NCBI RefSeq assembly: GCF_011299555.1
Contig: NZ_CP049857.1
Location: 4,216,001-4,280,000, forward strand
Direction of reading: 5' to 3'
Origin: Dysgonomonas sp. HDW5A
Lineage (GTDB): Bacteria > Bacteroidota > Bacteroidia > Bacteroidales > Dysgonomonadaceae
Length of the DNA stretch: 64,000 nucleotides
Shown here: piece after piece, positions 1 to 64,000 of the stretch
How the letters are laid out: each line of letters opens with the position of its first letter
How positions within the stretch are numbered: the stretch's first letter is position 1
Position numbers and translations under genes: made by a program
The notes under the pieces: generated by a model
The model's database searches: none
What the model saw: only the letters and a program-made list of their open reading frames with translations
Told to the model about the DNA's origin: nothing

Positions 1-2
1 TG

Positions 3-500
3 AAACGCAAATACGATAGAGAATGGTATTTAAATAGAATAGAAGCAATCAAACGCATTATACCTGGGTGTGGACTTTCTACCGACATTATGTGCGGATA
101 TCATTCTGAGACTGAAGAAGATCATCAGGAAACATTATCTTTGATGAGAGAAGTAGGTTTCGATTCTGCTTTTATGTTTAAATATTCGGAACGACCCGGT
201 ACATATGCTGCCAAGAAATTAGAAGATAATGTACCCGAAGAGGTTAAAGGAAGACGTCTACAGGAAATAATAGATTTACAGGTTGAGCTTTCACGAATAA
301 GCAACACCAATGATATGGGCAAGGTATTTGAAGTTTTAATAGAAGGATTCTCAAAACGATCTAAAGAACAACTTTTTGGGAGATCATCGCAAAACAAAGT
401 TGTTATTTTCGACAAAAACAATCACCGTATTGGTGAGCTTGTAAAAGTCAGAATAACAGGAAGCACCTCCGCGACACTCTTTGGTGATGTAGTCGAGTGA
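3..500 (+). CDS. miaB: tRNA-2-methylthio-N6-dimethylallyladenosine synthase MiaB, C-terminal part (5' end outside window)
   Basis: This is the last 165 codons of a radical-SAM methylthiotransferase that adds the 2-methylthio group to i6A37 of tRNAs reading UNN codons. The frame is open from the left edge, so the start and the iron-sulfur CxxxCxxC motifs lie outside the window. The visible part shows the end of the radical-SAM barrel (STDIMCGYHSETEEDH, then FMFKYSERPGTYAA), a helical linker, and a C-terminal TRAM domain of about 60 residues ending in GDVVE. The tyrosine-serine-x-R-x-G-T-x-A stretch is diagnostic of MiaB rather than MtaB or RimO. Family assignment is confident; only the truncation by the window limits it. 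Confidence 0.93.
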   Translation, partial: KRKYDREWYLNRIEAIKRIIPGCGLSTDIMCGYHSETEEDHQETLSLMREVGFDSAFMFKYSERPGTYAAKKLEDNVPEEVKGRRLQEIIDLQVELSRISNTNDMGKVFEVLIEGFSKRSKEQLFGRSSQNKVVIFDKNNHRIGELVKVRITGSTSATLFGDVVE

Positions 501-648
501 TTAACAAAAGTTAATTACAGTCAGTAAAATCTGTTCTTTAATCAAAATAGTATTACTTTAGATTATCAATCTAAACAATAACAGAAATTTCTTGTTAATT
601 ATATAACAATACAAATAAAAAGTTACTAATAAAATAAATATTACAACT

Positions 649-852
649 ATGGGAAAATCAAATTCAAACTTATTGTTTTTAGCTATTGGTGCTGCCATTG
701 GTGCTGCAGCGGGTTATGTTGCTGCATCAGATAAAAAAGAAGAATGGATGCACGAAATCAACAAATTGGTTGATAAAGTTAAAAACAATGTGAAAGGCTC
801 GTGCTCTAAAGTTGAAGATGAATTGGAAGAGCTTATAGAGGATGAAGAATAA
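649..852 (+). CDS. YtxH domain-containing small membrane protein
   Basis: A 67-residue protein with one hydrophobic, glycine/alanine-rich segment (about residues 8-26, a glycine-zipper pattern), followed by an amphipathic, highly charged tail ending in ELEELIEDEE. This is the layout of YtxH/gas-vesicle-like proteins, which are anchored in the inner membrane and often stress-induced; the molecular role is unknown. The stop overlaps the next gene by 11 bases, so translation is probably coupled. The 148-bp upstream spacer is AT-rich and should hold the promoter, but I cannot point to a clear -33/-7 pair. Confidence 0.75.
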   Translation: MGKSNSNLLFLAIGAAIGAAAGYVAASDKKEEWMHEINKLVDKVKNNVKGSCSKVEDELEELIEDEE

Positions 853-1219
853 CAACGAAGAATATCAAAACTTTAGTGAACTTATAGATGAGTCAAAAGC
901 AGACTTATCAAGCTATATAGAAAAACGTCTGACACTAGTTAAACTCAAAGCTTTTGAGAAAATTGCCAGTGCGTCGTCATTTATTATATATGGCCTGATG
1001 ATGAGTGTTTTTGTACTCATCTTGTTCATTCTCATTCTCGTTGGATTAGGATTTGTTATTGGTGAATTACTGAATAATTATGCAGCCGGGTTTGGAGTTC
1101 TGATACTTATTACATTAGTTGCTTTATTGGGTTTAATACTCAATGCTAAAAGAATTCGAAGAGCTTTTGTGAACATAACCTTACGTACAATCAAGAAAAT
1201 AGAAGTGGATGAAGACTAA
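842..1219 (+). CDS. Phage holin family / DUF1469-like membrane protein
   Basis: A 125-residue protein with two strongly hydrophobic segments (about 47-73 and 79-99), flanked by an acidic N-terminal helix (ELIDESKADLSSYIEKRLTLVKLKAFEKI) and a basic C-terminal stretch. This matches the putative holin superfamily III proteins (Phage_holin_3_6), which in free-living bacteria are ordinary membrane proteins, usually beside YtxH or ElaB-type genes, and not phage lysis genes. It overlaps its neighbours by 11 bases on both sides, forming a tight three-gene unit. No phage genes lie nearby. Confidence 0.7.
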   Translation: MKNNNEEYQNFSELIDESKADLSSYIEKRLTLVKLKAFEKIASASSFIIYGLMMSVFVLILFILILVGLGFVIGELLNNYAAGFGVLILITLVALLGLILNAKRIRRAFVNITLRTIKKIEVDED

Positions 1220-1616
1220 ATTATCACCTTTACAAGAACTTCGATTAGAAAGAAGCCAACTAAAGAATGAATGTGCCGAATACGAACAAAAATTACATGG
1301 TAATTGGCAATATGCCAAAGGTCATTTCGGTCGATTAGCTGTAGGCACAGTTCTATCTTCAGCAAAAAATGGTATTGGTGACTTATTTTCTCTTGTAACA
1401 GGAAAGAAACAAAGTTCCGAGGAAGAAGAGGTCGAGGATAAGTCATCTTCAGTAGTTACTCAAATGCTTCTCGGTGCAGCTCCTTTTATTTGGGAGATGG
1501 TGCAACCTATGATTGTAGGAATGATTATGAAAAAAGTAAAGTCTCTCTTTGGAGGAGGTGAGAAAAAGAATAAAAAGATAAAGAAAGTGAAGAAAAAAGC
1601 CTCAGATTTGGATTAA
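1209..1616 (+). CDS. Hypothetical protein of the YtxH/holin-like cassette
   Basis: I do not recognise a named family. The 135-residue protein has a charged N-terminal helix (LQELRLERSQLKNECAEYEQKL), a central amphipathic region, an acidic linker (SSEEEEVEDKSSS), a hydrophobic segment at about 82-107 and a very lysine-rich C-terminus. This suggests a membrane-associated protein with a basic cytoplasmic tail. It overlaps the holin-like gene by 11 bases and is followed by a terminator, so it closes a three-gene operon. A role with the two upstream membrane proteins is inferred from coupling only. Confidence 0.6.
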   Translation: MKTKLSPLQELRLERSQLKNECAEYEQKLHGNWQYAKGHFGRLAVGTVLSSAKNGIGDLFSLVTGKKQSSEEEEVEDKSSSVVTQMLLGAAPFIWEMVQPMIVGMIMKKVKSLFGGGEKKNKKIKKVKKKASDLD

Positions 1617-1640
1617 CCAATTTCTGAAGCTTTCTTTTTT
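1599..1640. terminator. Rho-independent terminator (bidirectional)
   Basis: The arms GCCTCAGA (1599-1606) and TCTGAAGC (1623-1630) pair with one mismatch. They are flanked by an A-tract before and a T-tract after (to 1640), so the hairpin can end both the plus-strand cassette and the minus-strand MATE gene. It overlaps the stop codon of the 1209-1616 gene. Confidence 0.8.
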
Positions 1641-1689
1641 ATATCTAGTACCCCTTATATCTACCAAGACGATAAGAAACTATACCATC

Positions 1690-3018
1690 TTATATACTTT
1701 TATTTTGCCACTTGCCTCGAGTTAAATATAAATAGGACAAGACCATAAGAGTTCCCCAATATACATATTCAACAGTCCAGCATACTGCAACCGATGACTT
1801 ATTGTGAATAACTACCACATACATAACTCCAACATAGAGAACAATCGTAATCATCTCAAAAATTAGTGCCCAACGAGTGTTACCCGTTCCAGATATCGAA
1901 TTAAACAAAACAGTACCAAGACTACATATCGGTAAAGCACAAACCAATACTATTAATGGCATAATTGTTTCTTTCACCAAAGACATATCTTTATTAGAAG
2001 CAATTAGTCCGATCCAAAAATCAGCCTTTACCAGTGTAAATAGCCCCATAAGTACTACAATACCCAGGTTTAGCAAACAAATTCGTTTAATTAAAGGCCA
2101 CACTTCACCATATTTACTCATCCCCATTGTATTACTTACCAATGTATTTGCAGTGGTAGATAATGCATTCATTGGTATAAAGTAGATCATGTAGAAAGTC
2201 CGTATGATATTAGTAATCGCCAAATCTCTCTCCCCATGATTCTCTATCGCTAAAAAAAAGATAAACCAAGTAGACATGGAGATTGCATACTGAGCCATTG
2301 TAAATACAGAGATATTAAGAATACGTTTAATTACAGAGAAACGAAACTTCATTTTATGAAAGCCATACTTTCCTAAATCAACAGTTTTAAATGTATATAT
2401 TACAAAAAATATAATAGATGAGATTTCTGCAATAACAGATGCCATACCGGCTCCGGCTATACCTAACTGAGGAAATCCGAAATTTCCAAAAATAAGAACA
2501 TAGTCAAATATTATATTCACAACCGTCATCACTACCGCATTTAGTGTCAGAACCGAAGTTCGTGCAATTCCCACATAAAAAGCCCGAAACATAATATTTA
2601 CTGATGCAAAAAAGAATCCGAATGTTCGCCATTGCAAATACTCAGAAGCAGCTTCATAAACATGATGAGACTTAATCAGTGTTGGCAGTAACGTTTTTGA
2701 AAAAACATTAGAGAGTCCATACAACAAAGCGGCAAAAACCAAGAGAAACATCATCCCCTGAAGAACTATAGTTCCTATTTGATCATAGTTTTTCTCGCCA
2801 TTTCTGCGTCCTATCATTATCTGAGCCCCTATACTGAACCCAAACCCCAGCATAAAAAATGCAATATAATATATACCTGCCAGACCAGCAGCACCAAATT
2901 CAACCTCTCCTACTCTACCCAGAAATATTGTATTGGTAATTTGCATGACATTCTGCGTCAGCAAACCTAGCATTATCGGAAGACTTACCTTCCAAATATC
3001 TTTATACGAATATGCCAT
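1690..3018 (-). CDS. MATE family efflux transporter
   Basis: A 442-residue polytopic protein with about twelve hydrophobic segments and the two-fold repeat of MATE antiporters. The N-terminal repeat opens with a polar stretch and then LPIMLGLLTQNVMQITNTIFLGRVGE, with the conserved GxxxxxGAQIMIGRRNGE loop near residue 65. Members export cationic drugs or metabolites in exchange for Na+ or H+. The substrate cannot be read from sequence. It stands alone behind the panD terminator and converges on the small envelope cassette. Confidence 0.92.
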   Translation of the reverse strand: MAYSYKDIWKVSLPIMLGLLTQNVMQITNTIFLGRVGEVEFGAAGLAGIYYIAFFMLGFGFSIGAQIMIGRRNGEKNYDQIGTIVLQGMMFLLVFAALLYGLSNVFSKTLLPTLIKSHHVYEAASEYLQWRTFGFFFASVNIMFRAFYVGIARTSVLTLNAVVMTVVNIIFDYVLIFGNFGFPQLGIAGAGMASVIAEISSIIFFVIYTFKTVDLGKYGFHKMKFRFSVIKRILNISVFTMAQYAISMSTWFIFFLAIENHGERDLAITNIIRTFYMIYFIPMNALSTTANTLVSNTMGMSKYGEVWPLIKRICLLNLGIVVLMGLFTLVKADFWIGLIASNKDMSLVKETIMPLIVLVCALPICSLGTVLFNSISGTGNTRWALIFEMITIVLYVGVMYVVVIHNKSSVAVCWTVEYVYWGTLMVLSYLYLTRGKWQNKSI

Positions 3019-3040
3019 AACTTCAATTCGGCTAATCTAA

Positions 3041-3074
3041 AATAAAAAGGGATGACTAAAATATATCATCCCAA
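3041..3074 (-). terminator. Terminator of panC-panD operon
   Basis: Read on the minus strand, GGGATGA (3072-3066) pairs with TCATCCC (3055-3049), followed by TTTTTATTTT (3048-3039). It sits between the panD stop and the MATE start and separates the two transcription units. Confidence 0.75.
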
Positions 3075-3097
3075 TTCTTATATAAATTATTAATTTT

Positions 3098-3451
3098 TTA
3101 ATCTATTAATTTATTTGTTTTCGTATCGGGAAATATGATCCAAGGCTTGAACGTTTTAGCTTCTTCAAAATCCAAAATAGCATATGATATAATAATGATG
3201 ATATCGCCAGGCTGCACACGTCTGGCAGCTGCACCATTCAGGCAAATTGTTCCTGTTCCTCGTTCTCCCTTTATGATATAAGTCTCGAAGCGTTCTCCAT
3301 TATTGTTATTCACAATAGATACCTTTTCGCCTGCTATCATATTAGCTGCATCCATTAAATCTTCATCAATAGTAATACTGCCAATGTAGTTTAAACTAGC
3401 ATCAGTTACAGTAACTCTATGAATCTTCGATTTTAAAACTTCTATTTTCAT
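3098..3451 (-). CDS. panD: Aspartate 1-decarboxylase proenzyme
   Basis: A 117-residue pyruvoyl-dependent enzyme converting L-aspartate to beta-alanine for pantothenate and CoA synthesis. The self-cleavage site Gly24-Ser25 is present in [10 protein letters not shown], with the expected preceding motif [12 protein letters not shown] (Lys9, His11). The substrate-binding region [20 protein letters not shown] is intact, including the conserved Tyr after the Ile run. Length fits the family. It lies 60 bp downstream of panC on the same strand, so both enzymes supplying the final condensation are made together. Confidence 0.97.
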
Positions 3452-3511
3452 TTTTTTATTTATAAGGCTCCTGACCTTTTTATTATTTCTGCAAAGGTAA
3501 ACAGATTATAG

Positions 3512-4357
3512 TTATGAGTAGTATATAATATTGTCTATTAAACGAACTTCGCCACAAAAAACTGTAATACAACCTACTGCATAATCGTTATCTTTCCAGC
3601 CTACGATTTGCTGTAAAGTATTTCCATCTACAATTTCGAAATATTCAACCTCTAAAAAGGGTATTTTATTAATACTTTCTACAACCCAAGTTCGAACTTC
3701 TTCAACTGTTTTCTGGTTATACAGTGCTTTACTTTCCGATAAAATTCGGTATATATTGACCGCTTCATTCTTTTGATCGTCAGTTAAGCGTTGATTACGG
3801 CTACTCATAGCCAAACCACTATCTTCACGCCTTATAGGCATCGGCACTATTTCGACCGGAATATTTAATTGGCGAACCATTTGTCTGATAATAGCCAATT
3901 GCTGAAAATCTTTTTCACCGAAATATGCTCTATCCGGTTTCACAATATCAAATAAACGACTCACGACTTGAGCAACACCGTTAAAATGTCCAGGACGGAA
4001 CTTACCTTCCATCACTTTATCTAATTGTCCGAAATCGAATTGGCGATTATCAGGTTCAGGGTATATTTCCTGTACAGAAGGCACAAAAACGATATCTGCA
4101 CCGGCTTCTTTTAAAATTTTAGTATCCTCTTCAATTGTTCGAGGATATTTTTCCAAATCAGTCAGATTATTGAATTGTGTCGGGTTTACAAAGATGCTGA
4201 CTATGCAAACATCATTCTGCTCACAGCATTTTTTGACCAGAGAAATATGTCCTTGGTGTAAGGCACCCATAGTCGGAACAAATCCGATCGTTTTCTCTTC
4301 ATTTTTACTTGTAGACACTGCCTTTTGCAGATCTTTAATAGTGTATAGAGTTATCAT
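3512..4357 (-). CDS. panC: Pantothenate synthetase (pantoate--beta-alanine ligase)
   Basis: A 281-residue ATP-dependent ligase joining pantoate and beta-alanine through a pantoyl-adenylate. The nucleotidyl-transferase signature is clear: MGALHQGH at residues 30-37 (HxGH-type), FVNPTQF near 57, the [11 protein letters not shown] substrate motif near 145, and the KMSKS-like loop MSSRNQRL near 184. Length is normal. It is first of the panC-panD pair and is divergent from the glycogen-synthase-like gene across a 200-bp spacer. Confidence 0.97.
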
Positions 4358-4520
4358 AAACCTTTACCTAAACTAGCCTTTAAAAAGATTGTGCAAAGCA
4401 ACTAAATTTTTATGAGAAATAAAATTTTAGAAAGACTTCATTTTAGAAAAATTCATGTTTAACTAAACCGCCGCGAATTTTCAATCTTCGAAAATTGCTC
4501 AAAACCAATTTTTTTTTTAT

Positions 4521-4528
4521 TATCTTTG
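4521..4528 (+). promoter_or_regulatory. Putative Bacteroidetes -7 promoter element
   Basis: TATCTTTG matches the TAnnTTTG consensus of the Bacteroidetes primary sigma factor, and a start site around 4535 would leave a short leader before the 4558 start. The -33 TTTG box is not clear (a T-rich tract lies there), so the call rests on the -7 element and position. Confidence 0.4.
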
Positions 4529-4557
4529 TAATTTCATATAATTGAAGACAGCATAAA

Positions 4558-5370
4558 ATGAGCATAAAAAGAGTTTTATTTATTACACAAGAAATTACCC
4601 CTTATCTTCCTGAATCTTTACTAGCAAATACTTGCAGATATCTACCTCAAGCAATACAAGAAAAAGGCAAAGAAATCAGGACTTTCATGCCTAAATTCGG
4701 AAACATAAACGAACGCCGTAATCAACTACATGAGGTTATACGTCTATCGGGAATGAACCTCATTATTGATGATACAGATCACCCGCTTATAATAAAGGTA
4801 GCATCGATACAAGCTGCACGTATGCAGGTATACTTCATCGACAATGATGATTTTTTCAGCAGAAAAAACACTATAATGGATGATGATGGAAAGGAGTTTC
4901 TGGATAATGATGAACGTAGTATATTCTATGTGAGAGGTGTACTTGAAACTATAAAAAAACTCCGTTGGATTCCAGATGTTATACATTGCCACGGATGGAT
5001 GACTGCTTTGACTCCGTTATACATTAAAACTGCATTTGCTGATGACCCTTGTTTCAAAGATGCTAAAGTGGTTTATTCATTGTATAATGACGATTTTAAA
5101 CAACCATTCTCTGATAAGTTCGGATCTAAACTAAAATTAGCCGGAATTACAGACAAATATACTAAGGACCTGACTACAGGTGAAGAGATTAATTACGTTA
5201 AGCTGACCAATTTCGCGATGAAATATGCTGACGGCGTTATTCAAACAGCAGAAACAGTTAATCCTGCCCTATTAGAATATATAAATAACAACAAAGTCAA
5301 ATTTCTTCCATATCAAGGAAATGTAGATGAATCAGCAGATGCAATAAACAGCTTTTATGATACTTTGTAA
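4558..5370 (+). CDS. Glycogen/starch synthase catalytic-domain-like protein (single N-terminal GT5-type domain)
   Basis: A 270-residue protein resembling only the N-terminal Rossmann domain of GlgA (about 477 residues in E. coli). Matches include the opening VLFITQEITPYLPES, YFIDNDDFF, and the helix after WIPDVIHCHGWMTALTPLYIK. The C-terminal nucleotide-sugar-binding half is missing. The KxGGL loop near the N-terminus that holds ADP-glucose is replaced by LLANT. It is therefore unlikely to be a working glycogen synthase. Such single-domain proteins occur in Bacteroidetes beside panC, as here. It precedes the DUF4270 gene by 99 bp. Confidence 0.8.
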   Translation: MSIKRVLFITQEITPYLPESLLANTCRYLPQAIQEKGKEIRTFMPKFGNINERRNQLHEVIRLSGMNLIIDDTDHPLIIKVASIQAARMQVYFIDNDDFFSRKNTIMDDDGKEFLDNDERSIFYVRGVLETIKKLRWIPDVIHCHGWMTALTPLYIKTAFADDPCFKDAKVVYSLYNDDFKQPFSDKFGSKLKLAGITDKYTKDLTTGEEINYVKLTNFAMKYADGVIQTAETVNPALLEYINNNKVKFLPYQGNVDESADAINSFYDTL

Positions 5371-5411
5371 GTATACAAATTCATAAAAATGTTGAAAATT
5401 GTTTTTTTGTT

Positions 5412-5441
5412 TTTGCAGCTACGTATTTTTTCTGATCTTTG
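5412..5441 (+). promoter_or_regulatory. Putative promoter for the DUF4270 gene
   Basis: TTTG at 5412-5415 and GATCTTTG at 5434-5441 (one mismatch to TAnnTTTG) are separated by 18 bases, close to the 19-20 preferred in Bacteroidetes. It lies about 30 bp before the 5470 start. Confidence 0.35.
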
Positions 5442-5469
5442 GGCAACTAAAATGTAATTTAAAAGCAGA

Positions 5470-6816
5470 ATGAAAGTAAAGTCCGTATTCGCCATAGTTT
5501 CTTGTTTTATAGCATTGGCTTTTGCATCTTGTGATGATGATCTGAACTCTATTGGAGGAACGATTCAACCACCCGCAGACAGTATCTCTGTATTGACCGA
5601 TACATTAGCAATAAAGGCAAGAACCATATCGATGCAGGATTCGGTATATGCCCGAACCATAAATGGAGTATTAGGACAATATGAAGATAATTTGTTTGGA
5701 ACAATAAAATCGGATTACTTATGTCAATTTTACTTTCCTGAAGGAGGTAAATTTCAGGACAATCTAGTAAAAATAGATTCCGTACAGTTTGCTATCGATT
5801 TTAATAGTTATAGTGGAGATACGCTTGCTCCAATGGGATTATCAGTATATGAAGCAACCAAGGCAATTCCCGAAAACTTCTATACAAATGCTGACCCAAC
5901 AAAGTATATTGGAGATAAACCAATCCTCCTAGCCAGTGAAGCTTATACAATAAGTGGAGCAAAAGTTGTTTCAAAAACTACAAATCAACGTGAAATCATA
6001 GCCGACTTAGGTATTGATTTTGGAAAAAGAATATACAATGGCTGGAAAGATAAAAAATTTACGGATAATGCTTCTTTCAACAGCTTTTTCAAGGGAACAT
6101 ATGTTACTACAAACTTTGGATCGGGTAGTTTAATCAGAGTACTTTATACTTCAATTGATATTTATTATAAATACAACGATGTCTTAGGTAATCACAATAA
6201 TACGGCCGATACTATAAGATCTGCTACGTTCTCATTGACAGTAACTCCCGAAGTAATGCAATTAAACCACATTAAGAATAAAAATCCTGATGAATTATTT
6301 GTTGAAGGAACAGGGGCTACATACTTAAAAACTCCGGCAGGGGTATATACTGAAGTAACTTTCCCAATCAATAAGATTAGGGCAAATATGGCTACCAAAA
6401 ATTTTAAAACGATTAATACTGCCTTATTTACTTTAAAAGGTTATACTGAGAAAGAATCTACAGCTAAATATGAGTTGAGTAGACCAACGACCTTATTACT
6501 GATTAATAAAGATTCTGTAGATTCGTTTTTCAGCCAAAGAAAATTATATGATGGTAAAACAACAATTATAGGTACTAGAGGAAACAATAATATTTATAAT
6601 TTTGCGAATATATCTTCTCTTATCAATACATACAAAGATATGAATTTGGATAAGGATCCTGTATTTGCTGTTATACCTGTTGAAGTAGCTTATAAAACAG
6701 ATGCAAATGGAACAAGCTATCTGACAGGAGTATTTAACTATCTACAGCCTGCAACCAGTATAATCAGAAATGACCCGAAAAATATGAGATTAGAACTAGT
6801 ATATAGTAAGTTTTAA
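5470..6816 (+). CDS. DUF4270 domain-containing lipoprotein
   Basis: A 448-residue predicted lipoprotein: the signal peptide ends in a lipobox with Cys21 (ALAFASC), followed by acidic residues DDD, which in Bacteroidetes often leads to outer-membrane or surface export. The rest is beta-rich with no membrane segments and matches the DUF4270 family in its opening (DLNSIGGTIQP), in the repeated beta segments (SVQFAIDF) and in its C-terminus of the type MRLELVYSKF. Function is unknown. The order panC / GT5-like / DUF4270 appears conserved in Bacteroidales; this is recalled, not checked. Confidence 0.88.
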   Translation: MKVKSVFAIVSCFIALAFASCDDDLNSIGGTIQPPADSISVLTDTLAIKARTISMQDSVYARTINGVLGQYEDNLFGTIKSDYLCQFYFPEGGKFQDNLVKIDSVQFAIDFNSYSGDTLAPMGLSVYEATKAIPENFYTNADPTKYIGDKPILLASEAYTISGAKVVSKTTNQREIIADLGIDFGKRIYNGWKDKKFTDNASFNSFFKGTYVTTNFGSGSLIRVLYTSIDIYYKYNDVLGNHNNTADTIRSATFSLTVTPEVMQLNHIKNKNPDELFVEGTGATYLKTPAGVYTEVTFPINKIRANMATKNFKTINTALFTLKGYTEKESTAKYELSRPTTLLLINKDSVDSFFSQRKLYDGKTTIIGTRGNNNIYNFANISSLINTYKDMNLDKDPVFAVIPVEVAYKTDANGTSYLTGVFNYLQPATSIIRNDPKNMRLELVYSKF

Positions 6817-6885
6817 AAATCATAGAGAATATTCCCCCAAACAGCTACCTTTCAATTCAAAGGATAGCATAACGAAAGTTAGCAA

Positions 6886-7266
6886 ATGCTGTTACAAAGA
6901 AATAAGAGAAAACATGCAACGTACCTACTATTCCTGATTTATTTAGGGTACTTTGCTGTTGTCTCTTTATTTGTTCATATGCACGTGTATGAAGGGGTAA
7001 TATACGTACACTCCCATCCATACCGAAAATCACAAGATATACCTAACAACTCTAATAAATTACCTTTAGAGACTCATCAGCATACAGCAGCTTCATTTTT
7101 CACTGCTAACCAATTATCAAACATTACATCGGGTGAAGCTGAATCGCTTAATTTTATAGATGTACTATTAGCTACTACGACTATATTTTATCTGGAATAT
7201 AAAGTTAGTCCTCTAATAATTAACCCACTAAGACAATTCAGCCTGAGGGCTCCTCCATTAGCTTAA
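6886..7266 (+). CDS. Small His-rich membrane protein preceding a TonB receptor
   Basis: The 126-residue product has one hydrophobic segment (about 13-31) and then two histidine clusters: HMHVYEGVIYVHSHPY around 31-46 and THQHTAA around 65-71. The layout suggests a membrane-anchored periplasmic protein that binds a metal ion, but I cannot name a family. It lies 258 bp upstream of the TonB receptor on the same strand, and similar short His-bearing proteins are often found before CQNCG-type receptors in Bacteroidetes. Joint function in metal or metal-complex uptake is inference. Confidence 0.6.
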   Translation: MLLQRNKRKHATYLLFLIYLGYFAVVSLFVHMHVYEGVIYVHSHPYRKSQDIPNNSNKLPLETHQHTAASFFTANQLSNITSGEAESLNFIDVLLATTTIFYLEYKVSPLIINPLRQFSLRAPPLA

Positions 7267-7524
7267 CTATACTTTATCAGTATTTATTTTTTATAGACAG
7301 TAATATATCATTCTGACTATAAAATTCTCTGTGTTATTAATCTAAATAACACAAAAAAGAACATACACATATTTAATAAGATTCTATCTGATACTCTATT
7401 ACTGAGTTTGGATAATAACCTCATTATTACAATAAGGTTAACTATATGAAAGCTGCTTTTCGAGTAGCCCGAAAACTGCTATTCTCTTCATTATAAAATG
7501 GCTATTATATCTATACATTAAAAA

Positions 7525-9828
7525 ATGAAAATTATGAAATTACAATATATACTCACCATATTATTACTCACCATCTCTCTCTTACATTTACAGGCAGGTC
7601 CCGATCACATAGCACATATCTCAGGACAAGTAATAGATTCAGAAACAAAAGAACCCATTATAGATGCTATAATTTCGTTAGAAGGAACTCGTTCGCAGAC
7701 ATTATCAGATGATAATGGAAACTTCCAGATAAAGAATATCCACTCAGGAAAATATATAATGCACATACAAGCATTAGGATATAGTATAGAAAGAGAAGAA
7801 ATAAATCTGGCTCCTTATACCACTAAAAAGATCGTAATAGAACTCAATTCTGAAAATCACGAACTGGCAGAAGTTTCTGTGACCGCATCTCTGTCAAGAT
7901 TAAAAAGAGATGTATCCCCTATAGTTGTTTCGCAACTGACACCCAAAACATTTGAGGCAACTCAATCATTGACTCTTTCTCAGGGATTAAACTTCAGCCC
8001 CGGAGTACGTGTTGAAACGACTTGCCAGAATTGCGGTTCTCAGGAAGTAAGAATTAATGGGCTCGAAGGACATTATTCCGAGATATTAATCAATAGCCAA
8101 CCTGTAGTGGGAGCGCTGACTAAGACATATGGATTAGATCAGATTCCGCTTAATATGGTAGATGAGATAAATATCATCCGAGGAGGTAACTCTGCACTAT
8201 ATGGCTCACATGCCATAGGTGGTGTGATAGATATTATCACTAAAGAACCAGAGAATAACTATTACGAAATAAAGTATAACCTCTCTCTTATTGATGGGAA
8301 GTCAGCTGACAATATGTTATTATTTAATACTTCACTCGTTGATAAAAACAAAACATCAGGCATCAGTGTATTCGGAAATATGAGAAGTAGAAACCCTTGG
8401 GATGCTAATGGTGATGGATTTTCTGAAATAGGTAAAAACAGAGCGTCTTCGTTAGGTTTTAGTTCATTTCTGAAACCCAATAAAGACAGTAAGGTTATAG
8501 CAGAATACCGATATACTTCGGAAGAACGGAGAGGTGGAGACAGTTTTGACAAACCACCTCATGAAGCAAATATAGCCGAATACAGCGACTTTAAGATACA
8601 TTCGGGATCAGCAGACTACTCACAGTATTTTAATGACAATAAACACCGTTTAAATATACATGTATCTATCCAAGATGCTTATCGTGACAGTTATTTTGGA
8701 GCAGAGCAAGAGCCTAATGGATATGGCAAGACCACTGAGTTAACCTTGATCGGGAATGCTAAGTACGAAATGAATATAGATAATCTCTTATTTATGCCTG
8801 CTAAATTTATAAGCGGATATACCCAAAGTCATGATATGCTGCGGAATGAAATTCCGGGATATAATTATAAGCAAAACCAAAATATCAATATTGGAACTTT
8901 GTATTTTCAAAATGAATGGCAAAACGAAAAGTTGTCTATAGCTATTGGAGCACGATTAGAAAAACATTCTCTTGTAGAGAATGTAAATATTATGCCAAGA
9001 GTGAATGCGCGATATAAAATAGTAGGGAACGTCAATTTACGTGGAGGATATACCGTAGGATATAGAGCTCCTGAAATTACAGGGGGAGATTTAGATATAC
9101 CGATACAAGGAGGAAAAGCTACTTTATTGAGCTTTGCCGACGATATAAAGCCGGAACGTTCGCGGAGTTTCTCTGGAGGATTCGACACTAAGTTTTACAA
9201 CGAAAATTTCTACTCCTACTTTTTAGTTGAAGGATTTTTTACCCGAATCAATAATGCATTCATAGATCGTGTTATTGGAGAAAATGAGACAGGAAATACA
9301 TTAGTACAAAGAGAAAATGCTAATAGAGCTACTATATCGGGGATTAATTTCGAAACTTCGATACAGCCTTCTGAATGGCTTCAAATAGATGGAGGATATA
9401 CAATACAAAGGGGTAGATACAAATCTCCGGAAAGATGGTCGGATGATGAAACTGTAGAGCCGACTAAGGATATGCTAAGATCTCCTGAACAATATGGATT
9501 TATCTCAGCAATGGCTACTCCTCAATCTCCATTCTCTATTGCTGTTTCAGGAACCTACACAGGATCTATGTATGTACCACATCTTGCCGGATATATCGAA
9601 AATGATGAGCTAAAGAAAACACCTCAGTTTTTTGATATGACAACAAAGATTGCTTATTCTTTTAAGCTGAACGCATATAATAAGGTCGAAATAAGCTGTG
9701 GTGTACAAAATATTTTTAACAGTAGGCAACGTGATTTTGACAAAGGAGTAAATAGAGATGCGGATTATATATATGGTCCGTCACTACCAAGAACATACTT
9801 TATTGGGCTGAAATTAAGCTCATTCTAA
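7525..9828 (+). CDS. TonB-dependent receptor with N-terminal carboxypeptidase-regulatory-like domain (CQNCG type)
   Basis: A 767-residue outer-membrane transporter. In order: signal peptide (about 1-25), a CarboxypepD_reg-like beta-sandwich (about 32-112), plug domain (about 125-240) and a 22-strand barrel ending in aromatic Phe (FIGLKLSSF). The plug carries an unusual cysteine pair in TTCQNCGSQEVRINGLEG, then IIRGGNSALYGSHAIGGVIDIITKEP, the conserved plug end. This variant is a recognisable subgroup of CirA/BtuB-like receptors in Bacteroidetes; ligands are mostly unproven. The His-rich upstream partner favours a metal complex. It is not SusC-like and no SusD is present. The start at 7525 has an alternative ATG at 7534. 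Confidence 0.9.
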   Translation: MKIMKLQYILTILLLTISLLHLQAGPDHIAHISGQVIDSETKEPIIDAIISLEGTRSQTLSDDNGNFQIKNIHSGKYIMHIQALGYSIEREEINLAPYTTKKIVIELNSENHELAEVSVTASLSRLKRDVSPIVVSQLTPKTFEATQSLTLSQGLNFSPGVRVETTCQNCGSQEVRINGLEGHYSEILINSQPVVGALTKTYGLDQIPLNMVDEINIIRGGNSALYGSHAIGGVIDIITKEPENNYYEIKYNLSLIDGKSADNMLLFNTSLVDKNKTSGISVFGNMRSRNPWDANGDGFSEIGKNRASSLGFSSFLKPNKDSKVIAEYRYTSEERRGGDSFDKPPHEANIAEYSDFKIHSGSADYSQYFNDNKHRLNIHVSIQDAYRDSYFGAEQEPNGYGKTTELTLIGNAKYEMNIDNLLFMPAKFISGYTQSHDMLRNEIPGYNYKQNQNINIGTLYFQNEWQNEKLSIAIGARLEKHSLVENVNIMPRVNARYKIVGNVNLRGGYTVGYRAPEITGGDLDIPIQGGKATLLSFADDIKPERSRSFSGGFDTKFYNENFYSYFLVEGFFTRINNAFIDRVIGENETGNTLVQRENANRATISGINFETSIQPSEWLQIDGGYTIQRGRYKSPERWSDDETVEPTKDMLRSPEQYGFISAMATPQSPFSIAVSGTYTGSMYVPHLAGYIENDELKKTPQFFDMTTKIAYSFKLNAYNKVEISCGVQNIFNSRQRDFDKGVNRDADYIYGPSLPRTYFIGLKLSSF

Positions 9829-9840
9829 CAAATAATAGGG

Positions 9841-9925
9841 TTGCATCTCATTAATATAGCCTCTATAATTAACAGAAAGATATAAATATTACGCTGTTAA
9901 TATAGACTAATGAGATGCAATTTTT
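9841..9925 (+). terminator. Long imperfect hairpin, probable terminator
   Basis: Thirteen bases at 9841-9853 (TTGCATCTCATTA) are perfectly complementary to 9908-9920. An inner pair (around 9863-9875 against 9893-9904) extends the fold, and TTTTT follows the outer arm. It lies 12 bp after the TonB receptor stop. A small palindromic mobile repeat is the alternative. Confidence 0.6.
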
Positions 9926-9956
9926 ATTGGGTTCTATAAATTTGATGTTATCTTTG
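9926..9956 (+). promoter_or_regulatory. Promoter for the LysE-family gene
   Basis: TATCTTTG at 9949-9956 is a full match to the Bacteroidetes -7 box, with ATTG at 9926-9929 as a near -33 element 19 bases upstream. The start site would be about 9963, and the gene starts at 9991. Confidence 0.5.
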
Positions 9957-9990
9957 TTCTACAGAATAATACTTTATTCTGTTAATAGAA

Positions 9991-10626
9991 ATGCTTGATA
10001 CTATAATAAAAGGAATATTCATAGGACTATTAGTCTCAGCACCTATGGGGCCCATAGGTGTCCTATGTATACAACGAACTTTGAATGAAGGTAGACTTCA
10101 TGGATTTATATCGGGCTTAGGAGCCTCTTTATCTGACATAGTATATGCCATAATATCAGGACTGGGAATCAGTTTTGTAATGGATTTTGTGGAAGAGAAT
10201 CACTACCCATTACAAATAGCAGGTAGTTTACTTCTTCTTATTGCCGGTTATTACATTTATCAATCTAACCCTGCGAAGAAGCTGTTCAGGCAAGATGAGA
10301 AAACATCGCCTTATTGGAAAAATCTAGTCTCTTCATTTTTTATAAATCTTACAAACATAGGTATCTTGTTCTTCTTTATAGCCATGTTTGCACGCTTTAA
10401 CTTTATAGATCCTAACAACTCATCAAAGAATATAGTAGGCATTTTGTCTATTGGTCTAGGAACTGTTATCTGGTGGTTACTTATTTCTACTGTTGTCGAT
10501 AAAGTACGCTCTAAATTTAACCCTAGAGGCCTTAAGATATTCAATAATATACTGGGAATCATTTTGGCTTCAATAGGTGTTGTCGGGTTAGTAACTGCTG
10601 CTTACACTTTATTTGAAAGAGTATAA
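9991..10626 (+). CDS. LysE/RhtB family amino-acid exporter
   Basis: A 211-residue inner-membrane protein with six hydrophobic segments and the family's opening motif SAPMGPIGVLCIQRTLNEG (about residues 16-35), matching the conserved GPxxxxxxxxxLxxGRxxG of LysE/RhtB carriers. These export amino acids or derivatives using the proton gradient. The substrate is not predictable. It appears monocistronic, with its own promoter and a shared terminator against nuoN. Confidence 0.88.
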   Translation: MLDTIIKGIFIGLLVSAPMGPIGVLCIQRTLNEGRLHGFISGLGASLSDIVYAIISGLGISFVMDFVEENHYPLQIAGSLLLLIAGYYIYQSNPAKKLFRQDEKTSPYWKNLVSSFFINLTNIGILFFFIAMFARFNFIDPNNSSKNIVGILSIGLGTVIWWLLISTVVDKVRSKFNPRGLKIFNNILGIILASIGVVGLVTAAYTLFERV

Positions 10627-10700
10627 TATTAACATCGTTTATTTAGTCAGCCTCAGTTTTTTAATTATACAACAATAATAAAAAGGACAAGAAGCCTCAA

Positions 10701-10740
10701 AATAAAAAGAGTGAATACAAATTATATTCACTCTTTTATT
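10701..10740. terminator. Bidirectional terminator between lysE-like gene and nuoN
   Basis: AAAAGAGTGAATA (10705-10717) and TATTCACTCTTTT (10725-10737) form a perfect 13-bp stem with a 7-base loop, with A- and T-tracts on either side. It ends the nuo operon on the minus strand and the LysE gene on the plus strand. Confidence 0.88.
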
Positions 10741-10768
10741 ATATATATAATAATTTATTCTGCCAAAT

Positions 10769-12163
10769 TTACAATGATAAACTCATTATTATAGAAGGAT
10801 AAATACCTAATATCAGGTTAAGAATTATAGCAATCGTAGCCACAAGCACATATCTTATCGGCACTTTCAATGCAATTTCGCTCGATGGTTCTTTTGTGAA
10901 CATCACGTTAGCTGCTCCAAAGTAATAGAAGATCGCAATAATCGAATTAATGATACCAAATATTACCAGAATTAAATAACCTGCATCTATCATTTGGGTA
11001 AACATAAACAGTTTTGCAAAGAAACCTGCAAATACTGGTATACCTCCTAAAGAAACCAAGGCACATGTCAATATTCCTGCCATAAGAGGATTACGTCTGG
11101 CTAAGCCATGTAAGTTTTCAATATTTTCATGTCCTTTACCTTCGCTTACCGCCATAATTACAGCAAAAGCTGCAATACCAGCCAACGAATAAGCAGCTGC
11201 ATAATATAAGAGACTATTTGTAGCATTAGTGCTAGTAGATAGTAAATCCATTATCATAAATCCCGCATGGGAAATCCCTGAATAAGCCATCATTCGCTTC
11301 AAACTCTTTTGGTTTAATGCAGTTATATTTCCAACTGTAAGAGATAATATAGAAAATACCACAATCGTTATTTGGACAGCAGGTGTCATTGCTACTCCAA
11401 ATAGGACTACAACTTTATAAAGAGCTGCAATTGCGGCAACCTTAACCAAAGTACTCATTAATGCAGTAACCAGTGTAGGTGAACCCTCGTATACATCTGG
11501 TGCCCAAAAATGGAATGGAACTACCGAAGCTTTGAATAAAAGACCAACCAGAATCATTATAAATCCCATATTAAACCATATAGGAAGATTAGCACCTTCT
11601 AATGTTGATACTTGAACAATAGTTTCTATATCGAATGATCCTATTGCTCCATAAACCAAAGCTATACCAAATAGTATAAAGCTAGAAGCAAAAGCTCCCA
11701 TAATGAAATACTTCATTCCGGCCTCGTTACTACTCACCCTTGTCGGATTACTGGAGGCTAATACATAAGCTGCTATAGATAACACTTCGATACCAATAAA
11801 AAACATCGAAAGATTACCGAATGAAACCATTGCAATTGCTCCTGCTAAAAGAAAAATCTTGAGAGACACATAATCTGCAATCTTCTCCATTTTATTCTTA
11901 TAAAACTCAGGACTCATTGCAATAATTAAAGTTGCAAGAGTAATAAACAATATAGAAAAACCTCGAGAGTAACTAGTGCTTACAATCATATTATAACTAT
12001 CGGCATAGAAAAACGATTCACCCGAATAGAATTCAGCAACAGTCATTCCCAATATACCCAATAACGCCAATAGGGTTACAGGGACAAGTATTTTTCTCAA
12101 ATTTAAAATCTCTAATAAAAGACAAACAATGCCTAATGCAGAGACAGCTATCAATGTACTCAT
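10769..12163 (-). CDS. nuoN: NADH-quinone oxidoreductase subunit N
   Basis: A 464-residue antiporter-like membrane subunit of complex I with about 13-14 transmembrane helices. Characteristic segments are the conserved Glu in MFFIGIEVLSIAAYVLA and Lys residues in LLFKASVVPFHFWAPDVYEG (near 210) and LNQKSLKRMMAYSGISHAGF, forming one proton channel. It is the last gene of the operon. A palindrome lies 31-45 bases upstream of its start. Confidence 0.97.
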   Translation of the reverse strand: MSTLIAVSALGIVCLLLEILNLRKILVPVTLLALLGILGMTVAEFYSGESFFYADSYNMIVSTSYSRGFSILFITLATLIIAMSPEFYKNKMEKIADYVSLKIFLLAGAIAMVSFGNLSMFFIGIEVLSIAAYVLASSNPTRVSSNEAGMKYFIMGAFASSFILFGIALVYGAIGSFDIETIVQVSTLEGANLPIWFNMGFIMILVGLLFKASVVPFHFWAPDVYEGSPTLVTALMSTLVKVAAIAALYKVVVLFGVAMTPAVQITIVVFSILSLTVGNITALNQKSLKRMMAYSGISHAGFMIMDLLSTSTNATNSLLYYAAAYSLAGIAAFAVIMAVSEGKGHENIENLHGLARRNPLMAGILTCALVSLGGIPVFAGFFAKLFMFTQMIDAGYLILVIFGIINSIIAIFYYFGAANVMFTKEPSSEIALKVPIRYVLVATIAIILNLILGIYPSIIMSLSL

Positions 12164-12193
12164 TATATATTTTAGCTAAACAGTTATCTATTT

Positions 12194-12208
12194 AAGGTTT
12201 CAAACCTT
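12194..12208. repeat. Nuo spacer palindrome, nuoM-nuoN
   Basis: AAGGTTTCAAACCTT is a 7-bp inverted repeat around a single base, 31 bp before the nuoN start. It is a divergent member of the AGGTC-n3-GACCT family seen in other nuo spacers, with the base changes on both arms compensating so that pairing is kept. Confidence 0.7.
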
Positions 12209-12265
12209 TTATTACTTTGGTTGTATAGTAACAAACCTATGATGATTTAGAACTATACATTTAAA

Positions 12266-13699
12266 CTACCTATTGACATACATCAAGATCTCTTGCAGGC
12301 TTGGCGAAACCAAATCTACAATCGGTTTGGAATACAAACCAAAAAACAATAAAACAGCGGCCAAAGCGATAAATACAAGACCTTCGTTTACTGTTAAATC
12401 AGCAAATACTTTATTACGTGATTCTCCAAGCATCACAAGCTGATACATGTGCAACATGAAGAATGCACCTAAGAACATAGATGTACCTATAAAAATTGTA
12501 TACCAGATACTTACTTGATACAAACCATACATAATTGTCAACTCACCTACAAAGTTAAAAGACAACGGTATAGCTATAGAAGCCATTATCATTAGGAAGA
12601 ATGCGATTGTAAACTTCGGTGCCAAGCCTTTAATTCCTCCCATTTGACTGATCAAAGGAGTATTGAATCGTCTGTATATAACTTCTGATCCAAAGAATAG
12701 ACCTACAACACCAAAACCGTGTGCAACCATTAACAATACTGCTCCCTGAATACCATCCATTGTTAACGCATATATTCCGGCGGCAATAAAACCAACGTGA
12801 GCTAAAGATGCGTAGGCAAAGAATCGTTTCAGATTATCTTGCTTAAGAGCTACAATAGAACCATAAATTACACCGATTATAGACAGAGTCAAAACAACTG
12901 ACTGCATGCTATGAGCAGCATGAGGAGCAATAGGCAACTGCCAACGGATAGCACTATAGAGTGCCATTTTAGACATAAGAGCCCCCAAAAGCAATGTACC
13001 TACAAGAGGAGCTTTTTGATATACATTTGCCTGCCAAGTGTGAAATGGGAAAATTGGAATTTTAATAGCATATGCAAAAAAGAAAGCTAGGAAAATCCAT
13101 AATTGTTCAGTATCACTCAAGTTTGCATTGTATAAATCGTGCAATTGGAAACTTCCCGTTTTTGTATACAGGTATATAATCGCCCCCAGCATAAACAATG
13201 AACCGGCAAAGGTATAAATGAAGAATGTCATTGCCGATCTTCTGCGTTTCGATCTCGAACCATTTCCCCACAGTACTACAATAAAGTAGATCGGGATAAG
13301 AGACAATTCCCAAAACACATAATACAACAAGGCGTCACTACTCAAAAATACTCCGGTCATGGCAAATGCCATAAACAAAATTAAGCTATATAGTAATTTT
13401 TCGAACGGAACCGTATGCGATACAGCCGTAAGTAAAATAATAGGCAGCAGAATAGAGGTAAGCAATACCATTATGAGAGATAAACCATCTGCTTTAAGAG
13501 AAAACATTACCGACGGATTATTGATCCACTGTACACTAAAACTTGCTCCTGTATCGTGATATTCCAATAATAATGCAATAGAAAATATTGCAGTTATCAC
13601 AGCAAACAACATAGCAACTTTAGGAGCCCACCTATTTCCTGAAAGATAAGTAAGAATTGCACCTACTAATAAAATGATTAATATAATAGCGATATTCAT
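12266..13699 (-). CDS. nuoM: NADH-quinone oxidoreductase subunit M
   Basis: A 477-residue antiporter-like subunit of the complex I membrane arm. The proton-channel motifs are clear: YYVFWELSLIPIYFIVVLWG with the key Glu (near 130-149), KIPIFPFHTWQANVYQKAPLVGTLLLGALMSKM, and KQDNLKRFFAYASLAHVGF. It has fourteen hydrophobic segments and normal length. A 102-bp spacer separates it from nuoN and a 104-bp spacer from nuoL, each with a small palindrome. Confidence 0.97.
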   Translation of the reverse strand: MNIAIILIILLVGAILTYLSGNRWAPKVAMLFAVITAIFSIALLLEYHDTGASFSVQWINNPSVMFSLKADGLSLIMVLLTSILLPIILLTAVSHTVPFEKLLYSLILFMAFAMTGVFLSSDALLYYVFWELSLIPIYFIVVLWGNGSRSKRRRSAMTFFIYTFAGSLFMLGAIIYLYTKTGSFQLHDLYNANLSDTEQLWIFLAFFFAYAIKIPIFPFHTWQANVYQKAPLVGTLLLGALMSKMALYSAIRWQLPIAPHAAHSMQSVVLTLSIIGVIYGSIVALKQDNLKRFFAYASLAHVGFIAAGIYALTMDGIQGAVLLMVAHGFGVVGLFFGSEVIYRRFNTPLISQMGGIKGLAPKFTIAFFLMIMASIAIPLSFNFVGELTIMYGLYQVSIWYTIFIGTSMFLGAFFMLHMYQLVMLGESRNKVFADLTVNEGLVFIALAAVLLFFGLYSKPIVDLVSPSLQEILMYVNR

Positions 13700-13716
13700 G
13701 TCTCTTTTTTAATTTT

Positions 13717-13729
13717 AGGTCTCAGACCT
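13717..13729. repeat. Nuo spacer palindrome, nuoL-nuoM
   Basis: AGGTCTCAGACCT: five paired bases around a 3-base centre, 18 bp before the nuoM start in the 104-bp spacer. Confidence 0.75.
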
Positions 13730-13803
13730 TTTTATTGCTTTAGAAATTATGACAAGTTATAGTTGTTATAATTTTGAATATATCATTAACTAGTTGAAAT
13801 TAC

Positions 13804-15696
13804 TTAAGTCAGAAATAAATAGATTACTAGCGCGCAAAATCCTACAACAAAGAATGAAAGATAAAAACCTACACTTCCGTTTTGTAAAGCTTTTGCCGGA
13901 GCCGATAAACCTTTAGCTACTAAAGCAAATCCAAATACAACTCCTGTTATTATACTTTCCACAACATTCTTAAAGAAATTTGCCATAGCATATATAGGCT
14001 TTATAAATATAGCAGTATATATCTCGTCAATATAATATTTATTGTAAAGTACTTTAGCAAAGCCTGTAATTTTATCATCCTCTTCAGGAACAGCCGATTT
14101 AGTTATGTACTTATAATAAGCGAGACTCAAACCGATAAGAGCGATAAGAGTAGAAACTCCCATGAAAACTAGCTGCTCAGTAGAGAATCCATGCTCTTCG
14201 ACAGCACCACCTGAACCAGAGAATATAGGCGACAGATAATGATTCAACCAGCTATATCCAAAGGGTAAACTTATCAGACCACCCACTGTAGCCAGTACAG
14301 CTAATACGATAAGCGGCATAGTCATTATTGATGGAGACTCATGTAAATGCTTCTTTTGTTCGGCAGTACCTCTGAATTCCTTGAAGAATGTAAGATACAA
14401 TACTCTGAACATATAGAAAGCTGTTAGTAGCGACGCCAACATTGCAACCACCCAAAGGATAGGGCTATTTTGGAATGCAACCAACATTATTTCGTCTTTC
14501 GAGAAGAAACCTGCAAATGGAGGAATCCCCGAAATAGATAGTGTCGAAATAAGGAATGTAATATAAGTAATAGACATTACACCTTTCAATCCACCCATTT
14601 TTCTCATATCTTGCTCACCACCCATTGCATGGATAACTGATCCTGACCCTAAGAATAAACAAGCTTTAAAGAAAGCATGTGTAATAACATGAAATACTGC
14701 TATTTGATAAGCTCCAAGTCCTAAAGCCAGAAACATAAGTCCTAATTGAGAAACTGTAGAGTATGCCAATACCTTCTTAATATCAGTTTGCATAATACCT
14801 ATCGAAGCGGCAAACAGTGCTGTTATTGCACCAATGATAGCAATTAGATATTGTATATCAGGTGTAAGATCAAATAAGAAGTTTAATCGGGTAATCATAA
14901 ATATACCCGCTGTTACCATTGTTGCAGCATGTATCAATGCCGAAACTGGTGTTGGACCCGCCATTGCATCTGGCAACCAAGTATATAAAGGTATCTGAGC
15001 ACTTTTACCCATAGCCCCAACAAACAAACAGAATGTAGCAACACCTAATAGACCTGAAACTTCAGGGTTGGTAGTTGTAGACAGTGCTAGTTTTAATGTT
15101 GCAAAATCTACCGTTTTAAATAAATATGCTAAGGTGAAAACTCCGGTTAAGAAACCTAAGTCCCCTATCCTATTCATAATAAATGCCTTTTTAGCGGCAT
15201 CATTAAATTCTTGATTTTTATACCAAAATCCAATTAACAGATATGAACACAACCCAACGCCTTCCCATCCGATAAACATTACCAGAAGATTGTTTGCTGT
15301 TACCAACACAATCATAAAGAAGATAAACAGATTGAGATATGAGAAAAAACGATCTACGTTTTCATCATCATGCATGTACCCTATCGAATAGATATGTATC
15401 AACGCTCCGATACCTGTCACAACCAGTAACCATAGCAACGAAAGCTGATCGAGAACAAAAGCAAGGTTCACCGAAAATTCGCCGAAAGCTACCCATTCAC
15501 AAAGATGAACTTCTATAGCCTGTCCGGTCGAGAGAATCTGGATAAAATAAAAGAGAGAGATTGCAAAACTACCCGTTACTGCTGCAGTAGCAATAATGCC
15601 GGGTAACGATCGCCCAATCTTTTTACCTACACTCAGATTGATTAAGAAACCAACCAGAGGAAAAATTAAAAGTAATAATACTAACCCTGTTTCCAT
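13804..15696 (-). CDS. nuoL: NADH-quinone oxidoreductase subunit L
   Basis: A 630-residue antiporter-like distal subunit of complex I. The proton-channel segment LLVMFIGWEGVGLCSYLLIGFWY contains the channel Glu. KSAQIPLYTWLPDAMAGPTPVSALIHAATMVTAG is the family signature. The C-terminal part carries the long lateral helix and a final membrane anchor (about 580-628). It follows nuoK after 6 bp. Confidence 0.97.
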   Translation of the reverse strand: METGLVLLLLIFPLVGFLINLSVGKKIGRSLPGIIATAAVTGSFAISLFYFIQILSTGQAIEVHLCEWVAFGEFSVNLAFVLDQLSLLWLLVVTGIGALIHIYSIGYMHDDENVDRFFSYLNLFIFFMIVLVTANNLLVMFIGWEGVGLCSYLLIGFWYKNQEFNDAAKKAFIMNRIGDLGFLTGVFTLAYLFKTVDFATLKLALSTTTNPEVSGLLGVATFCLFVGAMGKSAQIPLYTWLPDAMAGPTPVSALIHAATMVTAGIFMITRLNFLFDLTPDIQYLIAIIGAITALFAASIGIMQTDIKKVLAYSTVSQLGLMFLALGLGAYQIAVFHVITHAFFKACLFLGSGSVIHAMGGEQDMRKMGGLKGVMSITYITFLISTLSISGIPPFAGFFSKDEIMLVAFQNSPILWVVAMLASLLTAFYMFRVLYLTFFKEFRGTAEQKKHLHESPSIMTMPLIVLAVLATVGGLISLPFGYSWLNHYLSPIFSGSGGAVEEHGFSTEQLVFMGVSTLIALIGLSLAYYKYITKSAVPEEDDKITGFAKVLYNKYYIDEIYTAIFIKPIYAMANFFKNVVESIITGVVFGFALVAKGLSAPAKALQNGSVGFYLSFFVVGFCALVIYLFLT

Positions 15697-15702
15697 TCAA
15701 AA

Positions 15703-16023
15703 TTACCCTTTCAAGTTTTTTAATTTATCGATATCAATAGAACCGATATTTCTATAGATTGAGACCAATATAGCCAATCCAACTGCAACTTCTGCAGCTG
15801 CTACTGCCATCGCAAAGATGACAAATACCTGCCCGCTTGCATCCTGATGATAAACCGAAAATACGGCTAACAACAAATTTGCTGCTGCAAGCATTAATTC
15901 GACCGACATCAGCATTACTATTGTACTGCGTCGATACAAAATACCAAGTACACCTACACAAAACAACAGTGTCGACAGATAGATGTAATTGTTAATACCA
16001 ACTTGTTCTAATATATCCAGCAT
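15703..16023 (-). CDS. nuoK: NADH-quinone oxidoreductase subunit K
   Basis: A 106-residue three-helix subunit. The conserved buried glutamates of the E-channel are present in IVMLMSVELMLAAANLLLAVF and AMAVAAAEVAVGLAILVSIYR. The gene is packed between nuoJ (3 bp) and nuoL (6 bp), which implies strict co-translation. Confidence 0.97.
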   Translation of the reverse strand: MLDILEQVGINNYIYLSTLLFCVGVLGILYRRSTIVMLMSVELMLAAANLLLAVFSVYHQDASGQVFVIFAMAVAAAEVAVGLAILVSIYRNIGSIDIDKLKNLKG

Positions 16024-16026
16024 ATC

Positions 16027-16530
16027 TTAAGCTTTTTTCTCTCTTTTAGAAATCAATACAGCTCCAATCATTGCCGTAATAAGCAAAATGGAAGCAAATT
16101 CGAATGGCACTAAATATTCGTCAAGTAATACTTGTCCTATAATCTGTACTGACTGAAAATCTACATTCGCAGTCTTATAAGATTCTATTACAATATTTGC
16201 TTTAAGGAATACGGCAAGTATAACAATTGCTGTTAAACATCCCGATACTACCGCAGCAATACGACTGACTACTTTTTTCTTTGGTTCGTGCTGATCACTC
16301 AAATTCATAAGCATCAATGTGAATAGCAACAATATCATAATAGCGCCTGTGTATACTATGATATGCACTACTGACAAAAATTGTGCATTAAGCATCAAAA
16401 AGTGACCTGCAATCGAGAAAAAACAGACAACCATATAAACAGCACTATGTATAGGATTTTTCGCAAGAACTGTCAAAATCCCAGTACCTAGAGTTATTGT
16501 TGCCAGAATATAAAAAATTATCGTTATCAT
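16027..16530 (-). CDS. nuoJ: NADH-quinone oxidoreductase subunit J
   Basis: A 167-residue membrane subunit with five hydrophobic segments. Family features are the helix-break segment NPIHSAVYMVVCFFSIAGHFLMLNAQFLSVVHIIVYTGAIMILLLFTLMLMNL and the C-terminal FEFASILLITAMIGAVLISKRE. It contributes to the E-channel beside NuoK and NuoA. It starts 37 bp after nuoI, and the spacer contains a palindrome. Confidence 0.97.
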   Translation of the reverse strand: MITIIFYILATITLGTGILTVLAKNPIHSAVYMVVCFFSIAGHFLMLNAQFLSVVHIIVYTGAIMILLLFTLMLMNLSDQHEPKKKVVSRIAAVVSGCLTAIVILAVFLKANIVIESYKTANVDFQSVQIIGQVLLDEYLVPFEFASILLITAMIGAVLISKREKKA

Positions 16531-16543
16531 TTTATTTATATTA

Positions 16544-16556
16544 AGGTCGCAGACCT
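16544..16556. repeat. Nuo spacer palindrome, nuoI-nuoJ
   Basis: AGGTCGCAGACCT, same stem as the nuoL-nuoM copy with a different centre, located 11 bp after the nuoI stop. Confidence 0.75.
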
Positions 16557-16567
16557 AATTTAACTCT

Positions 16568-17122
16568 TTATTTAAGTATCGGTTTAAGTCCGGCATATTT
16601 TCCTGATTTTCCATCTTCGACAGAGATAACAAGTTTGTCTTTTCCGTAGATAAAACTTTGTCTTGTTACATCCGGTTTTACGTGTTTTTGAGACTTAGTC
16701 AAATAGATTGCATCTTTTGGACAGGCTTCTTCACACAGTCCACAGAAAATACAACGCAACATATTAATTTCATAGATGGCTGCATATTTTTCTTCACGAT
16801 ACAAGTGCATTTCGTCTTTTGTGCGTTCAGCAGCTTTCATTGTAATAGCTTCTGCTGGACATGATAATGCACATAATCCACACGCAGTACAACGTTCGCG
16901 ACCTTCTTCGTCTCTCATCAATACATGTTGTCCTCTGTAAACAGGACTGTATTCACGTTTTTGCTCAGGATACTGTACTGTCACTTTTCTTGAGAAAAAG
17001 TGCTTAATAGTAATCATCATCCCCTTAAATATCGCGATAAGATAGAGACGTTCCCAAAAGGTCATTTCCTTATTAGAGGCAACCGTCTTTCTTCCCGATA
17101 ATGATATATTTTCTATTGCCAT
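16568..17122 (-). CDS. nuoI: NADH-quinone oxidoreductase subunit I (two 4Fe-4S ferredoxin)
   Basis: A 184-residue peripheral subunit carrying clusters N6a and N6b. Two complete motifs are visible: CTACGLCALSCP (near residue 80) and CIFCGLCEEACP (near 124). The N-terminal amphipathic helix (FWERLYLIAIFKGMMITIKHFF) docks to NuoH. It lies 9 bp after nuoH. Confidence 0.97.
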   Translation of the reverse strand: MAIENISLSGRKTVASNKEMTFWERLYLIAIFKGMMITIKHFFSRKVTVQYPEQKREYSPVYRGQHVLMRDEEGRERCTACGLCALSCPAEAITMKAAERTKDEMHLYREEKYAAIYEINMLRCIFCGLCEEACPKDAIYLTKSQKHVKPDVTRQSFIYGKDKLVISVEDGKSGKYAGLKPILK

Positions 17123-17131
17123 AGCAAATAA

Positions 17132-18163
17132 TTATTTAAAAATCAAAACTAAAACGCCCACAAGCAAAATATTGAATAATGCCAAAGGAAATAATATCTT
17201 CCATCCCAATTTCATTAGTTGGTCATATCTGAAACGAGGAATAGTCCATCGTACCCACATATAGAAGAATATGAAGAATGATATTTTAACCAACAGAGCT
17301 AAAACAGCTACAGTATTTGCAATATTTACACCCCAACTATCGGCAACCCATTCCATGCCCGGATAATTATATCCTCCGAAGAATAGAATTGAGATCAATG
17401 CTGAAGAGAAAAACATACTTACATATTCAGAGAACATATAGAATCCCATCTTCATGGAAGAAAATTCTGTATGGTGTCCATTCACTAACTCCGACTCGCA
17501 TTCTGCCAAATCAAAAGGTGTACGATTACACTCAGCAAAAGAACATATCAGGAATATAAGTAATGTTAGAGGTTGATAAAAAGCATTCCAACCAAAGCCT
17601 GCCTGCTGTTCTGTTATTTCACGAAGGCTTAATGTTCCTGTCATCATAACCAGAGCTATCAGTGATAAGCCCATTGCAACTTCATACGAAATCATTTGAG
17701 CTCCTGCACGAATACCTCCAAGTAGCGAATACTTATTATTAGAAGCCCATGCACCTATTACTATTCCATAGATAGCGGTAGACATTACGGCGACCACATA
17801 TAAAAGAGCAATATTTATATCAGCCACTTGAGGTATATATTCAACGCCGGCAATTATAAATTTATTTGCCCAAGGAATAACTGCACTTCCTAAAAGAGAT
17901 ACAATCATGGCTACTGCAGGTCCTACTGTAAATAGAATTCTATTAGGAGTATCGGGCATAAACTCCTCTTTCGAAAAAAGCTTAGCTCCATCTGCCAAAG
18001 GTTGCAAAATTCCGAATATACCCGCACGGTTAGGTCCGTAACGATCTTGTATAAAGCCGGCAACTTTACGCTCAGCCCAGGTCGAATACAATGCAAAAAA
18101 CATTGTTACGGCGAAGACTATGAGGATAAGAATAAGTTTCTCTAATATAAATGAAATTTCCAT
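17132..18163 (-). CDS. nuoH: NADH-quinone oxidoreductase subunit H
   Basis: A 343-residue membrane subunit forming the quinone chamber. Conserved stretches are STWAERKVAGFIQDRYGPNRAG (about 27-48), LLGGIRAGAQMISYEVAMGLSL, and the acidic loop CNRTPFDLAECESELVNGHHTE, with the WVRWTIPRFRYDQLMKLGWK end motif. About eight helices. A 95-bp spacer separates it from nuoG. Confidence 0.97.
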   Translation of the reverse strand: MEISFILEKLILILIVFAVTMFFALYSTWAERKVAGFIQDRYGPNRAGIFGILQPLADGAKLFSKEEFMPDTPNRILFTVGPAVAMIVSLLGSAVIPWANKFIIAGVEYIPQVADINIALLYVVAVMSTAIYGIVIGAWASNNKYSLLGGIRAGAQMISYEVAMGLSLIALVMMTGTLSLREITEQQAGFGWNAFYQPLTLLIFLICSFAECNRTPFDLAECESELVNGHHTEFSSMKMGFYMFSEYVSMFFSSALISILFFGGYNYPGMEWVADSWGVNIANTVAVLALLVKISFFIFFYMWVRWTIPRFRYDQLMKLGWKILFPLALFNILLVGVLVLIFK

Positions 18164-18258
18164 GTTCCTATAAGTACTTTCAACTATTTATTATAAGCTT
18201 CAAACTCAAATTAGCCTTTATATATAAACTAAGCCGAGTTTTAAAAAGCTCTGTGACG

Positions 18259-19305
18259 TTATTCTTCTTTTACTTCTCTTATTGCTTCCAACTCTACCTT
18301 ATCATAAGGGACAGCAGGCATACTGATTTTCTTTTCGTCCTGCTCACGTCCTTCAAGAATCAGCTCATCAGCATCTATATGAACCTTTTTCAATGGGCGT
18401 ATATAGTTGTTGATATTAAGCACCGAAGGTTTCTCAAATTTGCGAGGACCTTCAATTACCCAATCTTCTGCATTTTTATGATGGAAACGGCAATCGTTAC
18501 AGATAAACTCATCAACTTCATGATATACATCTTTACGACCAGTTACCCGTTGTACTTTGTCTCCAAACATCCAAAGGGTTACTTTACCCGAACATGTTGG
18601 ACAGTCACGGTGTGCCGTATAAGGTTTATTAAACCATACACGAGACTCGAAACGGAAAGTTTTATCGGTTAACGCTCCGACAGGACATACATCAATCATG
18701 TTTCCTGAAAAATCGTTATCAATAGCCTTCGATATATAAGTTGATATCTGAGCATGGTCACCACGTCCGATAACACCATGCACACGTTCTGGCGTAAGTT
18801 GATCCGCCAATTTTACGCAGCGGTAACAAAGCACACAACGGTTCATGTGTAATTGTATGTATGGGCCAATATCTTCGGGTTCAAATGTTCTTCGGGGTTC
18901 TTTATAGCGAGTCTTGAAGTTCTTATTTCCATAAGCCAAATTTTGCAAATCACATTCACCTGCCTGATCACACACAGGACAATCTAAAGGGTGATTGATC
19001 AATAAGAATTCGCTTACAGCTTTACGAGCCTCCAACGCTTTAGGGGATGTAGCACTTTTAACCTCCATTCCATCTTGAACTGCTGTAACGCATGATGGTT
19101 GTAATTTAGGCATAGGACGAGGATCCTTTTCGCTCCCCTTACTTATCTCTACTAAACAACAACGACATTTGCCACCACAATCTTTCAGTTTAGAATAGTA
19201 ACACATGGTAGGAGGTACACTAGGTCCACCAATAGCACGTGCTGCTTCCAATACAGTAGTACCAGCTTCTACATCTATTGTATGTCCATCTATTGTAATT
19301 TTCAT
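18259..19305 (-). CDS. nuoG: NADH-quinone oxidoreductase subunit G, short form lacking the molybdopterin-type domain
   Basis: A 348-residue iron-sulfur subunit. The ferredoxin-like 2Fe-2S domain (CYYSKLKDCGGKCRCCLVEI, residues about 35-55, then CVTAVQDGM) is followed by the HxxxCxxCxxxxxC cluster N3 domain (NHPLDCPVCDQAGECDLQ) and the N4 4Fe-4S region (NRCVLCYRCVKL, DVCPVGALTD). The sequence ends shortly after a further Cys-rich zinc-ribbon-like stretch (CPTCSGKV, CNDCRFHH). Classical NuoG is 680-900 residues with a molybdopterin-oxidoreductase-like domain; this domain is absent. Short NuoG is known from other Bacteroidetes. Confidence 0.92.
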   Translation of the reverse strand: MKITIDGHTIDVEAGTTVLEAARAIGGPSVPPTMCYYSKLKDCGGKCRCCLVEISKGSEKDPRPMPKLQPSCVTAVQDGMEVKSATSPKALEARKAVSEFLLINHPLDCPVCDQAGECDLQNLAYGNKNFKTRYKEPRRTFEPEDIGPYIQLHMNRCVLCYRCVKLADQLTPERVHGVIGRGDHAQISTYISKAIDNDFSGNMIDVCPVGALTDKTFRFESRVWFNKPYTAHRDCPTCSGKVTLWMFGDKVQRVTGRKDVYHEVDEFICNDCRFHHKNAEDWVIEGPRKFEKPSVLNINNYIRPLKKVHIDADELILEGREQDEKKISMPAVPYDKVELEAIREVKEE

Positions 19306-19311
19306 AGGTAC

Positions 19312-20670
19312 TTATAATGAGAGTAAATGTCTAACCTTTTCCATAGGTTCATTTACAAAATGATTTCTATTTTTTATTTTCTCAGGAAAACGTACATGAT
19401 ATTCAAATTCTTCACGGAAATGGCGAATTGCAGCAGCCACAGGCCATGCAGCAGCGTCACCTAGCGGGCAAATAGTATTTCCTTCTATTTTGCTTTGAAT
19501 ATCCCAAAGTAGATCTATATCTTCTTGACGTCCATGACCGTTTTCGATACGTTCGAGTATTTTTTCCATCCATCCTGTACCTTCACGACATGGTGAACAT
19601 TGTCCGCAACTTTCGTGATGATAGAAGCGTGAAAAATTCCAAGTATTACGCACTATACATGCTGAATCATTATAGACAATAAATCCTCCTGATCCCATAG
19701 ATGATCCGGTTGTAAAACCACCATCAGCTAGAGATTCGTAAGTCATCAAACGATCTTCGCCATTTGCAGTTTTAAAGATATATTGCGCAGGTAAAACCGG
19801 TACTGATGAACCTCCGGGAATGAACGCTTTTAAAGGACGGTCGTCAATCATACCACCAAGGTATTGATCGGAGTTCATAAATTCGTCTACAGTCATACCC
19901 ATTTCGATCTCATACACTCCCGGATTTTTGATATGTCCCGAAGCTGAAATCAATTTAGTTCCTGTTGATTTTCCCAATCCTATTTTAGCATATTCTTCGC
20001 CAGTATTGTTTACAATCCACGACACAGCCGAAATAGACTCTACATTATTCACAACAGTCGGCTCAGCCCATAATCCGCTTACAGCAGGAAAGGGTGGTTT
20101 GATACGAGGATTACCTCTTTTACCCTCTAGTGATTCGATAAGAGCAGTTTCTTCTCCGCAAATATATGCTCCTGCTCCACAGTGTACATATAGATCGAGA
20201 TTGTAGCCTGTTCCCAATATATTTTTACCTAACCATCCATTGGCATAGGCTTCTTTTATAGCTTTTTCTAGGATCTTGAATACCCACATATATTCACCAC
20301 GAATGTAGATATATGATAGGTTAGCTTCTAATGCGAAACTCGATATAATTGCTCCCTCAATCAATAAGTGAGGGATGTGCTCCATCAAGAAACGATCTTT
20401 AAAAGTTCCGGGTTCCGACTCATCGGCATTTACTACCAAGTGACGAGGTTTACCTGATCTCTTATCGATAAAGCTCCATTTAAGTCCCATGGGAAATCCT
20501 GCTCCACCACGTCCTCTAATACCCGAAGTTTTAACCTGTTCTACGATCTCATCGGGAGTCATTGTTTTAATAGCCTTTTCTACAGCTCTATAACCTCCGT
20601 TTTTGCGATAAACTTCGTAATCCTTTATTCCGGGAATATCTATGTTCTCAAATAATATCTTTCTAGCCAT
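19312..20670 (-). CDS. nuoF: NADH-quinone oxidoreductase subunit F (NADH-binding, FMN, cluster N3)
   Basis: A 452-residue flavoprotein accepting electrons from NADH. The NADH/FMN loop RGRGGAGFPMGLKW is at about residues 52-65, FMN contacts follow in NADESEPGTFKDR, AYICGEETALIESLEGKRG lies near 165, and the 4Fe-4S cysteines are in ESCGQCSPCREGTGW with the fourth in NTICPLGDAA. It is packed 6 bp from nuoG and nuoE, so the three NADH-dehydrogenase-module genes form a tight block. Confidence 0.97.
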   Translation of the reverse strand: MARKILFENIDIPGIKDYEVYRKNGGYRAVEKAIKTMTPDEIVEQVKTSGIRGRGGAGFPMGLKWSFIDKRSGKPRHLVVNADESEPGTFKDRFLMEHIPHLLIEGAIISSFALEANLSYIYIRGEYMWVFKILEKAIKEAYANGWLGKNILGTGYNLDLYVHCGAGAYICGEETALIESLEGKRGNPRIKPPFPAVSGLWAEPTVVNNVESISAVSWIVNNTGEEYAKIGLGKSTGTKLISASGHIKNPGVYEIEMGMTVDEFMNSDQYLGGMIDDRPLKAFIPGGSSVPVLPAQYIFKTANGEDRLMTYESLADGGFTTGSSMGSGGFIVYNDSACIVRNTWNFSRFYHHESCGQCSPCREGTGWMEKILERIENGHGRQEDIDLLWDIQSKIEGNTICPLGDAAAWPVAAAIRHFREEFEYHVRFPEKIKNRNHFVNEPMEKVRHLLSL

Positions 20671-20676
20671 CGCAAA

Positions 20677-21201
20677 TCAATCTAGTTTTATTTTACCTTG
20701 TTTACAGTCTTCAACTAACGCATCGAACTTTTCTTCGGTTAAATGCTCGTGATAAAAATCACCTAATTGAAGCATAGGACCATAACCACAAGCCCCTAAA
20801 CATTCTACACCTACAACACTAAACATACCGTCATCGGTGGTTTCGCCTTCTTTAATACCCAACTTATTGCAGGCATAATCCAACATATCCTCGCCTCCAC
20901 GGATACTGCAACATGATGTACGGCAAAATTCGAATGTATATTTACCTCTTGGGTGTTGATTGAACATGGTATAAAATGTAACCACCTCATACACCTCAAT
21001 CGGATGAACTTCCAATATCTCGGCAACCTTATTCATTAAAGGAACACTAAGCCAATTATCATGAGCATCTTGTACTGCATGAAGAACCGGCAACATTGCT
21101 GATTTTTTCTTATCTGCAGGATAGTGACTGATAAACTCATTGATCCGAGTCATCAGTTCTTCCGTTATATTTATCTCTTGATTATATTCTCTTTTTTCCA
21201 T
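20677..21201 (-). CDS. nuoE: NADH-quinone oxidoreductase subunit E (2Fe-2S)
   Basis: A 174-residue thioredoxin-like subunit with the 2Fe-2S ligands in CRTSCC (spacing C-x4-C) and CLGACGYGP. I chose the ATG at 21201 (product begins MEKREYNQE). It overlaps the nuoD stop by one base (TAATG), and the family alignment begins here; the open frame extends upstream to 21312 inside nuoD, but those codons are shadow sequence. A third cysteine within the first motif is unusual but next to the canonical pair. Confidence 0.95.
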   Translation of the reverse strand: MEKREYNQEINITEELMTRINEFISHYPADKKKSAMLPVLHAVQDAHDNWLSVPLMNKVAEILEVHPIEVYEVVTFYTMFNQHPRGKYTFEFCRTSCCSIRGGEDMLDYACNKLGIKEGETTDDGMFSVVGVECLGACGYGPMLQLGDFYHEHLTEEKFDALVEDCKQGKIKLD

Positions 21202-22436
21202 TATGCGTCTAATTCTCCGGCAATAACATTTATACTTGACAATGTAGCTACCGCATCCGAAAGCATTCCTCCTTTGATCATTTCCGGAAATGCCTGATAA
21301 TATATAAAACAAGGTCTGCGGAAATGCAAACGATATGGAGTACGCGAACCGTCAGTAATCAGATACATACCCAACTCACCGTTAGCTCCTTCCACCGAAT
21401 GATATACTTCTGCTATAGGAACAGGAATTTCTCCCATGACAATCTTAAAGTGATTTATCAAAGCTTCCATGCTTGTATATACTTCATCTTTAGGAGGAAG
21501 GTAATAATCAGGCACATCTGCATGATAGTCACCTTCTGGAAGATTGTCTTTTGCCTGACGAATAATCTTCAAGCTTTCTTTTACTTCCGAACAACGTACG
21601 CAGAAACGATCGTAAGTATCTCCCGATTGACCAACCGGTACTATAAAATCGAAATCTTCATACGAACTATATGGTTTTGCTACACGCACATCATAATCAA
21701 TACCGGTTGCTCTCAAATTTGGACCTGTAAAGCCATAATTCATAGCCTTTTCAGCTGAAATAGATCCTACATTTACCGTACGATCCATAAATATACGGTT
21801 TCTCAGATAAGCTCTTTCGAGCTCATCCCAAGCTTTTGGAAACCCTTCAAGGAATTCGTCCAGCTTTCGCCATGCAGCCTCACTCCAATCTCTTTCGAAA
21901 CCACCGATGCGTCCCATGTTGGTAGTTAAACGACCTCCACAAATTTCTTCATAGATTTCGTAAACCAGTTCACGGTACTTCATTACGTATAAGAAAGGAG
22001 AATATGCACCTAAATCGACACCTAAAATACCATTACAGATAAGGTGATCGGTAATACGTGCCAATTCCATAACAATAACACGCATATATTGTGCACGCTT
22101 AGGAACTTCTACCCCCAAAGCTTTTTCTACGGTCATCCACCAACACATATTATTGATTGGTGCAGAACAGTAATTCATACGGTCTGTCAACGGAGTAATC
22201 TGATAGAATGCTCTGTTTTCCGCTATTTTCTCAAAAGCTCTGTGTATATAACCAACAGTGGTATCGGCATCCAAAATACGCTCTCCATCCATAAGCAGTA
22301 TATTTTGAAATACACCGTGTGTGGAAGGGTGCGTAGGGCCGAAGTTTAGAACCGACAGCTCGCGCCCATCTTCGGGAGTATGCTCTCTTAAGATTTTCGC
22401 AAAGCGATGTTCGGGGTGTAATAATAGGTCTGACAT
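21201..22436 (-). CDS. nuoD: NADH-quinone oxidoreductase subunit D
   Basis: A 411-residue 49-kDa-type subunit forming the quinone site with NuoB. Signature segments are LNFGPTHPSTHGVFQ (about 28-42), with the quinone-binding His, GYIHRAFEKIAENR, and the C-terminal FRRPCFIYYQAFPEMIKGGMLSDAVATLSSINVIAGELD. NuoC and NuoD are separate here, not fused as in E. coli. The 99-bp nuoC-nuoD spacer contains a perfect palindrome. Confidence 0.97.
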   Translation of the reverse strand: MSDLLLHPEHRFAKILREHTPEDGRELSVLNFGPTHPSTHGVFQNILLMDGERILDADTTVGYIHRAFEKIAENRAFYQITPLTDRMNYCSAPINNMCWWMTVEKALGVEVPKRAQYMRVIVMELARITDHLICNGILGVDLGAYSPFLYVMKYRELVYEIYEEICGGRLTTNMGRIGGFERDWSEAAWRKLDEFLEGFPKAWDELERAYLRNRIFMDRTVNVGSISAEKAMNYGFTGPNLRATGIDYDVRVAKPYSSYEDFDFIVPVGQSGDTYDRFCVRCSEVKESLKIIRQAKDNLPEGDYHADVPDYYLPPKDEVYTSMEALINHFKIVMGEIPVPIAEVYHSVEGANGELGMYLITDGSRTPYRLHFRRPCFIYYQAFPEMIKGGMLSDAVATLSSINVIAGELDA

Positions 22437-22522
22437 TTTCAGTCTTTAGCTTATATTATTTCTATTGCCATATCAGTTAACTATAACGTCCTTTAGTTTA
22501 CGGCACTAACCAAAGAGACATA

Positions 22523-22537
22523 AAGGTCTGAGACCTT
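22523..22537. repeat. Nuo spacer palindrome, nuoC-nuoD
   Basis: AAGGTCTGAGACCTT: a 6-bp stem around TGA. It touches the stop codon of nuoC. On the mRNA it would form a small hairpin directly after the nuoC reading frame. Confidence 0.75.
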
Positions 22538-23066
22538 ATTTGGGTTGATAGTTATTAGTTGTTCTACCAAAGAAGCGGTCGTCTTTATCACTACGTCCAG
22601 AGTCTTCTAATGGATATTCTTTACGCATCGGAAATGAAGTCATTCCATCGTCATTCAATATACGCTTTAAGTTTGGATGTCCGATAAACTTAATACCATA
22701 AAAGTCATAAGTTTCTCTTTCCATCCAATTGGCTGCAGCAAAAATATCGGTCATTGTATCAACCTCTACTTTTTCGCCATTCAAGAAAGTTTTCACCCTC
22801 ACTCGTATATTATCAACCCAGTTATGTAATAAATATACAACTGCAAACTGAGCCTCAACATTATTATCCGGATAATGTACTGCACAAAGATCTGTCATGA
22901 AATTGAAACGTAAAGCTTCATCCTCTTTCATAAAACGAATTACGTCTTTTATTACAGAAGGTGCAGCTTCGAATGTTAGAATGTCTTGTTCCATTCTAAA
23001 ATTCAGAACATCTGTTCCAAATTTTTCTACTATTTTATTTTGAATATCGATAGTTTCCAATGACAT
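22536..23066 (-). CDS. nuoC: NADH-quinone oxidoreductase subunit C
   Basis: A 176-residue 30-kDa-type subunit of the peripheral arm. The diagnostic segment is ANWMERETYDFYGIKFIGHPNLKRILND, followed by PMRKEYPLED, characteristic of complex I subunit C. Its stop codon abuts the palindrome at 22523-22537, and it starts 31 bp after nuoB. Confidence 0.96.
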   Translation of the reverse strand: MSLETIDIQNKIVEKFGTDVLNFRMEQDILTFEAAPSVIKDVIRFMKEDEALRFNFMTDLCAVHYPDNNVEAQFAVVYLLHNWVDNIRVRVKTFLNGEKVEVDTMTDIFAAANWMERETYDFYGIKFIGHPNLKRILNDDGMTSFPMRKEYPLEDSGRSDKDDRFFGRTTNNYQPK

Positions 23067-23085
23067 TATATACTGTATTTATAAC

Positions 23086-23098
23086 AGGTCTCCGACCT
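23086..23098. repeat. Nuo spacer palindrome, nuoB-nuoC
   Basis: AGGTCTCCGACCT, stem identical to the other copies, touching the nuoB stop codon and filling most of the 31-bp spacer. Confidence 0.75.
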
Positions 23099-23649
23099 TA
23101 TTCAAATTTATATGACTCTAAAAGCTCCTGATACACTTCAGATCCTCTGCGATGTATAGATTCACTTTTTACGATCTCCTGCAATTGCATCACACCATCC
23201 AATATCTGTTCGGGACGAGGTGGACAACCCGGAACATACACATCTACAGGTATGATTTTGTCAATACCCTGCAGGACTGAGTAGGTATCAAAAACACCTC
23301 CAGACGAAGCACAAGCTCCAACAGCAATAACCCATTTAGGTTCTGCCATTTGCTCATATACATGACGTAAAATGGGACCCATTTTTTTAGAAATAGTTCC
23401 CATCACTAGCAACATATCGGCTTGACGTGGAGAGAAGCTGTTACGCTCGGCTCCAAAACGCCCCATATCATAGGTTGACGCCATAGTTGCCATAAATTCG
23501 ATACCACAACATGATGTTGCAAAAGGAAGAGGCCACATAGAGTTAGCCCTAGCCAAACCAATTACATAATCAAATTTGGTAGCAAAAAAGCCATTCCCGG
23601 TATATCCATCCGGTGCAGGTACTATGTTTATTTTAGTTGATTCACTCAT
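23098..23649 (-). CDS. nuoB: NADH-quinone oxidoreductase subunit B (cluster N2)
   Basis: A 183-residue subunit holding the terminal 4Fe-4S cluster N2. The adjacent cysteines are in FATSCCGIEFMA (near 46-47), with the others in VGACASSGG and YVPGCPPRPE. Arg-rich quinone-site residues are also present. It lies 86 bp after nuoA. Confidence 0.97.
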   Translation of the reverse strand: MSESTKINIVPAPDGYTGNGFFATKFDYVIGLARANSMWPLPFATSCCGIEFMATMASTYDMGRFGAERNSFSPRQADMLLVMGTISKKMGPILRHVYEQMAEPKWVIAVGACASSGGVFDTYSVLQGIDKIIPVDVYVPGCPPRPEQILDGVMQLQEIVKSESIHRRGSEVYQELLESYKFE

Positions 23650-23720
23650 GATTCATGTTTTAAGTACTGAATAATAACGTTTGTTATAACCCTACCTGTA
23701 ACAAGTTTAGTTTACAATAA

Positions 23721-23735
23721 TTAAGGCCTTAAAAC
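23721..23735. repeat. Degenerate nuo spacer palindrome, nuoA-nuoB
   Basis: TTAAGGCCTTAAAAC(CT) just after the nuoA stop keeps AGG...CCT pairing and an AAGGCCTT core but has lost the exact stem of the other copies. It is listed because of its matching position. Confidence 0.35.
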
Positions 23736-24104
23736 CTATTTTTCCCACTCTAAAGCTTTTCTCTTTACAATATAAAGATAGCCTACCAAGAGAAGAGCTA
23801 TAAAGCCTCCCATCTTTAACAAACCAGCAAGACCTATTGTTTTAAAATTAACAGCCCAGGGGTACATGAAAATAATCTCGATATCGAAAAGTACGAAAAG
23901 AATAGCCACTAAGAAATATTTGACTGCAAAAGGAGTACGTGCATCACCAATTGAATCAATTCCACATTCAAAGTTTTGATTTTTTTTAGATGATCGGTGC
24001 TTAGGACCAAGATAGTTTGAGGCAAGTATTGTACCAAATACAAATACAACTGAAAATGCCACTTGCATCAGGATCGGTACAAAATCATATAGATTCGATT
24101 CCAT
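23736..24104 (-). CDS. nuoA: NADH-quinone oxidoreductase subunit A
   Basis: A 122-residue three-helix membrane subunit and first gene of the 14-gene operon. Conserved features are NQNFECGIDSIGDARTPFAVKYFLVAILFVLFDIEIIFMYPWAV, where the Cys-containing loop reaches the quinone site. The complete set with separate NuoE, F and G implies NADH as electron donor, unlike the 11-subunit form in some Bacteroides. Confidence 0.97.
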   Translation of the reverse strand: MESNLYDFVPILMQVAFSVVFVFGTILASNYLGPKHRSSKKNQNFECGIDSIGDARTPFAVKYFLVAILFVLFDIEIIFMYPWAVNFKTIGLAGLLKMGGFIALLLVGYLYIVKRKALEWEK

Positions 24105-24152
24105 AATTAGTTCTTTAGGATCTTAAAATGACAGATAGATACATTTCTCCGA

Positions 24153-24160
24153 CAAATATA
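24153..24160 (-). promoter_or_regulatory. Putative -7 promoter element of the nuo operon
   Basis: On the minus strand TATATTTG matches TAnnTTTG exactly and lies about 50 bp before the nuoA start, suggesting a leader of around 42 bases. No good TTTG -33 box is found at the standard distance. The rest of the 284-bp spacer to the LtrA gene shows nothing recognisable. Confidence 0.4.
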
Positions 24161-24388
24161 AACCTTTTCCTTTCAAATATCATCTATTAGCTCATATATT
24201 TTATCAATATAACACACACTGGCACACACAGAAAACAAAAAAGCATCATTTTGTCAAGCCCACCTTACAAATTACCTCATTAACTTTTTCTAGATAGTTT
24301 GTCACTTTATCCTATAAGTAATAAATGCTATCTATACATTAAAGAAGTATCTTAAAAAGAACAAAATATTCCCACAAACAACCCATCT

Positions 24389-25567
24389 TTATAATTTTTC
24401 TTTTTTCATATGGGGAGTAAGTATTTCGAAAATAGCAATACAAACAAATACAGTAACCACGATGCTATTTATTATCAAAATACTTATGAAAAAGCACACA
24501 GGGATAAATAAAAGCAACACAAGAATAGCAATTGAATGAGAGACAGATATAGTATGACTGGTTATCCATTTAAAAACCATATTGGTTAATAAATAAATGA
24601 CCGGACCAAAAATCAACACATATAACGAAGTATATGTTACTGTTGAAGAAGGCTCGCTTCCAACTAATTCATCACCCACCGCACAAACAATAATTGCACC
24701 TACCAATATTACATGTACAGCATGATATTTAAGACCTAAAAGTCCGGGGTTTACAGAATGTCGTATTTTGTGGATAGCAGCTTCACTACTAACATCAAAA
24801 TAGATCCACCACATTGATAAACTGCCTACAAAAGAAACAAGAGCTGCAATGATCCGTTCAGCAGTCCAAACTTCAACTTCGCTAAGTGATAAACCTGTCA
24901 TTAAGATAGTTTCGCCAAAAGCTATAATAACAAACAATTGGCATCTTTCGACCAGATGATGACCATCGATAGTCCATTCTTTACCCGAATCGGAACGTCC
25001 CAAAAAGGGTAAATAAAAGCCAAACATAGGAGAGACGTAGTCTAACAGAACTGCCATTGCCCATAATAACACTCGAATATATCCGTCATTGAAACCTCCT
25101 AAAATCCAAAGAAAAGCTGAAATGCACGACCAGCCTAATATTCGTTTAAAATTAGGTGTAAGGTGATGATTATTTCCTAATAAGGATAATATTACCAGAG
25201 TTCGCCCAACTTGAATTGACACATAACAAATAGCAAAGATGAGTCCTCTATCTTCAAAAGCTTTGGGTAGCGAAGCAGCCATCAACAAACTAACGAGCAT
25301 CACCCCAAACAATATTAATCTAATGGGACGTGTATCGGGATTAAACCAATTGGTAACCCATGTGGTATGTTGCCACACCAACCATACTCCAAACCAGAGT
25401 ATGGTAGTCTGAATGACTCCCAGAAAATTAAGGTGATACAACAAATAATGGGAAAGTTGTGTTACTGCAAACACATAAATCAGGTCGAACAGAAGTTCTG
25501 AATAGGAAACCGAAGCATTATGATCGCCTCGCTTTCTCAGTAATTGGTGTGACTTACGTTCTTCCAT
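24389..25567 (-). CDS. Low temperature requirement protein A (LtrA) family membrane protein
   Basis: A 392-residue integral membrane protein with about ten to eleven helices. The family signature is visible at the N-terminus: a basic start, then VSYSELLFDLIYVFAVTQLSHYLL, then WLVWQHTTWVTNWFNPDTRPIR, and centrally HHLVERCQLFVIIAFGETILMTG. LtrA was first linked to cold growth in Listeria; its biochemical role is still unclear. It is a single gene on the minus strand between nuoA and the region downstream of the AAA ATPase. Confidence 0.88.
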   Translation of the reverse strand: MEERKSHQLLRKRGDHNASVSYSELLFDLIYVFAVTQLSHYLLYHLNFLGVIQTTILWFGVWLVWQHTTWVTNWFNPDTRPIRLILFGVMLVSLLMAASLPKAFEDRGLIFAICYVSIQVGRTLVILSLLGNNHHLTPNFKRILGWSCISAFLWILGGFNDGYIRVLLWAMAVLLDYVSPMFGFYLPFLGRSDSGKEWTIDGHHLVERCQLFVIIAFGETILMTGLSLSEVEVWTAERIIAALVSFVGSLSMWWIYFDVSSEAAIHKIRHSVNPGLLGLKYHAVHVILVGAIIVCAVGDELVGSEPSSTVTYTSLYVLIFGPVIYLLTNMVFKWITSHTISVSHSIAILVLLLFIPVCFFISILIINSIVVTVFVCIAIFEILTPHMKKEKL

Positions 25568-25644
25568 ATGATAATCAAATACCGGCTGTCGCTCAGTTAT
25601 TCTATAGAACGAATAAGTCCTTTATTTGTTTAGCTTATAAAATA

Positions 25645-25677
25645 GAGAAGGCTGTCATTTTCATGACAACCTCCCCT
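25645..25677 (-). terminator. Hairpin after the AAA ATPase operon
   Basis: GGCTGTCAT (25650-25658) can pair with ATGACAACC (25663-25671), with one G-U pair, around TTTC. A short T-rich tail follows on the minus strand. It probably ends transcription from the large ATPase operon. Confidence 0.5.
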
Positions 25678-25696
25678 GTTTCTTATTTATTTTTCC

Positions 25697-25817
25697 TTAA
25701 AGCAGTCTATATCCAACTGTAAAGAAAGCATTACGATTATATATACTAACAATTCCTTGAGAAATATTACTCAAACCATATTCGCTACCGTTAAAAAGAC
25801 TTTTTTATAATATTCAT
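25697..25817 (-). pseudogene. Remnant of an outer-membrane beta-barrel gene
   Basis: On the minus strand an ATG at 25817 opens a signal-peptide-like start (MNIIKKSF) that stops after eight codons. From 25808 a second frame encodes about 35 residues ending in the codons for NAFFTVGYRLL and a stop at 25697. That ending, with alternating hydrophobic and aromatic residues, looks like the last beta-strand of an outer-membrane protein. The likeliest history is a large internal deletion joining the first codons of a gene to its last ones. It starts 18 bp downstream of the ATPase gene. Interpretation only; no homologue named. Confidence 0.4.
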
Positions 25818-25835
25818 AGTATACCTGTTTGATAT

Positions 25836-28800
25836 TTATAATTCAAGATTATTGTTACCGGTGTATTTTAAGACTTTCTTGATGCCATCGAGATTATCGT
25901 TAAACTGAGCCAGCTGAGCGATAACTTGTCCGATTTCATTATCCTTACTTATTCCCGCTAATTTATTATTTTTATTAAATACTTCTTTAATATGTTTCCA
26001 TCTTTCGACTTCGGAAAAAGTAAGTTGCCCGGCAATTTCTTTCAACCTCAACAAATTCGACTCACTGTCAGAAGTTAAGGTTTGTGCCTCGCTAATGTAA
26101 TGAGATAGAATAAGCTCTTCAACCTCTTTCTGATTCATCAGCGGAACAATCTGGCAAACCATTTTATTCATATTCCGATACGAACCTTGCAATTTAAAAG
26201 GAGGTTCTACACGATAAGCATCTTGTGTGGCTGCACTTGATATATAATTTTGATTTACTTTAAGTACAATATCCCTTACTTTTAAGCTGCTTTTGGCGAC
26301 TGCGATGAAGTCATCTACATCTTGTTGTGTATAATTACCTTCCAAATCGGGCATATCCTCACTCCTACTCTCAATATATTCAATTAAATTATAAAAGTCA
26401 GAGAAACTACGTCCGGCTATCTTTTGTAAATAAGGGTTCTCTATAATTGCATTTTCGAGTAAACTTAACTTAAATAAATGATCCGACGTACCTATCACAT
26501 CTCCTAGATTATATACATCCGCACGATTGGCTAGCATATCGGGGATCTGAAATTTATCGCCACTTTCGGTATAAGGATTACCCGCCATAATGACGCAGAA
26601 ACGTTTTCCTCTCAAATCGTAGGTCTTACTCTCGCCTTCAAATATACCATCCATCTTACGCTGCCCATCAGCTAGAGATATAAATTTTTGTAAAAATTCT
26701 GAGCTGCAATGCTGTATATCATCTAAATATAGCATTACGTTGTCAGCCATTTCAAAGGCAAGATTTATTTTTTTCAATTCCTCACGTGCTCCCGAGGTTT
26801 TAGCTTCTGCCGGATCAATAGATGTTATAGAATGCCCAATGGTTGGTCCATTTATTTTCACAAAATTCAAACCCATCGTTTTAGCTAAATACTCCATAAG
26901 GGTAGTTTTACCGTATCCGGGAGGGGAAACAAGCAGCAACATTCCCATCCTTGAGGTACGCTTATTTTCACCTGCTACTCCCAACTGTTTCGTCAGATTA
27001 GAACCGATCAAAGGCAGATATACTTCATTGATTAATTTATTTCTGACAAAAGAGGTCAAAACCTTAGGATTTAGCTCATGCACCTTTAATGTCTTTTTAT
27101 AATCAGAGACCAATCTTTCTTTTAGCTCAGAAAAACGATTGTATGCAGGTACATTATCAAGAGTAAAAGATCTCATTTTTCTAATAAACTCATGATAATC
27201 TATCACATAGTGACCATTATCCATTACACCATGGCTTCCTCTCAACTCATTAACATCTAAGATATCAGACGCAATCGTTAATGAATACGACTGGTTCTTC
27301 AGCAACAACAGGCAGGCTGTTTCCTCTACATACTTATTATATAGGGAATAATCATCAGACAATTCGACAAAAGATTTTAGCCAGTTCTGAACTAAATAGA
27401 ATCTGTCTACAGGATTAAATGATTCATTACGAACATCTTCTTCAAAATTATTCGATAATTTATTTTTATCTAAATATTCGACAAAAAATTTCCTCAAATT
27501 TTCAGATTGCTTGCTATAGCTTAAGGACATCAAATCTGAAAATTCTTCAAACAAATAATTGGCAATTTGTTGTTCGAAGCCAATAGGTACAGTAAAATAT
27601 GTATTCCACGATTTAAACAGACCTATAATCCGATCTATCACATATTGATAATTTGTTGAGCCGGGGAACGCTTTCAATACAATATTAGCTGAACTTATTA
27701 GCTTTGACAGATGCTCTTTCTCCTCCGCTTTCATCATATACCAGAAAAGTTGTGCTGCAACCCTCAAACGGGGAGGATAAGCCAAGACTCCTAATTGATA
27801 ATGAACAGATTCCAAACAACGGAAAATATGTAAAGCATCGTAATCGTGTACTCCTTTTAGATACGATTCTGAATAGTTTTGTTCTACTCTTTTAGATATG
27901 AAATCATTCAGATCAAAATCTTTAGATTTTTGTCTCTCCAGAAATGCCAAATACGCCAAATACTCGGATCTATATACCTTCGAATTTTCGGAAACAATTT
28001 CTTGCTCCCATAAATCTTTGTGTTTATAGATTTCATTTTCTTTCAGCTCATGATAGAAGCTCGTTCCGGTTAGATGATAGAAAAGCCTATCCTCTTTACG
28101 CACAACAGTCAAATCAAGCGATTGTCTGTTTACTGCAAACTTATAACTGCCTAATGATATTATATTTTCGCCATCAACAAACAGTTCATTTTTGTCTTTT
28201 AGTATACGCAGCGAATCTTCTAGGGAGGTTTTTAGGCTGTTTTCTAGATTTTCAGCCTTTGATACATCTCCAAGCTCTTTCAACTCTTCAATCAGTTTGC
28301 GGATCTTGTCGATCATCAGATCTGTAGAAAAGAATGCTTGTATTTCTTCTTTTGTTTTAAAAGATTGCGCTTTATTCTCTACATTCTTTAAAATGCGAAG
28401 ACCGATTTGCTCCAATGCAGATGTCCGCTTATTTATCTGCTCAATCAATTGGGCTTTCTTTCCATCGAAAGCCTTTACCAGCTCGCTCCTTTTATCGGAA
28501 ATTTTAATAATAAACTCATCAAAATCGGCAAACTTACTTTCCAGTTCTTCAACCTGTACACTAACCTTAGTAAAGTATTCGTCACATTTTTCAGGAGAAG
28601 TAGCCAAGTCCAGAAAGTTGACAATGCTTTGCTCCAACAAAGTTAATTGGGCACGAAAATCAGCCACCGATTCTTTGTTCTTCAACGAATCGATCTGTCT
28701 TTTGAGTTGTGCCCGAACTTCATTCAGAGAAGAAAATATGACAGATATCTTTTCCACAATACGGGTAGCCTGTGTCGTATCATCAATCTTTAGGCTATTC

Positions 28801-30701
28801 AGAATGTCAATCAGCAGTTCCAGTTCTGACGAAATCGATTTGCAATTAGTATCAATCTTATTGGCGTCAATAACTTTTGTAACCAATTGGACTTGTTCTT
28901 TTTCGATACGAACCTTTTCTTCATAAGGGAATAACGCCTCATCTCGAAGAAGAAATTCTACCGTTCTATCCGATAGTTTTCCATTAGTGGCAGCTAATTG
29001 CTCTTTAAGATCATTGACATTATTTAAGTCAATGTATTTGACATTAGCCAATTCAATAACTTCACCTTGCAACTTGCGTGTTTCAGCTAACGATTTAACT
29101 AACTTATCTAGTGTATCAAACTTTGCATTCTTGATACTAAACAACAAGCCTTCTACTTTCTCTTGAATAGCAATCAAAACAGCCAACGAATGTCGCTTTT
29201 GCTCCTGAACCTTTTCAAATTCATCAATAGCTGTATTAGCTATTTCTTTTATCTGAACAAGAGGCTCGGCTATCGAATATATTTCCTTGTTGGATGCCCA
29301 GAAAAAAGCATCTACAATATCGTTTGACTTCTTTACAATATCGCTGTACAATCCTTCATAAGAGTCTTCCTTATTTATAAGATAAATCACCTCCTGACAT
29401 TCTGCCATTGCTTTCACAATATCCTTATTACCTATTTTATAAAGTAAGTTATCGGTCTTCTCGATATTTTCAATTAACTCTCTCTGATAGGGTGTTTTCC
29501 AGATTTGTACCTGATGATGCTTTGTTGCTTCATTTTCGGAACGAAAATATATTAACGAGCCATCCTTAAAAAAAGTAAAGCCATTACATACAATGGGAGT
29601 TTCAACTTGCTGCCTAATTATATTATACGACATCAAGACATAAATATTCCGTTCGTTTTGATAGAAAATAAACAAATAATCTTCACCATTAGGAGAGGGT
29701 ATTTTTCGAATAAATTCAAGATCTGTCAATTCACTCTCAAAAACTTTGTACTCTCCATTCTGCAAATAATATCCATTAGGGAATATTACCCCATGATTAT
29801 CGGGTAATAATACCCCAATATCATTTAATGCCTTTATATTATGTACCTCTTTTGTTCGGGTATTAAATACAAAGGCTCTAAAATCCTCCTGATAAGGTTT
29901 TATTCGAATTAGGATTAAATTACCCAAATCAGCATAATAATACTCAGCATCATCCAATTGCTGATCTTTGTTCTCTACAGCTTCCGAATATATACCTTTT
30001 CCTGTTTGCGTATTATCTTCTATCTTAAAAGTAATATCGCCGCCCATGGCTTCAATAAATACTTTATCCTTAATAGAAATATGTGGATAAACCCCTAAAC
30101 GACGATCTTCCAGCGTGGTCTTAATCCATTTGAATTCATGCTGAGGAGCTTTAGTCACCTCATGAATACTCCTGTCATCCTGATAAATGAGTTTATTTCC
30201 TTTAATCAGCCATTTAAAAGCTTTAGCGTCAGCTACAGTTTTTCCGGTTTGAAAAATCATATACAGATAATTCTCCGTTCTTCTGTATCTTGAGAAAATA
30301 GAATCGCGATAGTATTTATAGAGATTATTGTAGTCGTTAATAAAATCTGGATTGCTGATTAGCTCCAAGGGCTGCGGTATAAACTGATTGTCTTCAAATA
30401 AGTATATACTAAAAACGTCACTTAGCTGAATATCCGAACGCAATCCGAAATGAACGTTATAGCCGAAAATACATAGATTATCAAGAGCCATAATACCTCT
30501 TGATACACAATTATTCTCGGTACTGATGCGCTGATTGGCAATCAAAGAAAAATCAGTTGTATTAAATACTTCCTTGCGGGCTTCGTTTAACTGATTCAAG
30601 CGCTTTTGAAGTTCTTCGCGCTGAGTCAGTAAACGTTTTCTTATTATCTCATATGTTCCTGCATCAAGTGTCTCAGCAGATCTATCCTCTGTGTCTTGCA
30701 T
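25836..30701 (-). CDS. Giant AAA+ ATPase with N-terminal beta-rich and central coiled-coil regions ('DNA repair ATPase' type)
   Basis: A 1,621-residue protein and the last gene of the PspA/flotillin operon. Layout: a charged helix (about 15-45), a beta-rich region with repeated strands suggesting a propeller (about 60-440), a very long coiled-coil-forming middle (about 440-870), an alpha-helical region, then an AAA+ module. Walker A is PPGYGKTT near 1258-1268, Walker B VMLYLDDIQH near 1322-1331, and a sensor-1-like VIMAGNP near 1372. Databases call relatives 'DNA repair ATPase', but nothing here shows a DNA role; the neighbours point to membranes. A remodelling function on PspA or flotillin assemblies is inferred. 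Confidence 0.75.
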   Translation of the reverse strand: MQDTEDRSAETLDAGTYEIIRKRLLTQREELQKRLNQLNEARKEVFNTTDFSLIANQRISTENNCVSRGIMALDNLCIFGYNVHFGLRSDIQLSDVFSIYLFEDNQFIPQPLELISNPDFINDYNNLYKYYRDSIFSRYRRTENYLYMIFQTGKTVADAKAFKWLIKGNKLIYQDDRSIHEVTKAPQHEFKWIKTTLEDRRLGVYPHISIKDKVFIEAMGGDITFKIEDNTQTGKGIYSEAVENKDQQLDDAEYYYADLGNLILIRIKPYQEDFRAFVFNTRTKEVHNIKALNDIGVLLPDNHGVIFPNGYYLQNGEYKVFESELTDLEFIRKIPSPNGEDYLFIFYQNERNIYVLMSYNIIRQQVETPIVCNGFTFFKDGSLIYFRSENEATKHHQVQIWKTPYQRELIENIEKTDNLLYKIGNKDIVKAMAECQEVIYLINKEDSYEGLYSDIVKKSNDIVDAFFWASNKEIYSIAEPLVQIKEIANTAIDEFEKVQEQKRHSLAVLIAIQEKVEGLLFSIKNAKFDTLDKLVKSLAETRKLQGEVIELANVKYIDLNNVNDLKEQLAATNGKLSDRTVEFLLRDEALFPYEEKVRIEKEQVQLVTKVIDANKIDTNCKSISSELELLIDILNSLKIDDTTQATRIVEKISVIFSSLNEVRAQLKRQIDSLKNKESVADFRAQLTLLEQSIVNFLDLATSPEKCDEYFTKVSVQVEELESKFADFDEFIIKISDKRSELVKAFDGKKAQLIEQINKRTSALEQIGLRILKNVENKAQSFKTKEEIQAFFSTDLMIDKIRKLIEELKELGDVSKAENLENSLKTSLEDSLRILKDKNELFVDGENIISLGSYKFAVNRQSLDLTVVRKEDRLFYHLTGTSFYHELKENEIYKHKDLWEQEIVSENSKVYRSEYLAYLAFLERQKSKDFDLNDFISKRVEQNYSESYLKGVHDYDALHIFRCLESVHYQLGVLAYPPRLRVAAQLFWYMMKAEEKEHLSKLISSANIVLKAFPGSTNYQYVIDRIIGLFKSWNTYFTVPIGFEQQIANYLFEEFSDLMSLSYSKQSENLRKFFVEYLDKNKLSNNFEEDVRNESFNPVDRFYLVQNWLKSFVELSDDYSLYNKYVEETACLLLLKNQSYSLTIASDILDVNELRGSHGVMDNGHYVIDYHEFIRKMRSFTLDNVPAYNRFSELKERLVSDYKKTLKVHELNPKVLTSFVRNKLINEVYLPLIGSNLTKQLGVAGENKRTSRMGMLLLVSPPGYGKTTLMEYLAKTMGLNFVKINGPTIGHSITSIDPAEAKTSGAREELKKINLAFEMADNVMLYLDDIQHCSSEFLQKFISLADGQRKMDGIFEGESKTYDLRGKRFCVIMAGNPYTESGDKFQIPDMLANRADVYNLGDVIGTSDHLFKLSLLENAIIENPYLQKIAGRSFSDFYNLIEYIESRSEDMPDLEGNYTQQDVDDFIAVAKSSLKVRDIVLKVNQNYISSAATQDAYRVEPPFKLQGSYRNMNKMVCQIVPLMNQKEVEELILSHYISEAQTLTSDSESNLLRLKEIAGQLTFSEVERWKHIKEVFNKNNKLAGISKDNEIGQVIAQLAQFNDNLDGIKKVLKYTGNNNLEL

Positions 30702-30742
30702 ATACTGTTTTTCAAATGAAATTATCTCATCGGATTAATTAA

Positions 30743-30773
30743 GCAGAGATGCGATGTTTTATCACATCTCTGC
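30743..30773 (-). terminator. Strong intra-operon hairpin between flotillin-like and ATPase genes
   Basis: GCAGAGATGCGAT (30743-30755) pairs with ATCACATCTCTGC (30761-30773) over 13 positions, with one G-U pair on RNA and a 5-base loop. The tail on the minus strand is TTAATTAA, not a clean T-run. It may reduce read-through into the ATPase gene or act as a processing or stability element. Confidence 0.5.
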
Positions 30774-30792
30774 AAGAAAAAGACAAAGTCGT

Positions 30793-32979
30793 TTATGATA
30801 ACTTCTTATTGGATATCCCCAATGAATTTGACATATTAAGCAGATTGCTCAAAAATCCTTTATCCTCACTCTCGGTACTTTGACTTTGCATTTTCAAGAT
30901 AAGACCTGCAATACTCAGATTTTTAATATCTTCTGTTGATATATTGAATTTATTCACATAATATCTGATTCTGTCAAATAATTCACCTTCGGAACCATTT
31001 CCAATCAATGCTTTCTTTATTTGCTGAATATTTTCACTCTTATTCACCAAACTATCAAACCCTTTTGCATTTGAAACTTGCTTCACAATATTTTCGAAGA
31101 ACATGGTCTCTCCACCAACGATATCGATATCAGCAGATTTCAATGCCTCTGACAATACCTGTGCCTGTGCATCGGCAATATCTTTTTGGATATTGATTTG
31201 TGCCATTTCAACATCTTTTTCTTTTTGTAACTGCAATTTGAATTCTTCGTGGTCTTTTCCTGCACCATCCAGTTTTTTCATTGCTGTCGCTTTTTCTTCT
31301 ATACCCGTAGCTTCGGCTAGAGCTTTTTCTTTGGAAACTTCGGCTTCCATAAGACCTTCCTTACGTCTAGCCTCTGCTTTTGCTTCTATTCCTGCAGCTT
31401 CGGCTATCGATGTTTTCTCTATAATACTGGCTTGTCCGGTAGCAGAAGCAAATGCTTTTTCTCTTGTGATTTCAGCATCTACCAATCCATCTTTTCGCTT
31501 GGCCTCAGCTCTGGTTTCGATGCTGTAAGCTTCGGCTTTTGCTTTCTTCTCAATAATAGAAGCTTCTACAATACCTTGTTTCTCTTCAGCATCTGCTTTG
31601 GCTTTCATGATTTCTGCTTCCGCTAAACCATAAGTAGCATCTTCTTTTGCCTGAGCTTCGGCTAAAATTTTCCTTGCTTCGGCTTGTTTTGTTGACGCTT
31701 CTTTTTTTGCATCCGCATCTATCAACAATTGTTTAGCTCTTTCTTCTGCCGCTTTTTTATCAGCCTCGGCTCCTTTTACGGTTTTAATTAATTTCTCTTC
31801 CGCTTCCTGAGCAGCCATAGTTATACCTACTTGTTTCTGACGGTCTACCTCCCTGAAAGCTTCAATATCTTTGATATTTTGTTTTTCCTCAACTACTCCT
31901 TTTTCGAGCTGGACACGCTCACGGATTACATCCTGAATATTTTTCTTCTCAACTTCCAGAACACGTTCTTTTTCAATTTGAGCCAAAGTCACTATTCGTT
32001 CTCTTTCCGTTTGTTCTAATGCACGATCTTTTTCTACACGTTCCTTTTCGATTGCTTCTGTTCTTTCTTTATTTTTTTCAGCAATAATTATCTGACGGCG
32101 CTTATTTTCTTCCTGTATTGCCAAACTTTCGTCTGTTGATATTCTTACAGTTTCAGACTTCAATCGCTCTTCTTCTCTTACTTTCTGAATCTCGGCTTCT
32201 TCACGAGATTTCACATTATCTATCTCTCTCTTTTGTTTCTCTTCTTTTTCAGCTAATTGTCTTTCCAATTCGAGAATCGCTTCACGTGCTTCAACATTTT
32301 GCTTTTTTATAACTTTTTCTTCTTCTCTGCGAATTAAATTCGCATTGATATTCTGAGCAGCGGTCAACTCGGTAATCTTGCGGATACCTTCCGAGTCGAG
32401 AATATTTTCAGCACTCATATATTTCATCTCTGTTTGCTCCAGATAATCTATCGCACAGTCATCCAAAATATAACCATTCAAATCGGTACCTATAATATTT
32501 ATGATTTCGTCTCTAAATTCTCTACGGGCTTCATATAATTCTATAAAATCGAACTTTTTACCTACCGTTTTTAAGGCTTCCGAAAACTTGGCTTCAAATA
32601 TATTTTTAAGTGTTTCTGAGTCACTGGCACGTTCACAGCCCAGTGTTTGAGCTACATTGATGACATCATTTACTGATTTATTGACCCGAACAAAGAAAGC
32701 AACCTTAATATCTGCTCGAATATTGTCTTTACAAATCAATCCGTCATGCTGCATTCTTTCTATTTGAAGTTTTTTGACTGAAATATCCATTATTTCCATT
32801 TTATGGAAAATAGGAACTACATACATTCCTTTATTAAAGGCAACATTAGTTCCACCGACACCGGTACGAACGATAGCCTTACCTTGAGGTATTTTTTTAT
32901 AAAATGATGCTAAAATGCCTAAAAGCACAAGCAAAACAAACAGGACTGAGCCTACAAGAATGATAATAATGTGTTCCAT
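30793..32979 (-). CDS. Flotillin-like SPFH/band-7 membrane protein
   Basis: A 728-residue protein: N-terminal membrane anchor (about 3-27), an SPFH/band-7 domain (about 30-210, with KIPQGKAIVRTGVGG and FEAKFSEALKTVGKKFDF), then a very long charged, Glu/Lys/Ala-rich coiled coil with AEA-type repeats (about 215-620), and a globular C-terminal region (IVGGETMFFENIV). This is the YqiK/FloA/flotillin-2 layout; such proteins form oligomeric scaffolds at membranes. It is longer than typical bacterial flotillins (about 500-550). Upstream are DUF1449 and PspA partners, downstream the AAA ATPase. Confidence 0.88.
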   Translation of the reverse strand: MEHIIIILVGSVLFVLLVLLGILASFYKKIPQGKAIVRTGVGGTNVAFNKGMYVVPIFHKMEIMDISVKKLQIERMQHDGLICKDNIRADIKVAFFVRVNKSVNDVINVAQTLGCERASDSETLKNIFEAKFSEALKTVGKKFDFIELYEARREFRDEIINIIGTDLNGYILDDCAIDYLEQTEMKYMSAENILDSEGIRKITELTAAQNINANLIRREEEKVIKKQNVEAREAILELERQLAEKEEKQKREIDNVKSREEAEIQKVREEERLKSETVRISTDESLAIQEENKRRQIIIAEKNKERTEAIEKERVEKDRALEQTERERIVTLAQIEKERVLEVEKKNIQDVIRERVQLEKGVVEEKQNIKDIEAFREVDRQKQVGITMAAQEAEEKLIKTVKGAEADKKAAEERAKQLLIDADAKKEASTKQAEARKILAEAQAKEDATYGLAEAEIMKAKADAEEKQGIVEASIIEKKAKAEAYSIETRAEAKRKDGLVDAEITREKAFASATGQASIIEKTSIAEAAGIEAKAEARRKEGLMEAEVSKEKALAEATGIEEKATAMKKLDGAGKDHEEFKLQLQKEKDVEMAQINIQKDIADAQAQVLSEALKSADIDIVGGETMFFENIVKQVSNAKGFDSLVNKSENIQQIKKALIGNGSEGELFDRIRYYVNKFNISTEDIKNLSIAGLILKMQSQSTESEDKGFLSNLLNMSNSLGISNKKLS

Positions 32980-33044
32980 AAAGGTTTTTTATTTATTTAG
33001 TTAGAATTATTCATGTGTTGCTGATTACAAATAGGTTTGTAATC

Positions 33045-33743
33045 TTAATAAGTATCTTTAATTACATAGTATATATGTTTATCGGGTACTTCTTCGGTGA
33101 TTATTACCGTGTCTCCATATTTAATAGGTTCTCCATTAAGACTAATAACATTTAACTTAATCGGGTTTCTATTTACCAGAAATTCAGCAGTCCCCACTTT
33201 CTGTCCCTCTATATTAGAAAGCATTTTACCTGAGCATCCAAAGAAGTCTGTAGCTTCTTCTCCCTGATAATTTATCTCTTTAAAAAGTTTTGCCATAGGA
33301 GTGGTTGCCACCTTTGTCAAAAAAAATCCAACAATGACCAAAGGTAATAATACAAAAACTGACCTCCATCCTAAATGATCAACATGAAAGAAATGTGTTG
33401 TAATGAGTGACCCTATCCATAATAGAAAAATAAAAGTGGATAATACCAACATAAAAGGCACTTGTCCTACGTTTATAAATGACAAACATTTTAACAGTAT
33501 TCCCTGAGGAACTTTCTCTACTACAATATGACTATCGGTATCCACATCCGCTACATCAATTTCAATATCGGGAACTTCAACATCGACATCTACTTCCGGT
33601 GAAAAGTTAATATCCAAATCAATATCATCAAAACCAATGCCTCCGATCAGGACAAATAACCAATAAATAGCTATCACTAACATCAACACGGTCATGATCC
33701 CGTTAGGAAGTGGGTGAAATAAAGTATATAAAAAGTCTGTCAT
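33045..33743 (-). CDS. DUF1449 / OB-fold NfeD-like membrane protein (YqiJ type)
   Basis: A 232-residue protein with hydrophobic segments at about 15-37, 95-117 and 128-150, a very acidic stretch between the first two (DDIDLDINFSPEVDVDVEVPDIEIDVADVDTD is composed of alternating D/V/E), and a C-terminal beta-rich OB-like domain (about 165-230; ending VPDKHIYYVIKDTY). This fits the YqiJ/NfeD-like partners encoded beside flotillins, thought to act with SPFH scaffolds. The acidic repeat is striking and might bind cations; that is inference. It is 18 bp after pspA and 65 bp before the flotillin gene. Confidence 0.78.
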   Translation of the reverse strand: MTDFLYTLFHPLPNGIMTVLMLVIAIYWLFVLIGGIGFDDIDLDINFSPEVDVDVEVPDIEIDVADVDTDSHIVVEKVPQGILLKCLSFINVGQVPFMLVLSTFIFLLWIGSLITTHFFHVDHLGWRSVFVLLPLVIVGFFLTKVATTPMAKLFKEINYQGEEATDFFGCSGKMLSNIEGQKVGTAEFLVNRNPIKLNVISLNGEPIKYGDTVIITEEVPDKHIYYVIKDTY

Positions 33744-33761
33744 TGTACTATTTTTAGAGTA

Positions 33762-34463
33762 TTATTGCATTCCCAATTTTCGCTTAATCTCATCAAGCTC
33801 CGAATCTACATTTTGCTCATTCGCTCCAATCGCTATATCTATTTCGTCATCAACAGAAATATTACATTTATTCAATGCAGCATAAGCCTGAAACAACGCG
33901 TCCTCTTCCGCAATTTTTTCTTTTATTCGCTCCAACATATTTAAAGTGCTGTCACTATCTATTTTAGCCATTTGCTTATTCACTTCTTGAGTAACTTTAC
34001 TTATACGGATTTTCGCCTTTAGAGTTTTCAGCTCATTTTCCCACTTGGTAATATTAAACTTAAGTATTTCAATATTTTTCTGAATATCCGATGCTATATT
34101 TTCATGCTCAATACGCTGCACATCCAGTTCATTTATTTCTGAAATCAATTGCTCTTTGCGAAGCAAAGCTTCCTTTGCCAATCTTTCTGCTTGAGCTATA
34201 TCAATGTCTCCATTCTGAGCTTTCGAAATCAGTATAACAGCCTTATTCCCATAATCCTGAGCCTCTGATCTTTTTTTCTCTTTTTCGTTTTTAGCACGGA
34301 TGACCATTGCTTTAACCTTCGCTAAAGACTCTAAAGTTAGAGTCAGATTCTCTTTCATTTCCACAATCCCGGTCTCCGTAATTTGTACAGGATCTTCAAC
34401 GCCATCTAATACCGCATGTATCTCAGCCTGACCAATTCTAAATAGTCTTTTGAATATATTCAT
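33762..34463 (-). CDS. PspA/IM30 family envelope-stress protein
   Basis: A 233-residue, almost wholly helical protein, with the N-terminal amphipathic helix (MNIFKRLFRIGQAEIHAVLD) and the long hairpin of PspA/Vipp1/IM30 proteins, ESCRT-III relatives that coat and remodel damaged inner membrane. The family positions MNIFxRxxxxxxAxxxxxLdxxEDP are visible. No PspF, PspB or PspC gene is nearby, so this is not the E. coli-type psp operon. It lies 4 bp after the YbjN-like gene. Effector role under membrane stress is likely. Confidence 0.9.
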   Translation of the reverse strand: MNIFKRLFRIGQAEIHAVLDGVEDPVQITETGIVEMKENLTLTLESLAKVKAMVIRAKNEKEKKRSEAQDYGNKAVILISKAQNGDIDIAQAERLAKEALLRKEQLISEINELDVQRIEHENIASDIQKNIEILKFNITKWENELKTLKAKIRISKVTQEVNKQMAKIDSDSTLNMLERIKEKIAEEDALFQAYAALNKCNISVDDEIDIAIGANEQNVDSELDEIKRKLGMQ

Positions 34464-34467
34464 AATC

Positions 34468-34866
34468 TTATTTTTTAGCGAACTCTATAATTTGCTCGTA
34501 ATACTCACTCAGCAACAACCCCAAAGAATTTAAGGCTCCTTCAAACTCATTTATACCCATATTTTCTATCTGCATGGTATATCTGAATATAACTTTCGTT
34601 CCATCTTCATTCAAAACAAATCCTCCATGTATAATATCCCTATTCTTAATTAATAAAGATTTCAGAATTTCTTTATCATCATTCTTCAATGTGAAAATAA
34701 ATTGTTCTATAATAAGAATAGGAGGAGCTACTCCAATAATCAAATTCTTGATTCCATCGGCTTCACTTTCTATACAGAATACGCCTTTAGCTTCATCGTG
34801 ATACGTAATCGAATAGCCCAACTTCAAAATATATGTTTCTATCTTTTTAAAATACATATCATTCAT
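34468..34866 (-). CDS. YbjN/Tir-chaperone-like protein
   Basis: A 132-residue protein without membrane segments. The pattern resembles YbjN or type-III-secretion chaperone-like folds: KKIETYILKLGYSITYHDE, then ILKSLLIKNRDIIHGGFVLNEDGTKVIFRYTMQIENM, then a C-terminal helix pair. Such proteins are often encoded beside PspA in Bacteroidetes and proteobacterial yjf-type loci, and may act as adaptors for PspA. It is first in the operon, 147 bp from the divergent XRE gene. An in-frame ATG at 34857 is an alternative start. Confidence 0.72.
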   Translation of the reverse strand: MNDMYFKKIETYILKLGYSITYHDEAKGVFCIESEADGIKNLIIGVAPPILIIEQFIFTLKNDDKEILKSLLIKNRDIIHGGFVLNEDGTKVIFRYTMQIENMGINEFEGALNSLGLLLSEYYEQIIEFAKK

Positions 34867-34919
34867 TATATATAAGTAATAAACGTAGCTTGTTTCATTA
34901 AGAAATTATGAGGGCAAAA

Positions 34920-34951
34920 TTTGTATTCTGCTAATTAATATCCTATATTTG
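34920..34951 (+). promoter_or_regulatory. Promoter of the XRE regulator gene
   Basis: TTTG at 34920-34923 and TATATTTG at 34944-34951 with 20 bases between them fit the Bacteroidetes consensus exactly. A start site near 34958 leaves a leader of about 55 bases. It lies in the shared region with the PspA operon. Confidence 0.7.
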
Positions 34952-34972
34952 CTAATATTTTTAGCTAAATTA
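34947..34972. promoter_or_regulatory. Possible operator (imperfect inverted repeat)
   Basis: ATTTGCTAA and TTAGCTAAAT lie as imperfect inverted copies around a 6-base T-rich centre. They overlap the -7 element and the presumed start site of the regulator gene, as expected for autorepression. Weak because the region is very AT-rich. Confidence 0.35.
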
Positions 34973-35013
34973 GATAAATAATTTAACTATACAAACAAAA
35001 AATATATTTTTTT

Positions 35014-35688
35014 ATGAGTAAAGTTGGAAAAAATATAAAAAAAATAAGAAATGTAAAGGCTTTGAGTCAACAGGCATTTGCTGATTTATTTCAACTGACA
35101 AGAGGAAATATATCTTCATATGAAGAGTTTAGAGCCGAACCCAAAATAGAAATCATTGTAAACATTGCTAAATATTTTGGCATTCCGTTAAATGACTTTA
35201 TTTTGAAAGAATTATCAGTCAACGAACTCCTGCATTACAATACAGAGCTGGTATTAGAAACCGAGAAACTAAAGAAAACCCACCACTTTATAGAGGTTCC
35301 TTATGTATCTTCGTTAGATATTGTTGATTATGAAGCACATTACAATGACGAGAACTTCATACACAATCTTCCCCATATTAGTATTCCGAGCAGTGCCAAG
35401 TCTAAATTGATAGCTATTGAGATACAAGATTCGGAATCGCTGCCTTTAGGTTTTAACTTTAAGAATGGAGATATTCTAATTTATGAGCAAGTAATAAGAG
35501 AAAATATTCATAGAATAGAAAACAAACTCGGATTAATGGTCGATACTGATGGTATAAAATCAGGTGTATATAAAGAACATGAAGGCAAAATATTTTTATC
35601 GCTTAATGAATGGGTAAAGTATCCTTTTGAAATAGACTCACCTGCTCATTATTGGTTGCTCAGGGCATTATTTACTCAAATTATATAA
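35014..35688 (+). CDS. XRE-family regulator with a degenerate S24/LexA-like C-terminal domain
   Basis: A 224-residue protein with an N-terminal helix-turn-helix (about 5-62; ALSQQAFADLFQLTRGNISSYE) and a C-terminal beta-rich domain (about 105-215) recalling S24 peptidase/CI repressors: AIEIQDSESLPLGFNFKNGDILI corresponds to the VxGDSMxPxxxxGD region, and LMVDTDGIKSGVYKEH to the segment holding the catalytic Lys. In my alignment the serine remains but the lysine position appears replaced, so self-cleavage is doubtful. It is divergent to the PspA operon and is its likely regulator. Confidence 0.75.
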   Translation: MSKVGKNIKKIRNVKALSQQAFADLFQLTRGNISSYEEFRAEPKIEIIVNIAKYFGIPLNDFILKELSVNELLHYNTELVLETEKLKKTHHFIEVPYVSSLDIVDYEAHYNDENFIHNLPHISIPSSAKSKLIAIEIQDSESLPLGFNFKNGDILIYEQVIRENIHRIENKLGLMVDTDGIKSGVYKEHEGKIFLSLNEWVKYPFEIDSPAHYWLLRALFTQII

Positions 35689-35691
35689 TAG

Positions 35692-35720
35692 AAAGAACAA
35701 TCCAAATGGATTGTTCTTTT
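35692..35720 (+). terminator. Terminator of the XRE gene
   Basis: AAAGAACAATCCA (35692-35704) and TGGATTGTTCTTT (35707-35719) form a near-perfect stem ending in a T-run, four bases after the XRE stop. Confidence 0.85.
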
Positions 35721-35772
35721 GTTATAATCAATTATAAATCGACGTTTATTAAAGGAACCGAAAACTCAAATA

Positions 35773-36978
35773 TCAATCTTCGTGATCGATATATTTAGCC
35801 AATCCCCCGTGCGAAGTTTCTTTATACAAACTTGGCAGATCATGTCCTGTCTCTTTCATTGTACGAACTACTTTATCAAAACTCACCATATGTTTTCCAT
35901 CTGATAACATGGCATATGAACATGAGTCTAAAGCCCGTACCGCTGCAAAAGCATTTCGCTCAATACAGGGAACCTGCACTAATCCGCAAATAGGATCACA
36001 AGTTAAACCTAAATGATGCTCAAGTCCCATTTCAGCTGCATATTCAATTTGAGCAGTAGACCCGCCGAATAATTGAGCTCCCGCAGCAGCTGCCATGGCA
36101 CAAGCTACTCCTATTTCACCCTGACAGCCAACCTCTGCTCCTGATACCGATGCATTATTTTTAACGAGAGTCCCTATTAAGCCGGCAGTTATCAAAGCCC
36201 GTATAATCTTTTTATCACTAAAATCATGATGACTTGTGTGTAAATGGTATAAAACAGCAGGCAATACACCGCATGAGCCACAAGTTGGAGCTGTAACCAC
36301 TTCCCCACCCGATGCATTGGTTTCTGACATAGCTAAAGCATAAGCAAATAGCTGTGCTCTGCTTTTCATCGACCCTTGATATCCTTTTGATTTCACATAA
36401 TACATAGAAGCCTTTCGCTGCAAGCCTAAGCCTCCGGGCAATACTCCTTCTTCATCCAAGCCTTTTAATACCGCCGCCTTCATTACGTCCCACACATGAC
36501 TCATATAATCAAAAATTTCGGGACCTTCTACATCTAAAACATATTCCCAAAAAGTTTTTCCCGTTTTTTGACACCAACCTAAAATTTGTGTCATTGTAGT
36601 CATATCATATAATGATTCTCTGGAGGTTTTAGTATTTTCATCTGCTAGATCGCCTCCACCAATACTATAAATAGTCCAACTATCTGTTATTTTCTTCTCA
36701 GCAGATAATGCATGAAGGATCATTCCGTTAGGATGAAAAGGCAGCTCTGTCTCGGGTTTCCATATAATCTCGACATTTTTAGGGGCAAACATAGCTTCAA
36801 TAGCCACGTCTGTCATATGTCCTTTACCTGTAGCAGCCAAACTTCCATATAATTCAACCTGAAAAGATGTTGCATTTGGATTCTTTTCGTTAAAAATCTT
36901 AGCAGCATTACCAGGTCCCATCGTATGACTACTCGATGGACCAAACCCTATTTTGAAAATACTTTTTACAGATTCCAT
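35773..36978 (-). CDS. sdaA: L-serine ammonia-lyase, iron-sulfur-dependent, single-chain
   Basis: A 401-residue enzyme converting L-serine to pyruvate and ammonia. The beta-domain opening (SIFKIGFGPSSSHTMGPGNAA) and the alpha-domain segments TAPTCGSCGVLPAV, GCQGEIGVACAMAAAA and CDPICGLVQVPCIERN carry the cysteines expected for the 4Fe-4S cluster. This is the fused single-polypeptide form. Monocistronic, with its own promoter-like element. Confidence 0.95.
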   Translation of the reverse strand: MESVKSIFKIGFGPSSSHTMGPGNAAKIFNEKNPNATSFQVELYGSLAATGKGHMTDVAIEAMFAPKNVEIIWKPETELPFHPNGMILHALSAEKKITDSWTIYSIGGGDLADENTKTSRESLYDMTTMTQILGWCQKTGKTFWEYVLDVEGPEIFDYMSHVWDVMKAAVLKGLDEEGVLPGGLGLQRKASMYYVKSKGYQGSMKSRAQLFAYALAMSETNASGGEVVTAPTCGSCGVLPAVLYHLHTSHHDFSDKKIIRALITAGLIGTLVKNNASVSGAEVGCQGEIGVACAMAAAAGAQLFGGSTAQIEYAAEMGLEHHLGLTCDPICGLVQVPCIERNAFAAVRALDSCSYAMLSDGKHMVSFDKVVRTMKETGHDLPSLYKETSHGGLAKYIDHED

Positions 36979-36997
36979 AAAGCGTCTATTTTGTTAG

Positions 36998-37005
36998 CAA
37001 AATTA
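36998..37005 (-). promoter_or_regulatory. Putative -7 element of sdaA
   Basis: On the minus strand TAATTTTG matches TAnnTTTG, about 20 bp before the sdaA start. A CTTG -33-like box lies about 21 bases upstream. Confidence 0.45.
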
Positions 37006-37069
37006 ATCATAAGATTATCACTTTGCAAGATGAATCAGATGTTATATAGTATACAACAGACTTTTTATT

Positions 37070-37105
37070 TACAAAAAGAAAGGATAGCTTAAAGCTATCC
37101 TTTCC
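37070..37105 (-). terminator. Terminator of the ABC-exporter operon
   Basis: GAAAGGATAGC and GCTATCCTTTC form an 11-bp stem around TTAAA at 37078-37104. CTTTTTGT follows on the minus strand, so it ends the operon of the 526-residue membrane protein. Confidence 0.8.
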
Positions 37106-37131
37106 GATATGTATATATGCTATATGAAATA

Positions 37132-38712
37132 TTATTGTTCAGGTAAACTCTTCCACTTTCTTAAGATCACTTGGATGAAAAACCACATAGAAACAAAAGT
37201 CAAACATATATTAGCCCAAATAAACTCTATTATATGCTCATCCATGAAAAGGTAAGTTTCGTATAAGCCATTATTGTTATAGGTATAATCATTATAAGAG
37301 TATTGATTATGCCCTATAATATAGATAGCCATAAAAATAAGTGCAGGCACAGCAGGCACAAACCAGACGAGATGATTCATATATATATCAGATCTGCCTT
37401 TCGCCTTTCTATTTATATTCTTTCTCAATACAGATATCAATTCTAAAGAAAAGATTGCCAGTAAAACAAAGATATAAAATAGAGGACCAAGTATATCCAC
37501 GCGAAATGGACTTGATATTGCAAAAGATAATATCCCATTAATAAACAAAATCAGACCTATTGATATTAATGCTATAAGCCATGATTTTCCGGTAGTAGAC
37601 CTAAAAGAGAATACCAATAAAGAAATAGACAGCGCCATTGTTATGCTAATCATAAAAAATGCCAGACTTTCCTCTTTATCAACATATGCATTCATTATTT
37701 TATTATAAGAGCGTTCTAATTCATCATAAGAGACGTAATAACCATTAGGAGTGTTATCTCTTGAATTATAGTAATAACTATACTCATTTTTAGCCTCTTC
37801 ATCTTCGTAATTATAGGATGTAATTAAGTTAAAATCCCCTACCGGGTATTTCGATGGATTATACACCAACTGCAACCACTGATCTTTAGTTAAATTAGTT
37901 TTCAGATTGTGCTTATTTTGCAATGCGATGAAATTATCCATTAATCGACTTATTTCCTCTTTATTTTGTTGTCTCAACCATTTTTTGACAGTATCTGCAT
38001 CACGTATTGTAAAATCAGATTTCGAAGAAATATAAAACTGATTCAGAGAACCATAATTCAATAACGACAGTTGAGCAAAATCAGGATAATCGGGATAGTA
38101 CAAATCATTCGATTCTGCATATTCTACGGGATCAACGTATTCTGTTACAGGTGCTGAGCTATCCAAATTTTCAGAGTGTTTATCCGGTGCAGATTTCATA
38201 TAATAATCAGAAGGTAAATCTGTAGGATATTCCTGATAATAACTAGTTTTATCTGTAGGGATCAATATTCTAATCAGATTAAGAGTTTCAACAGCTTTAA
38301 TCATTTCCTGCTTACTTACGTAGGATCTAACTTTTGAAGCAGAACCTTGATAATAAGAGAAAGGGAATAATATGAATCCACAAATAATAACGAATGACAA
38401 AACCCACTCTAAATACAATCCCCCGCTACTTTTAGGGTAAAACGATTTGAATGCATTATTTTTAGAATAAAAAACTAACCATATAATAAATAATAAAATA
38501 GCAGTCAGGACTGCTCCCATATAGATCAGTGCCGCTCCGGAAAAAGAACTGCTGTAACTATATCGATCTGAAAAATCTATTTTTGTTAGAAAATATCCTG
38601 CAAGAAAAAATAAAATATTAATTACAACCGCTCCCAAAAAGGCTGGAACGATCTTTATATTCCATAAAAGAGGATAATTTAAGAGGAGATATTGTTGGAT
38701 TTTCTTTAACAT
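37132..38712 (-). CDS. Polytopic membrane protein, probable ABC transporter partner
   Basis: I do not recognise a named family. The 526-residue protein has three N-terminal helices (about 24-45, 60-83, 103-124), a large extracytoplasmic region (about 130-345) rich in Tyr, Ser, Asp and Asn, and a second group of helices (about 350-520). Because it lies 60 bp downstream of an ABC ATPase gene with no other membrane partner, it is probably the membrane subunit. The split layout, with a large outer domain between helix groups, resembles some ABC-2-type exporters but the fold is not evident. Confidence 0.6.
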   Translation of the reverse strand: MLKKIQQYLLLNYPLLWNIKIVPAFLGAVVINILFFLAGYFLTKIDFSDRYSYSSSFSGAALIYMGAVLTAILLFIIWLVFYSKNNAFKSFYPKSSGGLYLEWVLSFVIICGFILFPFSYYQGSASKVRSYVSKQEMIKAVETLNLIRILIPTDKTSYYQEYPTDLPSDYYMKSAPDKHSENLDSSAPVTEYVDPVEYAESNDLYYPDYPDFAQLSLLNYGSLNQFYISSKSDFTIRDADTVKKWLRQQNKEEISRLMDNFIALQNKHNLKTNLTKDQWLQLVYNPSKYPVGDFNLITSYNYEDEEAKNEYSYYYNSRDNTPNGYYVSYDELERSYNKIMNAYVDKEESLAFFMISITMALSISLLVFSFRSTTGKSWLIALISIGLILFINGILSFAISSPFRVDILGPLFYIFVLLAIFSLELISVLRKNINRKAKGRSDIYMNHLVWFVPAVPALIFMAIYIIGHNQYSYNDYTYNNNGLYETYLFMDEHIIEFIWANICLTFVSMWFFIQVILRKWKSLPEQ

Positions 38713-38772
38713 TGTCTAAGTATTTAAGTACTGTAATAATAAATAATAAGAATATGAAACCTGGTCTCTTCT

Positions 38773-39933
38773 TTATGACAGGAAGAAACGGCGTGTAGAG
38801 TTAGATATATTTCTGAAATAATTCAATGGTATATGATTATCTACAATAACCTGGAGAAATCGTTCTTGTGAAATATTTGCAGGGAAAATAGCAATATAGG
38901 TTCCCCCTTTTATTTGTAAAGTTTCCAGTTCCAGATTAGAGAATACAGTACGAAGCTCTTCTTGGCTCCAGTCACTTTCAAATTCGACAATAAACTTTGC
39001 GACCTCTTTAAATTCAGCAACACCTTCTTTTACATCTGCATTTTGAGGTTGTCCCTTTTTTAAGAAAATAACCCTATCCGATGTTTTTTCGACTTCATAC
39101 AATTGCTGAGAACTCAAGACTATCCCCAATGGACGGAATGGTGATTTTGCAATATCTCTAAAATCATCTAAGACGACTTGTTGAGCCAAAATATCAAGAT
39201 TAGCAAGAGGCTCATCAATCAACAGAAGTTTAGGCTTACGAAGTAACATTCTTGCTAACTCAAACCTCATCTTATAACCTGATGACAGACTATTCCAATT
39301 CAGATTACGATATCCCCTCAATCCCATTCGTGCTATAACAAGCTGAACCAGGTTTTCGTTTTCCTCTCCTAAGATTCCATAGGAAGCCGCAGTAAATTGC
39401 AAATTAGATAATAATGTTCCATGCCAATCTTTAGTTCGTTGCGGTATATATATCAACTGGGAACGAAGATCATAATTATCTTTATATTCAAATAAATAAT
39501 CGATTTTGCCATTTGTTGGAGCTAATTCACCACACAGTGAGCGTAATAATGTTGTTTTCCCATTACCATTCTCTCCTACCAATCCAATTATTTCGCCCTC
39601 AGAGATATCGAAGCTAATTGGTCCTAAAGCAAAATAAGATTGAGTATAAGCTTTTATTAAATTCTGAACAATAAGTAGTTTTTCACCCTGACTATTCCCT
39701 TTTTTCTGTAAAAAAGCAAAAAGATCGTCCAATAAAATTTTAAATCGTTCCCGTATTTCTGGAATATTAGTTTGATTCAGCTCTAGCCAATCGAGTAAAT
39801 ACACTGTCTTTTTGTAATAAGACAAATCTTCTGTATCTAATGCCAAATCAATTATTTTTTTCAGAAGATTTGGATAATCTTCATATTCTAACAATTGGTA
39901 TATGTTTTTGTAATGAGTTTCAAAAAGAGACAT
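38773..39933 (-). CDS. ABC transporter ATP-binding protein with N-terminal extension
   Basis: A 386-residue protein. A helical extension of about 95 residues (YKNIYQLLEYEDYPNLLKK) precedes a standard nucleotide-binding domain: Walker A VGENGNGKTTLL near residue 128, Q-loop near 165, signature LSSGYKMRFELARMLLRKPK, Walker B LLLIDEPLANLD, then an H-region (SSQQLYEVEKTSD, with Gln where the switch His often sits). The signature is LSSGY rather than LSGGQ. A C-terminal domain of about 80 residues follows. Part of an operon with the 526-residue membrane protein; substrate unknown. Confidence 0.85.
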   Translation of the reverse strand: MSLFETHYKNIYQLLEYEDYPNLLKKIIDLALDTEDLSYYKKTVYLLDWLELNQTNIPEIRERFKILLDDLFAFLQKKGNSQGEKLLIVQNLIKAYTQSYFALGPISFDISEGEIIGLVGENGNGKTTLLRSLCGELAPTNGKIDYLFEYKDNYDLRSQLIYIPQRTKDWHGTLLSNLQFTAASYGILGEENENLVQLVIARMGLRGYRNLNWNSLSSGYKMRFELARMLLRKPKLLLIDEPLANLDILAQQVVLDDFRDIAKSPFRPLGIVLSSQQLYEVEKTSDRVIFLKKGQPQNADVKEGVAEFKEVAKFIVEFESDWSQEELRTVFSNLELETLQIKGGTYIAIFPANISQERFLQVIVDNHIPLNYFRNISNSTRRFFLS

Positions 39934-40056
39934 AGTTGTAGTGTGAATTAAAATATTAACAGCTAAGATATATACTTTCTATAAATAACTAACGAAGAAG
40001 TTGCTTTTTTATGATTTACGACTGCATTCCTTCCATAAACAATTTTCAGAATTGAG

Positions 40057-40857
40057 CTACTCTTGTTCCTCCATTTGCAAATTATAATTATCTAATTTCG
40101 ATTTTTTCGTGGAAAAATAAAACAATAAGCGAATTGTATGATTAAGATTATATACATTTCCGGCTGCTGTTTGCTGAAAAATAGGGAAATATCCTAAATC
40201 ATACGCCACACCCTTTCCTAATGAATGACGAATACCGACAAATAAGCGGATTTGATCTAATGGATTATTTACGATCTGCTTACCAAATTGGAGTAAAATT
40301 TCATTACTAAACATAAGTTGTGGTACAGATGTATTTTTAGATATAGGCAAACGGAAAGTATATAAATACCGAATACGTTCTGAAAATGTTCTACCTACAG
40401 TTTGATCTCCTTCAACTCTTTCCCGCCAACGCGATTCTATTCTGAAACGTTGTGTAACATTAAATTTCCATAGACTAGATACTACAACCAATTGTTGATC
40501 GAAGCGGTATTCCAGTATAAAATTCTTATCCCTGAGTTGAGGTCTGTATAGCCAAAGATTTCCATATGCCATCGCAAGAGAAATATTATCACTGAACCAA
40601 TATCCTGCTCCCAGCCGCGCAAAATAAAAACCCGGTTCTTTAAGAAATTCATCTCTTCGGATAATTAAATCGGCTGTCATTCCCCAATTATCGGAAAAAC
40701 GATGGGTAGTAAGAAGTCCTGTCCAAGTATGCATACTATGATTTATCTGTTTAGTTGGAACATTATTCTCTTGTGAGTGAACAGCCAATTCCATCAAAAA
40801 AAAAGTAAGTGTAATAAATAATATTCTATGCTTCATGAGAAAATTTGTAATTATCAA
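40057..40857 (-). CDS. DUF2490 domain-containing outer-membrane protein
   Basis: A 266-residue protein. The mature region is beta-rich with the DUF2490 pattern WTGLLTTHRFSDNWGMTADL, then GAGYWFSDNISLAMAYGN, then RFRIESRWRERVEG, all typical of small outer-membrane barrels in Bacteroidetes and relatives. The start shown includes seven extra residues; the ATG at 40836 gives a clean signal peptide (MKHRILFITLTFFLMELAVHSQ) and may be correct. The gene lies 123 bp upstream of the ABC ATPase on the same strand. Function unknown. Confidence 0.8.
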   Translation of the reverse strand: MIITNFLMKHRILFITLTFFLMELAVHSQENNVPTKQINHSMHTWTGLLTTHRFSDNWGMTADLIIRRDEFLKEPGFYFARLGAGYWFSDNISLAMAYGNLWLYRPQLRDKNFILEYRFDQQLVVVSSLWKFNVTQRFRIESRWRERVEGDQTVGRTFSERIRYLYTFRLPISKNTSVPQLMFSNEILLQFGKQIVNNPLDQIRLFVGIRHSLGKGVAYDLGYFPIFQQTAAGNVYNLNHTIRLLFYFSTKKSKLDNYNLQMEEQE

Positions 40858-41117
40858 TATAACATTTCCTTTTATTGATTGTTTTAAGATCTAAGACCTC
40901 TTATTCCTTAGCAAGTATACACCTATAATTTGTTATAACTTAACATAAAGCATTGTTGTTGCTTTTCAATTTATTAATTCGCTATTTTTTTTTATGCTCT
41001 TAAATAATTCTATTCGAAGATAATATTTATAACGTATGATTTTCATCTTAGAAGCAACAGAAATAATAATAAACTTAACATTTCTATAAAAATTAAACAT
41101 ATAAAGGAGTAACATGA
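40858..41117. other. AT-rich spacer without recognised genes
   Basis: Between the DUF2490 gene and the transposase remnant I see no plausible coding frame. At 40890-40902, AGATCTAAGACCT is a degenerate relative of the palindromes in the nuo spacers (one arm mismatch), the only such copy I noticed outside that operon. Confidence 0.3.
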
Positions 41118-41321
41118 AAAATCACTTTTATTCGTATCATACATATCCTATCTGAGGTTGTTATTAGTGGATATAAGAGAAAAGAGTTTAAGCCTATAAA
41201 AAGATGCTGGCTAATTGAACGAAGTTTTAATCGGATTGGTTATAAGAGAAGACTATATCGGAATTATGAAATGAAAGAACTTTTGATCCTGCTGAGGAAA
41301 TCGTCAAAGCTACAACTCTAA
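41118..41321 (+). pseudogene. C-terminal remnant of an IS5-family transposase
   Basis: An open stretch of 67 codons with no start codon at its head encodes the typical C-terminal end of IS5-group DDE transposases: KPIKRCWLIERSFNRIG, where the Glu of ERSF is the last catalytic acid of the DDE triad, then KRRLYRNYEMKELLILLR. The family ending is usually RWVVERTFAWLxxxRRLxxDYE. It is a fossil: the N-terminal two-thirds are gone, and no terminal repeats are visible. Confidence 0.7.
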
Positions 41322-41635
41322 AATTATTATATTCAGCTTAAACATAACCTGATAGAGATTTCACTAAGATTATTCATTTGTGATTACTCATTAAATATTG
41401 AACTTATCCAAACATCATCATGAAAAAATTATCATAATGAACATTATTCTTTACAATATGTTTTAATTTTAGTTAAAAACCATCATCATTAAGTCAGTGT
41501 GAGTTCTCTTCTTGATTAGAGATTTGCTCTTAGATAATACAGCCTTATTAGGCATTACGTTTTATGATTTATATAAGATTAGTATCAAAAATATACTACT
41601 AATAAGGATTCGATTAACTAAACAATAAAAATCAA
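41322..41635. other. AT-rich upstream region of the alkylsulfatase gene
   Basis: No coding frame or stable hairpin is seen in this 314-bp stretch. It should carry the promoter of the sulfatase gene, but no convincing TTTG/TAnnTTTG pair is evident. Confidence 0.3.
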
Positions 41636-43714
41636 ATGAGAAAATTAATCTGTATTTTAACTACCGCATTACTGTGTATTCCACTCAGCAGTAAATCTCA
41701 AAGCATGTCAAGTGAAAAGACATCATCACCCAAACATTTCGATCCCAAAGGCAAAGACCCGTCAAAGTTTACCATTAGTAAATGGGAAGAACTAAAAAGC
41801 ACTCTTCCTTTTGAAGACAAGCAGGATTTTGAAGAACAAAAAAAGGGTTTTATTGCTGCACCCGACTTTAAGCAGATCATGGCAGAAGATGGTCATACTG
41901 CATGGGATATGGGTAGATATGACTTCCTTCTGGATGGAAAAGATTTTTACAGCATCAATCCATCGCTCCAGAGACAAGCTATTTTAAATATGAATTACGG
42001 ATTATATGAAGTGATACCCGGTATTTATCAGATTAGGGGCTTTGATTTAGCCAATATCAGTTTTATAAAAGGAGATACAGGCTGGATTATTTTTGATCCC
42101 CTTACATGTAAAGAAACAGCTGCAGCAGCTCTAAAATTTATTAATGAACAACTTGGTGAAAGGCCTGTTGTAGCAGTCGTTTATTCGCACTCTCACGGTG
42201 ACCATTTTGGTGGGGTTAGAGGTGTAGTTGATGAAGCTGACGTAGTAAATGGAAAAGTAAAAATAATAGCTCCTGAAGGATTTATGGAACATGCTGTTGC
42301 TGAAAACGTTTATGCAGGCACGGCAATGAGCCGGCGTCTATTTTATCAATATGGAGTATTATTACCTGCAGATCCTCATGGCCATGTAGATCAGTCTATT
42401 GGTAAGAATGTATCAGCTGGTAATTTAGGTCTTATTGAGCCCAATATAATTATTACTAAAGATATTGATACATTAACTATTGATGGCGTTAAGATGGTAT
42501 TTCAAAGTACTCATGGTACAGAAGCCCCTGCTGAGATGAATACTTATTTCCCTGACATGAAAGCTTTCTGGGCAGCAGAGAATATAACAGGAACAATACA
42601 TAATATTTATACATTAAGAGGTGCCCTTGTGAGAGATGCTTTGGAGTGGTCTAAAAAAATCAATGAAGCATTATGGCTTTTTGGACCGGATACACAAGTA
42701 ATGTTTGCCTCACATTCGTGGCCACGTTTCGGTAATCAACGTGTTCAAGAGGTAATGAAAGGGCAGCGTGACACATATGCTAACTTGAACAATGGTGTCT
42801 TATTCTTAGCTAACCAAGGAGTGACGATAAATGAGGTACACAATGTCTATCAAGTTCCACTAAGTTTGCAAAATCAATGGTATGCACGCAGTTATCACGG
42901 ATCAGTAGAGCATAATAGTAGAGCAGTCATCAACCGATATTTAGGCTATTGGGATTGTAATCCTGCGACGTTAATCCCCTTATCACCTGCCGAATCTGCT
43001 CCATTGTATGTAGAGATGATGGGTGGAGCTAACTCTATTATCAAAAAAGGAAAAGAGTTATTTGATCAAGGTAAATATCTCTATGCGGTTGAGATACTTA
43101 ATAAATTAGTATATGCCGAACCTAAAAATCAAATTGCTAAAGACTTACTAGCCGATTGTTATGAACAAATTGGCTATCAAAAAGAAAGTCCAAGTGTCAG
43201 GAATAGTTTTCTCGCAGGAGCTTATGAACTGCGTAATGGTATTCCTCAAGGAGCTTCGCCTAAAGGAACTGGTCCGGATATGATTAAGGCGATGGGAGTG
43301 AACTTATGGTTAGATTTTCTTGGAATCCGTGTGGATAGTAAAAAAGCTGAAGGTATGCATTTTGTTATTAATCTGATTTTACCAGATATAAATGAAAAAT
43401 ACATTGTTGAAATGAGCAATGCTACCTTGACAAATATCCAAGGTTTTCAATCTCCAAATCCTGATTTAACACTAACGGTCAATAGAAACGACCTGAGTTT
43501 AATAATGATGGGAGTGAAAAATTTTGACGATTTAATAGCTTCCGGCATTGTTCAAGCTAAAGGAGATACAAAAATTATCAGCCAATTAGCATCCGTGCTG
43601 GATCAATTTGAAATTGGTTTTGAGATTTTACCAGGAACCATATCTAAGAAGACTGACCAACCGAAAAATCCTTCTTTTAAACAGGATCAACCTGCTGTTA
43701 TCGGAGCCGATTAA
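41636..43714 (+). CDS. Secreted alkylsulfatase of the metallo-beta-lactamase fold (SdsA1/YjcS type)
   Basis: A 692-residue protein with a signal peptide (about 1-22, ending SSKSQS). The catalytic domain carries the zinc motif SHSHGDHFGG (about 183-192) and a second metal-ligand region AAENITGTIHN (near 313), followed by the alkylsulfatase dimerisation domain (RGALVRDALEWSKKINEALW onwards) and an SCP2-like C-terminal domain (about 560-670), the order of SdsA1 and Bds1. These enzymes hydrolyse primary alkyl sulfates such as SDS to alcohol and sulfate. Genuine substrate in this organism unknown. It lies 314 bp after an IS5-type fossil, so acquisition by transfer is possible. Confidence 0.93.
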   Translation: MRKLICILTTALLCIPLSSKSQSMSSEKTSSPKHFDPKGKDPSKFTISKWEELKSTLPFEDKQDFEEQKKGFIAAPDFKQIMAEDGHTAWDMGRYDFLLDGKDFYSINPSLQRQAILNMNYGLYEVIPGIYQIRGFDLANISFIKGDTGWIIFDPLTCKETAAAALKFINEQLGERPVVAVVYSHSHGDHFGGVRGVVDEADVVNGKVKIIAPEGFMEHAVAENVYAGTAMSRRLFYQYGVLLPADPHGHVDQSIGKNVSAGNLGLIEPNIIITKDIDTLTIDGVKMVFQSTHGTEAPAEMNTYFPDMKAFWAAENITGTIHNIYTLRGALVRDALEWSKKINEALWLFGPDTQVMFASHSWPRFGNQRVQEVMKGQRDTYANLNNGVLFLANQGVTINEVHNVYQVPLSLQNQWYARSYHGSVEHNSRAVINRYLGYWDCNPATLIPLSPAESAPLYVEMMGGANSIIKKGKELFDQGKYLYAVEILNKLVYAEPKNQIAKDLLADCYEQIGYQKESPSVRNSFLAGAYELRNGIPQGASPKGTGPDMIKAMGVNLWLDFLGIRVDSKKAEGMHFVINLILPDINEKYIVEMSNATLTNIQGFQSPNPDLTLTVNRNDLSLIMMGVKNFDDLIASGIVQAKGDTKIISQLASVLDQFEIGFEILPGTISKKTDQPKNPSFKQDQPAVIGAD

Positions 43715-43741
43715 TAGATCATTTCTAAGTGAGAAAATGAT

Positions 43742-43787
43742 AAGAAAAAGTATCCGATAATCATTAGATTATCGGATACTTTTTCTT
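43742..43787 (+). terminator. Terminator of the alkylsulfatase gene
   Basis: Perfect 21-bp stem (43742-43762 with 43767-43787), loop ATTA, with the T-run in the right arm. It is one of the strongest hairpins in the window and is symmetrical enough to act in both directions. Confidence 0.9.
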
Positions 43788-43988
43788 ATTGCTTGTTTAA
43801 AGTTAGGTCATATCATAAATCATTATTCAAAATCGATATAATTATTTGTTTTTCCACTATTAATATCATTTGAATCTCTGTCTTCGCAATTCAAACACAA
43901 GGAAATATACAAAGTTAATATTTGTCAGCAAAAGCTAGGATTTTATATATAACAATTCCGATGTTTAATTTAACTGTTGGTATACTTC

Positions 43989-45929
43989 TCAATTATTATT
44001 TACACTTAATACATCCACATCCATAGATTCAAATTCAGAATTGTTGCTTAAGAACTCGGGGACAATTTTTTTCATTGTTGCAACAAGCTGATACTTATCT
44101 TCTTTTTGTGCAATAGAAATAATAGATTCGATTTGAGGTAAAATATCCTGAAAGTGGTATTCGCGTACCTTAGCTTTCATTATCTTCTCATGAGTTGTTT
44201 GTTCAGTAATCTCTGAATCATTTAGTAACTCTTCATATAGCTTTTCACCGGGGCGTAATCCCGAAAATTCAATTCGGATATCTTTTTCGGGAATAAGCCC
44301 TACCAGTTTAATCATTTTTTCGGCAAGGTCATATATCTTAACAGGCTGTCCCATATCAAATACATAGATGTATCCGGATTTTCCGATAACAGACGCTTCT
44401 AATACCAAACGACAGGCCTCAGGTATTGTCATAAAATAACGGGTTATCTCGCGATGGGTAACAGTTATAGGTCCCCCACTCTCTATTTGTTTTCTAAATA
44501 GTGGAATTACAGACCCATTACTGCCTAAAACATTACCAAAGCGAGTGGTTACGAATTTTGTCCTGAATTTATTCTTATATAAGTCATTGGCACAACTTTG
44601 AACGTATATTTCGGCTAGACGTTTTGTGGCACCCATAATATTGGTTGGATTAACAGCCTTATCTGTAGATATCATGATAAACATTTCAACTGCATTTTCG
44701 ATTGCCAGATCTACTACTAGTTTTGTTCCATGAACATTGGTAAGTACAGCTTCACACGGGTGTTTTTCCATTAAAGGAACATGTTTGTATGCTGCAGCAT
44801 GATAAACAATATTAGGACGATATTCCGTGAAAACTTGTGCAAGTTTACTTCTGTTACGAACATCACCTACAATTGCAGTATAATTGAGGTTAGGATACTT
44901 CTTCTGCAATTCTATATCCAAGTCATACAAGGGAGTCTCTGCCTGATCCAAACATACTATATATCGAGGTCCTAAATTTGCTAATTGTCTGACAATCTCA
45001 CTTCCTATCGAACCAGCAGCCCCCGTTACTAATATTGTTTTATCCTTTACATTTTCTCCAATTATTTCTAAACTAATATTTATTTCGGATCGCCCCAACA
45101 GATCTTCAATTTGAATAGGACGTATACGATTTACAGCATCCGTCAGTTGAGACATGTTATCTATATTAGTTTCTTGTGTTATATAGATATGAGTATTTGA
45201 ACTAAATAACTTTTCAACATAGGCAACATGATCTTTCAGGTCGGATTCTTTCGTAAATAATACATCTTTAATCTTATATTTATTAAGATCATCAGGTTTT
45301 TTGAGAACAAAAACAGGAAGATCAATTACTTTCTTCAATTGAGAATCGGATTCGACAGTAAGGAACCCTATTATTTTAAATTTATGCGAACTTGTTCTTA
45401 GTAATTGTGCGGCAGCAATAGTGGCTTCATCTAATCCCCAAACATATACAGGAATAGCCAGTTTATATTCATATCTCTGAATCAATATTTGATAGCTACA
45501 TACAACAATGATACGAAAACTATAAAGCCCAACCAGTGATGCTAAAAACAGTGTGGTACAATAGGCCAGAGAAACACCGCCCGACAACCCCATTACTTTG
45601 TGAAGAGTGAGAAAGAGTAGAGAGTCAGCAAATAATGTAGCAATAAGTATACGTTGAAATTCGTAAACAGTAGAATAACGAACAATTCCTCTGTATGTTT
45701 TAAATACCCAAAAAAACAAAAGATTGAAAAAGATAGCAACACCCAGATATTCAACAAAGCGAGGATGATACACTATCGTGATTTTATTATATATCTTAAG
45801 AGTTAGGAAATACGAAATCACTGTAGCACATAAAATATTGCTGATATCAATGAACAATATAAACCACCTGCTTAACAAGCGGTTTTTGAGAAATTTATTA
45901 TATATAATTCTTCCTATTTGATTAATCAT
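43989..45929 (-). CDS. Membrane-anchored nucleotide-sugar 4,6-dehydratase (CapD/WbpM/PglF type)
   Basis: A 646-residue enzyme with four N-terminal helices (about 20-130), a Rossmann-like middle domain, and an SDR domain with TGAAGSIGSEIVRQLA near residue 302, the catalytic-region motif STDKAVNPTNIMGATKRLAE near 420, and a C-terminal sugar-binding region. It should convert UDP-GlcNAc to UDP-4-keto-6-deoxy-GlcNAc. With the next genes (aminotransferase, acetyltransferase) it completes a UDP-N,N'-diacetylbacillosamine pathway. It is last gene of the polysaccharide operon, 9 bp after the aminotransferase. Confidence 0.88.
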   Translation of the reverse strand: MINQIGRIIYNKFLKNRLLSRWFILFIDISNILCATVISYFLTLKIYNKITIVYHPRFVEYLGVAIFFNLLFFWVFKTYRGIVRYSTVYEFQRILIATLFADSLLFLTLHKVMGLSGGVSLAYCTTLFLASLVGLYSFRIIVVCSYQILIQRYEYKLAIPVYVWGLDEATIAAAQLLRTSSHKFKIIGFLTVESDSQLKKVIDLPVFVLKKPDDLNKYKIKDVLFTKESDLKDHVAYVEKLFSSNTHIYITQETNIDNMSQLTDAVNRIRPIQIEDLLGRSEINISLEIIGENVKDKTILVTGAAGSIGSEIVRQLANLGPRYIVCLDQAETPLYDLDIELQKKYPNLNYTAIVGDVRNRSKLAQVFTEYRPNIVYHAAAYKHVPLMEKHPCEAVLTNVHGTKLVVDLAIENAVEMFIMISTDKAVNPTNIMGATKRLAEIYVQSCANDLYKNKFRTKFVTTRFGNVLGSNGSVIPLFRKQIESGGPITVTHREITRYFMTIPEACRLVLEASVIGKSGYIYVFDMGQPVKIYDLAEKMIKLVGLIPEKDIRIEFSGLRPGEKLYEELLNDSEITEQTTHEKIMKAKVREYHFQDILPQIESIISIAQKEDKYQLVATMKKIVPEFLSNNSEFESMDVDVLSVNNN

Positions 45930-45938
45930 GAGAGTTCT

Positions 45939-47081
45939 TTATAACTTTAATAATAGTTTGATTGAATCAGTTACTCTATATAAATCATTTGAACTTAGGT
46001 TTGTTCCTGATGGCAGGCATAAACCATTTTTAAATAATTGCTCGCTCGTTCCATCCCCAAAAAATGGATAATCTTTAAATACGGGTTGTAGATGCATTGG
46101 TTTCCAAAGTGGTCTTGATTCTATATTAGCATCATTGAGTATCTCATATAGCTTTTCTCTGGTTATACCATTCATTTTTTGTGGATCAACCAAAATAGAT
46201 GTCAACCAATAATTGGAAAAATAATCGGAAGAGGGCTCTGTTTGAAAACTGATACCATCCAATCCTTCTAGCTGTTCTCTATAAAATTGATTATTTTCTC
46301 TTCTTTGTTTAACTCGCTCTTGTAGTACCAACATTTGACCACGTCCAATACCTGCCACAACATTACTCATTCTATAGTTATATCCTATATGTGTATGTTG
46401 ATAATGAGGTGCTGCATCACGGGCTTGAGTTGCCAGGAAACGAGCTGTTTTTATATATTCTTCGTTATGTGAAACCAAAGCTCCACCACCTGATGTTGTG
46501 ATAATCTTATTTCCGTTAAATGACAGAATAGATATATCTCCGAGTGTTCCGCAATGTTGATGTTTATACTCCGAACCTAATGCTTCGGCAGCATCTTCAA
46601 CAATCGGTATTTCATATTTGACTGAAATTGCTTTTATTTCAGCCATATTTGCCGGCATTCCATAAAGGTGGACAACGATGATAGCTTTAGGTTTCTTCCC
46701 TTTGGATAGGCGGTCTTTGAGAGCCCTTTCTAAATGCTCGGGCGACATATTCCATGTCTCCTTTTCACTATCAATAAAAATTGGGGTTGCTCCTTGATAA
46801 ACTATCGGATTGGCAGATGCCGAAAATGTAAAGCTTTGGCAAAGAACCTCATCTCCGGCTTTTACTCCTAAAATAATTAATGCGAGATGTAGTGCTGCTG
46901 TACCAGCACTTAATGCTGCAACTGAGACTCCGTCATGAAGATAATCAGCTAATTGCTTTTCAAAAGCATCCACATTAGGTCCCATTGGTACAATCCAATT
47001 AGTATCAAATGCTTCTTTTACAAAATCTAGCTCACGACCTCCCATATGTGCCAGAGAAAGCCAAATACGATTATTGCTCAT
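45939..47081 (-). CDS. DegT/DnrJ/EryC1/StrS aminotransferase (PglE-like)
   Basis: A 380-residue PLP-dependent sugar aminotransferase. The cofactor Lys lies in SFNGNKIITTSGGGALV, and the PLP-contact region VEDAAEALGSEYKHQHCG is present. SLAHMGGRELDFVKEAFDTNWIVPMGPNV at the start is highly typical of PglE/WbpE-like enzymes that aminate 4-keto sugars. Its stop overlaps that logic: the gene start overlaps the acetyltransferase end by 4 bases (ATGA type). Confidence 0.9.
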   Translation of the reverse strand: MSNNRIWLSLAHMGGRELDFVKEAFDTNWIVPMGPNVDAFEKQLADYLHDGVSVAALSAGTAALHLALIILGVKAGDEVLCQSFTFSASANPIVYQGATPIFIDSEKETWNMSPEHLERALKDRLSKGKKPKAIIVVHLYGMPANMAEIKAISVKYEIPIVEDAAEALGSEYKHQHCGTLGDISILSFNGNKIITTSGGGALVSHNEEYIKTARFLATQARDAAPHYQHTHIGYNYRMSNVVAGIGRGQMLVLQERVKQRRENNQFYREQLEGLDGISFQTEPSSDYFSNYWLTSILVDPQKMNGITREKLYEILNDANIESRPLWKPMHLQPVFKDYPFFGDGTSEQLFKNGLCLPSGTNLSSNDLYRVTDSIKLLLKL

Positions 47082-47677
47082 ATCTTTTCTAAATATTTTA
47101 TGACCTTACAAGGCACGCCTGCGGCAACTACATTGTCAGGAATATCGTTTGTGATTACCGATCCGGCTCCAATGATGCACCATTGCCCAATCTTAATACC
47201 TGGTATAACAGTCGATCCAGCACCTATTAAAGTACCTTCTCCAACTTCGACTCCCCCACATAAGTTTACTCCGGGAGCAATGTGTACAAAATCGTGGATA
47301 TTGCAGTCATGATCTACAGTGGCTGCTGTATTTATAATCACATGTTTTCCTATTTGTGAACAAGATTGTATAATTGAGCCTTGAACGATAACAGTTCCAT
47401 CACCTATGGATACATTCCGTGATATCACAGCATTCGTCGATATTGCTTTATCATAGGTAACTTCGTTGAGATCTGTAGCAATTTTTTTCCGTATCGAATT
47501 ATTACCGATACTGATGATCAATGGTGATTTGATTTCCGGAGAAACAGGTATTCCCATAAAATCTTTGATTGTTTTATTATCATCATATAACTCTTCAACA
47601 GTAATGTCATTTAATTGAAGAATGTCTATAATTACCTTAGCATGGCCACCTGCACCAAACAGATATACTTTTTTCAT
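47078..47677 (-). CDS. NeuD/PglD-type sugar O/N-acetyltransferase
   Basis: A 199-residue enzyme. An N-terminal nucleotide-sugar-binding Rossmann-like part (VYLFGAGGHAKVIIDILQ) is followed by left-handed beta-helix hexapeptide repeats (TVIVQGSIIQ, then HDFVHIAPGVNLCGGVEVGEGTLIGAGSTVIPG) with the catalytic His in TVDHDCNIHDF. PglD acetylates the C4 amine of UDP-4-amino-4,6-dideoxy-GlcNAc. Overlaps both neighbours by 4 bases, so coupled translation is expected. Confidence 0.88.
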   Translation of the reverse strand: MKKVYLFGAGGHAKVIIDILQLNDITVEELYDDNKTIKDFMGIPVSPEIKSPLIISIGNNSIRKKIATDLNEVTYDKAISTNAVISRNVSIGDGTVIVQGSIIQSCSQIGKHVIINTAATVDHDCNIHDFVHIAPGVNLCGGVEVGEGTLIGAGSTVIPGIKIGQWCIIGAGSVITNDIPDNVVAAGVPCKVIKYLEKI

Positions 47678-48285
47678 CTTTCTTGATTTCCTTCAAATTT
47701 TTCTATTGTAACACTTTTTTCGGAAGTAATCCCTTCCGACTTAAATACTTTTACTATCGTAAGACATATTATTTTAATGTCTAACAACAGAGATATATGA
47801 TCAACATACCAGACATCAAGCCTGAATTTTTCTTGCCACGAAATAGCATTTCTACCATTTACTTGTGCCCATCCTGTAATTCCAGGACGAACCTCGTGTC
47901 TACGTACCTGATCCTCATCATATAACGACAGATACTCTATCAATAGAGGACGGGGTCCCACCAAACTCATATCTCCTTTAATAACATTGAGTAATTGAGG
48001 TATTTCATCTAAGGAAGTTTTTCTTACAAATCTGCCAATAGAGGTCAATCTATCCTCATCAGCTAGAAGATTTCCATTAGAATCTTTTCGATCATTCATT
48101 GTTTTAAACTTAACAATTTTGAATACCCTATTGTTCTTACCAGGACGTGTTTGAAAGAAAAAAGGTTTTCCATTATTAGCTATTGTAAAAAATAGAATTA
48201 GAATTAAGAACATGGGTAACAGTATGATAAATGCTACTAATGAGAAAATTAAATCCAAGACAGGTTTAAAAATATTTTTATACAT
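47674..48285 (-). CDS. Initiating sugar-phosphate transferase (PglC-like)
   Basis: A 203-residue monotopic phosphoglycosyl transferase that loads the first sugar phosphate on undecaprenyl phosphate. An N-terminal reentrant hydrophobic segment (about 8-33) precedes the family core RPGKNNRVFKIVKFKTMND, TSLDEIPQLLNVIKGDMSLVGPRP (catalytic Asp-Glu pair in LDEIPQ) and VRPGITGWAQVNGRN. It is the short PglC form, not the long WbaP form. Given the neighbouring PglD/E/F-like genes, the likely substrate is UDP-diNAcBac. Confidence 0.92.
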   Translation of the reverse strand: MYKNIFKPVLDLIFSLVAFIILLPMFLILILFFTIANNGKPFFFQTRPGKNNRVFKIVKFKTMNDRKDSNGNLLADEDRLTSIGRFVRKTSLDEIPQLLNVIKGDMSLVGPRPLLIEYLSLYDEDQVRRHEVRPGITGWAQVNGRNAISWQEKFRLDVWYVDHISLLLDIKIICLTIVKVFKSEGITSEKSVTIEKFEGNQER

Positions 48286-49429
48286 CGCCTAACAATTTGT
48301 TATAAAATTTAATCCACTCATTAGTAATTGTCTGTCCCGAAAAATTATCAAGAACATATTGTCTGCCATTCTTTCCCAGCAACATTCTCTTCTCTTTATT
48401 TATGACTAGAGTTTCCATTAATAAGTATAATCCATCCACATTACTAACCTCATGTCTGAGGCCTGTTTTATCGTTTATTATGGTTTCTCTAAGCCCATAT
48501 GTATCGCTACAGATTATAGGTTTCTCTAATAAGGAGGCTTCGATCACGCTAGTGCCAAATCCTTCCCGATAGCTTGGTAAGCAAAATATATCACATGCTT
48601 GTATCATCTTCTCGGCTATTGTTGTTGGTCCTCCAAAATATATAGAATCTATATTTTGATATTTAAGTCGAGTAATACTCTCTATATTCTCTTCATCAAA
48701 TCCAATAAGTAATAAGCGTATATCTTGATATTTTTCTTTCAGTTTAAGAAATGCATCTATAAGATCAAAAATACCTTTGTCCTTATTTAGACGCCCTAGA
48801 AACATAAATACTATTTCATGAGGCTCAATACCCAATTCTTTTCTCATATATTGTGATACCAGATCATCAGGAACAAACCTGTTAGTATCTACTCCACTAA
48901 TAGAGCCTTTTCCTAATACTTTGGAATCTTTCGCCTTTATAATTTTATTTTGTATCAGATATTCTCTCTGTGACTGTCCATCAACCAATATACAAGTAGA
49001 ATTGGTCGCTATACATATGTCCATGAACTTAAGTAATGCTCTCATGAATCCCTTTTGAGTATGCCAAACCTGTCCTGTGAAAATGTGGATGCGATTCTTT
49101 ATTCCGCTCAATCTGGCAGCAGTCATGGCTATCAATCCCGCCTTTGGTGTAACAGAATGGACTGCATCAAAATTGTTTTCTTTTAAATATCTACGAAGCA
49201 GCAATAGTGCCTTTGTATCCTGCACTATATTTATTTTTCTAAAGAGTGGAATACTTTTTATTTCGACTAAAGGTATATCCTTGAGAGTATCCATATTTTC
49301 ATTAACCAGATTGGCTACTAAATAAATATCATAGTCACGAGACAGCTCTCTTATGTGATTATATAAGAAAGCTCTTACTGTTATAGGAGATGATACTACA
49401 AAGCATATTTTCTTTTTCATAAAAGACAA
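48278..49429 (-). CDS. Glycosyltransferase family 4 protein (PglA-like)
   Basis: A 383-residue GT-B enzyme. The C-terminal domain has KDKGIFDLIDAFLKLKEKY and the donor-binding EX7E region PSYREGFGTSVIEASLLEKPIIC. The N-terminal domain starts KICFVVSSPITVRAFLYNHI. Its position beside the PglC-like gene (8-base overlap) suggests it adds the second sugar to the lipid-linked first one, as PglA does. Confidence 0.85.
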   Translation of the reverse strand: MSFMKKKICFVVSSPITVRAFLYNHIRELSRDYDIYLVANLVNENMDTLKDIPLVEIKSIPLFRKINIVQDTKALLLLRRYLKENNFDAVHSVTPKAGLIAMTAARLSGIKNRIHIFTGQVWHTQKGFMRALLKFMDICIATNSTCILVDGQSQREYLIQNKIIKAKDSKVLGKGSISGVDTNRFVPDDLVSQYMRKELGIEPHEIVFMFLGRLNKDKGIFDLIDAFLKLKEKYQDIRLLLIGFDEENIESITRLKYQNIDSIYFGGPTTIAEKMIQACDIFCLPSYREGFGTSVIEASLLEKPIICSDTYGLRETIINDKTGLRHEVSNVDGLYLLMETLVINKEKRMLLGKNGRQYVLDNFSGQTITNEWIKFYNKLLGDV

Positions 49430-49465
49430 ACATTAATTTTGAGATACTGATTATCGATACATTGA

Positions 49466-50419
49466 TCAGATTACTTTCAATTTTGTTAGAATTAGAAAAA
49501 CAGACCGAAACAAGTTCTTTTTCTTATTCTTCAATGGGTGATTCAGGTATATTAAGTCCAGCTCGTATAACTTATTTTTCATTTCCTTATATTCGGATAG
49601 TTTACACTTGTCTTTAGAAAGTTGATAAAATAACGAGACATTCAAGAAAGTTAATCTTTCCTCAATTAATGAAATCGATCGCTTGTCATCACAGTCATAT
49701 GCCAACGATTTGATATGCTCCATAACCGTTATGAGGTCTGATCGCAATTTCAACCTTTTTGAACGATCGGTATTTCGGGTTATTGAACTCTGATTCTGAA
49801 AGAAACATGCAACAAGTAGCGATGTTGAAGCAAATCTCTTTGCTTTTAGAAACACTCTTGTATTAAATTCATAATCTTCGATGTATATTCTCTCCAGGAA
49901 AAAGAGATTATGCGAAATCAAAAATTCTCTTAAATAGATTTTATTACAAGCCGAATCCATACAATTTGTTTTCGAATAATAATCTACTCCGCTATAAATA
50001 CCCGAATTTGTAAATATTTTGCTGTACGTAATCTTCCCATCCTCATTAACGCCCTGGGCTCCAAATTCTAAGACATCTACACTTAATTGGATACACTGGT
50101 TTATTAACATTCCCAAAGTATTATCTAAATAATAATCGTCTGAATCAAGAAACAACAGATATCTACCCTGAGCTTGTTCGATTCCCGTATTGCGAGCCCC
50201 CCCCAGTCCTTTATTCTTTTGGCTTATGATTATAATATTGTCTTTATCTTTTGCATATTCTTCCACAATAAACCTGCTGTTATCAGGAGACTCATCATCT
50301 ATGACTACAACTTCAAAGCGATTGTGATCAATATTTTGTCTATATACAGAATCTAAACAAGACCTAATATATTTCTCTACATTGTATATGGGTATTATTA
50401 TACTTAATTCTTTCATCAT
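49466..50419 (-). CDS. Glycosyltransferase family 2 protein
   Basis: A 317-residue GT-A enzyme: LSIIIPIYNVEKYIRSCLDSVYRQ opening, VVIDDESPDNS, the GLGGARNTGIEQAQGRYLLFLDSDDYY block with the DxD metal motif near residue 92. The C-terminal part is variable, with no membrane helix. Acceptor and donor cannot be read. Confidence 0.9.
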   Translation of the reverse strand: MMKELSIIIPIYNVEKYIRSCLDSVYRQNIDHNRFEVVVIDDESPDNSRFIVEEYAKDKDNIIIISQKNKGLGGARNTGIEQAQGRYLLFLDSDDYYLDNTLGMLINQCIQLSVDVLEFGAQGVNEDGKITYSKIFTNSGIYSGVDYYSKTNCMDSACNKIYLREFLISHNLFFLERIYIEDYEFNTRVFLKAKRFASTSLLVACFFQNQSSITRNTDRSKRLKLRSDLITVMEHIKSLAYDCDDKRSISLIEERLTFLNVSLFYQLSKDKCKLSEYKEMKNKLYELDLIYLNHPLKNKKKNLFRSVFLILTKLKVI

Positions 50420-50428
50420 ATTCTTAGA

Positions 50429-51520
50429 TCAATATATTATTACATTCATTATGAAGGTAAAAGAGAAATATGCTAATAAAACAAACCCAATTTTAACCTG
50501 TTGATTATTTACCAGATTTTCTTTTAAAAGGGGATAAATAACTATCAAGGCGAGTATAAACCAAGATAGATAGGCAAACCTGTTTGAATAACTGGCTCTA
50601 ATTATAAGTATCCAGAAGGCATTGGATAGAAGATATATAGTATAAAGGCAATTATATATTCTATCCTCAAAATGCAGCTTATTGATATAATACCATCCGG
50701 CAAATGCTCCGATACTGCTATAAAGAAGAAAATCCCAGCGAAACCTTGTTGCTGCAATGATACTACTATTACCTTCATTAGTCAGGTAACTAATTCGATC
50801 ATCAATATTTAAGTTTGAAAAAAGATTCTCCCAAAAATGACCTAGAGAGACTGACAATAGAATACATAATACCCAAAACATAAGTATCCTGTTCGGTTTA
50901 TGATATAATTGAGCTACTATAAAACAGATTGTAGGGAGTAATATTGATTTATGAAAACCAATAGCGACTATTATCCAAAGTATTTGAAATAACCGTTTAT
51001 CACGGGATATAGCCAGAATAAACAAGCTTGTAGATAAACCGTTTCGTATACCATTAGTTCCATAAGCCCAAAAGGAAAATGAAATAATCAATGCCAGGAA
51101 TGCATAAAAAGCATATTCTCCAAACCATTTCTTTGAAACAATGTAGAGGGGAACAATATATATAATAGCACAAAGAAGAAAGTACGATTGAACATTCATT
51201 ATTTTGGAACATAAAAACGAATAGGCATCAAACAGAACATCTCCTGTAATGGGTATAAATTGTGATCCCTGTTTTGTCATATTAAAAAATGCAGCATATG
51301 ATACCATATCAACAAATACCTCATTAATAGGGCGTAACCCTATATAAAAGATGGAGAAGAACAATACAAAGAAGTTCATGTTCCTTATATAAGACAGATT
51401 TTTGCGATCATCAATATCCAAAGTAAAACTATGTAGTATTGTAAATAGCACAACAAGTAGCATTACATAAAAATATATGGATGCATAAATATTTGCAGAT
51501 ATAAAATCAATAGTCATCAT
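50429..51520 (-). CDS. wzy: EpsG-like polysaccharide polymerase (Wzy)
   Basis: A 363-residue membrane protein with about ten helices. The EpsG pattern appears at the first loop (GLRPINEVFVDMVSYAAFFN) and in a large periplasmic loop between helices; the family joins repeat units in Wzy-dependent pathways. The call rests on topology and locus context; sequence conservation in this family is low. Confidence 0.72.
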   Translation of the reverse strand: MMTIDFISANIYASIYFYVMLLVVLFTILHSFTLDIDDRKNLSYIRNMNFFVLFFSIFYIGLRPINEVFVDMVSYAAFFNMTKQGSQFIPITGDVLFDAYSFLCSKIMNVQSYFLLCAIIYIVPLYIVSKKWFGEYAFYAFLALIISFSFWAYGTNGIRNGLSTSLFILAISRDKRLFQILWIIVAIGFHKSILLPTICFIVAQLYHKPNRILMFWVLCILLSVSLGHFWENLFSNLNIDDRISYLTNEGNSSIIAATRFRWDFLLYSSIGAFAGWYYINKLHFEDRIYNCLYTIYLLSNAFWILIIRASYSNRFAYLSWFILALIVIYPLLKENLVNNQQVKIGFVLLAYFSFTFIMNVIIY

Positions 51521-51521
51521 C

Positions 51522-52601
51522 CTACATCATTTTAGTATTGATGAAATCTACCAAATGCCGACAAATCTCATTTATATTGTATTTTTCTCGTACCTTAATT
51601 GCTTCATTCTTTAATCTGTTTCGCCTCTCCTTGTCATTCATCAATTGCTTTAATTCGGAAGTAAATAGCTCCCGATTTTTCAATGGAATAAGGATTCCAT
51701 TTCTATTATGGTCTATAATATCGGCAGGACCAACTTTACAATCATAGGCAATACAAGCTAAAGGAACCGACATTGCTTCAATCAGGACATTCGGAAAACC
51801 TTCGGAAAGAGACGTAAATGCAAAAATCTCAGCATCGTTTAAATAATCATCTACATTTGATTTGGGACCTTCCAAAAATATATTATGCTGTAAAGGGTTA
51901 TTCTCAATTTTACTTTTCAGGTGATCATATAACTCCCCTCCTCCAACAATTACTAAATTCCAAGTATCATCGTTTATGGCCGTAAAAATATCAATCAGTT
52001 CTTCATGATTTTTCAGCTTATCAAGTCTGCCTACAGTCAGTATAGTATGCGATTTAGGAGAATCTCCTTTATATCGAATCTGCTTTATCGGATTATTCAA
52101 TACCAAAATATTCTCATTCAACTTTAATTTATGGAAATGCTTTTGCGCCTCAGTTGTTTGAGCAATAATACCTTTAGCAAAGGGATAAAGAGCATTTCTT
52201 AATTTATCATTCACATATCCGTTGTTTGCATAAGGATTGTTTCTGTCTGATACAAATATTTCTTTTATACCAAGGCTTCTGCATGCCAGTATGGAAAGGC
52301 TGTTAAATCTTTCACCAAAAGAAAGAAATACATTCTCCTCTAATTTAAGTCGTTTAAGATTATGCCTCAGATTCAACATAATTTTCAGTTTATTGAAAAT
52401 TTTTCCCGTATAATCAATATCCGATGTTATAAGTTCAACTTTGGGGTTAATATCATACTGTATCGTATGTTTGATCAATGTTACAATCGATACAATATAA
52501 TTATCCTGAACCAAGTGATTCGATAGTTCTGTAACTACTCTCTCCATGCCACCTAAACCCAAAGTTGGCAATATGAATATTATATTTCGATCCTTCTTCA
52601 T
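51522..52601 (-). CDS. Glycosyltransferase family 4 protein
   Basis: A 359-residue GT-B enzyme. The N-terminal domain opens IIFILPTLGLGGMERVVTELSNHLV, typical of retaining GT4 enzymes. The donor domain has TVGRLDKLKNHEELIDIF and FTSLSEGFPNVLIEAMSVPLACIAYDCKVGPADII, with the EX7E motif. It is packed 1 bp from the polymerase gene and directly after the acetyltransferase gene. Confidence 0.9.
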   Translation of the reverse strand: MKKDRNIIFILPTLGLGGMERVVTELSNHLVQDNYIVSIVTLIKHTIQYDINPKVELITSDIDYTGKIFNKLKIMLNLRHNLKRLKLEENVFLSFGERFNSLSILACRSLGIKEIFVSDRNNPYANNGYVNDKLRNALYPFAKGIIAQTTEAQKHFHKLKLNENILVLNNPIKQIRYKGDSPKSHTILTVGRLDKLKNHEELIDIFTAINDDTWNLVIVGGGELYDHLKSKIENNPLQHNIFLEGPKSNVDDYLNDAEIFAFTSLSEGFPNVLIEAMSVPLACIAYDCKVGPADIIDHNRNGILIPLKNRELFTSELKQLMNDKERRNRLKNEAIKVREKYNINEICRHLVDFINTKMM

Positions 52602-53078
52602 CTACTTCTTGTATGAAATTATTCTTGCAGGATTTCCAGCTACAACAGCATTGTTTGGAACATCCGATAAAACAATTGATCCGGCTCCTATAGTGACATT
52701 ATTCCCGATATGGATATTTCCGATAATTACAGCATTCGCGGAAATAATAACGTTATCGCCAATAGTTGGATAAATATTCTCCTTAGTTGATTTTACACCG
52801 ATTGTTACATTCTGAAATATCCTGCAATCGTAACCAAGAGATACACCTTCTCCTATAACAATTCCAACGGGATGAGGCAGAACTGTTCTTTTTTTTCCCA
52901 GATACCGCATTCCTCGGGTAATATCACAAGACCTCACAGGTTTGAATGACAAATAGTATTTGAATGAATAATAAAGTTCTTTGGGGATATGAATGTATCG
53001 TTGGAAGGCAAAATAGATATTCTTCACCTTTGCTCCCTCCCAAAGCTTAATATTGGCAATTCTTTTTATAGTATCCAT
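52602..53078 (-). CDS. Serine-acetyltransferase-like hexapeptide transferase
   Basis: A 158-residue left-handed beta-helix acetyltransferase. It has several hexapeptide repeats (VGIVIGEGVSLGYDCRIFQNVTIG; NVIISANAVIIGNIHIGNNVTIGAGSIV) and the C-terminal NNAVVAGNPARII motif. It is shorter than CysE and, given its place in the cluster, probably O-acetylates a polysaccharide sugar. It overlaps the flippase gene by 13 bases. Confidence 0.85.
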   Translation of the reverse strand: MDTIKRIANIKLWEGAKVKNIYFAFQRYIHIPKELYYSFKYYLSFKPVRSCDITRGMRYLGKKRTVLPHPVGIVIGEGVSLGYDCRIFQNVTIGVKSTKENIYPTIGDNVIISANAVIIGNIHIGNNVTIGAGSIVLSDVPNNAVVAGNPARIISYKK

Positions 53079-54331
53079 TTGCGTAAACTTTGATTGTTAT
53101 TAAAGATGTATAACTTATAAAAAGTTTCGAACACGATAGAGCTTATGAAAATAATGACTAAAACATATAAGTTACATTTCAGAAATAAGATAGGTAATAG
53201 AGCAATAAAAAGAAATAAACTATAGAAAGTAGTCTTAAGCATAATGTTTTTATCACTATTAATTATCAGGTAATAATTGAGCAATGTATTTACTGCAAAA
53301 AATGTTGCCGAGATTGTCAATAATATTACATAAGGAATTGCGGGAGCCAATTCTTCTCCTCCCAGAAAAAGAACAATTTGTTTCGAGAAAATAAATATCA
53401 AAAGACTATAAAGAACTCCTACAAATATAGTTGCTATAAAAACCAACTTCGAAAAAGAATGATTCCTGTTTTTTATTAATCTTGGTAATACGGCAACAGG
53501 TACAGTTTGATACAAGGAGGTGAAAAGCCCAACCAATTTCATAGCCAAATCGTAATATGCAACTACGGTTTTGGTAAAAAGAATTCCGACTAAGACTATA
53601 ACGGTTTTATCTCTCAGGTTATAAGACAGTTTTGTTGAAAATATGGTAAAACTTTCAATAAAATAAGTCTTCATAATTTGAATGGATGGTAAGACAAAAC
53701 GAATTTTCTCTTTTACAAAAACTATGTATAAAGCAATCATTCCTCCAATGAAAGCTCCCAGTCCATTCAGTAATGGGATTTTAAAATAATCTGATTGATC
53801 TTTAATTACAAAAAATACCAAAACGAGAAAAATAGAACGGGTAAAGACATTTATGAAGGTCACATACTTCAATTTTTCGATGCCTTGAAAGAAAAATTGA
53901 GGAAATAGAAACTCATTAAATGTAAACGTAAATGCAAATAGATAAAGAATTTTATGTTCCCTCATAACAGGAAGCATCCACATACATAGTGCAAGTACGC
54001 CTAAGCAAATAATCCAGAGCATAAGTTTTAGTAATAGTATTGACGACACGACTTCTGATATTTTACGAGTATCATGTACATTCTCTGAAATACTTTTCGT
54101 TCCGGAAATATTAAATCCAAATTCTATTACAAGAGAAAAATATCCAATAATGGATTGTGCAAATACAACTGTACCATACATTTCGGGCCCTACAACCCGT
54201 ATTAAATAGGGATATGTAATCAATGGCACTAATAAATTGAAAATTTGAAGAAGTGACAGATATGAAAAATTTTCAATAAACTTATAGTTATTCTTAAAAG
54301 ATTGAGGTATTCTTAATTTACTCATCATCAA
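53066..54331 (-). CDS. wzx: Oligosaccharide flippase (Wzx)
   Basis: A 421-residue membrane protein with about twelve helices, of the polysaccharide transporter (PST/MOP) family. It opens with SYLSLLQIFNLLVPLITYPYLIRVVGPEMYGTVVFAQSIIGY, the standard first-helix pair. It would flip the undecaprenyl-linked repeat unit across the inner membrane before polymerisation by Wzy. Confidence 0.9.
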   Translation of the reverse strand: MMMSKLRIPQSFKNNYKFIENFSYLSLLQIFNLLVPLITYPYLIRVVGPEMYGTVVFAQSIIGYFSLVIEFGFNISGTKSISENVHDTRKISEVVSSILLLKLMLWIICLGVLALCMWMLPVMREHKILYLFAFTFTFNEFLFPQFFFQGIEKLKYVTFINVFTRSIFLVLVFFVIKDQSDYFKIPLLNGLGAFIGGMIALYIVFVKEKIRFVLPSIQIMKTYFIESFTIFSTKLSYNLRDKTVIVLVGILFTKTVVAYYDLAMKLVGLFTSLYQTVPVAVLPRLIKNRNHSFSKLVFIATIFVGVLYSLLIFIFSKQIVLFLGGEELAPAIPYVILLTISATFFAVNTLLNYYLIINSDKNIMLKTTFYSLFLFIALLPILFLKCNLYVLVIIFISSIVFETFYKLYIFNNNQSLRKWIL

Positions 54332-54392
54332 AAATTAATCATTAAATATGCCTTTATTTTCATAGCATAAACCACTTCATATCATACGGTCT

Positions 54393-55646
54393 TTAGCTTT
54401 TCTTTAAGCTATAGCATACTCCCTTATCTTTGATTGAAGCAGAAAAGTCTAAACCCTCAAACTCCTTATGTGTAACAGCTAGAACAACTGCATCGAATTT
54501 TGCTGTCGGAAGTTTAGTTTCAATATCCAATCCATACTCGTGATAAACCTCCTCCGGATTTGCCCACGGATCATATATTACAACATTAGTATCATATTCC
54601 TTCAACTCACGAATAACATCTACCACCCTGGTATTCCTAACATCGGGACAGTTCTCCTTGAAGGTTATGCCCAACACCAGAATATCAGCCCCTTTAACTT
54701 GAATACCTGATCTTATCATTTTTTTCACCACCTCGCTGGCAACATATTCGCCCATACTGTCATTCATACGTCTGCCCGAAAGAATTATTTCGGGGTGATA
54801 ACCGTATTCTTGAGCTTTTTGTGCTAAATAATAAGGGTCTACACCTATACAATGACCTCCCACTAACCCCGGGTTGAATTTTAAAAAATTCCATTTGGTG
54901 GCAGCAGCCTCAAGAACCGCAGTAGTGTCAATATCCATGCGATCGAATATCTTCTTCAGTTCGTTTACAAAAGCAATATTAATATCTCGTTGCGAATTCT
55001 CAATTACTTTAGCAGCTTCGGCGACTTTTATGGAGGGCGCTAAATGTGTACCGGCAGTTATAACTGAGGAATATAAGGCATTGACTTTTTCTCCTATTTG
55101 AGGAGTCGATCCTGAGGTTACTTTCTTAATTTTTTCGACTGTATGTTCTTTATCTCCCGGATTTATTCTTTCAGGAGAATATCCGGCAAAGAAATCTACA
55201 TTAAATTTGAGTCCCGATATTTTTTCTACAACCGGTATACAGTCATCTTCCGTAGCTCCCGGATATACCGTAGATTCGTAAATGACAATATCATCTTTGC
55301 CAACCACCTTACCTATAGTCTCACTCGCTCTATAAAGAGGAGTAAGGTCTGGACGATTATTTTTATCTACAGGAGTGGGTACAGTAACAATATAATAGTT
55401 ACAATCTTTAATATCATCAAGGTCGGATGAACAATATAATCCGTTCGTATCATCACTTTCGTTCTTTAATACAGATCGAAGAACCGACTCTTCCACCTCC
55501 AATGTACAATCATATCCACTCATCAGTTGATCAACCCGAGACTTGTTTACATCAAAACCGACTACAGGATATTTAGTTGCAAATAATCGGGCTAGTGGTA
55601 GTCCTACGTAGCCAAGACCTATAATTCCTATTTTAGCTTTATCCAT
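54393..55646 (-). CDS. Nucleotide sugar dehydrogenase (TviB/WbpO type)
   Basis: A 417-residue UDP-glucose/GDP-mannose dehydrogenase-family enzyme. The NAD fold opens IGIIGLGYVGLPLARLFA. The catalytic region FLKFNPGLVGGHCIGVDPYYLAQKAQEYGYHPEI holds the active Cys (in GHCIG). This variant with GVDPYYLA is typical of TviB/WbpO, which make UDP-GalNAcA or UDP-GlcNAcA. It lies 1 bp after a UDP-GlcNAc-4-epimerase-like gene, which supports UDP-GalNAcA synthesis. Confidence 0.9.
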   Translation of the reverse strand: MDKAKIGIIGLGYVGLPLARLFATKYPVVGFDVNKSRVDQLMSGYDCTLEVEESVLRSVLKNESDDTNGLYCSSDLDDIKDCNYYIVTVPTPVDKNNRPDLTPLYRASETIGKVVGKDDIVIYESTVYPGATEDDCIPVVEKISGLKFNVDFFAGYSPERINPGDKEHTVEKIKKVTSGSTPQIGEKVNALYSSVITAGTHLAPSIKVAEAAKVIENSQRDINIAFVNELKKIFDRMDIDTTAVLEAAATKWNFLKFNPGLVGGHCIGVDPYYLAQKAQEYGYHPEIILSGRRMNDSMGEYVASEVVKKMIRSGIQVKGADILVLGITFKENCPDVRNTRVVDVIRELKEYDTNVVIYDPWANPEEVYHEYGLDIETKLPTAKFDAVVLAVTHKEFEGLDFSASIKDKGVCYSLKKS

Positions 55647-55647
55647 T

Positions 55648-56652
55648 TTATTTCAGATTTTCCCAGTACCATTGGACTGCTTCTTTGAGACCTTGTTTCA
55701 TACTATATTGCGGATGATATCCGAGTAAACTTTCGGCTTTCTCTATACTTGCCAATGAATGAGGTATATCTCCCGACCTATTATCGCCGTATATTACTTC
55801 AATATTCGCTATTTGAGAGTCGTATTGACTCAAGTATTCTTTGAGATACCCAACTAATTGATTTAATGTAGTCCGTTCGCCATATGCAGTATTATATACA
55901 GTATTCAGAGCACTCTTATCAGAAACAGAAAGAGCCAGTAGGTTCATTTGAACTACGTTTTTGATATACGTAAAATCTCTTGAATACTCACCATCTCCAT
56001 TAATAACAGGTGATTCGTGATCTATTAGTTTCTTTACAAACAAGGGAATCACTGCTGCATAGGCTCCATTGGGATCTTGTCTACGCCCAAATACATTAAA
56101 ATACCTCAACCCAATACATTCCATACCATATGTTCTCGAAAATACATCTGCATATAATTCATTCACATATTTGGTTATTGCGTATGGCGACAATGGTTTT
56201 CCAATAACATCTTCCACTTTGGGTAATGACTTGGAATCACCATAAGTAGAAGAACTGGCTGCATAAATAAACCGCTTTACATTGGCTTCTCTTGCTGCAA
56301 CAAGCATATTCAGGAAACCTGATACATTAACATCGTTGCTCGTTATAGGATCGGCAATCGAACGGGGTACTGATCCTAAAGCGGCTTCATGTAAAACGTA
56401 ATCAACTCCTTTTGTAACTTTCTGACAATCTTCTATTTTGCGAATATCTCCGACAATTAACTTGAAGTTTTTATTATCAAATAAATGAAGTATGTTCTCT
56501 ATTTTACCGGTAGAAAAATTATCTAAGCAAACTACTTTACAATCCTGTTTTAGTAACTCTTCACATAGATTAGAACCTATAAATCCGGCTCCCCCCGTAA
56601 CTAGTATCGTCGAATTATTTAATTTGATATCCATAAGCTTTTCCATATCCAT
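55648..56652 (-). CDS. UDP-N-acetylglucosamine 4-epimerase-like SDR enzyme (TviC/WbpP type)
   Basis: A 334-residue extended SDR: NAD motif TGGAGFIGSNLCEELL, AASSSTYGDSKSLPKVED and the catalytic YxxxK in YAITKYVNELYADVF. Sequence order and the RYFNVFGRRQDPNGAYAAVIP block match WbpP/TviC. The listed start overlaps wzc by 38 bases; the ATG at 56634 (six residues shorter) gives a product closer to the usual family start. Pairs with the TviB-like gene. Confidence 0.88.
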   Translation of the reverse strand: MDMEKLMDIKLNNSTILVTGGAGFIGSNLCEELLKQDCKVVCLDNFSTGKIENILHLFDNKNFKLIVGDIRKIEDCQKVTKGVDYVLHEAALGSVPRSIADPITSNDVNVSGFLNMLVAAREANVKRFIYAASSSTYGDSKSLPKVEDVIGKPLSPYAITKYVNELYADVFSRTYGMECIGLRYFNVFGRRQDPNGAYAAVIPLFVKKLIDHESPVINGDGEYSRDFTYIKNVVQMNLLALSVSDKSALNTVYNTAYGERTTLNQLVGYLKEYLSQYDSQIANIEVIYGDNRSGDIPHSLASIEKAESLLGYHPQYSMKQGLKEAVQWYWENLK

Positions 56653-58930
56653 ATTTGTAGTTACTGTCTAAATGTGAATCATTTAAAACTAAATACATAT
56701 TCATTAATTTACCTTCTTCCTTTTGAGCATTCATAAAATTGACTGCAGTCTTAGGTGTAATACCTTCACGGACAATATACAAAGTAGCATCTACGTATTC
56801 ATCGATAAGGTATGTATCTGATACCAAACCTACTGGAGCAGTATCAATTATTATAAAATCATATTCTTTTTTAACCTCTGAAAGAAGCTCTTTGAGACGT
56901 GGATTCATTAGCAATTCATTCGGATTTGGAGGAATTGTTCCTGACTGCATAATTTTCAAATTCTTATGTAACTCCGAATCACTTACATAATTCTCCCATG
57001 GGTCTTCATCTGCTAAATAATCACTTAATCCTCTTTTGTTATCTAATTTTAAATATCTATGCAGTTTGGGATTTCTTATATCGCCTCCGATCAATAGTAC
57101 TTTCTTACCCGATAAAGCAAAACTCATTGATAAGTTTAAGCTTATAAATGTCTTACCTTCCCCTGTTGTAGTAGATGTAACTAGAATCAGCTGATTCACT
57201 TTATGATAAAATATAAAGTTCAGATTGTTTCTTAAAGAGCGAAACATTTCTGCTATTCCCGAGTTCTGGTTCGATTGTATTACAATTTGATCTTTAACCG
57301 CATTACGTGCAATCTGCCCGACAATAGGTATAGTGGATAATTTTTCAAGTTCACTTCTGTTTTTTATCTGCGTTTTAAAGAGGCTTCTTATATAAATAAC
57401 CAATATTGGAATTACAAGTCCTAAAATAAATGCAGTGAAAATAATAATCTGAGTTCTGGGAGCTATAGGTGGGGTATTCTCTTGAGGTGAAACTATAATA
57501 CGAGCTTTATTGGGTGTGGAAGCAATAGACAGATTTGTTTCCTCCCGTTTTTGCATAAGGAATAAAAACAGATTTTCTTTAATCTGCTGTTCACGCACTT
57601 TTTCAATCAAGCCTCTTTCTTGCTGAGGAATAGATGTTACTTTCGATTTTGTAGAGGAAGATTGTCGTAGAATATCCTGTTTTGCTACATTGTAAGATTG
57701 CTTCACATTTTTCAATGAGTTTACAATGCTATTATGCATATTATTAATATCGGCAGTCAGCCTTATATAGCTGGGGTTATCTTGCCCCATCCCTTTTAAC
57801 TGAACTTCAGAATTAAGTAGCTTATTATTATACTCTCCGATTATTTGAGTCAATCCCAAATCCGATATTCCGATATTGGGTATTACGGCAAGTTTATTGT
57901 TTGGATCATTTACAAAACGTTCAATTAAAGAAATCAGATTTATCTGAGTCTCTGCATCCATCAGCTTTTGATCGTTTACACCTGTCTGTTGAACAAACAA
58001 TTGAGCTTCGGAGGTTAAGTCCGTAATCTGATTTTCTTGTTTAAAGTTTACCACATTTTCTTCGGCACTACCCAATTCAACTGATATTTCTTTTAGTCTA
58101 TCATTAATAAAAATGGCTGTATTATAAGCTATCTCATTTTTAATATTGACATTCATTTCATTGTACTGCTTTATTAACTCCCTAAGTATGGCACTGCCTT
58201 TTTCTGTACTGTTACCCAAAAAAACAAGATTGAGTACCGACGATGTTTTACTGAATGGTGATACTGTCAATCGACCGCAAAGAGAGGAAACTGTTGATGC
58301 TATATCATTTATCTGGACATAGTACTCCTCTCCGTCAACAACCTCTTTTCCTGTCAATTGAATAGTAAGTTCAATATCGTCTACTTTTATTTTAGCAGGT
58401 AATACCTGTAGATTTTCGCTTATTTTATGATTTCCAGATGCACCATAAACTTCGTATTCAGCACCATTCTTTTGTATATAAAACTCAATATTTCCAATCT
58501 TATCCCGTTTTTGAGGATCAAAACTTACTAAGAATGGAGATTCCTTATATAATTCTATTTTCCTAAGTTTTTCATTAATATAATATACTGCTTGCAAATT
58601 CAATGTGTCTACAACTGAATACATCAAGTCGGGAGAAGACAGTATTGCAATTTCATTATCTAGATTATTAGTTGTTGATAACAAACCCAGAGCATTTAAA
58701 TCCAGTTCGGCAGCAGCATTGCTTTTGCCTGAGCCTTTGTCTTCATTCAACAATATCGACAACGATGACTTATATTCTTTTTGAGTTACAAGTATTCCCA
58801 TTGCACTAATGACCAAACAAATTATAACAGATATTATAAACCATTTCCAATAGCGCAAATATTCGAATACAGTATCCGCTAAAGATGTTGTATTATTGAG
58901 ATTCTTCCGATTTTCATTTCCTTTTTCCAT
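56615..58930 (-). CDS. wzc: Polysaccharide co-polymerase with tyrosine autokinase domain (Wzc-like)
   Basis: A 771-residue inner-membrane protein: Wzz domain with helices at about 31-52 and 492-515, a large periplasmic coiled-coil region between, and a cytoplasmic BY-kinase. Walker A is STTTGEGKTFISLNLS (near 590), Walker A' VLLIGGDIRNPKLH (the first acidic residue is Gly here), Walker B FIIIDTAPVGLVSD. The C-terminus has a tyrosine cluster (NYKYGYGKAYGYQIK) for autophosphorylation. It controls chain length together with the Wza-like protein 7 bp upstream. Confidence 0.93.
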   Translation of the reverse strand: MEKGNENRKNLNNTTSLADTVFEYLRYWKWFIISVIICLVISAMGILVTQKEYKSSLSILLNEDKGSGKSNAAAELDLNALGLLSTTNNLDNEIAILSSPDLMYSVVDTLNLQAVYYINEKLRKIELYKESPFLVSFDPQKRDKIGNIEFYIQKNGAEYEVYGASGNHKISENLQVLPAKIKVDDIELTIQLTGKEVVDGEEYYVQINDIASTVSSLCGRLTVSPFSKTSSVLNLVFLGNSTEKGSAILRELIKQYNEMNVNIKNEIAYNTAIFINDRLKEISVELGSAEENVVNFKQENQITDLTSEAQLFVQQTGVNDQKLMDAETQINLISLIERFVNDPNNKLAVIPNIGISDLGLTQIIGEYNNKLLNSEVQLKGMGQDNPSYIRLTADINNMHNSIVNSLKNVKQSYNVAKQDILRQSSSTKSKVTSIPQQERGLIEKVREQQIKENLFLFLMQKREETNLSIASTPNKARIIVSPQENTPPIAPRTQIIIFTAFILGLVIPILVIYIRSLFKTQIKNRSELEKLSTIPIVGQIARNAVKDQIVIQSNQNSGIAEMFRSLRNNLNFIFYHKVNQLILVTSTTTGEGKTFISLNLSMSFALSGKKVLLIGGDIRNPKLHRYLKLDNKRGLSDYLADEDPWENYVSDSELHKNLKIMQSGTIPPNPNELLMNPRLKELLSEVKKEYDFIIIDTAPVGLVSDTYLIDEYVDATLYIVREGITPKTAVNFMNAQKEEGKLMNMYLVLNDSHLDSNYKYGYGKAYGYQIK

Positions 58931-58937
58931 TTCTATA

Positions 58938-59762
58938 TCAACGGGTTAAGATGGCTACAACTGATATAACAGATACGATGATAGACAAGGCGGATAGTCC
59001 TATTGATTGCATAGTACCAAAGCTCGAATTGTTTCCTTTAGCTTTATTTGTCTCTACATAAAGTTTATCGTTTTGCTGCATATAGAATATATTTTCGTTT
59101 TTCAACAGATTTTTATCCTGCATATTTATTCTGTACATAACTGTTTCTCCACTTTCAAGTGTTCTTAGCAGCAATACATTATCTCTCTTACCATAAATAG
59201 TCATATCTCCGGCTTCGGCAAGGGCATCAAAAATGGTTATTTGCCCATTTTGGGAATTATATACTCCGGGTTTATTTACTTCTCCAAGAACAGAAACTTC
59301 AAAATTTAAGAATCTTACATTTACAATTGGTTTTTCGACGATATAGCGGGGATAAATAAGCGAAACCAAGTAGTCCTGCACTTCATTCGTTGTCATTCCT
59401 CCAACTTTTAGCGTTCCTAATACGGGGAAGTCTATTTTTCCGTCTTTGTTTACCATATAATTTTGTAAGCCTCCTGAATTGGCAGTTGACGGAGCAATGG
59501 TAGTTTGTAAAGGACTACTCAGATTGGTTGGCACTAATGGCAAATTAAAATCAACTGCGGCACCGGGTACTGTAGAGTTGACCGTGATGCTGATTATATC
59601 ATTAGGCATGATCTTGGCTTCATGCACAGAGGTAGATAATATCTCGGGAGAAATTTCTCCTGCATCTTTCAAATAAGGTAGTTGTTTATAACTATTACAG
59701 GAACTAAAGACAATAATAAAAAAGAGTAGCAAAGAAGTAAAATTTCCGGATAAATGTTTCAT
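58938..59762 (-). CDS. wza: Polysaccharide export lipoprotein (Wza-like)
   Basis: A 274-residue outer-membrane lipoprotein: signal peptide with lipobox ending at Cys22 (FIIVFSSC), a Poly_export domain (about 50-140, with IMPNDIISITVN and the DGKIDFPVLGTLKVGG segment), a SLBB domain (about 148-215; VSVLGEVNKPGVYN), and a C-terminal hydrophobic helix (about 248-272). This is first gene of the polysaccharide operon. The upstream 300 bp must hold the operon promoter, but none is clear. Confidence 0.92.
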   Translation of the reverse strand: MKHLSGNFTSLLLFFIIVFSSCNSYKQLPYLKDAGEISPEILSTSVHEAKIMPNDIISITVNSTVPGAAVDFNLPLVPTNLSSPLQTTIAPSTANSGGLQNYMVNKDGKIDFPVLGTLKVGGMTTNEVQDYLVSLIYPRYIVEKPIVNVRFLNFEVSVLGEVNKPGVYNSQNGQITIFDALAEAGDMTIYGKRDNVLLLRTLESGETVMYRINMQDKNLLKNENIFYMQQNDKLYVETNKAKGNNSSFGTMQSIGLSALSIIVSVISVVAILTR

Positions 59763-60077
59763 CGTTTCCTAAATAAAATGCTTGACTAATTATACTAAAA
59801 TATAAGATAAACTGTTATCGATTTTGAGACTAACACATAATATAATTTAATCACCCTACCACTTACTGACGTTTTGAATAAAGTCAATTAAAGAATAATA
59901 AACTTGTTAAATTGAATACTTAAACATATGAACATACATAGTATGTGATTAGTTCATATGAAGGACAACATCTTTTAAACTGAGGGATCGATTATGCTTG
60001 GATGTGAAAAGAGAGATTTTTTGAAGGCTTGCAACAGATGCTCTAGTTATCTCCTAGATTATCAGGGATAATATATC
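59763..60077. other. Spacer upstream of the wza-like gene
   Basis: AT-rich, with no coding frame and no UpxY/UpxZ-type anti-terminator gene. Contains the inverted repeat at 59925-59960. It is the presumed promoter region of the polysaccharide operon. Confidence 0.3.
59925..59960. repeat. Inverted repeat upstream of the polysaccharide operon
   Basis: CATATGAAC (59925-59933) and GTTCATATG (59952-59960) are perfect inverted copies. A nested pair, ACATAC (59932-59937) and GTATGT (59941-59946), lies inside. It is 163 bp upstream of the wza start and could be a binding site or hairpin. No second copy further away is seen that would make the segment invertible. Confidence 0.5.
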
Positions 60078-60302
60078 TTATTCATAACAGAAGGTCGCTT
60101 TAAAGCTATCGGCAATATCTAATGAATCGGTATAGATATGGAAATCAACATCTCTGGGCTTCATCAGTAAGCCCATTCTGGTAGAACCTACACGGTTAAC
60201 CATATATAAAATTGATTATCATTCACTTACTTCGTTCAAGCCTTCTACTATCTTTTCTGCTTTTGCCTGATTTTTTTCTGCTGTTTCTAAATAATTTTCC
60301 AT
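60078..60302 (-). pseudogene. Broken nucleotidyltransferase-like gene (annotated 'phosphoglycerate mutase family' in relatives)
   Basis: A minus-strand ATG at 60302 opens 27 codons (MENYLETAEKNQAKAEKIVEG...) ending in adjacent TGA TAA codons at 60216-60221. The same frame then continues with VNRVGSTRMGLLMKPRDVDFHIYTD to a stop at 60078. GSTRxGL followed by RDVDFH is a nucleotidyltransferase-type GSxR/DxD motif. From memory of intact relatives, the two stops fall where Trp-Glu would be, so point mutation rather than deletion broke the first part; the C-terminal two-thirds are lost. The IS21 element lies just upstream. Confidence 0.5.
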
Positions 60303-60345
60303 TTTTGATTAGTTTTTTGATTCGAGATATCCTGTCAATTCATTG

Positions 60346-60362
60346 ATAGCATATAGAGGTAC
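60346..60362 (+). repeat. Left half of a 30-bp palindrome split by IS21, with GTAC target duplication
   Basis: ATAGCATATAGAG (60346-60358) plus GTAC (60359-60362) on the left matches, in inverted form, GTAC plus CTCTATATGCTAT on the right (63100-63116). Removing the element and one GTAC restores a perfect palindrome. Confidence 0.75.
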
Positions 60363-60591
60363 GTGGAAAAAACGGATAAAATGACCCCTAAAAAACGCAG
60401 TAAAATGACCACCTGAAGTTATCCTTTCAAAATAGTCAAAAGTTGTCCTCGGGATTGGGGGCAAAAAGGAAGGAGATTCAGCCCGAGTTAAACTTCTATT
60501 AATTTATTAGCTTTCCCTTATTTGGGGTCCACTTGTTTTGCAAAAATACATATTCATATCAAAATATCATTGACAGGTCCATTTAAATTTA

Positions 60592-61338
60592 TCATTGGAA
60601 GCTGCTTTCATTCTTTGTTTTTCTTTTTCTGATTGATTCTCCGTACAATTCAACTCTTAAAGAATGGTGTACCAGTCTATCCAGGATTGCGTCAGCGACA
60701 GTCTTTTCCCCGATTGTATCATGCCATGCCTTTACCGGCATCTGTGAAGTGATCACCGTTGCTCGTTTTTGATGCCTGTCTTCTATGATATCCATTAGTA
60801 TTCCTCTGGACTGCGAATCGAAGGTTTGCATGGCAAAGTCATCGAGGATTAACAGATCAGTTCTTTCTATTCGCTTAAAATCATTTAAGATTGTTCCTTT
60901 TACCTTGACTATCTTTAATTGACTCATAAGTTTAGCGGTACTGGCGTAAAATACCCTGTATCCATCCTGACAGGCCTTATAGCCTAAAGCTGTGGCTAAA
61001 TAACTTTTCCCGGTTCCTGTAGGTCCTGTTATAAGCATGTCTTTACTATCTCTGACAAATTCGAGGGCCGCCAGGAGGTCCACCTGATTACGGTCCAGTC
61101 CGCGCTCGAAGCTATAATCTATATCTTCCAGGCAAGCATTATAGTGGAAGTTGGCTGCCTTAATGGCTCTTTCAATAGCCCTGTTTCGACGATTATCCCA
61201 TTCACTGGATACTAAATGGAAGATAAACTGGTCTTTTGTCATCTGCTCTTTTAGTGTATTTTCCAATGATGTCTTAAAAGCATCGTGCATCCCGTATAGA
61301 CGCATCTGACGTAGTTTTTCTAATGTTCGATTATTCAT
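60592..61338 (-). CDS. istB: IS21-family helper ATPase IstB
   Basis: A 248-residue DnaC/IstB-like AAA+ ATPase. Walker A ITGPTGTGKSYLATALGYKA is near residue 100, Walker B LLILDDFAMQ near 163, with the SRGILMDIIEDRHQKRATVITSQMP sensor region after. IstB multimerises on DNA and stimulates IstA. It follows istA by 55 bp; full length. Confidence 0.96.
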   Translation of the reverse strand: MNNRTLEKLRQMRLYGMHDAFKTSLENTLKEQMTKDQFIFHLVSSEWDNRRNRAIERAIKAANFHYNACLEDIDYSFERGLDRNQVDLLAALEFVRDSKDMLITGPTGTGKSYLATALGYKACQDGYRVFYASTAKLMSQLKIVKVKGTILNDFKRIERTDLLILDDFAMQTFDSQSRGILMDIIEDRHQKRATVITSQMPVKAWHDTIGEKTVADAILDRLVHHSLRVELYGESIRKRKTKNESSFQ

Positions 61339-61393
61339 GATTCTTTGTTGTTTTTGATTTGTTTAAAATTAACGTTAGCTTGTTCTTATATGA

Positions 61394-62968
61394 TTATTCA
61401 TAGTACTCTTTGCCTCTTATGTTTTCATGTTCAGGGATATCGCCAGTTTCTTCCTCTACCTCGACTTGTTCCGATTTGGTTTTCAGGATATCCTGTATCT
61501 CAAGGAAACTATACCTGCCATAGCTGTTGGCTAAGCGACAGGCGGCCGCCAGACGGGCAGGACCAACTTTACGAGCCAGATTCAATATGCCGGAGCATAT
61601 CTTGTTTGCCTGGTCTATATCTCGTTTTGTTTCCAGTATTTTACGGATATAACATTCATCATCTTCGTGTATCTCTGCTGCCTGAGCAAGGAACGTTTCC
61701 GGCGACCATTCCATGATAGCTTTGTGCTTAGGACTAAGATGTTCCGGTTTAAATGTATGTCGGAACTCCTTACGATCGCGGACATGAGTTGCCACACAAG
61801 TATATCCATCATAGATAAACACATCGCTGGCTGTATTAGATATTTTAAGTTTTTTATTGATGTAGATGTAAGGCACACTATAGATGTGAATGTCTTCCCG
61901 TAAACGCACGTACCCATCTCTGCCAACAGTAGTCATGACATGCTTCTTAATTTGATAACAGATAGGATTCAAAGGACCCTGCGTGTCTTTTTCTATATCT
62001 TCAAAATAGCTTCGACGGGAGTATTTACGATTAGTCATCGGACGATTGTTATAAAGTTCCAGAGCCGAACGGATAGCAGTGTTTAAACTCTTAAGATCCG
62101 GACAGTGTAACGACTCGATATGAGTAAAAATATCTTTATAAGTCAACTTAACAGCATTCTCAACATGGGATTTATCACGAGGCTTACGCACACGGGCCGG
62201 AACAACAGTTACACCATAATGTTCGGCAAAACGTTCAAACTCTTCATTCAGTAAAGATTCGTAACGTCCGGGGTTGATTACTGCTGCTTTTAAATTATCC
62301 GAGACAATAGCTTGGGGGACTCCTCCATAGTAGTAAAACGTATTTTCACAAGCTGAGATAAAGTCTTCTTTGCTTTGACCTGCGACCGCTTCAACATAGG
62401 TTAATAAACTACATCCAAGGATGGCTACAAAGACATCTATCTGACGGGGTGATTCCCCATGAGGGTAAATCCATAGCTTCGATCCGGTGTAGTCGACAAA
62501 CATTTTATCGCCGGCCTTATGCTCCATACGCATGGTAGGGTTGGTAATTAACCGGTAACGCTGTAAGGCTAACCGGAACTGTGTTAACCCATAACCATCA
62601 GGGTGGTTTTCAATGTAATCATGCCATTGTTTAAGAGTTGTCATACCCTTTTTAGTGAGTGCTTTACAAATATCAGGCAGAAGAGATTGTAAGGTATCCT
62701 GACGAGGATTGGGTGTGGAGGGTTGGTGGCAGACACAAAACAACTCATGCAGTTCGGAATCGCTCTTGGATAAAAACTCTTCGTAGCTCATATCCAGACT
62801 GTTCCATTGATGGATATACTTCTTGATAGTATTACGTGAGATGTGGACCATCCCGGCAATAGGTTTGAGACCTGTCTGGGCCTCATACAAACGGATAATT
62901 GTTCTTAATTTGTTCATAGTAATGGTCTTATTAGGCATAAATCTTAAAGTTTTAGTTTGCTTTTGCAA
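61394..62968 (-). CDS. istA: IS21-family transposase IstA
   Basis: A 524-residue DDE transposase. N-terminal helix-turn-helix (IIRLYEAQTGLKPIAGMVHISRNTIKKYI) and an rve core: the first Asp lies in GDKMFVDYTG (near 153), the second in PQAIVSDNLKAAV, and the Glu in RKPRDKSHVENAV. A C-terminal beta-barrel-like part follows (YIYINKKLKISNTASDVFIYDG). Length is normal, with no frameshift. Confidence 0.96.
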   Translation of the reverse strand: MQKQTKTLRFMPNKTITMNKLRTIIRLYEAQTGLKPIAGMVHISRNTIKKYIHQWNSLDMSYEEFLSKSDSELHELFCVCHQPSTPNPRQDTLQSLLPDICKALTKKGMTTLKQWHDYIENHPDGYGLTQFRLALQRYRLITNPTMRMEHKAGDKMFVDYTGSKLWIYPHGESPRQIDVFVAILGCSLLTYVEAVAGQSKEDFISACENTFYYYGGVPQAIVSDNLKAAVINPGRYESLLNEEFERFAEHYGVTVVPARVRKPRDKSHVENAVKLTYKDIFTHIESLHCPDLKSLNTAIRSALELYNNRPMTNRKYSRRSYFEDIEKDTQGPLNPICYQIKKHVMTTVGRDGYVRLREDIHIYSVPYIYINKKLKISNTASDVFIYDGYTCVATHVRDRKEFRHTFKPEHLSPKHKAIMEWSPETFLAQAAEIHEDDECYIRKILETKRDIDQANKICSGILNLARKVGPARLAAACRLANSYGRYSFLEIQDILKTKSEQVEVEEETGDIPEHENIRGKEYYE

Positions 62969-63099
62969 GCGAACTAAATCATTCCTTTTTATCCTTACAA
63001 GAACAACCTAAATGAACTATTTTAAGGGGTCACTTTAAACCGTTTCTCAAGGGTCATTTTACTGCGTTTTTTAGGGGTCATTTTATCCGTTTTTTCCAC

Positions 63100-63116
63100 G
63101 TACCTCTATATGCTAT
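63100..63116 (+). repeat. Right half of the palindrome split by IS21
   Basis: GTAC (63100-63103) followed by CTCTATATGCTAT (63104-63116), the mirror of 60346-60362. Confidence 0.75.
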
Positions 63117-63372
63117 TCGACTTGTGAATACACTCGAAAACCCAAAACAACATAATCTCACAAAATTATTAAACTCTGTAAAGAAATATTCTAATGAGTT
63201 TATCAAAGTCTTTCCGCTTGATACAGCTGAAGAAAAACGGCTTTTCGAGCTTATCAAAGCTGCTTATGTAAATGGACGATATGATCCTGATTTTGTTGTT
63301 ACAAAGGAGGATATTGATGCGCTTGTTCCTAAACTCAGCACTCATAATGCAAGAATCAGAAAAACGGCGTAA
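63103..63372 (+). pseudogene. HEPN-domain protein, 5'-truncated by the IS21 element
   Basis: An open frame runs from the IS21 border and encodes the C-terminal part of a HEPN domain: HNLTKLLNSVKKYSNEFIKVFPLDT, then LIKAAYVNGRYDPDFVVTKEDIDALVPKL. In relatives this follows a nucleotidyltransferase domain (MNT-HEPN two-domain proteins of Bacteroidetes). A GTG at 63124 is the only start in the frame, so the piece is probably a relic; the HEPN catalytic R-x4-6-H motif is not evident. The end (NARIRKTA) departs from the usual family ending. Confidence 0.55.
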
Positions 63373-63678
63373 GTATCTAATACATTGGTGATAACTTCAT
63401 TATTCTTCTCTCCGCTGCAAGCAGTAAAAAAGCAAAATATTGTGTATTTAGGAAGATGTTCCGTTACGAATACGTTACCTGTTTTAAAACTGTGGCAACC
63501 CATTCAAATAACGAATTTTCCTCTAACAGTAAACGATTTTGAACGAATTCGACAAACAAAGCTACGCTCTGTTCGTTTTATAGACTGAATCAGTTTCCTA
63601 TTCACTAATTCACAATATTTTGCGTATCGTTGATTAGCTCTATAACAGTTAATTTTATAACCTGTAAAAGAGTTAATT
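63373..63678 (+). other. Spacer between HEPN relic and integrase
   Basis: A 67-codon open frame at 63385-63588 has no recognisable family, no good ribosome-binding site and no partner, so I do not call it a gene. The last 90 bp before the integrase are AT-rich with two AGTTAATT copies (63642-63649 region and 63671-63678); this is where an element end or attachment site could lie. Confidence 0.3.
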
Positions 63679-64000
63679 ATGCAAGAAGTAAAAGTAAGTT
63701 TCTACCTCAAACGAAATGAGGAGAAAGCAGACGGAACAGTTCCCATTCTGGGACGTATCCGCATCGGAAAATCAATGGTACAGTTCAGTGCCAAAGTTTA
63801 TGTCCCTGTATCCCTTTGGGATACTACCTCGGGAAGAGCTATCGGAAAAAGCAAAACTGCCCTTTCTATCAATACATCCTTGAATAAAATCTGCGTAGCC
63901 ATCCATTCCGCTTATCGGGAACTTTCGCTAAAGAATAACAATGTATCAGCTTTGGAAGTCAAAAATGCTTTTCAAGGTATTGCATCTGAGCAAGATACCC
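63679..64000 (+). CDS. Tyrosine-type site-specific recombinase/integrase, N-terminal part (runs off window)
   Basis: The frame begins ATG CAA GAA at 63679 and stays open to the right edge (107 codons). MQEVKVSFYLKRNEEKADGTVPILGRIRIGKS and FSAKVYVPVSLWDTTSGRAIGKS are the arm-type DNA-binding domain of Bacteroidetes conjugative-transposon and phage integrases. The start of the core-binding helical domain follows (SLNKICVAIHSAYRELSLKN). The catalytic domain lies outside. It most likely marks the left edge of an integrated element extending to the right. Confidence 0.9.
   Translation, partial: MQEVKVSFYLKRNEEKADGTVPILGRIRIGKSMVQFSAKVYVPVSLWDTTSGRAIGKSKTALSINTSLNKICVAIHSAYRELSLKNNNVSALEVKNAFQGIASEQDT

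What the first reader, a model, noticed from the sequence alone, without database searches (positions are those of the whole stretch)
25836..35688. PspA-flotillin-DUF1449-YbjN operon with a giant AAA+ ATPase and a divergent XRE regulator
Five same-strand genes with short spacers (4, 18, 65 and 91 bp) combine three membrane-remodelling themes: PspA (ESCRT-III relative), an SPFH scaffold with its OB-fold partner, and an AAA+ motor. ESCRT-III systems elsewhere need an AAA+ motor (Vps4), so a bacterial set with its own dedicated large ATPase is a plausible self-contained membrane-repair or vesiculation machine. PspA/flotillin partnerships are known. The 1,621-residue ATPase as partner and the regulator are much less described.
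Basis: partly seen in the sequence, partly recalled or inferred. Interest (0 to 1): 0.78.

Follow-up and report, generated by a model that had tools for sequence, protein, structure and literature searches.

The report
Flotillin stress operon with self-marked repressor
A bacterial membrane-stress operon whose gene set is already in print appears to be controlled by a little-described repressor whose binding site also lies inside the repressor's own gene, where it constrains codon choice across distantly related bacteria.

Summary
The operon is real and its coordinates are right. Its gene set was described in 2024 (PMC11237479, passages); the 'YbjN' gene is a CesT/Tir-type protein. In 74 homologous loci with enough upstream sequence, the giant ATPase is always next to the flotillin-like gene (74) but next to PspA-CesT in only 60. 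'A Vps4-like motor for PspA' is not supported; a flotillin-centred motor with PspA-CesT as an add-on fits better.

The new part is the divergent regulator, present in 60 of those 60 loci. Its C-terminal part folds like lambda CI/LexA, and in the window copy the self-cleavage motifs are lost. A 21-bp palindrome beside its gene scores above the shuffle 99th percentile in 68 of 68 loci and touches a cesT-direction promoter in 56 of 68. A second copy lies inside the regulator's own coding sequence, in the codons ending its DNA-binding domain. Synonymous codons are frozen there, and codon 56 is nGC in 54 of 55 main-clade genes whether it encodes Gly, Ser or Cys. I infer repression at promoters plus an intragenic roadblock or loop anchor. 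No binding was measured. C.Kpn2I is a precedent.

The parts
25836..30701 (-). 1621-aa ATPase: DUF3686 (residues 30-467), DUF7902 (588-670), C-terminal AAA+ (about 1255-1378)
   Evidence: AlphaFold model of residues 838-1621, mean pLDDT 84.6
30793..32979 (-). 728-aa SPFH/flotillin-like protein, Band_7 near the N terminus then a long charged coiled-coil-like region
   Evidence: (Band_7 2.2e-14 on the N-terminal 210 residues)
33045..33743 (-). 232-aa membrane protein, YqiJ/DUF1449-like
   Evidence: YqiJ_N E 0.0012, below cut-off; homologue annotated DUF1449
33762..34463 (-). PspA/IM30 family protein
   Evidence: 3.4e-33
34468..34866 (-).
   Evidence: PF22550, 1.4e-48
35014..35688 (+). divergent regulator: XRE HTH (about 1-75) plus CI/LexA-like C-terminal domain without the cleavage motifs
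34948..34968 (.). intergenic operator: 21-bp imperfect palindrome
35164..35184 (.). intragenic operator-like site inside the regulator gene, over the codons for residues 51-57 (IAKYFGI)
34920..34951 (+). Bacteroidota-type promoter of the regulator gene (TTTG at 34920, 20-nt spacer, TATATTTG at 34944-34951), -7 box overlapping the operator
   Evidence: consensus form recalled
34965..34995 (-). Bacteroidota-type promoter of the cesT-first operon (TTTG, 19-nt spacer, TAATTTAG with one mismatch), -7 box overlapping the operator
   Evidence: consensus form recalled
25644..25677 (-). terminator-like stem-loop behind the ATPase gene
   Evidence: consensus match only

Best explanation
This is an inducible envelope-stress cassette. 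A flotillin-like scaffold with its YqiJ-type membrane partner forms a platform at the inner membrane, and the cytosolic ATPase (N-terminal DUF3686, C-terminal AAA+) acts on that platform or on proteins held there. PspA and its CesT/Tir-type partner are added in most Bacteroidota versions, giving membrane repair at the same site. Expression is set by the divergent regulator, a CI/LexA-fold repressor that has lost self-cleavage. It binds a 21-bp palindrome that overlaps promoter elements of the cesT operon (and in the window also those of its own gene), and a second palindrome inside its own coding sequence, where bound protein would block elongation through the regulator gene or anchor a loop. 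Shown by sequence: gene set, neighbourhoods, the two sites, the codon constraint. Inferred: that the regulator is the protein that binds both sites, that it represses, roadblock or loop, what inactivates it (a ligand, or binding to CesT/PspA), and what the ATPase works on.
For: Flotillin next to the ATPase in 74 of 74, YqiJ-like 73, PspA-CesT 60, regulator 62. Regulator in 60 of 60 loci with PspA-CesT, and still divergent in 2 loci that lack PspA-CesT (L089, L091), so it belongs to the whole unit. Operator: best site in the 200 bp beside the regulator gene above the shuffle 99th percentile in 68 of 68 (matrix trained on the same loci); with each clade left out of training it ranks 1st in 59 and 2nd in 9 of 68 whole loci, and 7 of those 9 are beaten or equalled with the full matrix by the in-gene site or rank first. 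Regions upstream of YqiJ in 11 regulator-less loci reach at most 9.7 bits. cesT-direction promoter touches the operator in 56 of 68 (shuffle mean 7.2, maximum 14 of 68). In-gene site: against 500 synonymous recodings per gene, p<=0.05 in 58 of 64 regulator genes (35 at p<=0.01), 53 of 64 at exactly offset 150. Codons 51-57 are the most conserved 7-codon window at synonymous level among codons 1-75 (mean excess 0.41, median 0.04; codon 56 identical in 100% of same-residue comparisons against 21% expected). Codon 56 is nGC in 54 of 55 main-clade genes: AGC 34, GGC 17, TGC 3. Prediction test in 101 genomes of the family: in-gene pattern in 7 genomes, once each, all DUF3686-bearing, reversed-pattern control 0; operator in 11, of which 9 DUF3686-bearing. 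Fold: lambda CI and phage repressors at E 1e-5 to 9e-4.
Against: No binding, expression or induction data. Repression is inferred from overlap with promoter elements. 12 of 68 loci show no such promoter at the operator, and for the regulator's own promoter the overlap is weak overall (9 of 68, shuffle mean 3.6, maximum 9). 6 of 64 regulator genes do not pass the recoding test. The Chryseobacterium/Flavobacterium clade lacks the offset-150 site (nGC in 2 of 13 genes outside the main clades) and has another at 302-323 (8 of 9 tested score >=16). Control genes also give some p<=0.05: CesT 6 of 62, PspA 5 of 62, YqiJ 7 of 64; two of the CesT cases are over-long ORFs that cover the operator, and three Flavobacterium cases share offset 178. 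Of 20 related regulators outside the operon none reached 16 bits in the gene, but three reached 15.1-15.7, two of them in the same HTH region. Helical phasing expected of a loop: p 0.03 for four clades picked after the fact, 0.45 for all nine groups. Chance with the full set of related sequences is overstated, because they share ancestry. pQBR103 carries PspA with the ATPase but no such regulator.
Confidence: 0.6

Rival explanations
1. One reading: PspA is the effector and the ATPase is its own Vps4-like disassembly motor, a bacterial ESCRT-III/Vps4 set.
For: PspA and ATPase share the operon in 60 of 74 loci; Vps4 is among the AAA+ fold hits (6oo2_C, E 1.1e-4); PMC11237479 also proposes ESCRT-like action for PspA with AAA+ partners.
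Against: ATPase without PspA but with flotillin in 14 of 74 loci and 5 of 7 plasmid loci. No MIT or Vps4_C domain listed. Among the 50 fold hits printed, the target-normalised TM-scores of CbbQ2 (0.61) and NorQ (0.51-0.55) exceed that of Vps4 (0.40). The model has a strand pair before sensor 1 (513-517, 520-524) like the pre-sensor-1 hairpin of the RuvB/MoxR/ClpX side of AAA+ (recalled classification).
Confidence: 0.15
2. The in-gene site is not an operator: the codons are kept for another reason (RNA structure, an internal promoter, translation speed), and the likeness to the intergenic palindrome follows from the conserved protein motif IAxYF(G/S)I.
For: The protein motif alone raises the expected score (mean of the recoded maxima 4.6 against about -4 for control genes); XRE proteins elsewhere share the motif, and two related genes score about 15 there.
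Against: 58 of 64 genes beat synonymous recodings. Codon 56 keeps GC while the residue changes among Gly, Ser and Cys. The matrix was trained on intergenic sites only. In the Chryseobacterium/Flavobacterium clade, where the site is mostly lost, another match sits elsewhere in the gene.
Confidence: 0.2
3. The regulator is an activator, or a dual regulator, of the cesT operon.
For: XRE proteins can activate (recalled). In many loci the operator touches the -33 side, where an activator could also sit (listings; sides were not counted).
Against: In the window and its near relatives the operator overlaps the -7 boxes of both promoters, a position typical of repressors (recalled).
Confidence: 0.2
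4. The cassette is a mobile anti-phage or toxin-antitoxin-like defence unit rather than a stress unit.
For: Patchy distribution (5 of 148 phylum genomes; 13 of 101 in the family), presence on 12 plasmid records, regulator N terminus resembling defence controllers.
Against: PADLOC gives no system for the five operon proteins, only weak AAA+ (mad8, 2.1e-4) and HTH matches; no match in 50,697 phage records; PspA, SPFH and YqiJ-type proteins are envelope-stress families.
Confidence: 0.1

Closest known systems
CesT/Tir-PspA + TM-band-7-flotillin + AAA+ + YqiJ/YuaF operon group of Ravi et al. 2024 (PMC11237479; passages seen)
   Same: Same gene combination; the paper also reports shorter operons without PspA, as found here.
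   Different: The main-text passages searched have no 'XRE' (0 occurrences) and I saw no regulator named for this group; supplements were not available. Operators and the in-gene site are not in the passages seen.
C.Kpn2I controller of the Kpn2I restriction-modification system (PMC6237814; abstract and passages seen)
   Same: A small HTH regulator that binds within its own coding region, acts as an elongation roadblock, and controls a divergent gene.
   Different: There the site lies at the start of the gene and is the only site; here there are intergenic sites as well, the in-gene site is about 150 bp in, in the HTH codons, and the protein has a CI-like C-terminal domain.
Lambda CI, phage 186 repressor and LexA (S24-type repressors)
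   Same: HTH plus the same C-terminal fold by Foldseek; CI and 186 repressor join distant sites by looping (recalled).
   Different: Cleavage Ala-Gly, and the catalytic motifs seen in Bacteroidota XRE-S24 relatives, are not kept in the window copy.
Bacillus subtilis PspA-YdjGHI (PMC8581546; passages seen)
   Same: An SPFH-domain protein and membrane partners needed to bring PspA to the membrane.
   Different: YdjI lacks a membrane anchor and the operon has no giant ATPase or divergent XRE regulator.
HflK/C-FtsH and other SPFH-AAA+ pairs (PMC2636767 and PMC13086221, passages)
   Same: An SPFH assembly paired with an AAA+ machine.
   Different: FtsH is a membrane protease; here the ATPase has no protease domain listed and is a different AAA+ family.

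Membership tests
CesT/Tir-PspA-flotillin-AAA+ operon (Ravi et al. 2024) | CesT/Tir-type gene followed by PspA | tested here: met
   (PF22550 1.4e-48, PF04012 3.4e-33)
CesT/Tir-PspA-flotillin-AAA+ operon (Ravi et al. [quoted passage not shown]
   Band_7 2.2e-14; TM and coiled coil judged by eye from the sequence, no predictor run
CesT/Tir-PspA-flotillin-AAA+ operon (Ravi et al. 2024) | AAA+ ATPase with N-terminal beta-propeller and coiled coil | tested here: inconclusive
   AAA+ and DUF3686 met; the propeller fold of the N-terminal part was not modelled here
CesT/Tir-PspA-flotillin-AAA+ operon (Ravi et al. 2024) | YqiJ/YuaF-type 3TM protein | tested here: inconclusive
   YqiJ_N E 0.0012, below cut-off; homologue annotated DUF1449
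YbjN family | match to the YbjN profile | tested here: not met
   Pfam scan at E<=1 lists only CesT_Tir_1
Vps4-type ESCRT-III ATPase | MIT domain and Vps4 C-terminal domain | tested here: not met
   neither listed at E<=1
Vps4-type ESCRT-III ATPase | AAA+ cassette of the classical clade | tested here: inconclusive
   Pfam AAA 2.9e-9 and AAA_5 5.4e-8; fold hits mixed, RuvB, FtsH, MoxR, Vps4; pdb_via not available
CI/LexA (S24) repressors | HTH plus S24-like C-terminal fold | tested here: met
   Pfam S24 not listed for the window copy, 7.7e-7 in the Hymenobacter homologue
CI/LexA (S24) repressors | self-cleavage motifs | tested here: not met
   alignment A5: the AAGYL/ASAGYL, GDSM and YKR segments of five relatives are not kept in the window copy
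Regulators that bind inside their own gene (C.Kpn2I-like) | operator within the coding sequence | tested here: met
   by sequence only:
Regulators that bind inside their own gene (C.Kpn2I-like) | binding stalls RNA polymerase | not testable with these tools
   needs in vitro transcription

The most novel reading that the evidence does not exclude
The DNA that encodes the end of the regulator's DNA-binding domain is itself an operator for that same regulator, kept through the divergence of at least twelve Bacteroidota groups by codon choice even where the residue changes. With the promoter operators it forms a two-point autoregulatory circuit (loop or roadblock) for an uncleavable CI-fold repressor that runs a flotillin-PspA stress cassette; where a clade lost the site, it gained another elsewhere in the gene.
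Probability: 0.55. Interest if true: 0.65.

Novelty: new variant of a known kind. Interest (0 to 1): 0.52.

Why it matters
The gene set has been in print since 2024 without, in the text I could search, a regulator or a known inducer. The operators give a direct way in: reporter fusions and regulator removal should reveal what switches the cassette on. The neighbourhood counts shift the question about the giant ATPase from PspA to flotillin. The in-gene site is a clean natural case of one stretch of DNA serving at once as code for a DNA-binding domain and as that protein's likely target, testable by synonymous changes alone.

Tried and rejected
YbjN label: rejected. Vps4 analogy: weakened. Defence system: PADLOC gave only weak AAA+ and HTH matches, and no phage record matched the ATPase. 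Rfam: no match in the window. My first impression that the regulators' C-terminal domains were unrelated (five sequences) was replaced after aligning 37: one fast-diverging domain, with the Chryseobacterium/Flavobacterium type left out of that alignment. Helical phasing as proof of looping: not supported over all groups. First matrix test is circular, since matrix and loci are the same; hence the leave-one-clade-out test. The Hymenobacter plasmid regulator (L099) was left out of the operator counts: its intergenic region does not show the palindrome and seems by eye to hold another one. Six of 80 loci were left out of neighbourhood counts for short upstream sequence. In L021 the regulator lies 1.9 kb from cesT. 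Structure searches with phmmer: none for the flotillin-like protein, only short Walker-region matches for the ATPase. Literature: searches (DUF3686, 0 papers) found no description of this regulator or its in-gene site in the held library; subscription papers and supplements are not held.
Full report
What is there. Reading the - strand: CesT/Tir-type protein, PspA, YqiJ-like membrane protein, SPFH/flotillin-like protein and a 1621-residue ATPase, with gaps of 4, 18, 65 and 91 bp; a divergent 224-residue regulator lies on the + strand. Pfam confirms PspA (3.4e-33), DUF3686 with AAA in the ATPase, Band_7 in the N-terminal part of the flotillin-like protein, and an XRE-type HTH. The 'YbjN' gene is CesT_Tir_1 (1.4e-48). 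The YqiJ/DUF1449 assignment rests on a sub-threshold match (0.0012) and on a homologue's annotation. The source is a Dysgonomonas-like member of the Bacteroidota: the best match is a Dysgonomonas contig, 91% identical over the ATPase.

Already in print. [quoted passage not shown] The gene set is therefore not new. The word XRE does not occur in its main text.

Who goes with whom. In a phylum sample of 148 genomes DUF3686 occurs in 5 and PspA in 63. CesT_Tir_1 occurs in 23, and all 5 DUF3686 loci hold the six-gene set with the regulator divergent. Seven other loci with the CesT-PspA pair (L010-L016) lack the ATPase nearby. A wider scan kept the best 80 of 521 confirmed relatives. Of the 74 with at least 6.5 kb upstream, the flotillin-like gene is present in 74, the YqiJ-like gene in 73, PspA and CesT in 60, and the regulator in 62. 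Eleven loci have only YqiJ-flotillin-ATPase, one only flotillin-ATPase, and two have the regulator but not PspA-CesT. On an ATPase tree the presence of PspA changes at least 8 times (one FastTree tree, midpoint-rooted). Twelve plasmid records hold the ATPase; of 7 inspected, flotillin is adjacent in 7, YqiJ-like in 5 and PspA in 2. The converse is looser: 14 of 148 genomes have a relative of the flotillin-like protein and 9 of those lack the ATPase. The ATPase thus looks like a partner of the flotillin platform, with PspA-CesT as a frequent addition.

The ATPase. The model of residues 838-1621 (39 sequences, mean pLDDT 84.6) has an AAA+ domain. Walker A, Walker B with two aspartates, and a sensor-1 asparagine are invariant in five homologues (motif names recalled). 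Foldseek lists Ycf2-FtsHi, RuvB, NorQ, FtsH, CbbQ2 and Vps4 among its best; target-normalised TM-scores are highest for CbbQ2 (0.61) and NorQ (0.51-0.55) and 0.40 for Vps4. This does not settle the clade, but gives no reason to call it Vps4-like.

The regulator. Its model (mean pLDDT 89) matches lambda CI, a lambda-186 hybrid, the 186 repressor and LexA (six hits at E<=0.001; full-length TM-scores are modest, 0.3-0.4, as expected if the two domains are placed differently). Aligned with five Bacteroidota XRE-S24 relatives, the window copy lacks the AAGYL/ASAGYL cleavage segment and the GDSM and YKR motifs, so cleavage as in LexA is unlikely. In the five-genome alignment the HTH is well kept and the rest diverges; 37 sequences align throughout.

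Operator. Beside the regulator gene lies an imperfect palindrome with consensus TTTGCTAAAAATATTTGCAAT. In 68 of 68 loci the best site exceeds the 99th percentile of dinucleotide shuffles (57 exceed the shuffle maximum), but that matrix was trained on the same loci. With each clade withheld, the site ranks first in 59 and second in 9 of 68 whole loci of 10-25 kb. Looking at those 9 with the full matrix, the in-gene site is top in 7 (L020 tied) and the intergenic site in 2. Eleven loci without the regulator reach at most 9.7 bits upstream of YqiJ. In the window's own genome the pattern TWGCTAANNNNATTWGCAA occurs exactly once, at this promoter; five sites with one mismatch lie elsewhere, against three for the reversed control. 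A Bacteroidota-type promoter in the cesT direction touches an operator in 56 of 68 loci (100 shuffles: mean 7.2, maximum 14); for the regulator's own promoter the figure is only 9 of 68 (mean 3.6, maximum 9). In the window both promoters overlap it. Several Bacteroidales loci carry two sites 40 bp apart.

The site inside the gene. Scanning whole loci showed a second strong site within the regulator ORF; in the window it is 35164-35184, over codons 51-57, IAKYFGI. Because conserved protein can mimic a site, each gene was compared with 500 synonymous recodings from its own locus's codon usage: 58 of 64 genes reach p<=0.05 and 35 reach p<=0.01; the best site is at offset 150 in 53 of 64 and at 302-323 in 9 (Chryseobacterium/Flavobacterium type). 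Six genes fail (L024, L048, L062, L075, L077, L089). Controls at p<=0.05: CesT 6 of 62, PspA 5 of 62, YqiJ 7 of 64; two CesT cases are over-long ORFs over the operator and three Flavobacterium ones share offset 178, unexplained. Between twelve clades, synonymous identity at codons 51-57 is the highest of all 7-codon windows in codons 1-75. Codon 56 is AGC 34, GGC 17, TGC 3 and AAC 1 in 55 main-clade genes, so DNA is kept while the residue changes. In 13 genes outside those clades nGC occurs in 2.

Independent checks. Among 20 related regulators outside this operon, most with an intact AGYL-type motif, none reaches 16 bits in the gene; three reach 15.1-15.7, two of them in the same HTH region, and two have upstream sites of 18.0 and 21.4 bits, so a weaker ancestral form is possible. 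In 101 genomes of the family the 21-base in-gene pattern occurs once in each of 7 genomes, all DUF3686-bearing, with none for the reversed control. The intergenic pattern occurs in 11 genomes, 9 of them DUF3686-bearing, and in all 7 genomes with the in-gene pattern (Fisher p about 1e-7 and 2e-8, not corrected for kinship). Of the 13 DUF3686 genomes 6 lack the in-gene pattern and 4 lack the intergenic one.

Mechanism. The spacing from intergenic to in-gene site is 172-174, 191-195, 203-205 or 213-217 bp in the main clades and 367-384 bp in the Chryseobacterium/Flavobacterium type, with an outlier at 180/220. Four clades agree in helical phase (p about 0.03, chosen after the fact); all nine groups do not (p 0.45). 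Looping is therefore open. A roadblock within the regulator gene needs no phase and has a precedent in C.Kpn2I (PMC6237814, passages). I read the system as negative autoregulation plus repression of the stress cassette, relieved by an unknown signal, perhaps through the CesT/Tir-type protein or PspA (inference, with PspA-PspF of E. coli in mind, recalled). For the effectors, B. subtilis YdjI, which brings PspA to the membrane (PMC8581546, passages), is the nearest tested parallel.

Verdict. Gene set: known. Giant ATPase as PspA's Vps4: not supported. Regulator with promoter and in-gene operators: well supported by sequence, untested at the bench, a new variant of a known kind.

Noticed in passing
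L098:986-14190: On plasmid pQBR103 two kinds of PspA operon are joined: YjfI-PspA-rhomboid-DUF2491-DUF350-DUF1190-glutathionylspermidine synthase, then a YqiJ-like gene, SPFH and the ATPase, without the regulator found here.
   Followed up: partly
L099:4362-4570: The Hymenobacter plasmid version has a LexA-family regulator in the same place, but its intergenic region seems by eye to hold a different palindrome (GCTCAA...TTGAGC), suggesting a changed DNA specificity.
   Followed up: no
L105 and L120: Two XRE-S24 regulators outside this operon have upstream sites scoring 21.4 and 18.0 bits with the operator matrix, so relatives may use similar operators.
   Followed up: no
L079, L087, L088 (CesT gene, offset 178): Three Flavobacterium cesT genes carry a weak operator-like match at the same offset that beats synonymous recoding.
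   Followed up: no
L025: In Dysgonomonas capnocytophagoides the ATPase appears as two ORFs of 499 and 1047 residues, so this copy may be broken.
   Followed up: no
window 37132-38712: A 526-aa protein, membrane protein by eye, without any Pfam match at E<=1, beside an ORF that looks like an ABC transporter ATPase (38773-39933).
   Followed up: no
L022, L028, L042, L021: Tandem operators 40 bp apart beside the regulator gene in several Bacteroidales-type loci; in the window the first of the two seems eroded.
   Followed up: partly
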